This document shows positions 1-47,242 of a DNA stretch of 47,242 bases, one piece after another. A program made the translations under genes and the position numbers. The stretch lies in assembly GCA_022865595.1 (NCBI GenBank), contig JALHTE010000119.1, forward strand, positions 1 through 47,242, in the 5' to 3' direction. Source of the DNA: Steroidobacteraceae bacterium. Its GTDB lineage: Bacteria; Pseudomonadota; Gammaproteobacteria; Steroidobacterales; Steroidobacteraceae. The notes under the pieces were generated by a model. That model was not told the DNA's origin, ran no database searches, and saw only the letters and a list, made by a program, of their open reading frames with translations. Position 1 is the stretch's first letter, and the number at the start of each line of letters is the position of its first letter.

Positions 1-9
1 CATCGAGGA

Positions 10-1221
10 ATGTACAGCCAGCCGCTCCTGACGCCTGAATGCCGCCGCCGCCGGCCCGGGACACCGAGCCGGGTGGCCGCGCTGCTGCTTGCCGTCATGC
101 TGGGCTTCACGACTCCGCCCGCCGCCCTGGCCGAAAAGAAGCCGACTCCGGCACAGAAAGAAGCCGAGCTGAAGCGTGTCAATGCGCGGATCGAGAAGGT
201 GCGCAAGGACGTCAGCGCAGACATCGAAAAGCGCGACAAGCTCAGCGCCCAGTTGCGCGACGCGGAACTGGCGGTACAAAAGGCGAGACGGGCGCTGGAC
301 GACGTCCGCGCCCAGCGCCTGGCGGTTGAAGCGAAGCTGAGGGAGTTGCAGAAGGAAGAGGCGGGCATGGAGGAGGACCTCGCCGCGGAGCGCGCTGCGC
401 TGGCGGGCGAACTGCGCGCCGCCTACGTGAATGGCCGCGAGGAGCAACTGAAGCTCCTATTGAACCAGGAGGATCCCGCGACCTTCGGCCGGATGCTCAG
501 GTACTACGGCTACTTCGGCCGCGCTCGCGCGGAGACAATTGCCGGCATTCGGGACAAGCTCGAGCACCTCGCCCTGGTGAGAGGCAAGATCGCCGCCGAG
601 CACGACCGGCTGGCTGCGCTCGAGGAAGACCAGGAACGGCAGGTCGCGGCCCTGCGTTCCGCGCAGGAGACCAGGACCCGGACCGTCACCGCGATCGACC
701 GCGAGATCAAGTCGCAGAGCAGCCAGTTGAAGCGGCTGCAGTCGCAGGCGCAGTCGCTGGAAAAGCTGATTGCGAACCTGCGCAAGGCCCTGGAGAACGT
801 CCCGGTCGCGAAGCAGGCTCCGTTCGAGCCGCTGCGCGGAAAGCTGCCCTGGCCGGTGCAGCAGGGGCATGTTCTTGCGCGCTTCGGCCAGCCCAGGGCC
901 GGGGGCTCGATGCGCTGGCAGGGGATGCTGATCGGCACCGACCGGGGTGCTCGTGTGCGCGCGCCATTCGCCGGCCAGGTCGTGTACGCGGATTGGCTGC
1001 CCGGCATGGGGCTGATGGTCGTCCTCAACCATGGCGGGGGCTATCTCAGCCTGTACGGCCACAATGAAGAGGTTTTCCGTAAAGTGGGAGATACGGTCTC
1101 GGCCGGCGAAGTGATTGGTGCGGTGGGGGATACCGGCGGTCGCGAGGAGCCCGCTCTTTACTTCGAGGTGCGGCGCGGGCGCCAGCCCGTGGATCCCGAG
1201 ATCTGGCTCAGGAAGCGCTGA
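10..1221 (+). CDS. envC: EnvC-like murein hydrolase activator (coiled coil + degenerate LytM/M23 domain)
   Basis: Likely periplasmic activator of the AmiA/AmiB-type amidases that split septal peptidoglycan during division. A signal-peptide-like hydrophobic stretch (about residues 22-41, ending AALA) is followed by a long charged coiled coil (about 45-290) and a C-terminal LytM domain (about 285-400). The LytM domain looks catalytically dead: the position of the first zinc-binding His of active M23 enzymes reads RWQGM, as in E. coli EnvC (RWKGM), though LYGHN and LYFEVRRG are conserved in shape. A purine-rich GAGGA abuts the ATG, closer than ideal, so a slightly later start is possible. It is followed by ctpA in the same direction, an arrangement common in gammaproteobacteria. 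Confidence 0.88.
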   Translation: MYSQPLLTPECRRRRPGTPSRVAALLLAVMLGFTTPPAALAEKKPTPAQKEAELKRVNARIEKVRKDVSADIEKRDKLSAQLRDAELAVQKARRALDDVRAQRLAVEAKLRELQKEEAGMEEDLAAERAALAGELRAAYVNGREEQLKLLLNQEDPATFGRMLRYYGYFGRARAETIAGIRDKLEHLALVRGKIAAEHDRLAALEEDQERQVAALRSAQETRTRTVTAIDREIKSQSSQLKRLQSQAQSLEKLIANLRKALENVPVAKQAPFEPLRGKLPWPVQQGHVLARFGQPRAGGSMRWQGMLIGTDRGARVRAPFAGQVVYADWLPGMGLMVVLNHGGGYLSLYGHNEEVFRKVGDTVSAGEVIGAVGDTGGREEPALYFEVRRGRQPVDPEIWLRKR

Positions 1222-1370
1222 GTCGATGCGACTCGAGGCCCTTGCCGGGGACGGCGCCGGGCGCGAATGTGAACCAGGCCACCTTGCCGGCACCGCCGCG
1301 TGGCCTGGCGCGTGATCAGGCCATCGCCCGAGGCTACACTGCCGGCTCGGACCACCATCGCCCAACCCAC

Positions 1371-2615
1371 TTGACCCGACGCATCCATACCCTGCTCGCC
1401 GTCGTCGTCGGTGCCGCCCTCGGCGCCGGATACATGCACGTTCGCGATCTCGGTGCAAACCGCCACGTCTCCGTGCCGTCCGAGCCGGTGCGCGCACGCT
1501 CCGAGCACCCGCTGCTGGACGAGGTGGCCGAGCACGTGCAGCGCGAATACGTGGATCCCGTGAGCCGCGGGCAACTCGAGCAGGCTGCAGTCGAGGGCAT
1601 GGTCGCCAGCCTCGACCCGCATTCGGAATTCCTGGACGCTGCGGCCTACGATGAAATGCGCGTAAGCACCGCAGGGACCTACACCGGTGTCGGCATCGAG
1701 GTGAGCGAGCAGGAGGGAGGCCGGATCGTGGTCGTGGCGCCGATCGAGGGCTCGCCCGCGGATCGCGCCGGCGTACGCACGGGCGACGTGTTGCTGGAAG
1801 TGGGCGGGCGGGCGGTCGCGCCCGGGAGCCTGGACGAGACCATCGCACGAATGCGCGGGTTCGAGGGTTCCCGCGTGGACATCGTGATCGATCGTGCGGG
1901 CGAGCCGGAGCCTTTGCACTTCGATCTCGAGCGCTCCGAAGTCCACCTGAGGACGGTCCGTGCGGAACGACTGCCGGGCGACTACGGCTACGTGCGAGTC
2001 AGCCATTTCAGCGACTCGACACCCGGCGACTTCGACGGCGCAATCCTGACACTGCAGGCCACACCCGGCGCTGCACCGCTGCGCGGGCTGGTGCTGGACC
2101 TGCGCGACAATCCGGGCGGCGTGCTCGAGTCCGCCGTGAGTGTCGCGGACAGCTTCCTCGAGGGCGGCATGATCGTGCGTGCCGACGGACGCACGCCGGA
2201 CGCCAGCTTCGAGATGGACGCGACGCCGGGAGACCTGCTGCACGGCGCTCCGGTCGTGGTACTGGTGGACGCGGGTTCTGCATCGGGTGCCGAAATCGTA
2301 GCGGGCGCGCTGCGTGACCACGGCCGCGCGACGCTGATGGGCGAGCGCACCTACGGCAAGGGGTCCGTGCAGACCGTGATGCCGCTGCGTGACGGCGAGG
2401 CGCTGAAGCTCACCACTTCGCGCTATTTCACGCCCTCCGGGCGCTCGATCCAGGAGCGTGGGCTGGAGCCCGACGTGCGCATCACCGCGCAGGCCGGCGC
2501 GGCTCGGCACGTGTACGGGCGTGACGCGGCCACGGATCCCGAGGTACGTTCTGCGCTGCAGTACCTTCGGGACCGCAGCCTCGACAAGCACGTCGCACTG
2601 GCGACCCGGCGCTGA
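1371..2615 (+). CDS. ctpA: S41 family C-terminal processing peptidase (CtpA/Prc type)
   Basis: Periplasmic serine protease that trims or degrades proteins from their C-termini. Order: N-terminal membrane anchor (HTLLAVVVGAALGAGY), helical region, PDZ domain (about residues 100-175), S41 catalytic domain. The Ser-Lys dyad is visible: Ser305 in GSASGAE and Lys330 in YGKGSVQT, 25 residues apart as in E. coli Prc. I prefer the TTG at 1371 because it places the anchor at the N-terminus. The frame stays open upstream to a TTG at 1242 and a GTG at 1269, which would add an uncharacteristic leader. A TACACT hexamer at 1335-1340 could be its -10 box. Likely co-transcribed with envC. Confidence 0.88.
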   Translation: MTRRIHTLLAVVVGAALGAGYMHVRDLGANRHVSVPSEPVRARSEHPLLDEVAEHVQREYVDPVSRGQLEQAAVEGMVASLDPHSEFLDAAAYDEMRVSTAGTYTGVGIEVSEQEGGRIVVVAPIEGSPADRAGVRTGDVLLEVGGRAVAPGSLDETIARMRGFEGSRVDIVIDRAGEPEPLHFDLERSEVHLRTVRAERLPGDYGYVRVSHFSDSTPGDFDGAILTLQATPGAAPLRGLVLDLRDNPGGVLESAVSVADSFLEGGMIVRADGRTPDASFEMDATPGDLLHGAPVVVLVDAGSASGAEIVAGALRDHGRATLMGERTYGKGSVQTVMPLRDGEALKLTTSRYFTPSGRSIQERGLEPDVRITAQAGAARHVYGRDAATDPEVRSALQYLRDRSLDKHVALATRR

Positions 2616-2630
2616 GCCCGTGATCGCTGC

Positions 2631-2649
2631 GGTGCGCGTTCCGCGCACC
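2631..2649. terminator. Hairpin between convergent ctpA and MAPEG genes
   Basis: Perfect 8-bp stem GGTGCGCG / CGCGCACC with a TTC loop, 15 bp after the ctpA stop and in the gap shared with the convergent MAPEG gene. There is no strong T-run, so intrinsic termination is plausible rather than certain. Confidence 0.45.
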
Positions 2650-2729
2650 TTGACCCTGCTGCAGTGATTCGCGGACGCAGGAAGTTACTCGGGCGGCGAT
2701 CTGCGCAGCCAGCGCCAGGCCGGTCGCCG

Positions 2730-3113
2730 CTAGACCAGCGTCCGTCCCACGCCCAGCAACGCACCGATCAACAGCACCAGCATCGGCAGCATGCTCATGC
2801 CGAAGCCCACGCTGCGCTGCGCCGGATCTGCGACGTAGCTGCGGAAGTACACGATGCGTCCGACGAGATAGACGGCGCCGAGACCCGCGCCCCACTGCGG
2901 ACTCACGTACAGCCCGAACAGCCAGATCGAAGGAACGAACACGATCAGCGCCTCCAGCGTGTTGTAGTGCACGCGGAAATGGCGCTCGAACACCTCGTTG
3001 CCGCTGGTAGCCGGGGCCTTGACCCCGTACATCACGCGCGCACGGCCGACCAGGATGCCGAATGCGACGAACTCCAGCAGTGCGAGCAGAATGACGATAG
3101 CAACCAGATTCAT
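2730..3113 (-). CDS. MAPEG family membrane protein
   Basis: 127-residue integral membrane protein with four predicted hydrophobic segments, matching the size and pattern of the MAPEG family (membrane-associated proteins in eicosanoid and glutathione metabolism). The ERHFRVHYNTLEAL segment after helix 1 is the characteristic glutathione-region motif (compare ERxxRxxxNxxE). Bacterial members may be glutathione S-transferases or peroxidases, but the substrate cannot be read from sequence. GGGGG lies 8 nt upstream of the ATG as a ribosome site. Divergent from the holin-like gene at 3217. Confidence 0.8.
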   Translation of the reverse strand: MNLVAIVILLALLEFVAFGILVGRARVMYGVKAPATSGNEVFERHFRVHYNTLEALIVFVPSIWLFGLYVSPQWGAGLGAVYLVGRIVYFRSYVADPAQRSVGFGMSMLPMLVLLIGALLGVGRTLV

Positions 3114-3216
3114 GATTGATCCCCCGGGGGTGCTTGATTGGTGTGCCGTGTAGATTCCTTTACCATGCGCGTCTCGTCAACGAACCGCGGTCGCCTGGCG
3201 GCGAGGGGAGGCTCAC

Positions 3217-3591
3217 ATGGTTGGATTCCTGTTGCGCGCCGCGATCACGGCGCTTGGCCTGTGGGTCGCGAGCGAGATCTTCGACGGCCTGCATTTCGCA
3301 TCACCAACGAAATTGCTCGTCGCTGCCGTGCTGCTCGGCGTCGTAAATGCCTTCGTCCGCCCGCTGGCGTTCATCCTGACCCTGCCGCTGACGGTGCTGA
3401 GCCTCGGGCTGTTCCTGCTGGTGCTCAACGCTGCGATGGTCGGGCTCGTCGCGTGGATGATCCCCGGCTTCGAGATTTCCGGATTCTGGACCGCGGTCGG
3501 CGCTGCGCTGGTGGTGAGCCTCGTCTCGTGGGCCGCGTCGAGCGCCATCGGGTCGAACGGCAAAGTCGAGGTATTCACCGTCAGGAAGTAG
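3217..3591 (+). CDS. Phage-holin-like 4-TM membrane protein (PF04020-type)
   Basis: Small inner-membrane protein of 124 residues with four hydrophobic helices and the opening MVGFLLRAAITALGLWVAS typical of the 'phage holin family/Mycobacterial 4 TMS' group. Despite the name, chromosomal members have no shown lysis role and no phage genes are nearby. A strong ribosome site (GAGGGGAGG) sits about 8 nt before the ATG. Function unknown. Confidence 0.75.
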   Translation: MVGFLLRAAITALGLWVASEIFDGLHFASPTKLLVAAVLLGVVNAFVRPLAFILTLPLTVLSLGLFLLVLNAAMVGLVAWMIPGFEISGFWTAVGAALVVSLVSWAASSAIGSNGKVEVFTVRK

Positions 3592-3654
3592 GGCTGCGGG
3601 TCCGGTTCCCGGTGGCGTGCCGGCACCGCCGGATTGGCCCGGCAAGGAGCGAAC

Positions 3655-4095
3655 ATGTCGATCTCGCGAAAGGCCCTCTGCGTGTTCTATGCCCTGGTCG
3701 CGCTGCTTGCGCTCGTCGGCACCTGGGGCAACAACATCGCGTATCTCGACATGGGACTCGCGGCAGCGAACCTGCACTTCTGGCAACAGACGCTGGTAAA
3801 TCCAGCCAGTCGCTCGATCACGGTCGACATCCTGCTGCTGGGGCTCGCCGCCATCACCTGGATGCTGCTCGAGGCACGTCGCCTGTCGATGCGTGGCGTA
3901 TGGATCTACGTGCTCGCCAGCGTCTTCATCGCCATCAGCGCTGCCTTCCCGGTATTCCTGATTCATCGCGAGCGAGCGTTGGCGGCGCGCGATGGATCGG
4001 CCAGCGCGGGAACCCTTTCCGTCGCAGGACTGCTGGCACTCGTGGTCCTCGGTGGCGTGATGCTTGCCTACACGCTGATCTCCCTGGGTCGATAG
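3655..4095 (+). CDS. DUF2834-like small membrane protein
   Basis: 146 residues with about four hydrophobic helices. The pattern of an N-terminal helix, an aromatic loop (NNIAYLDMGL) and two central helices resembles DUF2834 proteins, whose function is unknown. I chose the ATG at 3655 over the upstream in-frame ATG because AAGGAG lies 6-11 nt before it. Followed 12 bp later by another small membrane protein gene, so the two are probably co-expressed. Confidence 0.6.
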   Translation: MSISRKALCVFYALVALLALVGTWGNNIAYLDMGLAAANLHFWQQTLVNPASRSITVDILLLGLAAITWMLLEARRLSMRGVWIYVLASVFIAISAAFPVFLIHRERALAARDGSASAGTLSVAGLLALVVLGGVMLAYTLISLGR

Positions 4096-4107
4096 GAGGC
4101 TGACAAC

Positions 4108-4542
4108 ATGAATCCCAACACGCGCGCTCCCTGGCATCTGTGGGTCGTCGGTATTGCAGCGCTGCTGTGGAATGCCGTCGGTGCGTTGGACTACGTGATG
4201 ACGCAGACCAGGAATGCGCAGTACATGGCCGCATTCACTGCGGAGCAGCTGGAATTCTTCTACGGGCTCCCGGCCTGGACGGTCGCTGCATGGGCGATCG
4301 GGGTCTGGGGTGGCGTGCTCGGATCATTGCTGCTGCTGCTGCGGAAGTCCCTCGCTACGTGGGTCTTCCTGGCCTCGCTGATCGGGGTGGTGCTCACGAC
4401 GTTCCAGAACTACGTGCTGTCCAATGGACTGGAAGTCATGGGCGGGCCCGGGGCGGTGGTCTTTACAGCCGTGATATTCCTGGTCGCGGTGGCGCTGTAC
4501 GTTTATGCCCGCGCGATGACCACGCGGCGTGTGCTCGCCTAG
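4108..4542 (+). CDS. Uncharacterised four-helix membrane protein
   Basis: 144 residues, four predicted transmembrane helices (about 12-30, 55-80, 82-102, 115-137) and a polar loop carrying ALDYVMTQTRN. Similar proteins are often labelled 'sugar transporter' in databases, but nothing here supports transport of sugar. AGGAGG lies about 8 nt upstream. Convergent with the OPT transporter gene. I cannot assign a function. Confidence 0.6.
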   Translation: MNPNTRAPWHLWVVGIAALLWNAVGALDYVMTQTRNAQYMAAFTAEQLEFFYGLPAWTVAAWAIGVWGGVLGSLLLLLRKSLATWVFLASLIGVVLTTFQNYVLSNGLEVMGGPGAVVFTAVIFLVAVALYVYARAMTTRRVLA

Positions 4543-4584
4543 GACGGGAATGGTACTGCGGCTGGCTTGACCAGCTCGGATCCG

Positions 4585-6501
4585 TCACGCGCGGCGAATG
4601 CCGGTCCGATACAGCCACCAGGCAAGCCAGCCAACGACCAGCAGACCCAGCCAGCCTCCGAACTGCAGCGAGGCCGGCAGCGCGAGCACGTCGGCGCTGC
4701 CGGACATCACGATCGGGATGGCGATGAAGATGCCCATCAGCGCCTCGCCGGTGATCAGCCCTGCGGCGAACAGCATGCCGTTGCGGCCGGCGCGCGCGGC
4801 CGCCTCGGGCCCGCCGAGCTTGCGCTCGACGAGGTGCGCGATCAGGCCGCCGATGAAAATCGGCACCGACAGGTCCAGCGGCAGATAGATGCCGACCGCC
4901 ACCGCGAGCACCGGCGCGCGGAACTTCGCGCCGCGCTTCTCGAGCCACAAATCCCAGGCGATCACGGCGGCGCCGATGAGCCCGCCGATCTGGATCATTC
5001 CCCAGGGCAGGTGCCCCCCGAACATGCCCTTGGCGACTGAGGCCATCAGCGTCGCCTGCGGTGCGATCAGCGGGCTCGGGTGCTCGGCCGACGGCACGCC
5101 GATGCCATAGGCCTTGAGCAGCAGGTTGAGCACCGGGGCCATCACCAGCGCGCTCGATGCCGCCCCGATCGCCAGCATCACCTGCTGCTTCCACGGCGTC
5201 GCGCCCACGATGTGGCCGCACTTGAGGTCCTGCAGGTTGTCGCCACCGATGCAGGCCGAGCAGCAGACAACTGCGCCGATCATGATCGCGGCCACTGGCC
5301 CGAGTGGCGCGCCTCGACCCATGAGCACCATGAGTACCAGCGAGGCGAACAGGATGGTGCAGATCGTGATGCCGGATACCGGGTTGTTCGACGAGCCGAC
5401 GAGGCCTGCCATGTATGCCGACACCGAGCAGAACAGGAAGCCCGCGACGATCATGATGATCGTCATGGGCAGGCTCACAGTCAGGTCGTGAACGATGTTC
5501 TGGTAGAGCCAGAACAGCGGAAGCGTGAACAGCAGTGTCCCGATCAGGATGCCCTTCATCGGCAGGTCCTGCTCTGTGTGCGCCACCACCGTGCCGGCGC
5601 TGGCCCGCGCGGCGGCGAGGCCGCTCTTGATTCCCGACAGCAGCGACTCGCGGATCGAGATCAGTGCCCACACGCCGCCGACCAGCATGGCGCCGACGCC
5701 GAGGTAACGGATCTGCGCCGACCAGATCGCGCCGGCCGCGTCTTCGGCGCTGGCGCCCACGAGGCTCGCGGCCAGTTGCGGGTTGCCGTCCAGGAAGAAT
5801 GCACTGTAGATCGGGATCGCGACGTTCCACGAAATCATGCCGCCGATCAACACCAGAATGCCGATGTTGAGCCCGACGATGTAGCCGACGCCGAGCAGTG
5901 CCGGTGAGAGATTGGTGCCGAAATACGCGATGCCCTTGCCGGCCCAGGCGCCGGCCGCCGCCGTGTCCGGAAAGAGCCTGAGCCCGCTCGCGGCGGCCAG
6001 CTTCGCGAAGCCGCCGCCCAGCGCCGAAAGGCCCAGGATCCGAACGCCCTGCGCCGGGTTCTCACCGGTCTTCAACACTTCCGCTGCGGCTTTGCCCTCC
6101 GGGAAGGCGAGGCCCTGGTCCACGATCAGCGCGCGACGCAGCGGCACCGAGAAGAACACGCCGAGAATGCCGCCGAGACCCGCGATCGCGAGCACCCACA
6201 TGTACTGGAAATCGGACCAGTACCCGAGGATCACCAGCGCGGGAATCGTGAAGATCACGCCAGAGGCGATCGACGAGCCCGCTGAGGCTCCGGTTTGAAC
6301 GATGTTGTTCTCGAGTATCCCGCCGCCGCCAAGCAGCCGCAGCACAGCCATCGAAACGACAGCCGCCGGTATCGCCGAAGCGATGGTCATGCCGGCGAAC
6401 AGCCCGAGATAAGTGTTGGCGGCAGCGAGGATCATTGCCAGCACGATGGAAAGCGTGATTGCGCGGAACGTGAGCTGTGGTGCGACGGCGGCCTGGTTCA
6501 T
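4585..6501 (-). CDS. OPT family oligopeptide transporter
   Basis: 638-residue inner-membrane transporter with 14 or more hydrophobic segments. It opens with LTFRAITLSIVLAMILAAANTYLGLFAGMTIAS, the signature start of bacterial OPT proteins, and contains the internal NNIVQTGASAGSSIASG loop. OPT members import oligopeptides or metal-chelate peptides using the proton gradient. The ribosome site (GGGGGGAA) is clear. The POT transporter lies 69 bp upstream in the same direction, so the two likely form a peptide-uptake operon. Confidence 0.88.
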   Translation of the reverse strand: MNQAAVAPQLTFRAITLSIVLAMILAAANTYLGLFAGMTIASAIPAAVVSMAVLRLLGGGGILENNIVQTGASAGSSIASGVIFTIPALVILGYWSDFQYMWVLAIAGLGGILGVFFSVPLRRALIVDQGLAFPEGKAAAEVLKTGENPAQGVRILGLSALGGGFAKLAAASGLRLFPDTAAAGAWAGKGIAYFGTNLSPALLGVGYIVGLNIGILVLIGGMISWNVAIPIYSAFFLDGNPQLAASLVGASAEDAAGAIWSAQIRYLGVGAMLVGGVWALISIRESLLSGIKSGLAAARASAGTVVAHTEQDLPMKGILIGTLLFTLPLFWLYQNIVHDLTVSLPMTIIMIVAGFLFCSVSAYMAGLVGSSNNPVSGITICTILFASLVLMVLMGRGAPLGPVAAIMIGAVVCCSACIGGDNLQDLKCGHIVGATPWKQQVMLAIGAASSALVMAPVLNLLLKAYGIGVPSAEHPSPLIAPQATLMASVAKGMFGGHLPWGMIQIGGLIGAAVIAWDLWLEKRGAKFRAPVLAVAVGIYLPLDLSVPIFIGGLIAHLVERKLGGPEAAARAGRNGMLFAAGLITGEALMGIFIAIPIVMSGSADVLALPASLQFGGWLGLLVVGWLAWWLYRTGIRRA

Positions 6502-6570
6502 CGTGTTCCCCCCAATGGCCAGGTCAGCGCGTTGCCAAGCGCACTGCTGGCTTTTGTCCTGTCAGGCGAG

Positions 6571-7941
6571 TCAGGCGTGCTTGATGGTCTCGGCGCCGTG
6601 CATCCAGCGCACGAGCGTGCCGGACAGCATCCACAGCACCACGGCGAAAATGAACAGCGTGACGGCAAGGCCGCCGAAGATCGAAACCTCGCCGAGGCTC
6701 TCGGCATAGGAGCCGATGATCCCGGCGAGCCAGTTGGCGACGAAGTTGATCAGGAACCAGACGCCCATCATCAAGGATGCGAGCCTGAGCGGTGCGAGCT
6801 TGGTCACCATCGAGAGGCCTACCGGCGAAATGCACAGTTCGCCAGTGGTGTGGAAGAAGTACGCGATCACCAGCCACGACATCGCGGCCTTACCGCCGCC
6901 TTCCGACTCGAGCGCAGCCGCAACCATCGCGAGGAAACCGATGCCCGTGAGAACGAGGCCGAGCACCATCTTGCGCGGCGTGGCCGGGTTCCTGCCGACG
7001 GCGCCGAGCTTGCTCCACGCCGCGGAGAAGATCGGCGCAAGCAGCACGATGAACAGGGGATTCAGGGACTGGAACCAGCCGGCCGGCACTTCGAAGCTGC
7101 CGACCATGCGATCGGTCTTGTCGTTCGCATAGATGTTCATCAGGCCGCCGGCCTGTTCGAATGCAGCCCAGAACAGCACCACGAAGATGAACAGCATGAA
7201 GATCACGCGCAGGCGGTCCACCTCATCGGGCGTGAGCGGCGCGTGCTTGCCGCCTGACTGCGCCAGCGAGCGCTTCGCGGCCGGCTCGATCCCGATGGTG
7301 TCGAGGTAGCGCCTGGCGAACAGCAGCTGGATGATCACGGAGAGCACCATGCCGACGCCCGCCGCGAAATAGCCCGCACGCCAGCCGTAGGTCGGGTCTT
7401 CGCCCAGCGTCGAGCAGACCAGCGGCGCGATGAAGGCGCCGGCGTTGATGCCCATGTAGAAGATCGTGAACGCGCCGTCGCGGCGTGCGTCGCCCTCCTC
7501 GTACAAGTCGCCCACCATCGTCGAGATGTTGGGCTTGAAGAAGCCGTTGCCCAGCACCAGGATGACGAGGCCGACGTAGAAAAGATCCAGGTTGCCGGGA
7601 ATCGCCGAGGCCAGCGTGAACTGCCCGATCGCCATCAGCAGCCCGCCGATGATCACGGACTTGCGCTGGCCCAGGTAGTTGTCCGCCAGCCAGCCGCCGA
7701 TCAGCGGGGTGAAGTACACGAAGCCCGTGAACAGGCCGTAGAGTTTCAGCGCCTCGGATTGCGACCAGCCGAAGCCGGGATTGGCGACCTCGACTCCCGC
7801 GATCAGCGACAGCACCAGCAGTGCGCGCATGCCGTAGTAGCTGAACCGCTCCCACATTTCCGTGGCGAAAAGCAGGAAGAGTCCTTTCGGGTGGCCGAGC
7901 CACGTCTCACGCGTCACCGCGGGCAGGGTCGAGTTCGACAT
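6571..7941 (-). CDS. POT family proton-dependent peptide transporter (MFS)
   Basis: 456 residues, about 12-14 hydrophobic helices. The family signature EMWERFSYYGMRALLVL (ExxERFxYYG) is near residues 30-46, and the second POT signature follows around GDARRDGAFTIFYMGINAGA. It imports di- and tripeptides with protons. It is larger and architecturally unrelated to the OPT transporter encoded just downstream, giving the cell two peptide import routes. Its upstream region (to 8170) carries a repeat hairpin but no clear promoter. Confidence 0.9.
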   Translation of the reverse strand: MSNSTLPAVTRETWLGHPKGLFLLFATEMWERFSYYGMRALLVLSLIAGVEVANPGFGWSQSEALKLYGLFTGFVYFTPLIGGWLADNYLGQRKSVIIGGLLMAIGQFTLASAIPGNLDLFYVGLVILVLGNGFFKPNISTMVGDLYEEGDARRDGAFTIFYMGINAGAFIAPLVCSTLGEDPTYGWRAGYFAAGVGMVLSVIIQLLFARRYLDTIGIEPAAKRSLAQSGGKHAPLTPDEVDRLRVIFMLFIFVVLFWAAFEQAGGLMNIYANDKTDRMVGSFEVPAGWFQSLNPLFIVLLAPIFSAAWSKLGAVGRNPATPRKMVLGLVLTGIGFLAMVAAALESEGGGKAAMSWLVIAYFFHTTGELCISPVGLSMVTKLAPLRLASLMMGVWFLINFVANWLAGIIGSYAESLGEVSIFGGLAVTLFIFAVVLWMLSGTLVRWMHGAETIKHA

Positions 7942-8169
7942 TGGTTTTTACTTCTGCTTCAAGTGTTTGCGCGAAGGTGCGCGAGGCCGGCAGTCTCCGC
8001 GAAATTGCGGTGCAAGAGCAAGCACGGAACAACAGGTACCAAGGCAAAAACCGGTGCCTGGCACGGGTTTTTCGCCTGCTTCACGCCGCCCATGAGCCGC
8101 AGCACGGTGCCCGCCACGACTCCGTGAAGAACGGCCCCGCGAGGGTACCCGATGAACCTGGCGGCCGCG
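7942..8169. other. Intergenic region between POT transporter and tatC
   Basis: 228 bp without a supported gene. It holds the REP-like hairpin at 8046-8072 and would have to contain the transporter promoter. I see no convincing -35/-10 pair, operator or small gene. Confidence 0.5.
8046..8072. repeat. REP-like palindrome copy A (core GGTGCCTGGCAC), terminator-like
   Basis: A 13-bp stem with one mismatch, AAAAACCGGTGCC / GGCACGGGTTTTT, centred on a single T. Runs of five A and five T flank it, so it would work as an intrinsic terminator in either direction. It lies about 100 bp downstream of the tatC stop. The same core recurs at 18386-18408 and 20183-20252. Confidence 0.75.
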
Positions 8170-8955
8170 CTACTCAACGGGCCGTGATGCTTCGTGTTGC
8201 GCCTTGTCCGCCGTACGCTGCCGAACCAGGTACTGGGCAAGCACGATGCCGATCTCGAACAGCGCGTACATCGGCACGGCCATGAAGGTCTGCGAGACCG
8301 CGTCCGGCGGGGTGAGGAAGGCCGCGACGATGAAGATTCCCAGCATCACGTAGCCGCGCTGCTTCTTCAGCGACTCGACCTTGACCATGCCGGTCGCGGC
8401 CAGCAGCACGACGGCCACCGGCATCTCGAACGCAATGCCGAATGCGAAGAACAAAAGAGTCACGAAATCGAGGTAGCTCGCAATGTCCGTCATCATCCGC
8501 ACGCCAATCGGCGCGGTCGACGTCAGGAAGGCGAACATCAGCGGAAAGACAATGAAGTACGCGAACGCGACGCCGACGTAGAACAGCACCACGCTGGTCA
8601 TGAACAGCGGCAGCGCGAACCGTCGCTCGTGACGGTACAGGCCTGGCGCGACGAACCCCCACACCTGGTAGAGGATGTAGGGCATCGCGACGAAGACCGA
8701 CGCAATCAGGGAGAGCTTCAGCGGTGCCATGAATGGAGAGACGACACTCGTCGCGATCAGCGAGGTTCCCTCGGGCAGCTTCTCGATAAGCGGCTGCGCG
8801 ACCAGCGTGAACAGTTCGTTCGAGAAGAATGCGAGCGGCAGGAACACGATGCAGATGGCAACCGTTGCGCGCAGCAGCCGGGTACGCAGCTCGAGCAGGT
8901 GCGAGATCAGCGTCCCTTCGGCAAGCGCTTCCTTCTCAGGCGGACTTTGATTCAT
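8170..8955 (-). CDS. tatC: Sec-independent translocase subunit TatC
   Basis: Multi-spanning core of the twin-arginine translocase; it binds the RR signal peptide and, with TatA/TatB, moves folded proteins across the inner membrane. 261 residues with six hydrophobic helices. HLLELRTRLLRA near the N-terminus and the FVAPGLYRHERRF segment are diagnostic. The start lies inside the 3' end of tatB (20-bp overlap), implying coupled translation. Last gene of the dtd-tatA-tatB-tatC run. Confidence 0.95.
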   Translation of the reverse strand: MNQSPPEKEALAEGTLISHLLELRTRLLRATVAICIVFLPLAFFSNELFTLVAQPLIEKLPEGTSLIATSVVSPFMAPLKLSLIASVFVAMPYILYQVWGFVAPGLYRHERRFALPLFMTSVVLFYVGVAFAYFIVFPLMFAFLTSTAPIGVRMMTDIASYLDFVTLLFFAFGIAFEMPVAVVLLAATGMVKVESLKKQRGYVMLGIFIVAAFLTPPDAVSQTFMAVPMYALFEIGIVLAQYLVRQRTADKAQHEASRPVE

Positions 8956-9355
8956 CTTGTCCGCCTGCCGCTGCCACGGCGCCTGGGTTCGCTTCCGGCG
9001 CGGGATCTGTCGCCGCCTTGCTTTCCGTTGCTGGGTGATCGTGCGCGCTCGGATTCGCCGCCGCCGTCGCCGTGGCCGCGGTCGTCCCGGCAGTCACTGT
9101 TGCAGAAGTCTTCCCGGCAGTCTCCGTGGCAGCCGGCGCCGGCGTGTGAATCGTCGGGGCGGGCCGCGGCGTTTCCTTCAGCGGGTCGTATTGCACTTCC
9201 TGCTCGAGTTGCGTGCGCAATTGCCGCGCCATGGCACGCGCGCGTCCTGCCCAGCGCCCGAGATCCGAGGCGAGCTTGGGCAGCCGCTCGGGACCCAGTA
9301 CCAGCAGTGCGATCCCGCAGATCAGCAGGATTTCAGTGAACCCGACTTCGAACAT
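8936..9355 (-). CDS. tatB: Sec-independent translocase subunit TatB
   Basis: 139 residues. MFEVGFTEILLICGIALLVLGPERLP is the classic TatB start: one N-terminal helix, hinge G-P, then an amphipathic helix (ASDLGRWAGRARAMARQ). TatB forms the receptor complex with TatC. The C-terminal half (about 75-139) is a low-complexity Ala/Thr/Pro tail, longer than strictly needed and likely disordered. It lies 4 nt after tatA. Confidence 0.93.
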   Translation of the reverse strand: MFEVGFTEILLICGIALLVLGPERLPKLASDLGRWAGRARAMARQLRTQLEQEVQYDPLKETPRPAPTIHTPAPAATETAGKTSATVTAGTTAATATAAANPSAHDHPATESKAATDPAPEANPGAVAAAGGQDESKSA

Positions 9356-9359
9356 CTCG

Positions 9360-9596
9360 TCAGGCGTTCGGCTTGCTGTCCGACTTCGCGGCGCCGGCGC
9401 GCTCGTTGAAGCCCGCGTCCTTGTCGGACTCGTCGCTCAATTGCCTGGTCTGCTCGTCGTCGCCCTCGTTCACGGATTTCTTGAAGTTGCGTACCGCCGC
9501 GCCCAGGTCGGAGCCGACGTTGCGCAGCTTCTTCGCGCCGAACAGCACGAGTGCGATCAGGAGGATGATGATCAGTTCGCGAAAGCCGATTCCCAT
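9360..9596 (-). CDS. tatA: Sec-independent translocase subunit TatA
   Basis: 78 residues. [20 protein letters not shown] gives one short N-terminal helix, followed by the [19 protein letters not shown] amphipathic helix and an acidic tail. TatA oligomers form the pore. It is distinguished from TatB by its length, its F-G hinge and its order in the operon. Confidence 0.93.
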
Positions 9597-9647
9597 TGCA
9601 GGTCTCCGGGGCCGATATGGCGGACGGCAATGATACGCGAATCGGGA

Positions 9648-10109
9648 TCAGGCCCCGGCAACCTCGACAGCGTTCCTGAGCCAGAACGTGACCGGGCCGT
9701 CGTTCGTCAGGCTGACCTGCATGTTCGCGCCGAACCGCCCCGTTGCCACGCGGTCGCCCAGTGTCGCGCGCGCGCGGCGAACCACGTGGTCGAACAGGGA
9801 TAGTCCGAGGTCCGGGGCGGCCGCAGCGGTGAAACTCGGTCGCATTCCCTTTGTGGTGTCGGCTGCCAGCGTGAACTGGGGAACCAGCAGCAGGCTGCCC
9901 CCGGTGTCGACGAGGCTGAGGTTCATACGGCCCGCAGGGTCCTCGAAGACCCTGTAACCCAGCAACCGGTCGACCATGCGATCCGCCTGCGTCCCGGTGT
10001 CCATTCGCTCCACGGCCAGCAGTACCAGCAGGCCGGCCCCGATCTGGCCTACCACCGCCCCGTTGACCTCGACGCGGCCCTCGGTGACTCGCTGCAGCAA
10101 CGCAATCAT
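9648..10109 (-). CDS. dtd: D-aminoacyl-tRNA deacylase
   Basis: 153 residues, full length for Dtd, which hydrolyses D-amino acids (and glycine mischarged on tRNA-Ala) from tRNAs. MIALLQRVTEGRVEVNG, the RVFEDPAGRMNLSL segment and the cross-subunit NDGPVTFWL motif (GxP-type) are present. The normally SQFTL active-site motif reads PQFTL (Pro77). The rest of the site, including Thr80, is intact, so it is probably functional. It begins just downstream of the AT-rich island, from which a predicted promoter reads into it. It lies 51 bp upstream of tatA, so it may share a transcript with tat. Confidence 0.93.
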   Translation of the reverse strand: MIALLQRVTEGRVEVNGAVVGQIGAGLLVLLAVERMDTGTQADRMVDRLLGYRVFEDPAGRMNLSLVDTGGSLLLVPQFTLAADTTKGMRPSFTAAAAPDLGLSLFDHVVRRARATLGDRVATGRFGANMQVSLTNDGPVTFWLRNAVEVAGA

Positions 10110-10123
10110 TGACGGTCGATACG

Positions 10124-10152
10124 ACTATCCGTATCCCACATTAATCTGTCAA
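10124..10152 (-). promoter_or_regulatory. Predicted promoter for dtd-tatABC inside the AT-rich island edge
   Basis: On the minus strand a consensus -35 TTGACA (10152-10147) is followed after 17 nt by GATAGT (10129-10124; four of six bases match TATAAT). Transcription would begin about 8 nt before the dtd ATG, leaving almost no leader. The -35 box lies within the AT-rich element and the -10 just outside its left end. Confidence 0.45.
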
Positions 10153-10378
10153 ATATCATAAACAGCTTACACAAATACCAATTGTGTCTATCCAATCAAA
10201 AATTAAGATTCGATATCCCACCTAATGGCTACTTTGCTCAGTAATTCGCAAATCATCCTATGAATAACCAGCATTTCGGACTTAGTGGGTAATAGAGTCT
10301 ACAGGTAAGCCATTTTCTCAATTGTGTGTCATATGCAATCTTAACGATAACCAACAGATTAACCCATGGTGGGATATC
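10131..10378. mobile_element. AT-rich inverted-repeat island, possible MITE or remnant element
   Basis: A sharply AT-rich block (17 G/C of 60 in 10141-10200) inside GC-rich genes, with no coding potential. The ends are inverted relatives: left TATCCCACATTAATCTGT (10132-10149), right ACAGATTAA (10354-10362), then a 7-nt insert and TGGGATATC to 10378. An extra copy GATATCCCACC at 10212-10222 pairs perfectly with GGTGGGATATC at 10368-10378. Two possible target duplications are a TA flanking TCCCAC...GTGGGA, or CTATC at 10125-10129 and 10378-10382. Neither is decisive. It ends 5 bp from the stop codon of the lipoprotein gene. Confidence 0.5.
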
Positions 10379-10382
10379 TATC

Positions 10383-10961
10383 TCAGTTTGCCGAGAGCTC
10401 ACTCGCGCGCTCCATGGAGTTCTGAGCCTCGGCGTCCTTGCCGCGAGCGCGCTGGGAATCCGCAATCAGGCGCCAAGCCTGGCTCTGCGTCCGGTCATCG
10501 CCCACCGACATGGCCAGCGCCTTGCGGCCCATGCCCTCTGCCTGCGCGAAATTGTGCTGGTCCATCCTGAGCCGGCCCAGTTCGATCCACAGCAGCGGAT
10601 TGTTGGGCTCGATGCGCAGCGCGCGTTCCAGCGTCACCGTGGCGCCCGGAAGGTCCCCCTTGCTGCGTTGCGCACGCGCCTGGGCGACCAGCGCGCTGCT
10701 TGCGGGACCCAGGGTCGCCGGTGGTGTCCTGGGGCGCTCTCGTGGCAGTGGCGTTGGCGTAGGCGCGTCGATGACCGGTTCGCTGCCGGAGCCCGGCGCG
10801 GCGATGACAGGCGGTGAACCGAGGATCGGGCCAGACCCGCTCCGCGCATCCCCGCCGCCACGGGTCGTCGGGGTCGACTGCTCGCTCTTGAACGGATCGA
10901 GAGCGCAGCCCGACGCACCGAGCGCCAGGCAGAAAGATAAGGCGAGGGTTCGACTAAGCAT
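10383..10961 (-). CDS. TPR lipoprotein, LpoP-like activator of PBP1b
   Basis: 192 residues starting MLSRTLALSFCLALGASGC, a lipoprotein signal with the lipidated Cys at 19. A Gly/Pro/Ser-rich, probably disordered linker (about 25-95) follows, then C-terminal tetratricopeptide repeats (DLPGATVTLERALRIEPNNP, then LWIELGRLRMDQHNFAQAE). This is the architecture of Pseudomonas LpoP, an outer-membrane lipoprotein encoded beside PBP1b that activates it. Here the gene lies 34 bp downstream of mrcB. I chose this ATG because longer frames upstream overlap mrcB and lack the signal. The LpoP role is inferred from architecture and context. Confidence 0.78.
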   Translation of the reverse strand: MLSRTLALSFCLALGASGCALDPFKSEQSTPTTRGGGDARSGSGPILGSPPVIAAPGSGSEPVIDAPTPTPLPRERPRTPPATLGPASSALVAQARAQRSKGDLPGATVTLERALRIEPNNPLLWIELGRLRMDQHNFAQAEGMGRKALAMSVGDDRTQSQAWRLIADSQRARGKDAEAQNSMERASELSAN

Positions 10962-10995
10962 GGCCGTCGATTGTCCGGTCCGCGACCGCGACAGA

Positions 10996-13317
10996 TCAAG
11001 GCGGGATTTGACCGCTGGCATCGGGCTCGAACATCGTGGCGCCAGGTGTGCCGACCGCGCCCGGCGGGCATTCCTGGCTCGCCGGCAGGACCGCGCCATA
11101 GCGGAACGGGAGGCTGACCGCGTCTTCATCGCAGAACGGCGACGTCTCCAGCCCCGAGTAGTAGTCGATCCAGCGGTCGTCCAGTCCCTCAGGCATCAGC
11201 GGATCGAACGACGTGGTCGTGATCGAAGACATGAACTTCGACCAGGCCGCCAGCGCGCCCGTGGTGCCCGTGAGCCCGGTCTCCGAGTTGTCGTCGTGCC
11301 CCATCCACACCACGGCCAGGTGCGAGCCCGAGAAACCTGCGAACCAGCTGTCGCGATAGTCATTCGAGGTGCCGGTCTTCCCCGCGACCACGAGCCCGGC
11401 CGGAAGGGTCCTGCGGGCCGCTCGCCCGGTGCCCCACTCCATCACCTCGATGAGCATCCGGTCGAGCGTGTACACGGTGCCCGGCGCAGCCGCTTCAGCG
11501 ATCTCGAGCTGTGGCGACTTCAGCTGCTTGCCGGATTCCGAGAGCACCGCGCGCACCGCCCGCAGCGGGGACCGGAAGCCGCCGTTGGCCAGCGTGTTGT
11601 ACATCTGCGCGACGTTATAAGGGCTCAGGTTGGTAGCGCCGAGCAGCATGGACGGGTAGGCCTCCGGCTCTTCGTCGAGCCCGAGCTGGACGAAGCTACG
11701 CGCGACCCGCGGCAGCCCGACCTCGAGGCCGAGGTTCACCGTCGGCAGATTGAGTGACTGGGTCAAGGCGCGCACCGCGGGCATTTCGCCGCGCACCTGC
11801 CTGTCGTAATTCGCGGGTTTCCATGTCTGGCCGTTCGGAAGTTTCACCGTGACCGGCTCGTCGTGAACGATCGTGGCCGGTGTATACCTGCCGGTCTCCA
11901 GCGCCGAGAGGTAGACGAGTGGTTTCGCCAGCGAACCGATCGGCCGGCGGGCATCGAGTGCGCGGTTGAAGCCGTCGAATGACGCGCGCCGGCCACCAAC
12001 GATCGCAACCACCTCGCCGGTCTGCGGTGTCGTGACGACCATCACGCCTTCGAGGCCATGCGAGACCTTGCGCGGCGCGGCGTCCTGGCGGATGAGCTCC
12101 GATGCGAGCGCGGCCTCGGCCTTCTCCTGCAGCAGCGGCTCGAGCGTCGTGAACACCACGAGCCCCGACTCGGTGAGGGCGTCTTCCTTGTAGTCCGTCC
12201 GCAGCTGGCGCCGCACAAGGTCGAGGAAGGCTGGGAAGAACACCGCGCTCTTCTGTCCGGGCTTTGCGACCCCAAGCGGCCGCGCCGCTGCACGCGTGGC
12301 GTCGGCCTCGCTCACGACCCCGCGCTCGCCGAGCACACGCAGCACCAGGTTGCGTCGCGCAAGCGCCCTGTCGGCATGGCGGCGCGGGTCGTAGTACGAG
12401 GGCCCGCGCACGATCGCCACCAGCAGCGCGATCTCGGGAAGGTCCAGTTCCGCCAGCGGTTTGCCGAAATAGAACTGGCTCGCGAGTCCGAAGCCGTGAA
12501 CCGCGCGCTGGCCGTCCTGGCCCAGGTAAATCTCGTTTATGTAGGCGTTCATGATGTCCGCCTTCTCGAATCTTGCCTCGAGAATGACGGCCATCACGGC
12601 CTCCTCCGCCTTGCGGCCCAGCGTGCGCCGGCTGTCGAGAAAATAGCTCTTCACCAGTTGCTGCGTCAGCGTGCTGCCGCCTTGCTCGACCTGGCCGGCG
12701 CGCACGTTGACGAACGCCGCACGCAGGATGGCGAGCGGGCTGACGCCGTGGTGCGTGTCGAACTTCCGATCCTCGACGGCCTTGAGCGCCTCGGGAAGCA
12801 GCTTCGGCACCTCCGCCGGCGAAACGACGATCCGGTCCTCGCCGTGCGTCGGGAAGATGCTGCCGATCAACAGGGGGTCGAGCCTGATCACCGGCACGTC
12901 CGCGTGATTCGCGTCCCGAAGTGAGACCATGTTGTCGCCGGCAAACCCGATCTCGAGCAGGCGCGCATCCTGCATCCCGTCGGAAAAGCGGAAGGCGCGC
13001 AGGTACAGGCTGATGACCTCGCCGCGCCGCGAGTATGTGCCCGGCCGGTCCGCGCGCGCGACAGCGAGGTAACCGAGTCGGTTGAGTTCCGCGGCGGCTC
13101 GCTTCGCCGACAACGGCAGCCCGACGTACAACTCGATCGGCTGTGCGTAGACACGGGCCGGTAGCGTCCAGCGGCGGCCCTCGAACTGGCGCGTAACGCG
13201 ATGATCGAGTACCGCCACCACGACGATCACGAGCACGAGCAGAAGCAGGGCCAGCAGCGCGAATCCGCGCTGGATCTTCTTCCTGGTCTTCGCCTTGAGC
13301 TTTTTCCGCCTGGCCAT
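10996..13317 (-). CDS. mrcB: Penicillin-binding protein 1B (bifunctional peptidoglycan synthase)
   Basis: 773 residues; polymerises and cross-links peptidoglycan at the inner membrane. Order: basic cytoplasmic tail, one membrane helix (about 19-37), UB2H domain (about 60-140), GT51 transglycosylase with catalytic Glu182 in EDRKFDTHHG and GGSTLTQQLVKSYFL, and a transpeptidase domain with Ser462-x-x-Lys465 (GSLAKP), SLNLPT and Lys647 (KTGTSND). I place the start at the ATG of MARRKKLKAKTRKK, whose A is shared with the trkH stop (TGATG). The frame stays open further upstream inside trkH but without homology. Confidence 0.95.
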   Translation of the reverse strand: MARRKKLKAKTRKKIQRGFALLALLLLVLVIVVVAVLDHRVTRQFEGRRWTLPARVYAQPIELYVGLPLSAKRAAAELNRLGYLAVARADRPGTYSRRGEVISLYLRAFRFSDGMQDARLLEIGFAGDNMVSLRDANHADVPVIRLDPLLIGSIFPTHGEDRIVVSPAEVPKLLPEALKAVEDRKFDTHHGVSPLAILRAAFVNVRAGQVEQGGSTLTQQLVKSYFLDSRRTLGRKAEEAVMAVILEARFEKADIMNAYINEIYLGQDGQRAVHGFGLASQFYFGKPLAELDLPEIALLVAIVRGPSYYDPRRHADRALARRNLVLRVLGERGVVSEADATRAAARPLGVAKPGQKSAVFFPAFLDLVRRQLRTDYKEDALTESGLVVFTTLEPLLQEKAEAALASELIRQDAAPRKVSHGLEGVMVVTTPQTGEVVAIVGGRRASFDGFNRALDARRPIGSLAKPLVYLSALETGRYTPATIVHDEPVTVKLPNGQTWKPANYDRQVRGEMPAVRALTQSLNLPTVNLGLEVGLPRVARSFVQLGLDEEPEAYPSMLLGATNLSPYNVAQMYNTLANGGFRSPLRAVRAVLSESGKQLKSPQLEIAEAAAPGTVYTLDRMLIEVMEWGTGRAARRTLPAGLVVAGKTGTSNDYRDSWFAGFSGSHLAVVWMGHDDNSETGLTGTTGALAAWSKFMSSITTTSFDPLMPEGLDDRWIDYYSGLETSPFCDEDAVSLPFRYGAVLPASQECPPGAVGTPGATMFEPDASGQIPP

Positions 13318-14765
13318 CACTTGCGCCAGAACGACGGGGTGAACAGTACAAGCACGCTGAAGATCTCCAGTCGGCCCAGCAGCATGGCGAAGGCACACAC
13401 CCAGGTCTGGAAATCGTTCAGCGACTGGTAGTTGTTGGCGGGGCCGACGATGCCGAGACCGGGGCCCGCGTTGTTGATGCAGGCGATGACAGCCGAAAAC
13501 GAGCTGATGAAATCGAGCCCGCTTGCAAGCAGCGAGAAGGTCAGCACCACGACGGCGCCAAAGTACAGGACCACGTACGCCAGCACGGCGAACACGATCT
13601 GGTTCTGCACCACGTGTCCCGCGATCTTGACCGGCCGGACGGCCTGTGGGTGCACGAGCAGCAGCAGTTCGCGACCCGCCTGCCGGAACAGCACCAGCGT
13701 GCGGAACATCTTTATGCCGCCGCCGGTGGAGCCGGTGTTGCAGCTGTAGCAGGACAGCATCAGCATGATCATCGGCGCAAACACCGGCCAGACGGCGTAG
13801 TCCTGCGTCACGAAGCCGCAGGTTGTCGCGAGCGCGACCAGGTTGAATGACACGTAGCGGAGCGACGTCAGGAAGCCGTCATAGACGCCGCCACTCCAGA
13901 TGTAGACCGTCACGCCGAGGGTCGCCAGTGCCAGCAGCGTCAGCATCGCCTTCGCCTCGCTGTCGGACGAGTATGCCTTGAGGCTCTTCTGCTGCCAGGC
14001 CATGAAATGTCGCGAGAAATTGATCGCCGCAATCAGCATGAAGACGATCAGCACGGTTTCGATCGACTGCGAATCGTAGTAGGCGATGCTCGCGTCGTGG
14101 GTCGAGAAGCCGCCGAGCGACAGCGCGGAGAAAGCGTGGAAGATCGCGTCAAACCAGTCCATGCCGGCAATCCGGAGCGAAATCGCACAGGCGAGAGTGA
14201 ACAGGAAGTAGACCAGCCACAGCGCCTTGGCGGTCTGCGTTATTCGCGGCGTGAGCTTCTCGTTCTTGACCGGTCCCGGCGTCTCGGCCTTGTAGAGCTG
14301 CATGCCGCCGACGCCCAGGATCGGGAGGATGGCTACCACCAGCACGATGATGCCCATGCCGCCGTACCAGTGCAGCGCTCCCCTCCACATCATGACCGAC
14401 GGCGGCAGGTCCTCGAGGCCGGTCAGCACGGTTGCACCGGTGGTACTCAAGCCCGACATCGTCTCGAAAAACGCGTCGGTGAACGTGAGCCCGGGCAGCG
14501 CCAGCAGCAGCGGGACTGCCGCGATCGCCGACATCAGCGTCCACCCGAGGCTCACGAGCAGGAAACCGTCCCGCGATCGAAGCTCGCGCCTGTTGCGCCG
14601 GGTCGCTGCCCACAGCAGCCCGCCGGCGCCGAGGCAGATGAGCGAGGCGGCGACGAAATCCACCAGCATCCCGTCGCCGTAGATGATGGACGTCGCCATC
14701 GGCAGCACGTAGGTGATGCTGAACAGCATCAGCATCGAGCCCAGGACGTGGACGACCGCAAGCAT
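13317..14765 (-). CDS. trkH: Trk potassium uptake membrane subunit
   Basis: 482-residue potassium channel-like subunit with about ten hydrophobic helices and the four pore loops of the TrkH/KtrB fold. Examples are LSTTGATVLTGLEDLPPS and SLGGFSTHDASIAYY, with GSTGGGIKMFRTLVLF as the third loop. It works with TrkA, encoded 4 bp upstream in the same operon. Its stop overlaps the mrcB start by one base. Confidence 0.94.
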   Translation of the reverse strand: MLAVVHVLGSMLMLFSITYVLPMATSIIYGDGMLVDFVAASLICLGAGGLLWAATRRNRRELRSRDGFLLVSLGWTLMSAIAAVPLLLALPGLTFTDAFFETMSGLSTTGATVLTGLEDLPPSVMMWRGALHWYGGMGIIVLVVAILPILGVGGMQLYKAETPGPVKNEKLTPRITQTAKALWLVYFLFTLACAISLRIAGMDWFDAIFHAFSALSLGGFSTHDASIAYYDSQSIETVLIVFMLIAAINFSRHFMAWQQKSLKAYSSDSEAKAMLTLLALATLGVTVYIWSGGVYDGFLTSLRYVSFNLVALATTCGFVTQDYAVWPVFAPMIMLMLSCYSCNTGSTGGGIKMFRTLVLFRQAGRELLLLVHPQAVRPVKIAGHVVQNQIVFAVLAYVVLYFGAVVVLTFSLLASGLDFISSFSAVIACINNAGPGLGIVGPANNYQSLNDFQTWVCAFAMLLGRLEIFSVLVLFTPSFWRK

Positions 14766-14769
14766 CGGG

Positions 14770-16158
14770 TCAGGACTGGAAGAGTCGCTCGACCTGCTCG
14801 ACGTGGCGTCTGTCGGCGAGGAAGAGGATCACGTGGTCGTCGGTCTCGATCACGGTGTCGTGGTGCGCCATGATCACCTGGCTGCCACGCACCAGCGTGA
14901 TGATTCGCGCGCCGTCCGGAAGGTTGATGTCCTCAACGGCGCGGCCGACCACCTTGCCCCCGCGGGCGCCATGAGCGACCGTTTCCATCGCCTCCGCGGT
15001 GCCGCCGCGCAGTGAGTGCACCATGACCACGTCGCCGCGCCTCACGTAGGCGAGCAGCGACCCGATCGTCACCGTTTGCGGCGAAATCGCCACGTCGATG
15101 GGTCCGGCCTGCATCAGCTCCGCGTACGCCGGCCGCGTGATCAGGGCCATCACCCGATGCGCACCGAGGCGCTTCGCCAGCAACGCCGAGAGGATGTTCG
15201 CTTCCTCGGAATTGGTGAGCGCGCAGAACACGTCGGCGCTGTCGATGTTCTCCTCGACCAGAAGTTCCTCGTCCGCAGCATCGCCGTTCAGCACAATCGT
15301 GTTGCGGAGCTTCTCGGCAACCTCGCGCGCACGCGCGTTGCTGCGCTCGATGACCTTGACCTGGTGATTGCCTTCCTCGAGCTTCTGCGCCAGGCGCAGG
15401 CCGATGTTTCCGCCGCCAGCGATCACGACCCGCTTGACCGGATCCTCGGCCTTGCGCATCTCGCTCATCACGTTGCGGATGTCCACGGTGGCCGCTATGA
15501 AGAATACCTCGTCGTTGTGTTCGATTACCGTGTCGCCGTCCGGGTCGATGCTGTGGCCGGCGCGGTAGATGGCGGCGACGCGGGCATCCACCTGGGGGAT
15601 GTGCTGCCGGATCGCGCGTATCGGCTGGCCGACCAGCAGGCCGCCCTTGACCGCGCGCAGCCCGACGAGTCGCACTCGCGAATCGGCGAAGTCCACGACC
15701 TGCAGCGCGCCGGGATAGCGCACCAGGCGCTCGATGTACGCGGTGACCGACTCCTCCGGGCTCAGGTACATGTCGACTGCGAAGCCGGAGAGCTGCGTCG
15801 GCGGCTCGTCCTCGGTGGAAACGAAGATCTCGGGACGCTGCGTGTACGCCTGTGAGCGGATGCGCGCGATCTTTGTCGTGGTGCCGAACAGGGTCCATGC
15901 GACCTGGCAGGCGACCATGTTGACTTCATCGCTGTTGGTCAACGCGACGATCATGTCCGCGTCGCCGGCGCCCGCGAGTTCCAGCGTCCGGGGACTGGCC
16001 GCGTTGCCCTGCACGGTGCGGATGTCGATGCGGTCCTGCAGGTCGCGAAGCAGTTCGTCGTCCGTGTCCACCACGGTGACGTCGTTTGCTTCTTCACGCG
16101 CGAGGTGCTGGGCCGCGGTGCGTCCCACCTGGCCGGCCCCGAGGATGATTATTTTCAC
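14770..16158 (-). CDS. trkA: Trk system potassium regulatory subunit
   Basis: 462-residue cytoplasmic gating subunit that binds NAD(H)/nucleotides and controls TrkH. Two Rossmann RCK-N domains are visible, GAGQVGRTAAQHL at the N-terminus and GGGNIGLRLAQKLE near 240, each followed by an RCK-C domain. It starts with GTG (GTGAAAATAATC). It lies 15 bp downstream of uvrD and 4 bp upstream of trkH. Confidence 0.94.
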   Translation of the reverse strand: MKIIILGAGQVGRTAAQHLAREEANDVTVVDTDDELLRDLQDRIDIRTVQGNAASPRTLELAGAGDADMIVALTNSDEVNMVACQVAWTLFGTTTKIARIRSQAYTQRPEIFVSTEDEPPTQLSGFAVDMYLSPEESVTAYIERLVRYPGALQVVDFADSRVRLVGLRAVKGGLLVGQPIRAIRQHIPQVDARVAAIYRAGHSIDPDGDTVIEHNDEVFFIAATVDIRNVMSEMRKAEDPVKRVVIAGGGNIGLRLAQKLEEGNHQVKVIERSNARAREVAEKLRNTIVLNGDAADEELLVEENIDSADVFCALTNSEEANILSALLAKRLGAHRVMALITRPAYAELMQAGPIDVAISPQTVTIGSLLAYVRRGDVVMVHSLRGGTAEAMETVAHGARGGKVVGRAVEDINLPDGARIITLVRGSQVIMAHHDTVIETDDHVILFLADRRHVEQVERLFQS

Positions 16159-16173
16159 CGCGGCATTGTAGCG

Positions 16174-18363
16174 CTAGACGGCTTCCAGGTTGGCGTAGCC
16201 CATCATCAGCCACTTGGTGCCCTGGCGCTCGAAATTGACCTGCACCCGGGCATTGGATCCCTGGCCCTCCACGCTGAGGACCACGCCGTCGCCGAACTTC
16301 TGGTGCCGCACCCGCTGCCCGAGCTTGAGGCTGCCGGGCGCGTCGTCGGTGTAGCGCTGCGGTCGGGTCGACTGGGCCGGACGGGCCGGGGCATGGCCGC
16401 GGGCCGCGCCGTAGGCGGGCCGCGAGACCTGCACTTTCGGCCGGACCTCCTCAAGCAGATCGGGCGGGATTTCAGCAATGAAGCGCGACGGCGCGCCGTA
16501 GTTGTCGACCCCGTGCATGCGGCGCTGCTCTGCGTAGGTGAGGTACAGGTGGCGCATGGCGCGGGTCGTGCCCACGTAGCAGAGCCGCCGTTCCTCCTCG
16601 AGCCCATGGACGTCGGCGATCGAGCGCTGGTGCGGGAACAGGCCGTCCTCGAGCCCGCAGAGGAACACCACTGGGAACTCCAGTCCCTTGGCCGAATGCA
16701 GCGTCATCATCTGCACGCAGTCCTCCCACTCCTCGGCCTGGCCCTCGCCCGACTCGAGCACCGCATGAGACAGGAACGCCATCAGCGGCGGCATGTCGCC
16801 GTCCTCGGGCTCGAAGCCGCGCGCCGCGCTGACCAGTTCCTCGAGGTTCTCGAGCCGCGCCTCGCCCTTGTCGGCCTTGTCCTTCTTGTAGTGGCCCGCG
16901 AGTCCGCTCGCCTGGATCACGTGGTCCACCTGCTCGTGCAGCGGCAGGTCGCTCGTGTCGGCATCGAGTCTCCCGATGAGTTCGATGAACGCCTGCAGCG
17001 CGGCCGCGCCGCGCGCGCCGAGTTCGCCGGCGCAGGGCGCGCATGACTGCCACAGCGAAATCGAGTTTGCCCGCGCGTGGGCGCGCAGCACTTCCATCGT
17101 ACGTGCGCCGATGCCGCGTGTCGGCAGGTTGACGACACGCTCGAAAGACGCGTCGTCGTCACGGTTCGAGATCAGCCGCAGGTAGGCGAGCGCGTCCTTG
17201 ATCTCCTGGCGCTCGAAGAACCGAAGGCCGCCGTAGACACGATAGGGGACGCGCGCTGCAAGCAGGTATTCCTCGAACACCCGCGACTGCGCGTTCGAGC
17301 GGTAGAGGATGGCCGTGTCGCGGCGGTTGCCGCCGCGCGCGACCCAGTCGCGGATGCCGTTCACGACGAATTCGGCCTCGTCGCGCTCGTTGTAGGCGCG
17401 GTACAGCCGGATCGGCTCGCCTCGTTCCCCGCTGGTCCAGAGCTTCTTGCCGATGCGGCCGCTGTTGTTGGTGATGATCGCGTTCGCCGCGGCCAGGATG
17501 TTTCCGGTGGAGCGGTAGTTCTGCTCCAGCTTGAATACCTGCACGCCGTGGAAGTCGCGGCGGAACTGCTGCAGGTTCTCGACCCGTGCGCCGCGCCAGC
17601 GGTAGATGGACTGGTCGTCGTCGCCGACCACGAACGGGATGCTGGTCGAGCCGGCCAGCATCCTCATCCAGGCGTACTGGATGGTGTTGGTGTCCTGGAA
17701 CTCGTCCACCAGCACGTGGCCGAACCGTGCGCGATAGTGCTCGACCAGCCCGGGTACGTCACGCCAGATCTCATGGCTGCGCAGCAGCAGTTCCGCGAAG
17801 TCCACGACGCCATTGCGACGGCAGGCTTCCTCGTAGGCCTCGTAGAGGCGGATCATCTGGCGCCGCGTCGGGTCGCCGTCGTCCTTCAGGTGCTTCGGGC
17901 GCAGGCCCTCGTCCTTCTGGGCGTTGATGAACCAGGTCACCTCGCGCGGTATCCATCGCGTCTCGTCGAGGCCCGCGCCCCGGATGATGCGCTTGACCAG
18001 ACGCTGCTGGTCCTCGGAGTCAAGGATCGAGAATCCCTGCGGCAGCCCGGCTTCTCGCCAGTGTGTGCGCAGCAGCCGGTGGGCGATGCCGTGGAAGGTG
18101 CCGATCCACAGTGGCGCGGAAGGCAGCCCGAGCTGGGCCTCGATGCGCGCGCGCATCTCGCCTGCCGCCTTGTTTGTGAAGGTGACCGCCAGGATCCCGT
18201 GCGGAGAGACGTTCTCGACCTCAACCAGCCATGCCACGCGGTGGGTGAGCACGCGCGTCTTGCCGCTGCCGGCGCCGGCGAGCACGAGCGTCGGCGCAAG
18301 CGGTGCGGCGACCGCCTGCCGCTGCGCGTCGTTCAGCGGATCGAGGAGACTTGAGACATCCAT
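16174..18363 (-). CDS. uvrD: DNA helicase II
   Basis: 729-residue superfamily 1 3'-5' helicase for nucleotide excision and mismatch repair. Walker A GAGSGKT is at residues 30-36. Also present are FTNKAAGEMR (motif Ia), VLVDEFQDTN (motif II), VVGDDDQSIYRWRGA (motif III), TLHSAKGLEFPVV and YVGTTRAMRHLYL. The C-terminal GQRVRHQKFGDGVVL segment is the UvrD tail domain that contacts RNA polymerase in E. coli. First gene of a leftward run uvrD-trkA-trkH-mrcB. A TAGAAT hexamer (18381-18376, minus strand) just upstream could be its -10. Confidence 0.95.
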   Translation of the reverse strand: MDVSSLLDPLNDAQRQAVAAPLAPTLVLAGAGSGKTRVLTHRVAWLVEVENVSPHGILAVTFTNKAAGEMRARIEAQLGLPSAPLWIGTFHGIAHRLLRTHWREAGLPQGFSILDSEDQQRLVKRIIRGAGLDETRWIPREVTWFINAQKDEGLRPKHLKDDGDPTRRQMIRLYEAYEEACRRNGVVDFAELLLRSHEIWRDVPGLVEHYRARFGHVLVDEFQDTNTIQYAWMRMLAGSTSIPFVVGDDDQSIYRWRGARVENLQQFRRDFHGVQVFKLEQNYRSTGNILAAANAIITNNSGRIGKKLWTSGERGEPIRLYRAYNERDEAEFVVNGIRDWVARGGNRRDTAILYRSNAQSRVFEEYLLAARVPYRVYGGLRFFERQEIKDALAYLRLISNRDDDASFERVVNLPTRGIGARTMEVLRAHARANSISLWQSCAPCAGELGARGAAALQAFIELIGRLDADTSDLPLHEQVDHVIQASGLAGHYKKDKADKGEARLENLEELVSAARGFEPEDGDMPPLMAFLSHAVLESGEGQAEEWEDCVQMMTLHSAKGLEFPVVFLCGLEDGLFPHQRSIADVHGLEEERRLCYVGTTRAMRHLYLTYAEQRRMHGVDNYGAPSRFIAEIPPDLLEEVRPKVQVSRPAYGAARGHAPARPAQSTRPQRYTDDAPGSLKLGQRVRHQKFGDGVVLSVEGQGSNARVQVNFERQGTKWLMMGYANLEAV

Positions 18364-18385
18364 GGGAGGGCGCGGATTCTAGCGG

Positions 18386-18408
18386 AATTCGGTGCCTGGC
18401 ACCGATTT
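18386..18408. repeat. REP-like palindrome copy B (core GGTGCCTGGCACC)
   Basis: Palindrome AATTCGGTGCC / GGCACCGATTT around a central T, with one mismatched pair, in the 119-bp gap between divergent uvrD and the DUF885 gene. It is followed at 18415-18433 by AAAAAGGAGAACGTCCCC, which looks like half of a second REP-type palindrome. Between two divergent genes it cannot serve as their terminator. Confidence 0.7.
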
Positions 18409-18482
18409 ACGCAGTCAAAAAGGAGAACGTCCCCTGTTACCGGTATGATCCCGCGCCATCTGAACTGCTGAGGCGAGTGCGA

Positions 18483-20180
<1,698 letters not shown>

Positions 20181-20182
20181 CC

Positions 20183-20252
20183 GGTAGGAAAATAGGTGCC
20201 TGGCACCTATTTATTCCCTGAAAAATAGGTGCCAGGCACCTATTTTCCTACC
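20183..20252. repeat. REP-like copies C: perfect 30-bp inverted repeat, bidirectional terminator
   Basis: Two head-to-head copies of the GGTGCCTGGCACC palindrome. Positions 20183-20212 and 20223-20252 are exact reverse complements with a 10-nt spacer, and each arm is itself nearly palindromic. It sits between convergent genes 2 bp after the DUF885 stop and contains the TAG stop of the VanZ-family gene (20248-20250). It should terminate transcription in both directions or form a cruciform. Confidence 0.85.
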
Positions 20253-21393
20253 TCCGCGGCATCCAGCGGGCAACCAGGATGCCGGCGATCGCCGCTATCA
20301 CGACGTCCACCCAGCCGAAGGCCGGCGCCGCCGACCCGAGTTGCAGCAGGCTCAGGATGGCTACGAACAGGATCGTGACGCCCGCGGCCACGTGCGGCAC
20401 CAGGCCCGCGACTACCAGCAGCCACGCCAGCGCCACGTAGCTGAAGCCCTTCTCGGCGAGATGGCCGGGCGGCGGCGGATTGCGCCCGATGAAATCCGCA
20501 AGCGCTGGCAGGCTCACGGTGCCACCGGCTGCACCGCCCAGGGCGGGTTTCACCGCCGTCCATGCGAGCCAGGCCCCAAGCGTGGCGGCGACCAGCATCG
20601 CGCGCGTCCCCTCCGGCAGCCGGCTGGACATCACGAGCACCGGCAACAGCAGCGCGATGGCAGCAAGCTCCGCGGCAACGAGCGTATTGCCCGCGGTGAT
20701 CGTTCGTCCGACGAGCACGACAGCGATCACGACCAGGAAAGCATCGACCGCCCGCTGCTTGCGCGACAGGCTGAACACGGCCTGGGCCGCCACCAGCCAG
20801 CCGACGAACAGGGGCGCGAGGTCAGCGAATTCGATGTGCGGCGAGAACAGCGGTCGTACCGCGCCCTTCAACTGCCGCAGACTCACGTCCGGCATAAGCG
20901 GCCAGAGCCTGGCCAGCAACCACATTACGAGTATCGCCACGACCACGCCGCGTGAGCGCCCCTGGGTCGTCGACTGCGGTGCCATGCGCGCGCCGAGCAT
21001 GTGCCAGACGGAGCCCAATACCGCGCCGGCGAGCGCGCCTATGGCGTTCAGCGACAGGTCCTTCAGGCTCGTGACCCGTGTAGGCACTGACGCCTGCAGC
21101 AGTTCCATGTACAGCGACAGCAGTGTTCCAGCCACGACCGCGGCGATGACGCCCGCGGTGCGCCCGTAGCGAGGCTCGACCAGCAGTGCGACGCAGAACC
21201 CGAACGGAAGGTACAGCAGCACGTTGTTCAGCATTTCGCCACGCCCGGCGCGCGCCCAGGTGAGCTGCTCGAGCGAGCTGACGAGCGACGGGCCGTCGGC
21301 CGCAAAGCGGAACGGGTACAGCGACCCGTAGACGATCAATGCCACGACGACCGCGAGCAGCAGCGGGGCGGCGAAATGCGATCGACTGGCCAT
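20248..21393 (-). CDS. VanZ family membrane protein with extended C-terminus
   Basis: 381 residues. The first ~130 match the VanZ-like fold (LYPFRF, then MLNNVLLYLPFGFCVALL and SLKDLSLNAIGALAGAVLG). The remaining 250 add about seven more membrane helices, well beyond the ~160 residues of VanZ itself. VanZ-type proteins are linked to glycopeptide resistance in Enterococcus, but the role of chromosomal proteobacterial members is unknown. It starts 9 bp after cyoE, so it appears to be the last gene of the heme A operon. Its stop codon lies in the inverted repeat. Confidence 0.75.
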   Translation of the reverse strand: MASRSHFAAPLLLAVVVALIVYGSLYPFRFAADGPSLVSSLEQLTWARAGRGEMLNNVLLYLPFGFCVALLVEPRYGRTAGVIAAVVAGTLLSLYMELLQASVPTRVTSLKDLSLNAIGALAGAVLGSVWHMLGARMAPQSTTQGRSRGVVVAILVMWLLARLWPLMPDVSLRQLKGAVRPLFSPHIEFADLAPLFVGWLVAAQAVFSLSRKQRAVDAFLVVIAVVLVGRTITAGNTLVAAELAAIALLLPVLVMSSRLPEGTRAMLVAATLGAWLAWTAVKPALGGAAGGTVSLPALADFIGRNPPPPGHLAEKGFSYVALAWLLVVAGLVPHVAAGVTILFVAILSLLQLGSAAPAFGWVDVVIAAIAGILVARWMPRR

Positions 21394-21402
21394 CGGCGAT
21401 GG

Positions 21403-22311
21403 TCAGGGCCAGCGTGGCAGGTAGTGATCGACCAGCAGTGCCGCGAACAGCAGCATCAGGTAGGTGATCGAATAGCGGAACACGCCCATTGGCAGGTGGG
21501 CCGGCGCATCCGTGCGCTTGAGTTGGATTGCATGCCGCAGGAACTGCCCGCCGAGTATCACCGCGGCCGCCAGGTAGGCGAGGCCTGCCATGCCGGTGAG
21601 CCATGGAAGCAGGGTCACGATGAACAGCAGGATCGTGTAGAGCAGGATGTGCAGCCGCGTGAACTCGACGCCGTAGGCAACCGGCAGCATCGGGATGCCG
21701 GCCTTGGCGTATTCCTCGCGCCGTGCGATTGCCAGCGCCCAGAAGTGCGGTGGGGTCCATGCAAAGATGATCAGGAAAAGCAGCAGCGCGTAAGGGTCGG
21801 CGTGCCCCGTCACCGCGGTCCATCCGAGCACCGGCGGCGCGGCGCCCGCGGCACCGCCGATGACGATGTTCTGCGGCGTGATGTGCTTGAGCCAGACCGT
21901 GTAGAGCACCGCGTAGCCGATCAGCGACGCGAACGTGAGCACTGCAGTCAGCGGATTCACCAGCAGCCGCAGCATCGTCATCGACGCCACGCAGAGGACC
22001 GCAGCGTAGGCAAGCGCCTGCACGGTGGTCAGGTGACCGGTCGGGATCGGCCGCAGCATAGTGCGCGCCATCTTCTGGTCGAAGCTGCGGTCGACGACAT
22101 GGTTGATGGCGGCGGCGCTCGAGGCCGCGAGCCCGATGCCGAGCGTGCCGAACACCAGCGCGTTCATCGGCGGCAGCCCGGGTACCGCGAGGAACATGCC
22201 CACCACGGCCGTGAACACGATCAGCGCAACGACTTTCGGCTTGCCGAGTTCGTAGAAATCGCGCCAGGTGGCGCGGGCCGTATCGTCGTAACGGGTGGCT
22301 GCGGAATTCAT
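21403..22311 (-). CDS. cyoE: Protoheme IX farnesyltransferase (heme O synthase)
   Basis: 302-residue membrane prenyltransferase that adds a farnesyl group to heme B to make heme O for the oxidase. The UbiA-superfamily Asp-rich motif appears as [19 protein letters not shown], and [19 protein letters not shown] is diagnostic for CyoE/CtaB. Nine hydrophobic helices are expected and seen. It overlaps ctaA by 4 bp (ATGA), coupling heme O and heme A synthesis. Confidence 0.95.
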
Positions 22312-23321
22312 TTGCGCCCGGGAGCGTTAGTCGACGGCCGCCACAGCAGGCGCAGCAACCCGACCACGCAGAGCAGCAGCAGCGCGGCTACCACGTTGTG
22401 TGCGGTGGCGAGCGACAACGGGAAGGTCTCGATGACCATCACCGGCCCGAGGATCAGCTGGGTCGCGAGCACGACGGCAAGCGCCGCCCCGGCCGTCCGC
22501 ACCGCGCGCGACCCGCCGGTGCGGATCCCCTTCCACGCCAGGAATCCGAGCACCAGCGCCGCGACGACCGCGCCCAGCCTGTGGGTGAAATGGATTGCCA
22601 CGCGTGCCGGATGGTCGAGCACCCCTCCCTCGTAGTCGATGCCGAGGCCGCGCCAGAGCACGAACGCGTCCTTGAAATCCATGTGCGGCCAGTAAGAGGC
22701 CTGGCAGGTCGGAAAATCCGGGCAGGCGATTGCAGCGTAGTTCGAGCTCACCCAGCCGCCGAGCATGATCTGCAGCGCCAGCACCACGAGGCCGAGCAGC
22801 GCGAGCCGCAGGAGCCCCGGCGGGGATTGCGGTCGGGACGGATCGCCGGGACCGAGGGCGAGCCACCACAGGACCGACAACGTAGTGAATCCGCCGACCA
22901 GGTGCGCGGATACGATCAGCGGCTTCAGCAGCAGCGTCACGGTCCACATCCCGAGCAGGCCCTGGAACACCACCAGCAACACCAGCAGTGCCGGCAGGCG
23001 CATCGGTTGAGCCGGGTCGCGCCGCCTGGCGAAGGCAACCATCGCGATGACGAGGATCACCAGCCCGAGCGAGGTGGCGAAATAGCGGTGCAACATCTCC
23101 TTGAAGGCCTTGTCCGCCTCGAGCGGCCGGTCGGGGAATGCGGCGTTGGCCTGTTCGGCGTTTTCGAGTGCCTGCCCGACCGTCAGGTGGCCGTAGCAGC
23201 CGGGCCAGTCCGGGCAGCCGAGGCCTGCGTCTCCAAGCCGTGTCCATGCGCCGAGCCAGATGACGCCGAGCGCGAGCACGACGCCGAACAGGCACAGGCC
23301 ACGAAACCAGGTGAGACCCAC
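22308..23321 (-). CDS. ctaA: Heme A synthase (COX15/CtaA)
   Basis: 337-residue, eight-helix enzyme oxidising heme O to heme A. The cysteine pair motif [10 protein letters not shown] near residue 35 and the second [14 protein letters not shown] are typical of type-2 COX15 proteins. Conserved His residues flank helices ([28 protein letters not shown]). It starts with GTG, 4 bp after the Sco-like gene, and overlaps cyoE by 4 bp. Confidence 0.94.
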
Positions 23322-23325
23322 GGCG

Positions 23326-23946
23326 TTACCCGATGTGCGAAAGACGGAGAAGCTTCTTGAGGTCCGTGAGCAGCGCCTTGTCCGGCGCGCTCGCGGAGTA
23401 GCTCAGCAGCAGGTTGCCGAGCGGGTCCACGACGTAGATGCGTCCGGCACTCTCGACCGGGCCATCGTCGTAGGTGGGAAATTCCGCGAGCATGGCCGCG
23501 GCCTGTGGACTGGCCGCGATCGCGACGACGAGGTCCGGGTGCTCGCTCTCGAGGAAGTCGTTGTCGCAACAGCCGCCGGTGGCCAGGAATACCCGCTCAA
23601 CGCGGCCGGCGTCCTTGTTGAGCGCGATGCGCGTCTGGCGCGTCAGGTACAGCGCCTTGTGGCAGCGCTCATCGCAATAACCGTCGCCGACGTAGACCAG
23701 CGACCACTTGCCGCGCAGGAACTCGTCGCGGACCGGCGAGCCGCCGGCGATCGGGAGATCGGCCTGCGGGAGCGGGCGCGCCGGGTCGACCAGGTCGCCC
23801 TTGTTGGTACCCTTTGCGCCCGGATTCCCGTCGCCGGGCCCGTAGTAAAGCCAGAACGCGAGCGCGAGCGGTACGAAAAACAGCGCCGCGAGCAGCAGGA
23901 ACTGCCGTCGGCCGCGGCGGACAGCCATCGGGTCGGGTGTGGTCAT
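23326..23946 (-). CDS. Sco-like thioredoxin-fold protein of the cox cluster
   Basis: 206 residues: basic N-terminus, one membrane anchor (FLLLAALFFVPLALAFWLYYG), then a periplasmic thioredoxin-like domain with CDERC, the CxxxC copper/thiol site of SCO1/SenC proteins. A second vicinal pair GGCCDND follows about 35 residues later. I do not find the third copper-ligand His normally present toward the C-terminus of SCO proteins, so it may act as a thiol-disulfide reductase for CuA assembly rather than a copper carrier. It overlaps the SURF1 gene by 4 bp. Confidence 0.72.
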   Translation of the reverse strand: MTTPDPMAVRRGRRQFLLLAALFFVPLALAFWLYYGPGDGNPGAKGTNKGDLVDPARPLPQADLPIAGGSPVRDEFLRGKWSLVYVGDGYCDERCHKALYLTRQTRIALNKDAGRVERVFLATGGCCDNDFLESEHPDLVVAIAASPQAAAMLAEFPTYDDGPVESAGRIYVVDPLGNLLLSYSASAPDKALLTDLKKLLRLSHIG

Positions 23947-24695
23947 CTGTCGTCTTCAGTTCCTGGATTGCCCGGCTGGAGGCTGGTCGCGACGAATGCG
24001 ACCAGCAGCACCAGCCCGAGTGCGAACCATTGTATCGCGTAGCCGAGGTGACGTTCCGCCGGGGCCCCGATCGACGGACGCCAGACGCGCTCGAAACCGT
24101 CGGGGGCATCCGCGTCGAGCAGCAGGATGCGATTCTCCACTGGCTCGTCGAGCGCCGCGGCCAGGTCTGCCGCAACGGGGAAATTGAGCACCAGTGGCCA
24201 GCCGACGGCATCCGGGCTGCGCGGCGACCCCATCCGCAGTCCAGGTGCCGGCAGGCCGTCGAGCCGGCCGGTGACGGTGCGCAGGCTCCCGTCCACGCGC
24301 ACATCCGGAAGCCGACTGCGATCGAGGCCAAGCGGCACCCAGCCGCGATCCACCATCAGCACCGGCCCGCCATCGGCCCGGCGAAACGGCGTGAGTACGC
24401 GATATCCGGCCCGACCTGTGCTCGAGGGCATGTTGTCGAGCAGGACCTGGCGTCCTGGTTCGTAGCGGCCGCTGGTCGATACACGCTGGTAGCGGGGCAG
24501 CTGGTTCACCGGCGCAACCGAAAGCGGCACCGTGTTCGTATCGCCACGCTCGAACGCCTGGACCAGCGCCTGCTTTTCCCGCGAACGAGAAACCTGCCAT
24601 GAACCAAGCGCCACGAAACACGCGAGCAGCGCGAGCGTCAGCGCCAGCGCCCAGGGACGCGGGGCGAACCAGCGGCTGCCGACCCGGAGCCTCAT
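23943..24695 (-). CDS. SURF1 family cytochrome oxidase biogenesis protein
   Basis: 250 residues with a membrane helix at each end (LALTLALLACFVALGSWQ and FALGLVLLVAFVATSL) and a periplasmic domain, the standard SURF1 (Shy1) topology. LGSWQVSRSREKQ after helix 1 and DRGWVPLG in the middle are family hallmarks. It helps insert heme A into subunit I. First gene of the leftward SURF1-Sco-ctaA-cyoE-vanZ run, divergent from the small DUF2909 gene. Confidence 0.9.
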   Translation of the reverse strand: MRLRVGSRWFAPRPWALALTLALLACFVALGSWQVSRSREKQALVQAFERGDTNTVPLSVAPVNQLPRYQRVSTSGRYEPGRQVLLDNMPSSTGRAGYRVLTPFRRADGGPVLMVDRGWVPLGLDRSRLPDVRVDGSLRTVTGRLDGLPAPGLRMGSPRSPDAVGWPLVLNFPVAADLAAALDEPVENRILLLDADAPDGFERVWRPSIGAPAERHLGYAIQWFALGLVLLVAFVATSLQPGNPGTEDDR

Positions 24696-24696
24696 C

Positions 24697-24702
24697 TATA
24701 AT
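24697..24702 (+). promoter_or_regulatory. Consensus -10 box upstream of the DUF2909 gene
   Basis: TATAAT on the plus strand, 27 nt before the ATG of the DUF2909 gene in the 33-bp gap with SURF1. No good -35 is visible at the right spacing. Confidence 0.35.
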
Positions 24703-24728
24703 CTCGTTTTACCGTCGCAGGCACGTGC

Positions 24729-24935
24729 ATGATCAAGCTGCTCATCATCCTGGTCCTCGTCGCCATCGTCGCCAGCCTCGGCTCGGGATTGTTCCACCTG
24801 GTGCAGGACGAGGGAAAGTCGAAGCGCATGGTGAACGCACTCACGCTGCGAATCGCCCTCTCGGTACTGCTGTTCGTACTGTTGTTCGTCGCCTGGAAGA
24901 GCGGATTGATCGCGCCCCACGGCGTCGACCGCTAG
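24729..24935 (+). CDS. DUF2909 twin-transmembrane protein
   Basis: 68 residues with two hydrophobic helices (LLIILVLVAIVASLGSGLF and IALSVLLFVLLFVAWKSG) joined by a short charged loop DEGKSKRMVN. Small DUF2909 proteins recur inside cox gene clusters of gamma- and betaproteobacteria, suggesting a role in oxidase assembly or stability; this is inference. It is the only gene on the plus strand within an otherwise minus-strand cluster and ends just before a hairpin facing coxC. Confidence 0.8.
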   Translation: MIKLLIILVLVAIVASLGSGLFHLVQDEGKSKRMVNALTLRIALSVLLFVLLFVAWKSGLIAPHGVDR

Positions 24936-24963
24936 ATAAGCCGCGCGAACCTCCAGAATGAGA

Positions 24964-24985
24964 ACGGCCGCCCGGGGGCGGCCGT
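24964..24985. terminator. GC-rich hairpin between DUF2909 gene and coxC
   Basis: Perfect 9-bp stem ACGGCCGCC / GGCGGCCGT with a CGGG loop, followed on the plus strand by CCGTTTCC. It lies between two convergent stops and can serve both genes. Confidence 0.6.
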
Positions 24986-25030
24986 CCGTTTCCTGCTGCC
25001 TGCCTGCCCGCGGCGATCAGCCGGCGGGTC

Positions 25031-25909
25031 TCACAGCCAGTAGACGAAGATGAACAGTCCCAGCCAGACCACGTCCACGAAGTGCCAGTACCAGGCGACG
25101 CCTTCGAAGGCGAAGTGGTGGGTGGGCGTGAAGTGGCCTTTCATCACGCGCAGCCAGATCACCAGCAGCATGATCGCGCCCATCGTCACGTGCAGCCCGT
25201 GGAAGCCGGTCAGCATGAAGAACGTCGAGCCATAGACGCCGCTGCCCAGCGTGAGGTTGAGGTCCTGGTAGGCCTCCATGTATTCGTGCGCCTGCATGTA
25301 GACGAACACGAAGCCGAGCAGGAAGGTCGCGGCGAGGAACACCTTGAGCAGGGCCCTGTTGCCTGCCCTGAGTGCGTGGTGCGCGATGGTGATGGTGACG
25401 CCCGAGGTCAGCAGTATCGCCGTGTTGATTGCCGGGATGCCGAAGGCCGGGATCGTCTCGAATGCGCCCCCGACGTTGGCGGGGCCGTTGGTGGGCCAGG
25501 TTGCCTCGAAGCCGTCCCACACGAACACGTTGGTCAGGAATTTCGAGCCTTCGCCGCCCAGCCACGGCACGGAAAGTTGCCGCGTGTAATAGAGCACGCC
25601 GAAGAATGCAGCGAAGAACATCACCTCGGAGAAGATGAACCACATCATTCCCATGCGGAACGAGCGGTCCACGCCCTGGTTGTACATACCGGCCTGGCTC
25701 TCGTGGATCACGGTGCCGAACCAGCCGAAGAACATGAACGCGACCAGCGCCAGGCCCACGTAGAACACCACCGGCCCGGTGAAGCCGTTCAGCCAGGCGG
25801 ATACGCCCAGCATCGTGATGAGCAGTGAAATCGACCCGACGATCGGCCACTTGCTGCCGTGCGGGATGTAGTACTTGTCGCCGCCGTGAGCGGCATGTGC
25901 CTGGGCCAT
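25031..25909 (-). CDS. coxC: Cytochrome c oxidase subunit III
   Basis: 292 residues with seven hydrophobic helices; the non-catalytic third core subunit of aa3-type oxidase. Recognisable segments include FRMGMMWFIFSEVMFFAAFFG, TNGPANVGGAFETIPAFGIP and the terminal HFVDVVWLGLFIFVYWL. I start it at the ATG of MAQAHAAHGG because AGGAG lies about 12 nt upstream; a longer in-frame start 30 nt earlier exists. 75 bp after ctaG. Confidence 0.94.
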   Translation of the reverse strand: MAQAHAAHGGDKYYIPHGSKWPIVGSISLLITMLGVSAWLNGFTGPVVFYVGLALVAFMFFGWFGTVIHESQAGMYNQGVDRSFRMGMMWFIFSEVMFFAAFFGVLYYTRQLSVPWLGGEGSKFLTNVFVWDGFEATWPTNGPANVGGAFETIPAFGIPAINTAILLTSGVTITIAHHALRAGNRALLKVFLAATFLLGFVFVYMQAHEYMEAYQDLNLTLGSGVYGSTFFMLTGFHGLHVTMGAIMLLVIWLRVMKGHFTPTHHFAFEGVAWYWHFVDVVWLGLFIFVYWL

Positions 25910-25984
25910 GGGCTCGAGCTCTCCTGTTCGTCCGTCCACACCGCCGCCGCATTGCGGCCGGCGGACCCTGTTCTTCCGTCGTCG

Positions 25985-26527
25985 TCAGCGTGCCGCGAGC
26001 TTCTGCCCCGGCAGCGTGTACATCGAGTACGCGAGCGTCATCCGGTCCACGTCCACCGGCAGGTCGGGGCTCACGATGAAGCGAACCGTGAATTCCCGCT
26101 GCTCCGAGGCGCCGAAAGACTGCGGCGTGAAGCAGAAGCACTCCGTCTTCTGCAGGTACTGCGCGGTCGTCGCCGGCGCAATGCTCGGCACTGCCTGCGC
26201 CACCACCGGCTGACTGGCGTTGTTGCGGATGCTGAACTTCGCTTCGTAAAGCCGGCCGGGCTGAAGCACCAGTTCGTTGGCTTCGGGCGTTAGTTCGAAG
26301 TCACTGCCCGGCGGCAGCATCGACATGAACTCGAGCGTGACTTCGCGGCCGGCTCCCGCCTCGCTCGCCCGCACAGCGGACGGCGCGTCGTTGGTCCGTA
26401 TGCCGGCCGCCTCGCAGATAACGTTGTAGAGCGGCACCAGCGCGAAGCCGAACGCAAAGCTGCCCGCCACCATGACCAGCAGGCTGCGCGTCAGCGATCG
26501 GTTGCTCTGGCGGGTCTGTCTATCCAC
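25985..26527 (-). CDS. ctaG: Cytochrome c oxidase copper assembly protein CtaG (Cox11)
   Basis: 180 residues: one N-terminal membrane helix (LLVMVAGSFAFGFALVPLYNV) and a periplasmic domain that delivers copper to the CuB site. The copper-binding CFCF motif (KTECFCFTPQSF) and the conserved VPLYNVICEAAGI are clear. It starts with GTG one base after the stop of the small assembly gene upstream. Confidence 0.94.
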   Translation of the reverse strand: MDRQTRQSNRSLTRSLLVMVAGSFAFGFALVPLYNVICEAAGIRTNDAPSAVRASEAGAGREVTLEFMSMLPPGSDFELTPEANELVLQPGRLYEAKFSIRNNASQPVVAQAVPSIAPATTAQYLQKTECFCFTPQSFGASEQREFTVRFIVSPDLPVDVDRMTLAYSMYTLPGQKLAAR

Positions 26528-26528
26528 G

Positions 26529-26669
26529 TCAGTGCTGCGCCTTTATCACGCTCGAGGCGATGAACGCCACGTAGATCGCGAGCGCCACCAGCGCCAGCAC
26601 GATGGTGGTCCTGCGGATGCCTCGCCGCTGCTCTTCCGTGGGGCCGTCGCTCACCTTGATGCCGCTCAC
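26529..26669 (-). CDS. Cytochrome oxidase small assembly protein (46 aa)
   Basis: A 46-residue protein beginning at GTG and overlapping the coxA stop as GTGA. It has a polar N-terminus (SDGPTEEQRRGIRRTT) and a single helix (IVLALVALAIYVAFIASSV). An alternative GTG lies at 26654. Short one-helix proteins in this exact place between coxA and ctaG are annotated as cytochrome oxidase small assembly proteins in related genomes. Easily missed because of size and start codon. Position and overlap support it; function is inferred. Confidence 0.7.
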   Translation of the reverse strand: MSGIKVSDGPTEEQRRGIRRTTIVLALVALAIYVAFIASSVIKAQH

Positions 26670-28267
26670 TTTACGACGGGTGCTTCGTCGAAGGTGTGGT
26701 AAGGCGCCGGCGAGGGAACTGTCCACTCGAGGCCGTGGTTCAACGCGCCGTCCCAGACGACGTCGCTGGCCTTCGCGCCGCCGCGCGCGCACTTCCATAC
26801 CAGCCACACCAGCAGCAGCTGCGACAGCCCGAAGCCGAACGCGCCGATGGAGGACACCATGTTCCAGTCCGCGAACTGCGTCGAATAGTCGGGGATGCGG
26901 CGCGGCATGCCCGCGAGCCCGAGGAAGTGCTGTGGGAAGAACAGGACGTTGACGAAGATCGCCGACAGCCAGAAATGCGTCTTCGCGAGCTTCATGTCGT
27001 ACATGTGGCCAGTCCACTTCGGCAACCAGTAGTACACGCCGGCCATGATGGCGAACACGGCGCCCGGCACCAGCACGTAGTGGAAGTGGGCCACGATGAA
27101 ATAGGTGTCGTGGTACTGGAAGTCGGCCGGGGCGATGGCCATCATCAGGCCGGAGAAGCCGCCGATCGTGAACAGGAACAGGAACGCCAGCGCGAACAGC
27201 ATCGGCGGCTCGAAGCTCAGCGATCCCCTCCACATCGTCGCCGTCCAGTTGAATACCTTCACGCCCGTGGGCACGGCGATCAGCATGGTCGAGAGCATGA
27301 AGAACATCTCGCCGGCCAATGGCATTCCGACCGTGAACATGTGGTGTGCCCACACGATGAACGACAGGAAGGCGATCGAGGCGGTCGCGAACACCATCGC
27401 GTCGTAGCCGAACAGAGGCTTCCGGGAAAACGTCGGGATGATCTCCGAGACGATGCCGAAAGCCGGCAGGATCATGATGTAGACCTCGGGATGCCCGAAG
27501 AACCAGAACACGTGCTGGTAGAGCACCGGATCACCGCCGCCGGATGCGGCGAAGAAGGTCGTATCGAAGAAGTGATCGGTGAGCAGCATCGTCACCGCGC
27601 CGGCGAAAACCGGCATCACGGCGATCAGCAGGTACGCGGTGATCAGCCAGGTCCACGGGAACAGCGGCATCTTCAGCAGCGTCATTCCCGGTGCGCGCAT
27701 GTTCATGATGGTCACGATGATGTTGATCGAGCCCATGATCGAGGACGCGCCAGCCAGGTGGATCGCGAAGATCGCGAGCGGCAGCGCATCGCCGGTCTGC
27801 AGCACCAGCGGCGGGTAGAGCGTCCAGCCTGAAGCGGGGCCGCCGCCCGGCATGAACAACGACAGGATCAGCAGCGTGAACGCGGCGACCAGCAGCCAGA
27901 AGCTGAAGTTGTTCATGCGCGGCAGCGCCATGTCCGGCGCGCCGATCTGCATCGGGATCATCCAGTTGGCCAGCCCGACCGCCGCGGGCATCACCGCGCC
28001 GAACACCATGATCAGCGCGTGGACCGTGGTCATGGTGTTGAAGAAGCCGGGATCGACCAGCTGCATGCCGGGCATGAACAGTTCCGCCCGAATCACCAGC
28101 GCCATGCAGCCGCCAACCAGGAACATGATGAGGCTGAACACCAGGTACATCGTGCCGATGTCCTTGTGGTTCGTCGTGAACAACCACCGGCCGATTCCCT
28201 TGGCCGGGCCGTGGTCGTCGTGATGCTCGTGGGCTGCGCCGAGGGCGTGGGTGTGCGTTGCGCTCAT
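26666..28267 (-). CDS. coxA: Cytochrome c oxidase subunit I
   Basis: 533-residue catalytic heme-copper oxidase subunit with 12 helices; holds heme a, heme a3 and CuB and reduces O2 to water while pumping protons. HVFWFFGHPEVYIMILPAFG provides the CuB His-Tyr region, followed by WAHHMFTVG (CuB histidines) and YFIVAHFHYVLVPGAVF (heme ligands). Of the A-family type by the PEVY sequence. It lies 6 bp after coxB. Confidence 0.96.
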   Translation of the reverse strand: MSATHTHALGAAHEHHDDHGPAKGIGRWLFTTNHKDIGTMYLVFSLIMFLVGGCMALVIRAELFMPGMQLVDPGFFNTMTTVHALIMVFGAVMPAAVGLANWMIPMQIGAPDMALPRMNNFSFWLLVAAFTLLILSLFMPGGGPASGWTLYPPLVLQTGDALPLAIFAIHLAGASSIMGSINIIVTIMNMRAPGMTLLKMPLFPWTWLITAYLLIAVMPVFAGAVTMLLTDHFFDTTFFAASGGGDPVLYQHVFWFFGHPEVYIMILPAFGIVSEIIPTFSRKPLFGYDAMVFATASIAFLSFIVWAHHMFTVGMPLAGEMFFMLSTMLIAVPTGVKVFNWTATMWRGSLSFEPPMLFALAFLFLFTIGGFSGLMMAIAPADFQYHDTYFIVAHFHYVLVPGAVFAIMAGVYYWLPKWTGHMYDMKLAKTHFWLSAIFVNVLFFPQHFLGLAGMPRRIPDYSTQFADWNMVSSIGAFGFGLSQLLLVWLVWKCARGGAKASDVVWDGALNHGLEWTVPSPAPYHTFDEAPVVK

Positions 28268-28273
28268 CGTCGA

Positions 28274-29149
28274 TTACTCCGCCGCGGCGACGCGCAGGGC
28301 CGCCGGCTCTTCATTGTTCATGGCCACGTTCGTCGCGGTCGGGTTTGCGGCCTGCATGGCCGACTTGCGGGCCTCCAGCCACGCGTCGAACTCCGCGCGC
28401 GGCTTGACCTCGACCACCACCGGCATGAACCCGTGGTCGCGGCCGCAGAGCTCGACGCACTGCCCGCGATACGTGCCGACCTTGTCGGCCTTGAACCACA
28501 GTTCGTTGACGTAACCGGGAATGGCGTCCTTCTTCAGGCCGAAATCCGGCACCCACCAGGAGTGGATCACGTCCGCCGACGTGACCAGCACGCGTACCTT
28601 GACGCCTTCCGGCACCACCAGGGGCTGGTCCACGTCGAGCAGGTAGTTCTGCACTGAATACGGGTCGATACCGGAGTCGAGCTGGCGCGCGAAGTTGCTG
28701 TCCTCGGCGAGCTTCGAATAGAAGGAAACGCCTTCGCCGACGTACTCGTACTGCCACATCCACTGGTAGCCCGTGACCTTCACGGTTAGTTCGGAGCCGC
28801 TGGCGTCGTCGATCTTGACCAGCGTGCGCGCGGCCGGAATGGCCATGCCGACCAGGATAAGCACGGGAATCACCGTCCAGACGATTTCGGCAGTGGTGTT
28901 GTGGTCGAAGGTCGCGGGGACGGCGCCCTTGGATTTCCTGAAGGTCGCGATCGAATAGATCATGACGCCGAAGACCGCGACGGCGATTGCCACGCAGATC
29001 CAGAGGATCAGCGTGTGCAGCCCGTGAATTTCCCGGCTTATGTCCGTGACCCCGACTCGCATGTCGAGATCTGACCAGGCCGCCATGACCGGGGTGCTCC
29101 CGATCAGGAAGGCCGCACTGGCCGCGAGCGCACGCTTCACCATCTTCAT
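28274..29149 (-). CDS. coxB: Cytochrome c oxidase subunit II
   Basis: 291 residues. Signal-like N-terminus (LAASAAFLIGSTPVMA), two membrane helices, and a periplasmic cupredoxin domain with the CuA site: the HSWWVPDFG histidine and CVELCGRDHGFM (two Cys, Glu, His and Met). Aromatic QWMWQYEY is the electron entry patch. No C-terminal cytochrome c domain, so it is a plain aa3-type subunit. I start it at MKMVKR; the frame remains open upstream without similarity. First gene of the leftward cox operon. Confidence 0.95.
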   Translation of the reverse strand: MKMVKRALAASAAFLIGSTPVMAAWSDLDMRVGVTDISREIHGLHTLILWICVAIAVAVFGVMIYSIATFRKSKGAVPATFDHNTTAEIVWTVIPVLILVGMAIPAARTLVKIDDASGSELTVKVTGYQWMWQYEYVGEGVSFYSKLAEDSNFARQLDSGIDPYSVQNYLLDVDQPLVVPEGVKVRVLVTSADVIHSWWVPDFGLKKDAIPGYVNELWFKADKVGTYRGQCVELCGRDHGFMPVVVEVKPRAEFDAWLEARKSAMQAANPTATNVAMNNEEPAALRVAAAE

Positions 29150-29321
29150 GGGCAAACCATCTCCCGTGTCGTAAATCCGCGGCCTCCCCGGACCGCGCCT
29201 GGCACTCGGCCGGACGCTCTGGTGGCGCCCGGGTCGGGTATTCACTCGCGCGCCCCCGGATGCTCTGCAGGCGAGCATGACCGGTCGGGCAAGCGCGAGG
29301 GTCGCGAAGTTTAACCCCCTG

Positions 29322-30029
29322 TCACTGCGGAGGAAATACCGCATGACGAAGCAGCGGCCGGTCGAGCCAGGCGGCAGCGGAGGTCGCATCGGCGGCCTCG
29401 AGGGTCGGAATGACCGCCAGCGGTGGGGAGCCGAGGACGATTTCGAGCGTTTCGAGGTTGTCCTCGATCCTGGCGAACCCGGGGTCGATCTGGTTGCCGA
29501 CCCAACCGATGAATCGGCAGCGATCCGAGGCCGAGATGGCCTCGAGCGTGAGCCGGGCATGGTTCAGGCAGCCCAGCCGCAGGCCGACCACGAGGATTAC
29601 TCCGAGGCCCAGGCGCTCGGGCAACTCGCTCAGGAAACCAGCCGGGTGCAGCGGCACGCGCCAGCCGCCGGCGCCCTCGACGATGGCAATTTCGGCGCCG
29701 GCCGTCGCACACGCATACCACTGCTCAAGTTCATCAACCGAAATGGCGGTGCCGGCATCGCGGGCTGCAAGGTGTGGGGCAATGGCGGGTTCGAAGCACA
29801 GCGGGTTCGTCATTTCATATGGCAGTGGAACCGAGCCCGCCGCTGCCAGGGCGAGTGCGTCCTGGTTCCGCAGTCCCTGGGCGCCGGAATCCGCGCCGCT
29901 GGCCACCGGCTTCAGCCCTACGACCCGCTGGCCCTGTTGAACGAGCAGGTGAACCAGGCCGGCCGAGACGATCGTCTTGCCAACGCCGGTGTCGGTGCCG
30001 GTCACAAAGATTCCGCGCGGTTCGGTCAA
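29322..30029 (-). CDS. bioD: Dethiobiotin synthetase
   Basis: Forms the ureido ring of dethiobiotin from DAPA, CO2 and ATP. The P-loop GTDTGVGKT lies close to the N-terminus, with VVGLKPVASG and CFEPAIAPHLAA behind it. I start it at a TTG giving MTEPRGIFVTG, which matches the usual distance to the P-loop. Another TTG at 30059 would add ten residues from the AT-rich spacer. Neither has a clear ribosome site. It lies downstream of bioC but separated by the AT-rich gap, unlike the tightly packed genes before it. Confidence 0.9.
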   Translation of the reverse strand: MTEPRGIFVTGTDTGVGKTIVSAGLVHLLVQQGQRVVGLKPVASGADSGAQGLRNQDALALAAAGSVPLPYEMTNPLCFEPAIAPHLAARDAGTAISVDELEQWYACATAGAEIAIVEGAGGWRVPLHPAGFLSELPERLGLGVILVVGLRLGCLNHARLTLEAISASDRCRFIGWVGNQIDPGFARIEDNLETLEIVLGSPPLAVIPTLEAADATSAAAWLDRPLLRHAVFPPQ

Positions 30030-30141
30030 TTTATCGTCGTGTGACAAAATTAAACTCAAATTATTAAACAGCCGCTCAAAGTGTTTTTAGTAAACATCAC
30101 AAGTAACAATAACTACATAAAATGGACGCCAGTATTTTGAG
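30030..30141. other. AT-rich spacer between bioC and bioD
   Basis: About 31% G+C (28 of 90 bases in 30041-30130), in strong contrast with flanking genes. Loosely inverted ends: GTGTGAC + AAAAT at 30039-30050 versus ATTTTGAGTCAGAC at 30134-30147. This is imperfect, with a 2-nt gap. It could be a small insertion, or carry an internal promoter for bioD. No gene is visible inside. Confidence 0.4.
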
Positions 30142-31047
30142 TCAGACTGCGCTTTCCCGCCGCCCGATCTGGCTGATCGGAACCAGCGTCTCCCCGGCCG
30201 CTCCACGGGCTGCCCGCCGCGGATCTACGACCGGCGCCCACGCGTGGCCGTACACGACCTCGTAGGTCGCTGGCAGCTTGCCGTCGCAACGAAAAGCTTC
30301 GTAAGCCGCGGTCATCCGGGCGAGCGCCGCCTTGCCCGTCAGGCCTCGGGGCCGGCCGGCACTGGCGTTGTGGGCACCGATCGCCTTCAGGTCCAGCATC
30401 AGGTTCCTGACCTCGGCGTAGGTCATCACGTGGCGCTCCACGTCCATCACCGGTTCCGCGAGGCCCGCGCGCAGCAGTGCGTCGCCGAGGTCGTGCATGT
30501 CGATAAAACGGCTGACGTGGACACGGTCGTCGGCCGCAGACCAGGCGTGGCGAAGTTCGTGCAGGGTGTCGGGACCGAAGCTTGCGAATGTAAGCAGACC
30601 ACCCGGCCTCAGGACCCGGCGGCACTCGGCGAACACACGGTCGGGTTCGTCGCACCACTGCAGCATCAGGTTGCTGAAGACCATGTCGAAGCTGGCCGTG
30701 CGGAACGGCAGGCCGGCAGCGTCGGCGCAGACCCGTCGGAACCGGCGCAGCAGTGTCTGTCGCCGCCCCGCCTCCCGCAGCATTGACTCCGCAAGATCCA
30801 GGCCCACCACCAGGCTCTTCGGGTAGCGGCGCTTCAGGGCCAGCGCAGCGTGCCCGGTCCCGGTGCCCAGGTCCAGCACCGCCGCAGGCTCGATCCGCAC
30901 CAGGTCCAGGCGCTCGAGCAGTTCGCCGCGAACGCGCTGCTGGAGTTCGGCCGAGGCATCGTATGTCGTCGCAGCGCGCCCGAACGCCCTGCGGACTGCG
31001 ACCCGCTCGAGCAGGAACCCGTCGTCGCCGGTGCCCTGCGAGTTCAC
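30142..31047 (-). CDS. bioC: Malonyl-ACP O-methyltransferase
   Basis: 301-residue SAM-dependent enzyme that methylates malonyl-ACP to disguise it for fatty acid synthesis, starting pimeloyl formation. SAM motif I VLDLGTGTGHAAL is near residue 60, with VGLDLAESML, LPFRTASFDMVFSNLMLQW and LRPGGLLTFASFGPDTL following. GTG start overlaps the bioH stop as GTGA, which I prefer over the upstream ATG in bioH coding sequence. Confidence 0.92.
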   Translation of the reverse strand: MNSQGTGDDGFLLERVAVRRAFGRAATTYDASAELQQRVRGELLERLDLVRIEPAAVLDLGTGTGHAALALKRRYPKSLVVGLDLAESMLREAGRRQTLLRRFRRVCADAAGLPFRTASFDMVFSNLMLQWCDEPDRVFAECRRVLRPGGLLTFASFGPDTLHELRHAWSAADDRVHVSRFIDMHDLGDALLRAGLAEPVMDVERHVMTYAEVRNLMLDLKAIGAHNASAGRPRGLTGKAALARMTAAYEAFRCDGKLPATYEVVYGHAWAPVVDPRRAARGAAGETLVPISQIGRRESAV

Positions 31048-31847
31048 GCCGGTTCCGCCGTCAGCGGCACGGGATCGCACCTCGAGTGCAGGAAGCCGAG
31101 AACCTCGTCCAGCACCTGGCGTCCGTGCGACAGGAAAGGCGCGTGCCCGCCATGGGCAATCTCGACGAAATCTGCAGTCGGCAGCGCCGAGGCCAGTGCG
31201 CGTCCTGCAGCGGCGGGCGTCAGCCGGTCGCGTTGCCCGGCGATGACCAGCGCCGGCAGCGCGATGCCGGGGAGAATGTGGCGCAGGTCAACCGTACGCA
31301 GTATCTCGAGGCCCGCGGCCAGTGCGCGCGGGTCGGGCGGGCCATGGGCGTCGAGGTTCCGCCTGAGCAGGCGCAGCGTATCGAGCGCGCGCTCGTCGCC
31401 GCGTGCCTGCAGTGCGAGGAAGTTCTGCACCGTGCCGCGATGGTCGTCCGCAAGGCCTTGCGCAAATTCATCGAGGACCGTGGCGTCCATGCCGTGCGGC
31501 CAGTCACCGCCTGCGACGAATCTTGGCGTGGTCGCCAACAGCACCATTGCGCTTGCGCGTTGCGGTTCCTGCCGTGCGAGCTCGAGCGCAATCATTCCGC
31601 CCAGCGACCAGCCGACCAGCACCGCGCCCCGGGGCACGATGTGGCCCACGGCGCGCGCGAGATTCGCCAGGCCCGCGAGACCAGGCGCCCAGGGGCTGTG
31701 CCCATGGCCGGGCAGGTCCACCAGGTGCAGACGCGCGTGCAGCGCCAGTTCTTCCAGCCACGGACCCCACATTCCGCCATGCAGCGCCCAGCCGTGCAGC
31801 AGCACCAGGTCGGGACCCTGTCCGCGTACCTCGACGTGCAGGCTCAT
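31044..31847 (-). CDS. bioH: Pimeloyl-ACP methyl ester carboxylesterase
   Basis: 267-residue alpha/beta hydrolase that removes the methyl group when the pimeloyl chain is complete. The nucleophile Ser81 is in GWSLGG (E. coli Ser82). LLHGWALHGGMWG forms the oxyanion region, Asp lies in GQRDRLTP and His in AHGGHAPFLSH. It overlaps bioF by 4 bp (ATGA) and bioC by 4 bp. Confidence 0.92.
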   Translation of the reverse strand: MSLHVEVRGQGPDLVLLHGWALHGGMWGPWLEELALHARLHLVDLPGHGHSPWAPGLAGLANLARAVGHIVPRGAVLVGWSLGGMIALELARQEPQRASAMVLLATTPRFVAGGDWPHGMDATVLDEFAQGLADDHRGTVQNFLALQARGDERALDTLRLLRRNLDAHGPPDPRALAAGLEILRTVDLRHILPGIALPALVIAGQRDRLTPAAAGRALASALPTADFVEIAHGGHAPFLSHGRQVLDEVLGFLHSRCDPVPLTAEPA

Positions 31848-33028
31848 GAGAGCAGCCCGCGCCCGCGCAGTTCGGAAAGGGACGCCAGCAGGTGCTCCAG
31901 GTCCGAGTCGGTGTGCGCCGCGGAAAACGTGATCCGCAACCGGGAGGTACCGGCCGGCACGGTCGGTGGTCTGATCGCCGGGACAAAGATGCCGGAGTCG
32001 CGCAAGGCTGCACTGGCGTCGAGCGCCGCGGACTCGCTGCCGAGCAGCAACGGCTGGATCGGCGATACCGAAGACGCCAGGCGCAGGCCCAGCCCGGCTG
32101 CCTCGGCACGGAACCGCGCGGCGTGCGCCAGCACGGCTGCGCGTCGCCAGGGTTCGTCCTGCATCACCCGCAGCGCGGCGCGAGTTGCCGCGGCGATCGC
32201 CGGCGGCAGGGCCGTCGTGTAGATGTACTCGCGCGCACCCTGGGCCAGCGTCTCGACCAGTTCCGTCGAGCCTGCGACGAACGCGCCGAATGTCCCCACG
32301 GCCTTGCCGAGCGTGCACATCAGCACCGGCACCTCGTCGCTGCCAAGGCCGGCGAACTCGACGCTGCCACGCCCGTGTTCACCCAGCACGCCGAAGCCAT
32401 GCGCGTCATCCACGAACAGGGTCGCGCCGTGATTGCTGCAGGCGGCCGCAAGACTGCCGAGCGGGGCCACGTCGCCGTCCATGCTGAACACGCCGTCGGT
32501 CGCGACCAGCGCCCGGCCCTTGCGCGGTGCCGTGAGGCGCCCTCGCAGCGCGTCGGCGTCGCGATGCGGATAGCGGCGCAGCTGCGCGCCGCTCGCGAGT
32601 CCCGCGTCGATCAGCGAAGCGTGGTTGAGGCGGTCCTCGTGCACCACGCCACCACGACCGGCCAGCGCCCGGACCACGGCCAGGTTCGCCATGTAGCCCG
32701 TCGAGAAGAGCAGCGCCCGGGGTCGCGCGGTGAATTCGGCCAGTTCCTCTTCCAGCGCGTGATGTTCGCGGGTGTGGCCGCTCAACAGGTGCGAGGCGCC
32801 GCTGCCGACACCCCAGCGGCGCGCGGCATCGACGAGCGCCTCCACCACGGCCGGGTGATCCGCGAGGCCCAGGTAGTCGTTGCTGCAGAACGCCAGGTAT
32901 TCGCGGTCGCCGACCAGCAGCCGCGTGGAGCCCGCAGCCCGCGATTCGACGATGGAGCGGCTGCGCCCGCGCCCGGCTGCGCGCAGCTGCTCGAGACCGG
33001 CGGCGAGTTCTGCGTCGAGTGCCCGCAT
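31844..33028 (-). CDS. bioF: 8-amino-7-oxononanoate synthase
   Basis: 394-residue PLP enzyme condensing pimeloyl-ACP with alanine. The PLP-binding Lys242 lies in MCTLGKAVG. VDDAHGFGVLGEHGRG and the substrate-binding FCSNDYLGL segment are present. It is 9 bp after bioB and overlaps bioH by 4 bp. Confidence 0.94.
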   Translation of the reverse strand: MRALDAELAAGLEQLRAAGRGRSRSIVESRAAGSTRLLVGDREYLAFCSNDYLGLADHPAVVEALVDAARRWGVGSGASHLLSGHTREHHALEEELAEFTARPRALLFSTGYMANLAVVRALAGRGGVVHEDRLNHASLIDAGLASGAQLRRYPHRDADALRGRLTAPRKGRALVATDGVFSMDGDVAPLGSLAAACSNHGATLFVDDAHGFGVLGEHGRGSVEFAGLGSDEVPVLMCTLGKAVGTFGAFVAGSTELVETLAQGAREYIYTTALPPAIAAATRAALRVMQDEPWRRAAVLAHAARFRAEAAGLGLRLASSVSPIQPLLLGSESAALDASAALRDSGIFVPAIRPPTVPAGTSRLRITFSAAHTDSDLEHLLASLSELRGRGLLS

Positions 33029-33037
33029 GGGCGCGGC

Positions 33038-34033
33038 TCAGGCGGCCGGGGTCGTGTCCGCGGCCGTCTCCCGCGTCAGGCCGAGGCGGGCGAATAGTTC
33101 GTCGTCGCGATTCCTGCCCGGGTTCGGCGTAGTCAGCAGGCGCTCGCCGTAGAAGATCGAATTGGCGCCCGCGAGGAAGCAAAGTGCCTGCACCTCGTCG
33201 CTCATTTCAGTGCGACCGGCGGACAGGCGCACGTAGGAACGTGGCATCAACAGCCTGGCGGTCGCGACGGTGCGCACCAGGTCCAGAGGGTCGAGCGGCG
33301 GCAGGCCGTCGAGCGGCGTGCCCTTGACCTGGACCAGCTGGTTGATCGGCACGCTCTCCGGGTGCGCCGGAAGCGTGGCGAGCGTGTGCAGCAACTGCAC
33401 CCGGTCGAGCTCGGACTCACCCATTCCAAGGATGCCGCCGCAGCAGACCTTGAGGCCGGCGTCGCGTACCGCCCCCAGCGTGTCGAGCCGGTCCTGGTAG
33501 GTGCGGGTGGTGATGATCTCGCCGTAGAACGCCTCGGAGGTGTCCAGGTTGTGGTTGTAGTAGTCGAGTCCGGCGTCCTTCAGCTCGCGCGCCTGCCCGG
33601 GCGACAGCATGCCGAGCGTCGCGCAGGTCTCGAGACCGAGCGCATTTACTGCGCGGACCATGTCCTTCACCTGCTCGAGCTGCTTCGGCTTGGGGCTGCG
33701 GTAGGCGGCGCCCATGCAGAAGCGGGTTGCGCCGCCGGCCCGGGCGGCTTCGGCTGCGGCGACCACCGCTGCGACGTCGAGCACCTCGTCGCGCTCGAGG
33801 CCCGTGTCGTGCCGCACGCTCTGCGGGCAGTAGGCGCAGTCCTCGGGGCAGGCGCCGGTCTTGACCGACAGCAGCGTGCTCACCTGAACACGGTTGGGAT
33901 CAAACGCTAGCCGGTGCACGCGCTGCGCATGGTAGAGCAAGTCATTGATTGGCAGGGCATTCAGCGCGCGCGCCTCGTCCAGTGTCCAGTTGGTGCGGAC
34001 TTCGCCCAGGCGGTCCAGGTCCAGGGATGGCAT
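33038..34033 (-). CDS. bioB: Biotin synthase
   Basis: 331-residue radical SAM enzyme inserting sulfur into dethiobiotin. The cluster motif C62-x3-C66-x2-C69 (CPEDCAYC) is intact, and YYNHNLDTS and the C-terminal residues of the [2Fe-2S] site region ([19 protein letters not shown]) are present. Start at [12 protein letters not shown] with a weak AGGA ribosome site. Predicted promoter and BirA operator lie upstream, so this is the regulated first gene of bioBFHCD. Confidence 0.95.
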
Positions 34034-34116
34034 CGAGAATCCTGCTGTTCGGGGTGGAAATTCGGGCTGCGCGCCGGGTCTCCACGGTGGAATCTGGCCG
34101 GCGACGGTCGCCCGGC

Positions 34117-34146
34117 AGTATTCAGAGCCCGGCCGGCGGCTGTCAA
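34117..34146 (-). promoter_or_regulatory. Predicted bioB promoter
   Basis: Minus-strand consensus -35 TTGACA (34146-34141), an 18-nt spacer, then AATACT (34122-34117; four of six match). It would give a leader of about 75-80 nt before the bioB ATG. The -35 box lies in one arm of the BirA-type operator, so repressor binding would block polymerase. Confidence 0.55.
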
Positions 34147-34172
34147 CCAATGATGCCCAGATCAGTTGACAG
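34140..34172. promoter_or_regulatory. Candidate BirA biotin operator between bioB and comF
   Basis: Perfect inverted repeat CTGTCAAC (34140-34147) and GTTGACAG (34165-34172) with a 17-nt spacer. Written as 9-nt arms this is xTGTCAACC-N15-xGTTGACAx, close in sequence and exact in spacing to the known BirA site TTGTAAACC-N14/15-GGTTTACAA. It overlaps the predicted bioB -35 box and the proposed comF start codon. Confidence 0.65.
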
Positions 34173-34887
34173 GTTCGTGGACTCGCTCGGCGGGCTGCTT
34201 CTCCCGCCGCGCTGTGTCCTGTGCGGCGGGCCCGGCCAGCGTCCGTGCCTGGACCTGTGCGGGGACTGCGAGGCTTCGTTGCCCGATTCGCCGGCGTGGC
34301 ATCTGCCGGCACGACCCGAGGCAAAGGTCCCGGACCTGCCCCGGATCGATCGCTGCTATGCCCGCTACACCTACGGATTCCCGGTGGATCACCTGGTTCA
34401 CTCGCTGAAGTACCGCGGGCAGCTTGCGACCGGCCGCGTGCTCGGCGCGCTGCTCGCGGACGGTGTGAAGGCACTCGGGCTGCATCTCGACGTGGACTGG
34501 CTGCTGCCGGTACCGTTGCATCCGGGTCGTCACGCCGAGCGCGGCTTCAACCAGGCCGCCGAGATCGCACGCTGGACGGGCCGGGCGCTGCGGCGACCAG
34601 TAATGCTGGCCGGGCTTTCCCGCACCCGCGATACTCGACCGCAGGTAGGCCTGGGGCCGGCAGAGCGGCACGCGAACATCCAGGGTGCCTTTCGTGCGAC
34701 GGCCCGCGTGCGAGGCTGCCGCATCGTAGTCGTCGATGACGTGATTACGACTGGCAGCACCGTTGCCGCTGCGGCCGCCACGGTCCGCGAGGCTGGTGCG
34801 GCGACCGTAGATGTCTGGTGCATCGCGCGAGCAGATGCGATCGAGCGGGTACACTGGCAACCCCGGATGGAGATGGACAAGGCATGA
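34150..34887 (+). CDS. comF: ComF family phosphoribosyltransferase-like protein
   Basis: About 245 residues. N-terminal zinc-finger-like cysteines (CVLCGG and CGDC) are followed by a PRTase domain with the PRPP loop [13 protein letters not shown]. ComF proteins take part in DNA uptake and transformation; E. coli GntX is related. Start uncertain: ATG at 34150 or 34153, or GTG at 34177 (giving [13 protein letters not shown] with a CAGG site), which would clear the operator. It overlaps nhaA by 4 bp. Divergent from bioB, as in many gammaproteobacteria. Confidence 0.87.
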
Positions 34888-36101
34888 ACCACGACCAGGC
34901 GAGCGTCGGCAACCCCATGACTGCGCTGCGGGAATTCCTGAAGCTCGAATCGGCCAGCGGCATCCTGCTGGTGGTGGCCGGCGCGCTGGCCATGGTGGCG
35001 GCCAACACACCGATGGCCGATTGGTACGAGACGCTGCTCGCCACGCACTTCAGCGTGCAGTTCGGCGAGTTCGCGCTCGACAAGCCGCTGGTCGTCTGGG
35101 TCAATGACCTGTTGATGGCGGTCTTCTTCCTGCTCGTGGGCCTCGAGATCAAGCGCGAGGTCGTGACGGGAGAACTGTCGGACGCCTCGCGAATAGCGCT
35201 GCCCGCGGTCGCAGCGCTCGGCGGCATGGTCGTGCCGGCAGGCATCTATGCAGCCATCAACTGGCACGACCCGGTAGGCATCTCGGGCTGGGCGATTCCT
35301 TCGGCCACCGACATCGCCTTTGCGCTGGGCGTGCTGTCGCTGTTCGGCGAGCGAGTACCGCTGGGGCTCAAGGTCTTCCTGATGACACTCGCGGTGCTCG
35401 ACGACCTCGGCGCCATCGTGATCATCGCGCTGTTCTATACCAACGACCTCTCGATCACGGCACTGATGTTCGCCGGTCTCACGGTTGCGGTCCTGTTCGC
35501 ATTCAACAGGCTAGGCGTGCGCCGCATAGCGCCGTACGTGCTGGTGGGCTCGGTGCTGTGGCTGTGCGTGCTCAAGTCGGGTGTGCATGCCACGCTGGCA
35601 GGCGTCGTGACCGCGCTGTTCATACCCGCGCGCGATGAAGCCGATCCCGAGAATCCGCCGCTCAACAGGCTCGAGCATTCGCTGCATCCGTGGGTGGCGT
35701 TCGGCATCCTGCCGCTGTTCGCCTTCTCGAATGCCGGCGTGAATCTCGAGGGCCTCGGCCTCAGCGACCTGCTGCATCCGATCCCGCTGGGAATCATGCT
35801 GGGACTGCTGCTCGGCAAGCAGCTCGGTGTGTTCGGGTTCGCCTGGGCGGCCGTCAAGCTCGGGATTGCGCGGTTGCCGACAGGAGTGGAAATGAAGCAG
35901 GTGTACGGCGCGGCCGCGCTGTGCGGCATCGGGTTTACGATGAGCCTGTTCATCGGCATGCTCGCCTTCGAGAATGCCGGTGGCGCCGGCGACATGCAGA
36001 ACGACCGCCTTGGAATACTGGTCGGCTCGCTGATCTCCGCGGTGATGGGTTACCTGGTGCTGAACTTCGTCCTGCCGAAAGACCGCAGCAGCGACGCGTG
36101 A
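34884..36101 (+). CDS. nhaA: Na+/H+ antiporter NhaA
   Basis: 405-residue inner-membrane antiporter expelling sodium in exchange for protons. ATDIAFALGVLSLFGERVP and LAVLDDLGAIVIIALFY include the ion-binding Asp pair (LDDLGA). FLLVGLEIKREVV is typical of the family. About 11-12 helices. ATG overlaps the comF stop (ATGA), so translation is likely coupled. The stop codon lies within a terminator hairpin. Confidence 0.94.
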   Translation: MNHDQASVGNPMTALREFLKLESASGILLVVAGALAMVAANTPMADWYETLLATHFSVQFGEFALDKPLVVWVNDLLMAVFFLLVGLEIKREVVTGELSDASRIALPAVAALGGMVVPAGIYAAINWHDPVGISGWAIPSATDIAFALGVLSLFGERVPLGLKVFLMTLAVLDDLGAIVIIALFYTNDLSITALMFAGLTVAVLFAFNRLGVRRIAPYVLVGSVLWLCVLKSGVHATLAGVVTALFIPARDEADPENPPLNRLEHSLHPWVAFGILPLFAFSNAGVNLEGLGLSDLLHPIPLGIMLGLLLGKQLGVFGFAWAAVKLGIARLPTGVEMKQVYGAAALCGIGFTMSLFIGMLAFENAGGAGDMQNDRLGILVGSLISAVMGYLVLNFVLPKDRSSDA

Positions 36102-36123
36102 GCGCGACAGAGGGGCGCTCACG
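36097..36123. terminator. Hairpin between convergent nhaA and ubiA
   Basis: Perfect 9-bp stem CGTGAGCGC (36097-36105) / GCGCTCACG (36115-36123) with a 9-nt loop. It includes the nhaA TGA and is followed by GATTT. Confidence 0.5.
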
Positions 36124-36147
36124 GATTTGGCGCTGCGCCTGCCTGCC

Positions 36148-37059
36148 TCAGCGTGCGAACAGATAGTCGAGCAGGATGCCGGCGAACACTGCGAGCCCGA
36201 ACAGGTTGTTGCCGAGGAAGGCACGGAAACAGCGGTCAGGATCACGCTCGCGTATCAGCCACTGCTGGTGAGCCGCGAGCGCAGCCGCCACGACCAGCCC
36301 GTACCAGTACCAGCGGCCAAGGCTGTTCATCAGGCCGACCACCGCGAGCCCCACGATCGCGCCCACCTGCAGCGCCGCAACGATCGCGCGATCCGCCCGC
36401 CCGAACAGGATCGCAGACGAGCGGATGCCGATGACCAGGTCGTCTTCGCGATCGACCATCGCGTAGATCGTGTCGTACGCCGTGGTCCACAGCACTACCG
36501 AGAGGAACATCACCCAGGCTTGCGGCGGCACCGAACCGGTCTGTGCGGCGAACACCATCGGCACCGACCAGCCAAACGCCGCGCCGAGGTAGGCCTGCGG
36601 AAGAGAGAAGAAGCGCTTCAGGAACGGATAGGTCACGGCCAGCACGCCGCCGATCAGTGCCAGCACCTGTGTTGAACGGTTGAGCGGGATCAGCAGCGCG
36701 AGCGCGATCAACCCCAGCACCGCAAACAATGCCAGCGCCTCGGCGGTCGAGACCGATTGCCTGGCGAGCGGCCGGTCGGCCGTGCGGCGGACGTGCGGGT
36801 CGTACTCGCGGTCTGCGAAGTCGTTTATGACGCATCCGGCCGAGCGCATAACGAACGTGCCCGCGACGAAGATCACGAACAGTCGCTCGTCGGGCTGGCC
36901 GGACGCGGCAATCCACAGCGCCCACAGCACCGGCCAGAGCAGCAGCCAGATGCCTATCGGGCGATCAATGCGCATCAGCCGGGCGTATTCGCGCAACCTG
37001 CGCAGCGTCGGTGCGCGCTCGCGTTCGGCCTGCTCTTCCACGTCGCTTGCGTTGCCCAT
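36148..37059 (-). CDS. ubiA: 4-hydroxybenzoate polyprenyltransferase
   Basis: 303-residue membrane enzyme attaching the polyprenyl tail in ubiquinone synthesis. First Asp-rich motif NDFADREYDPHVRRTADRP, and the second around DTIYAMVDREDDL. RIDRPIGIWLLLWPVLWAL at the N-terminus is diagnostic. ubiC, often adjacent, is not here. It lies 19 bp after recG in the same direction. Confidence 0.94.
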   Translation of the reverse strand: MGNASDVEEQAERERAPTLRRLREYARLMRIDRPIGIWLLLWPVLWALWIAASGQPDERLFVIFVAGTFVMRSAGCVINDFADREYDPHVRRTADRPLARQSVSTAEALALFAVLGLIALALLIPLNRSTQVLALIGGVLAVTYPFLKRFFSLPQAYLGAAFGWSVPMVFAAQTGSVPPQAWVMFLSVVLWTTAYDTIYAMVDREDDLVIGIRSSAILFGRADRAIVAALQVGAIVGLAVVGLMNSLGRWYWYGLVVAAALAAHQQWLIRERDPDRCFRAFLGNNLFGLAVFAGILLDYLFAR

Positions 37060-37078
37060 CGGAACCCGTGTTGGCGTT

Positions 37079-39178
<2,100 letters not shown>

Positions 39179-39187
39179 GCGGTCGGG

Positions 39188-39568
39188 TCAGAGCGCCAGG
39201 ATGGCGTCCATTTCGACCGCGGACCCGCGCGGCAGCGCGGCCACGCCGACGGCCGCCCGCGCCGGGTACGGCTGCTCGAAATACTCGGCCATCACGCGGT
39301 TCACCAGCGCGAAGTGCGCGAGGTCGGTCAGGAACACGTTCAACTTGACCACGTGCGACAGGTCGCCGCCCGATGCGGTCGCGACGGCGCGCAGGTTATC
39401 GAACACGCGACGGACCTGTGCCTCCATGTCGCCCGCGACGAGTTCGCCCGTCTTCGGATCGAGCGGGATCTGGCCCGAAAGATAGACGGTATCGCCTGCG
39501 CGGACGGCCTGCGAGTACGTGCCGATGGCCTGGGGTGCGTCGGGGGTCGCGATAATCGTGCGTGTCAC
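39188..39568 (-). CDS. ridA: RidA family enamine/imine deaminase
   Basis: 126 residues; clears reactive 2-aminoacrylate-type enamines made by PLP dehydratases. The opening [30 protein letters not shown] and the catalytic Arg in [24 protein letters not shown] match YjgF/RidA. It starts with GTG, with GGAG about 9 nt upstream. It heads the ridA-recG-ubiA run. Confidence 0.93.
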
Positions 39569-39701
39569 TGTGTGCTCCGGAACGAGGCGGCGGGTGTCTG
39601 CTGCGCGAGCCTAGTGTAAGAGGTAGAAGAGGGTTGGTGTCCGGTGGGCTGCGTCGAGCGCCTGGCATGCCCGCACGGGGACGTCGGCGCCGGACGCCGT
39701 C

Positions 39702-41855
39702 TCACGCCAGCGACCTGATCACCTTCAGCACCTCCGGCATCGCGCGGATCGCCCGGATCACGCGCGCAAGGTGCCGGCGGTCCTGGACCAGGAGTTCGAA
39801 CGTCAGCATAGAGCTGTCGCTGTCACGTTCGATCAGCGAGACGCGGTCGATGTTGGTCTCCGTGCCCGAGATCGCTGCCGCGACCTGGGCCAGCACGCCC
39901 ATGCGATTTGTCACCTCCACCTTGATCTCGACGTGGAACAGCTGGTCCACCGCCGGGCGCCACGCCACCGAGATCCACTTGTCCGGCTGCTTGCGGAACG
40001 TGGCGAGGTTGCCGCAGGCTTCCCTGTGAATCACCACCCCTCGGCCTGTAGACAGGTTGGCGAGGATCGGGTCGTTCGGGATCGGGAAGCAGCAGCGCGC
40101 ATAGGTGACGACCAGGCCCTCGGTGCCGGCGATCGCGAGCGGACCCGCATGCGTGTCCGGCACGGAGTCGGCGTCCAGCGGCAGCAGGCGGCGCGCGACG
40201 AACGGCGCCACGCGCTCACCCAGGCCGATCTTCTCGTAGAGTTCCTCTTCGCTGCGCAATCCCAGGTCGTGTACCACGGCGTCGATAGTCTCCGCCGGGA
40301 CCTTGCGCAGGTTGAGCGAGAACTCCTCGAGCGACTGGTTCAGCAGGCGCCGGCCGAGGTCCATCGCCTCGGAACGTTTCAGGTTCTTCAGGTACTGGCG
40401 GATCGAGGCGCGCGCCTTGGCGGTCACGACGAAGTTGACCCATGATGGGTTCGGCGTCGCGCCCTTCGCGGAGATGATCTCGACAGTCTGTCCGTTGCGG
40501 ACCGGCGTGCGCAGCGGCACCAGCCGCCGATCCACCTTGGCGGCCACGCAGCGGTTGCCGACGTCCGTGTGCACTGCGTAGGCGAAGTCCACGCAGGTCG
40601 AGCCGCGCGGCAGCCGCAGGATGTCGCCCTTGGGCGTGAACACGTACACCTTGTCCGGGAACAGGTCGACCTTGACGCTCTCCAGGAATTCCTCGGAGTT
40701 GCCGCCCTGCTGGATGTCGACCAGCTGCTGCAGCCACTCGCGGGCCCGCTCGCTGTAAGTGCGTGCGGAATCGTCGCCATCCTTGTACTGCCAATGCGCT
40801 GCGATGCCCGACTCGGCGACGTCGTGCATCGCCCTGGTGCGGATCTGCACTTCTATCGGCGTGCCGCTCGGCCCGAAAAGTGTCGTGTGCAGCGACTGGT
40901 AGCCGTTTGCCCTGGGGATGGCGATGTAATCCTTGAACCGGCCCGGCATCGGCTTGTAGACGCCGTGGACGACACCGAGCGTGCGATAACAGGTATCTAC
41001 TTCGTCCACGACGATCCGGATCCCGTAGACGTCCACGATCTCGCTCAGAGACACCTTCTTGCGGCGCATCTTCTGGTAGATGCTGTGGGCGTCCTTTTCG
41101 CGGCCCTCGACCAGCCCCTCGATGCCGGCCTTGACCAGCGCGGAGCGCAGTGCGTCGCCAATCTTGCCGATGAACTGCTTCTGGTTGCCCTTTGCCTTGC
41201 GGACCGCCGTCTCGATCACCTTGTAGCGGCGCGGATACAGCGACCGGAAGCCGAGGTCCTCCAGTTCGACCTTGATGGCATGCATGCCGAGGCGGTTCGC
41301 GATCGGCGCATAGATGTCCAGCGTCTCGCGGGCGATCGCCCGGCGCCTGGCGGGCGGCATCGAGCCGAGCGTGCGCATGTTGTGCGTCCGGTCGGCGAGC
41401 TTGACCATGATGACGCGGATGTCCTTCACCATGGCGAGCAGCATCTTGCGGAAGCTCTCGGCCTGGGCTTCTGCGCGGCTCTTGAACTGGATCTGGTCGA
41501 GCTTGCTCACGCCGTCGACCAGTTCGGCGACCTCGTTGCCGAAGCGCTCGACGATCTCGTTCTTCAACGTCGGCGTGTCCTCCATGACGTCGTGGAGGAT
41601 CGCGGCGATCAGCGTCTGGGGATCGAGGTGCAGGTCGGCGAGCAGGTCCGCTACCGCGACCGGGTGCGTGATGTAAGGTTCGCCGGAGCGCCGGCGCTGC
41701 CCCTGGTGCGCGCCGAAAGCGAAGTCGTATGCGTCCTGGACGCGCTCGATCTCAGCCGGGGGCAGGTAGCCCTCGAGCTTGGAAATCAGCTGATTGATGC
41801 CGATGGACCGTCTTCCGTACGGCAGCAGGCTGCGCAGGGAAGACGTTACGTCCAC
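39702..41855 (-). CDS. spoT: Bifunctional (p)ppGpp synthetase/hydrolase SpoT
   Basis: 717 residues, full length. Order: HD hydrolase (THPVAVADLLADL, then HDVMEDTP and the ADRTHNMRTL segment), synthetase (GRFKDYIAIPRANGYQSLHT), TGS domain (DILRLPRGSTCVDFAYAVH), zinc-finger/helical region (YARCCFPIPND), and C-terminal ACT domain. The RFKD motif is the signature of dual-function enzymes; synthesis-only RelA has ExDD. It starts with GTG. It lies 18 bp after rpoZ, the standard arrangement. Confidence 0.95.
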   Translation of the reverse strand: MDVTSSLRSLLPYGRRSIGINQLISKLEGYLPPAEIERVQDAYDFAFGAHQGQRRRSGEPYITHPVAVADLLADLHLDPQTLIAAILHDVMEDTPTLKNEIVERFGNEVAELVDGVSKLDQIQFKSRAEAQAESFRKMLLAMVKDIRVIMVKLADRTHNMRTLGSMPPARRRAIARETLDIYAPIANRLGMHAIKVELEDLGFRSLYPRRYKVIETAVRKAKGNQKQFIGKIGDALRSALVKAGIEGLVEGREKDAHSIYQKMRRKKVSLSEIVDVYGIRIVVDEVDTCYRTLGVVHGVYKPMPGRFKDYIAIPRANGYQSLHTTLFGPSGTPIEVQIRTRAMHDVAESGIAAHWQYKDGDDSARTYSERAREWLQQLVDIQQGGNSEEFLESVKVDLFPDKVYVFTPKGDILRLPRGSTCVDFAYAVHTDVGNRCVAAKVDRRLVPLRTPVRNGQTVEIISAKGATPNPSWVNFVVTAKARASIRQYLKNLKRSEAMDLGRRLLNQSLEEFSLNLRKVPAETIDAVVHDLGLRSEEELYEKIGLGERVAPFVARRLLPLDADSVPDTHAGPLAIAGTEGLVVTYARCCFPIPNDPILANLSTGRGVVIHREACGNLATFRKQPDKWISVAWRPAVDQLFHVEIKVEVTNRMGVLAQVAAAISGTETNIDRVSLIERDSDSSMLTFELLVQDRRHLARVIRAIRAMPEVLKVIRSLA

Positions 41856-41873
41856 GACACTGCTCGGGTAGCG

Positions 41874-42152
41874 TCAGTCTCCCAGACCAATCTGCGGCGC
41901 GCGGAGTTCGCCCATGAACTCGGGCTCGGGCATGAACTCCTGCGGCGGCTGGTCTGGCTCCTCGAGGATGTCGAGGCCGACGTGACCGGCGGCCACTTCA
42001 CGGAGCGCGAGCACCGTCGCCTTGTCGTTCTGCCACTCGAGCGTCGCTTCGGCGCCATTCGCAAGCTTGCGCGCGCGCTTGGAAGCGACCAGCACGAGCT
42101 GGAACAGGTTCGGAACGTTCTGCAGGCAATCTTCGACGGTAATGCGAGCCAT
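41874..42152 (-). CDS. rpoZ: DNA-directed RNA polymerase subunit omega
   Basis: 92-residue omega subunit that helps assemble RNA polymerase and forms one ppGpp site, fitting its neighbour spo[31 protein letters not shown] is diagnostic. I start it at that ATG; a longer frame upstream has no similarity. The C-terminal tail ([18 protein letters not shown]) is acidic and proline-rich. Confidence 0.95.
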
Positions 42153-42190
42153 GTGCGGTCTATTCGTGCCAGTCGGGGACAAGGGGCGAA

Positions 42191-42199
42191 AGCATATCA
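42191..42199 (-). promoter_or_regulatory. Possible extended -10 promoter for rpoZ-spoT
   Basis: TGATATGCT on the minus strand (TGn plus TATGCT), about 40 nt before the rpoZ ATG in the 102-bp gap after gmk. The same gap holds a small stem GCTGGCA/TGCCAGC (42209-42224) that may terminate gmk transcripts. Confidence 0.35.
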
Positions 42200-42254
42200 C
42201 AAGGTCCCGCTGGCACCTGCCAGCCCGGGCGACAAGGGAGAAAACGCTGCGCGA

Positions 42255-42899
42255 TCAGCGGTCTGCCGCCAGCCCGTCCGCCAGCTCTGCGAGGCCCGGG
42301 CGGCCGGTCCTGGACGTCTCGCCGATGCCCTGGATGACGCACTGCAGCTCTTCAAGTGCCTGCTCGAAGTCGTCGTTGACGACCACGTAGTCGAATTCGC
42401 GCCAGTGACCCATGTCCGAAGCCGCGTCGCGCAGGCGGCGGCGTATCACCTCTTCGGCGTCGGTCCCGCGACCGCGCAACCGACGCTCGAGCTCGGTCCG
42501 GGAAGGCGGCAGGATGAAGACGGTTACGCACTCCGGCATGGCCGCCCGGACCTGCCCGGCACCCTGCCAGTCGATCTCCAGTATCAGGTCCTGGCCGCTG
42601 GACAGCGACTGTTCGACCTGCTCCTTCGACGTGCCATAGCTGTTGTCGAACACCGTCGCGTGTTCGAGAAACCCTCCGTCGGCGAGCATGCGGTCGAATT
42701 CACCGCGCGTGACGAAGAAGTAGTCGCGGCCGTGGACCTCGTTCGGGCGCCTGGCCCGCGTCGTGTACGAGATCGAGAATCGGAGGCCGGGCTCGCGCTC
42801 CATCAATGCGCGAACCAGCGACGTCTTGCCGGCGCCTGAAGGCGCTGCGATCACGAAAAGGCGCCCGCGGCGCGGGCCGGATTGGGGATGCGGGGTCAC
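42255..42899 (-). CDS. gmk: Guanylate kinase
   Basis: 214 residues; phosphorylates GMP to GDP. P-loop APSGAGKTSL at the N-terminus, then ISYTTRARRPNEVHGRDYFFV (GMP site) and LILEIDWQGAGQVR. Starts with GTG. Located between yicC and rpoZ-spoT, so purine nucleotide supply is linked to ppGpp genes. Confidence 0.95.
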   Translation of the reverse strand: MTPHPQSGPRRGRLFVIAAPSGAGKTSLVRALMEREPGLRFSISYTTRARRPNEVHGRDYFFVTRGEFDRMLADGGFLEHATVFDNSYGTSKEQVEQSLSSGQDLILEIDWQGAGQVRAAMPECVTVFILPPSRTELERRLRGRGTDAEEVIRRRLRDAASDMGHWREFDYVVVNDDFEQALEELQCVIQGIGETSRTGRPGLAELADGLAADR

Positions 42900-42950
42900 A
42901 CAGGCATTCTAGCCGTTCGACCCGAGGCACCGCCCCCCCGGCGAGAAGCG

Positions 42951-43820
42951 TCACTCGACGTTCTGCACCTGCTCGCGCATCTGCTCTATAAGGACCTTCA
43001 TGTCCACGGCGGCACGCGTGGTCTCGACGTCCTGCGACTTGGAGGACAGCGTGTTCGCCTCGCGGTTCAGCTCCTGCATCAGGAAGTCGAGACGCCGGCC
43101 TGCCGGCTCATCGGCTTCGAGCACGCGCAGCGTCTCGGTGACGTGGCTGCCGAGGCGGTCGAGTTCCTCGTCGACGTCCATCTTGTAGGCCAGCAGCACC
43201 AGCTCCTGTTCGAGGCGCTCCGGGTCCACCTGCGTCCCGAGCTGCGCGACGCGCTCGCCGACCTTTGCCCGGATGCGTGCGCTGATCTCGGGCAGCCGCG
43301 CCCGCACCAGTGCCACTCCAGCGGTCAGGCCCTCGCAGCGCTGGTTCAGCAGTTCGTGGATTCGAGCGCCTTCGCGCTCGCGTGACTCGTTCAATTCCAC
43401 GGCCGTCTCGCCCAGCAGCGCGAGCGCCTCGCCGGCGAGCGGCGTCAGGTCGCGCTCCACTTCACGGATGACGCCCGGCCAGCGCAGGATGTCGAGCGCG
43501 CTCATCGGCCCGGGGATGCCGCCGAGCATGCTGCCGACGTCGGCAGCGCGCCGGAGCAGCTGTTCCACCATCGGGCGGTTCAATTCCAGTTGCGGCGTTG
43601 AGGCGGCCGTCGAGCGCAGGTACACGCCCGCCTCGACCTTGCCGCGACGCAGCTTGCTGCCGAGCAACTGGCGCACGTCGCTCTCGAGACCGCGCAGGTC
43701 TTCGGGCAGTCGCGTCGAGATCTCGAGATAGCGGTGGTTCACCGTGCGCAGTTCGCAGGTCAGGGTTCCCCAGGGTCCCTGGCGCTCGCGTCGGGCAAAG
43801 CCCGTCATGCTGCGAATCAT
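42951..43820 (-). CDS. yicC: YicC/YloC family endoribonuclease
   Basis: 289 residues, family length. MIRSMTGFARRE and ELRTVNHRYLEISTRLPEDLRGLE at the N-terminus and TLSSKSQDVETTRAAVDMKVLIEQMREQVQNVE at the end (DUF1732) are family signatures. Family members are reported endoribonucleases acting on small RNAs in E. coli. 51 bp upstream of gmk and divergent from the phosphatase gene. Confidence 0.93.
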   Translation of the reverse strand: MIRSMTGFARRERQGPWGTLTCELRTVNHRYLEISTRLPEDLRGLESDVRQLLGSKLRRGKVEAGVYLRSTAASTPQLELNRPMVEQLLRRAADVGSMLGGIPGPMSALDILRWPGVIREVERDLTPLAGEALALLGETAVELNESREREGARIHELLNQRCEGLTAGVALVRARLPEISARIRAKVGERVAQLGTQVDPERLEQELVLLAYKMDVDEELDRLGSHVTETLRVLEADEPAGRRLDFLMQELNREANTLSSKSQDVETTRAAVDMKVLIEQMREQVQNVE

Positions 43821-43875
43821 GGTGTCTTCCGGGCGGGAGTTGTGGGCTTGAAAACCGCGGCCACGCGCGCACCAC

Positions 43876-43905
43876 TTAACGGTATGCTGCGCGGAATGTT
43901 ATAAA
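43876..43905 (+). promoter_or_regulatory. Predicted promoter for PP2C-rph-rdgB-hemW
   Basis: TTAACG (43876-43881), an 18-nt spacer and TATAAA (43900-43905) on the plus strand, about 30 nt before the GTG start of the phosphatase gene, in the 115-bp divergent gap with yicC. Confidence 0.5.
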
Positions 43906-43935
43906 ATCGCGCCAAAGTCTACAGTACAAGCAGGC

Positions 43936-44697
43936 GTGCTGGAGCGACACTTGCACATCGAGCACGCGGATCTGAGCCTCCTCGGGAATCGCGAAGAAAA
44001 CCAGGACCGGGTCGCGGTCGCGATAGGCGACGGCGCCGCGCTTCTTGCCGTCGTGGACGGCATGGGCGGGCACGCAGACGGTGCCAACGCCGCGGAGGTG
44101 GCCATACGCTCGATGGTCGGTGACTTCTGGGAAGCGCGCCGCCCGGTATTCGATCCCGAGGGCTTCCTGCATCTCGCTGTCGGCCGCGCGCACGACGCGG
44201 TGGTTGATCTCGGTCGGGGTCTCCCGCCGGAGATCCGGCCCCGGGCCACTTGCGCCGCCTGCCTGGTGCAGGGCTCGAGCGCATACTGGGTGCACGTCGG
44301 CGACAGTCGCATCTACCAGCTGCGCGGTGGCGCGGTCATCGCGCGCACGCGTGACCACAGCCATGTCGAACTGCTGCTGCGCGCCGGCCGCATCACCGAG
44401 CGGCAGGCCCAGGACCACCCGATGCGCAACTACGTCGAATGCTGCATCGGGGGCGATCCGGTGCTGCCCGAAATGTCGCTGAGCGGCCGCAACGTGCTGA
44501 AGTCGGGCGACGTCGTCCTGCTGTGTTCCGACGGATTCTGGTCCGGTGTCACAGACGAGCAGATCGCCGCGCTGAGCGGGGATCCGGAACGTAACCTGCG
44601 CGACTCGCTCGCCGCTCTCGGCGAGCGGGCGCTGCTCGCGAACAGTCCTTTCGCTGACAACACCACTGCCGCCGCGGCCCGCTGGCTCGGCATCTGA
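43936..44697 (+). CDS. PP2C family protein serine/threonine phosphatase
   Basis: 253 residues, metal-dependent phosphatase. All PP2C motifs are present: NREENQDRV, AVVDGMGGH, THVGDSRIYQL-like HVGDSRIYQLRGG, LLCSDGFWSGV and FADNTTAAAARW. Metal-binding Asp residues look intact. No Ser/Thr kinase gene is next to it, so its substrate is not given by context. GTG start with a weak ribosome site. The stop precedes the rph region with no gap. Confidence 0.9.
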   Translation: MLERHLHIEHADLSLLGNREENQDRVAVAIGDGAALLAVVDGMGGHADGANAAEVAIRSMVGDFWEARRPVFDPEGFLHLAVGRAHDAVVDLGRGLPPEIRPRATCAACLVQGSSAYWVHVGDSRIYQLRGGAVIARTRDHSHVELLLRAGRITERQAQDHPMRNYVECCIGGDPVLPEMSLSGRNVLKSGDVVLLCSDGFWSGVTDEQIAALSGDPERNLRDSLAALGERALLANSPFADNTTAAAARWLGI

Positions 44698-44715
44698 GTG
44701 CCGGGGGAGATCAAA

Positions 44716-45465
44716 TTGAGACCAAGCGGCCGCTCGCCGGACCAGATGCGTGCCATTCGCCTGACCCGCGGATTCACGCGCCACGCGGAAGGATCAGTGC
44801 TGGTCGAGTTTGGCGAGACGAGGGTGCTGGTGACGGCCAGCGTCGAGGACGGCGTGCCGTCGTTCATGCGCGGCAAGGGTGAGGGCTGGGTCACTGCGGA
44901 GTACGGCATGCTGCCGCGCGCCACCCATACGCGCTCGGCCCGCGAGGCCGCGCGCGGCAAGCAGAGCGGGCGCACGCTGGAGATCCAGAGACTGATCGGT
45001 CGCTCGCTGCGCGCCGCCGTGGACATGCGCGCGCTCGGGGAGCGCACTGTTACGCTCGACTGCGACGTGCTGCAGGCGGACGGCGGCACGCGCACGGCTG
45101 CCATAACCGGCGCCTACGTGGCGTTGGCCGATGCAATGGATGCTCTCTGTCGCCGACGCGGCATCGCCCGCAATCCGCTGCACGGCCAGGTCGCGGCGGT
45201 CTCGGTAGGCATCGTGGACGGTGTCGCGGTGGTGGACCTCGACTACGCGGAGGACTCGGGCGCGGAGACCGACATGAACGTGGTCATGAACAATGGCGGC
45301 GCGTTCATCGAGATCCAGGGCACGGCCGAAGGCCACGCGTTTCGCAGGAACGAACTCGACCAGCTGCTGGACCTGGCTTCCGTCGCCTGCCAGCAGCTGT
45401 TTGCGGCGCAACTCACGGTTCTGCAGGAGCCGCGGCCTGGTGGGTCGCCGGGGTCGGGCGCGTGA
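44716..45465 (+). CDS. rph: Ribonuclease PH
   Basis: 249-residue phosphorolytic 3'-5' exonuclease trimming tRNA 3' ends. I start it at TTG 44716: this gives [20 protein letters not shown], which lines up with E. coli Rph (MRPAGRSNNQ), and GGGGGAG lies 6 nt upstream. A GTG at 44698 directly after the phosphatase stop would add six residues. [17 protein letters not shown] and [14 protein letters not shown] are diagnostic. It overlaps rdgB by 4 bp (GTGA). Confidence 0.94.
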
Positions 45466-46082
45466 GCAAGCGGTTGCCTGCGCGGCTGGTCCTCGCGACC
45501 GGCAACGCGGGCAAGCTCAGGGAACTGCAGGCGATCCTTGCGCCCATGTGCGTCGAGGTCCTGCCCTTGTCCGAATTCACGGACTCCGCAGCCGAGGAAA
45601 CCGGCCACTCCTTCGTAGAGAACGCGTTGCTGAAGGCGCGATTCGCCGCCAACGCCGCCGGAATTCCCGCGATCGCGGACGATTCGGGGCTGGAGGTGGA
45701 CGCGCTCGACGGCGCGCCGGGAATCTATTCGGCGCGCTATGCCGGCGCCGGCGCCGGGGACGCCGCGAACAACGCGAAGCTGCTGCGTGAAATGACTGGC
45801 GTTCCGGACGCGGACCGCGCAGCGCGCTATCGCTGCGCGATGGTGTTCGTTAACCGGTCGGACGATCCAGACCCTGTCGTGTGCGAGGCATGCTGGGAGG
45901 GGCGGGTTGCTACGGCGGCGCGCGGCAATGGCGGCTTCGGATACGACCCGCTGTTCGTGGTCGCGGGAGACGAGCGCACCGTCGCCGAATACGAGGCCGG
46001 CGAGAAGAATCGCGAGAGTCACCGCGGCAGGGCACTTCGCGCGCTCGTCGCGGCACTTGGTGGCGACACGGACCAGTCGTGA
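45462..46082 (+). CDS. rdgB: Non-canonical purine NTP pyrophosphatase (RdgB/HAM1)
   Basis: 206 residues; hydrolyses dITP, ITP and XTP to keep them out of nucleic acids. [36 protein letters not shown] and [11 protein letters not shown] are the family motifs. GTG start overlaps the rph stop, and its own stop overlaps the hemW GTG, so three genes are translationally linked. Confidence 0.95.
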
Positions 46083-47242
46083 CGGCGCTCACCGCGCCAC
46101 CGCTGTCGCTCTACGTCCACCTGCCATGGTGCGTACGAAAGTGCCCGTATTGCGATTTCAATTCCCACGCCGTGCCGACCAATGGAATTCCTGAGACCGC
46201 TTATCTCGACGCGCTGCTGGGGGACCTCGACTTCGCTGCGCGCGAGGCCCGCGGGCGCGAGGTTGTCTCGGTGTTCTTCGGTGGCGGGACGCCGAGCCTG
46301 TTCTCCGCAGCAGCCGTAGCATCCGTCCTGGCCCGGACTCGCGAGCTGCTGCCGGTTGCTGGCGACGTCGAGGTTACGCTGGAGGCGAACCCGGGCACGG
46401 TGGAACACGGCGCCTTCGCTGCGTATCGCGATGCGGGGGTCAATCGCGTGTCGCTCGGCGCCCAGAGCTTCGACGATCGGTGCCTCGAGGCGCTTGGTCG
46501 CATTCACGCGAGCGACGAAATCGTCGCGGCAGTCGCGGAACTGCGCGCTGCGGGCATCGACAATTTCAACCTCGACCTGATGTACGGCCTGCCACAGCAG
46601 GCGCCGGACGGCGCTCGGCGCGACGTCGAGCGTGCCCTGGCACTCGAGCCCGCCCACATCTCGCATTACAACCTGACGCTGGAGCCGGGGACCGCTTTCG
46701 AGCGGCGTCCGCCGCGATTGCCGGACGAGGAGTCCGTGTACGAGATGCAGTCGTCCTGCCAGGAATTGCTGGCCGCCGCTGGGTACCGGCAGTACGAGGT
46801 CTCGGCTTACGCGCGGCCCGCGCGGCGCTGCAGGCACAACCTCAACTACTGGAAATTCGGTGACTACCTCGGCATCGGAGCCGGAGCTCACGGCAAGATT
46901 ACGGATGCCACGGCCGGACTCGTGATCCGTACCGAGCGGGTCCGCCAGCCAGGGCGGTACATGACCGCATTGCGTGCGGAAGAGCGGGTCGTCCTGCAGC
47001 GCGCTGTCGCGGAGGGTGACCTCGCGTTCGAGTTCTGCCTGAATGCATTGCGGCTGGTGGAGGGTTTCGACGAGTCCACGTTCCAGGCTCGCACGGGCCG
47101 ATCGTGGGCCACCGTAAAAGGCGTGGCTGCCGCCTGCGAACGGGGTCTGCTCGAGCGTACCCGGGCCGGACAATGGGCCGCGACCGCCCGGGGACGCTTG
47201 TTTCTCAATGACTTGCAGGCGATGTTCCTTACGGACGCGCCA
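46079..47242 (+). CDS. hemW: HemW radical SAM heme chaperone (3' end outside window)
   Basis: 388 codons seen with no stop before the window ends; about family length, so only a few residues are missing. Starts with GTG overlapping the rdgB stop (GTGA). YVHLPWCVRKCPYCDF carries CxxxCxxC without the extra Cys of HemN, the feature that separates HemW from coproporphyrinogen dehydrogenase. FFGGGTPSL, NLDLMYGLPQQ and GIGAGAHG follow. It transfers heme to target proteins and so may connect to the oxidase genes functionally, though not by position. Confidence 0.93.
   Translation, partial: MTALTAPPLSLYVHLPWCVRKCPYCDFNSHAVPTNGIPETAYLDALLGDLDFAAREARGREVVSVFFGGGTPSLFSAAAVASVLARTRELLPVAGDVEVTLEANPGTVEHGAFAAYRDAGVNRVSLGAQSFDDRCLEALGRIHASDEIVAAVAELRAAGIDNFNLDLMYGLPQQAPDGARRDVERALALEPAHISHYNLTLEPGTAFERRPPRLPDEESVYEMQSSCQELLAAAGYRQYEVSAYARPARRCRHNLNYWKFGDYLGIGAGAHGKITDATAGLVIRTERVRQPGRYMTALRAEERVVLQRAVAEGDLAFEFCLNALRLVEGFDESTFQARTGRSWATVKGVAAACERGLLERTRAGQWAATARGRLFLNDLQAMFLTDAP

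Follow-up and report, generated by a model that had tools for sequence, protein, structure and literature searches.

A 33-base inverted repeat at positions 34140-34172 of the window, the whole stretch of 47,242 nucleotides of Steroidobacteraceae DNA that was analysed, almost certainly constitutes, to judge from sequence comparison, the switch through which biotin represses the operon for its own synthesis, bioBFHCD. Taken as a whole, and with high confidence, the repeat is read here as a site that would be bound by a dimer of BirA, a bifunctional protein acting as both biotin ligase and repressor, through which biotin would repress bioBFHCD and through which the divergent gene comF would probably be occluded as well. 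The conservation of the site, the helix-turn-helix (HTH) of the genome's own BirA and the loss of the site in relatives whose BirA lacks this domain together point to an ordinary BirA operator of bioBFHCD. The initial annotation had proposed a BirA-type operator from the letters alone, and both the HTH_11 domain in the genome's own BirA and the presence of the site upstream of bioB in relatives bear this out. The operator is a further case of the known BirA operators, in a new genome.

The operator and the bioB promoter

The palindrome CTGTCAACCAATGATGCCCAGATCAGTTGACAG occupies exactly 34140-34172 and consists of two perfect arms of 8 bp with 17 bases between them. In the 9-N15-9 notation used for BirA sites it reads CTGTCAACC-N15-aGTTGACAG, a feature without strand whose half-sites are of the form TTGTnAACC / GGTTnACAA at a spacing of N14-16; the N15 found here is that of published sites, as the initial annotation had maintained of the arms and their spacing. 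Sites were scored with a matrix drawn from delta-proteobacterial BirA sites (PMC545781, Table 1) and one E. coli/consensus copy, and since only published sites went into it, the test does not depend on the sequences to which it was applied. The palindrome scores 24.0 on this matrix, against 16.8 for the best shuffle and 14.5 for the 99.9th percentile of the null, and it is matched once in the window and in none of 100 shuffles. Across the whole 3.09-Mb assembly, with up to three mismatches allowed, there are two further matches, each with three mismatches and with matrix scores of 15.7 and 10.4, which leaves 34140-34172 as the sole good site of this kind in the genome. The higher-scoring of the two (G000:C311:40699, score 15.7) was set aside: long frames are open on both strands there, and about as many such matches are expected by chance in 3 Mb, as estimated from shuffles.

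The half-site on the bioB side (34140-34148, minus strand) contains TTGACA (34146-34141), which doubles as the -35 element of bioB and is followed, after a spacer of 18 bases, by the -10 element AATACT (34122-34117, minus strand). This is the sole promoter-like site in 33950-34300, and shuffles yielded none. The earlier claim that the palindrome lies over the bioB -35 extends well beyond this genome, with TTGACA present on the bioB-side arm in 85 of 85 distinct operators and a -10 element 16-18 bases away. Among the seven loci of the same genus, the -10 element (AGTATTC/GAATACT, invariant in 7/7) and the two arms are the main conserved blocks between the genes. The operator thus stands at the promoter of biotin synthesis genes, all on the minus strand and all above their NCBIfam cut-offs: bioB, encoding biotin synthase (33038-34033, TIGR00433), bioF (31844-33028, TIGR00858), bioH (31044-31856, TIGR01738, matching residues 166-404 of the open frame 31044-32318, so that its start is approximate), bioC (30142-31080, TIGR02072) and bioD (29322-30059, TIGR00347). 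The closest named matches of bioB come from Povalibacter and Steroidobacter.

Most gammaproteobacterial relatives have a site upstream of bioB: a score of at least 14 is reached in 111 of 146 locus records, compared with 0.17% of dinucleotide shuffles. These records include places fetched twice and reduce to 87 distinct operators, and the palindrome is thus kept in relatives, as the BirA reading had predicted. Could some other regulator bind the palindrome instead, or could a promoter-like repeat have arisen there by chance? The TTGACA of one arm is a consensus -35, so that half of the conservation would come from the promoter alone. Such an explanation is nevertheless very improbable, given that conservation extends to the second arm and the N14-16 spacing, that both match published BirA sites and disappear along with the BirA HTH, and that alphaproteobacterial bioB loci (64-68% identity) have no such site by the published-site matrix. 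The siteless alphaproteobacterial loci fit the published loss of the DNA-binding domain from alphaproteobacterial BirA (PMC5343134).

The reach of the BirA operator within its own genome seems limited. The bioA and birA loci were also scanned and hold no site, so only part of the biotin pathway would be controlled. The gene bioA lies on another contig (L146, G000:C21:2845-4128) and, with no BirA site in the fetched 1.5-kb flanks, may stand outside biotin control.

The repressor and the fate of the two arms

The biotin ligase of the genome (G000:C28:11001-12008) combines an N-terminal HTH_11 domain (E 5e-9) with BPL_LplA_LipB and BPL_C in one protein, and hence carries the N-terminal HTH on which the initial annotation had made its reading depend. 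Among relatives with a readable bioB upstream region, those with an HTH-bearing BirA have a site scoring at least 14 in 31 of 36 cases and at least 10.8, the 99th percentile of shuffles, in 35 of 36; the HTH-less relatives have none (0/4; Fisher p 0.0014 and 5e-5 at the two thresholds). In relatives the operator therefore precedes bio genes and is missing from genomes whose BirA has no HTH, although such genomes number only four and, with G037 and G052 in one genus, represent few independent losses. Absence of the HTH was judged by open frame, tblastn and Pfam (G037, G038, G047 and also G016). One genome, G036, counts against the BirA-operator reading, for it encodes an HTH-like BirA and yet has no site before its relocated bioB. 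Finally, tblastn matches to the HTH at L210, L211 and L223 were discarded: they lie at least some 500 bases upstream of the ligase, and Pfam finds no HTH in the ligases themselves; we take them to come from the adjacent upstream gene, part of which was included in poorly trimmed queries.

It is in the HTH-less genomes that the two arms part company. Three of the four (G037, G038 and G052) have kept the bioB promoter TTGACA-N18-AATACT and lost the comF-side arm, which amounts to a natural experiment separating promoter from operator. The same asymmetry runs through the 85 distinct operators, whose bioB-side TGTCAAC is invariant and whose comF-side arm (here aGTTGACAG, 34164-34172, plus strand) varies at several positions. 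On the simplest reading, the bioB-side arm would be under constraint from RNA polymerase as well as BirA, and the comF-side arm under constraint from BirA. In a genome of the same family, G016 (L204, G016:C1:8700-10200), bioB is not detectable, the ligase has no HTH and comF adjoins a frame that looks BioC-like by eye; TTGACA on the bioB-side arm and AATACT are kept there and the second arm is gone, an apparent relic of the operator. Another locus of this family (L189, in G028) has likewise kept the bioB-side arm and lost its partner; G028 yielded no biotin ligase with an HTH, and its main ligase was not confidently identified. These loci offer a comparative case in which the promoter accounts for the retention of one arm and the repressor for that of the other, and in which the two are separated once the repressor loses its DNA-binding domain.

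From these comparisons we infer both the binding of BirA and the response to biotin, and propose the following course of events. When biotin is plentiful and the carboxylase acceptor protein is already modified, BirA would keep its biotinyl-5'-AMP, dimerise and bind both half-sites at 34140-34172. Because the bioB-side half-site contains the bioB -35 element, the bound protein would exclude RNA polymerase from the bioB promoter, and bioBFHCD would be repressed. Since the divergent comF has its first codons inside the site, transcription of comF would probably be occluded or blocked by the bound dimer too.

The start of comF lies within the operator

The divergent gene comF (34150-34887, plus strand) encodes a ComF/GntX-type phosphoribosyltransferase-like protein, which matched TIGR00201 and NF008616 below their curated cut-offs; its best NCBIfam match is GntX (NF008616). 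Two ATG codons in the comF frame, at 34150 and 34153, fall within the palindrome, and the comF-side half-site encodes Val-Asp-Arg in this frame. The operator therefore overlaps the start region of comF, and the initial annotation, which had seen the palindrome cover this start, is supported by all seven same-genus loci, each of which offers comF an in-frame ATG or GTG at operator position +10 or +13.

The initial annotation had also offered an alternative start at GTG 34177, in frame and 5 bases beyond the palindrome, in which case the overlap would be an annotation artefact. A start codon occupies the matching +37 position in some relatives (TTG in G001, ATG in G006), and neither comF start has a good Shine-Dalgarno sequence. 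The +37 start is missing, however, in G004, G005 and G007, whereas the +10/+13 start is present throughout the genus, which speaks against GTG 34177. Moreover, several other genomes (e.g., L039, L046, L060, L069, L070, L076 and L103) have an in-frame comF start before the conserved CxxC motif nowhere but inside the operator. A true start at GTG 34177 is accordingly unlikely, and we proceed with a comF start inside the operator.

The overlap is not unusual, since it is widespread across the gammaproteobacterial class. A strict operator pattern applied to 370 sampled genomes of the class returned 42 sites in 41 genomes, with an ATG directly before the comF-side GTT in 32 of them; the binomial probability of 2e-30 for this embedded ATG ignores relatedness and means only that the figure is far from chance. 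Distinct loci with a recognisable bioB or comF number 27, of which 22 have comF and 17 have the embedded ATG in the comF frame, giving comF proteins that begin MVY, MVN or MVD. In many gammaproteobacterial families the comF-side arm thus takes the form ATG-GTT-(T/A/G)AC and supplies the first codons of comF. In one family (f52; L237 and L238, two genomes) the operator-internal ATG GTT AAC start belongs instead to bioA, and the one that was tested lies above the TIGR00508 cut-off. A purine-rich stretch precedes the ATG in 29 of the 32 cases; shuffled spacers already give 68%, which makes it weak evidence. Overall, many gammaproteobacteria have the comF start codon (that of bioA in one family) inside the operator, and often the putative ribosome-binding site as well. 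The literature searched, with subscription papers mostly outside its scope, held no description of a comF start inside a BirA operator, which is weak evidence of novelty; the main text of PMC5343134 makes no mention of comF.

Does BirA control comF?

Whether BirA co-represses comF is, on the sequence comparisons made here, an evenly balanced matter. Away from bioB, 14 comF genes were found, and none of the 13 that could be scanned has a full site; selection on the operator thus appears to come from bioB, for which the site appears to be maintained. It is possible, with a likelihood only just below an even chance, that the operator serves bioB alone, that comF is transcribed from elsewhere or by read-through, and that the overlap at its start reflects a compact intergenic region. 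The absence of a full site from the 13 comF genes away from bioB favours this, as does the persistence of the operator beside bioB where an adjoining comF was not detected. In G016, where bioB is not detectable, the ligase is HTH-less and a BioC-like frame adjoins comF, comF has been kept, but of the dyad only the bioB-side arm survives, together with the -10 element. Further, a consensus comF promoter was sought in 33950-34300 and none was recognised. Yet the placement of the comF start within the operator is constant throughout the genus and turns up again in many families; in one family (two genomes) its place is taken by bioA, a genuine biotin gene; and a dimer bound across the first codons should impede transcription from any comF promoter that lies upstream.

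Co-repression of comF, were it to occur, could reach further. The gene nhaA (34884-36101, plus strand; named in the initial annotation) overlaps the stop of comF by 4 bases and is possibly co-transcribed with it, so that any consequence of the operator for nhaA would be one step further removed. More broadly, and tentatively, with the balance tipping somewhat against it, the ComF/GntX gene whose start the operator supplies in many gammaproteobacterial families would belong to the biotin regulon, a membership so far overlooked, and would be shut down along with bioBFHCD when biotin is plentiful, the enterobacterial bioH-gntX pair being a possible remnant of this arrangement. The ComF/GntX family is known for DNA uptake and use. 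The layout, with the start inside the operator, makes it testable whether this family is tied to biotin status.

Comparison with known systems

The E. coli operator bioO consists of two inverted 9-bp half-sites with 15 bases between them. It lies between the divergent bioA and bioBFCD, and both transcripts are repressed (PMC5438404). The operator described here resembles it in its inverted 9-bp half-sites 15 bases apart, in its divergent genes and in a ligase/repressor with an N-terminal HTH. It differs in that its half-site is cTGTcAACC rather than TTGTAAACC, that the divergent gene is comF rather than bioA, with its start codon within the operator, and that the bioB-side arm serves as the -35 element. 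The delta-proteobacterial BirA sites, with the consensus TTGTAAACC-[N14/15]-GGTTTACAA (PMC545781, Table 1), are similar in their half-sites (TTGTcAACC / GGTTgACAg) and in their spacing of N14 or N15; they have other downstream partner genes, and the paper describes no comF.

That a ComF/GntX gene can neighbour bioH has already been described: comFC (gntX) lies next to bioH in enterobacteria and elsewhere (PMC5438404, citing Akatsuka and coworkers), and there, as at the present locus, a ComF/GntX-family gene is read divergently from a biotin gene. Unlike the freestanding bioH of E. coli, which is not under BirA control, bioH is here part of the operon, and the shared region holds a BirA operator. 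The divergence of gntX and bioH in E. coli may be a remnant of the comF-bioBFHCD layout.
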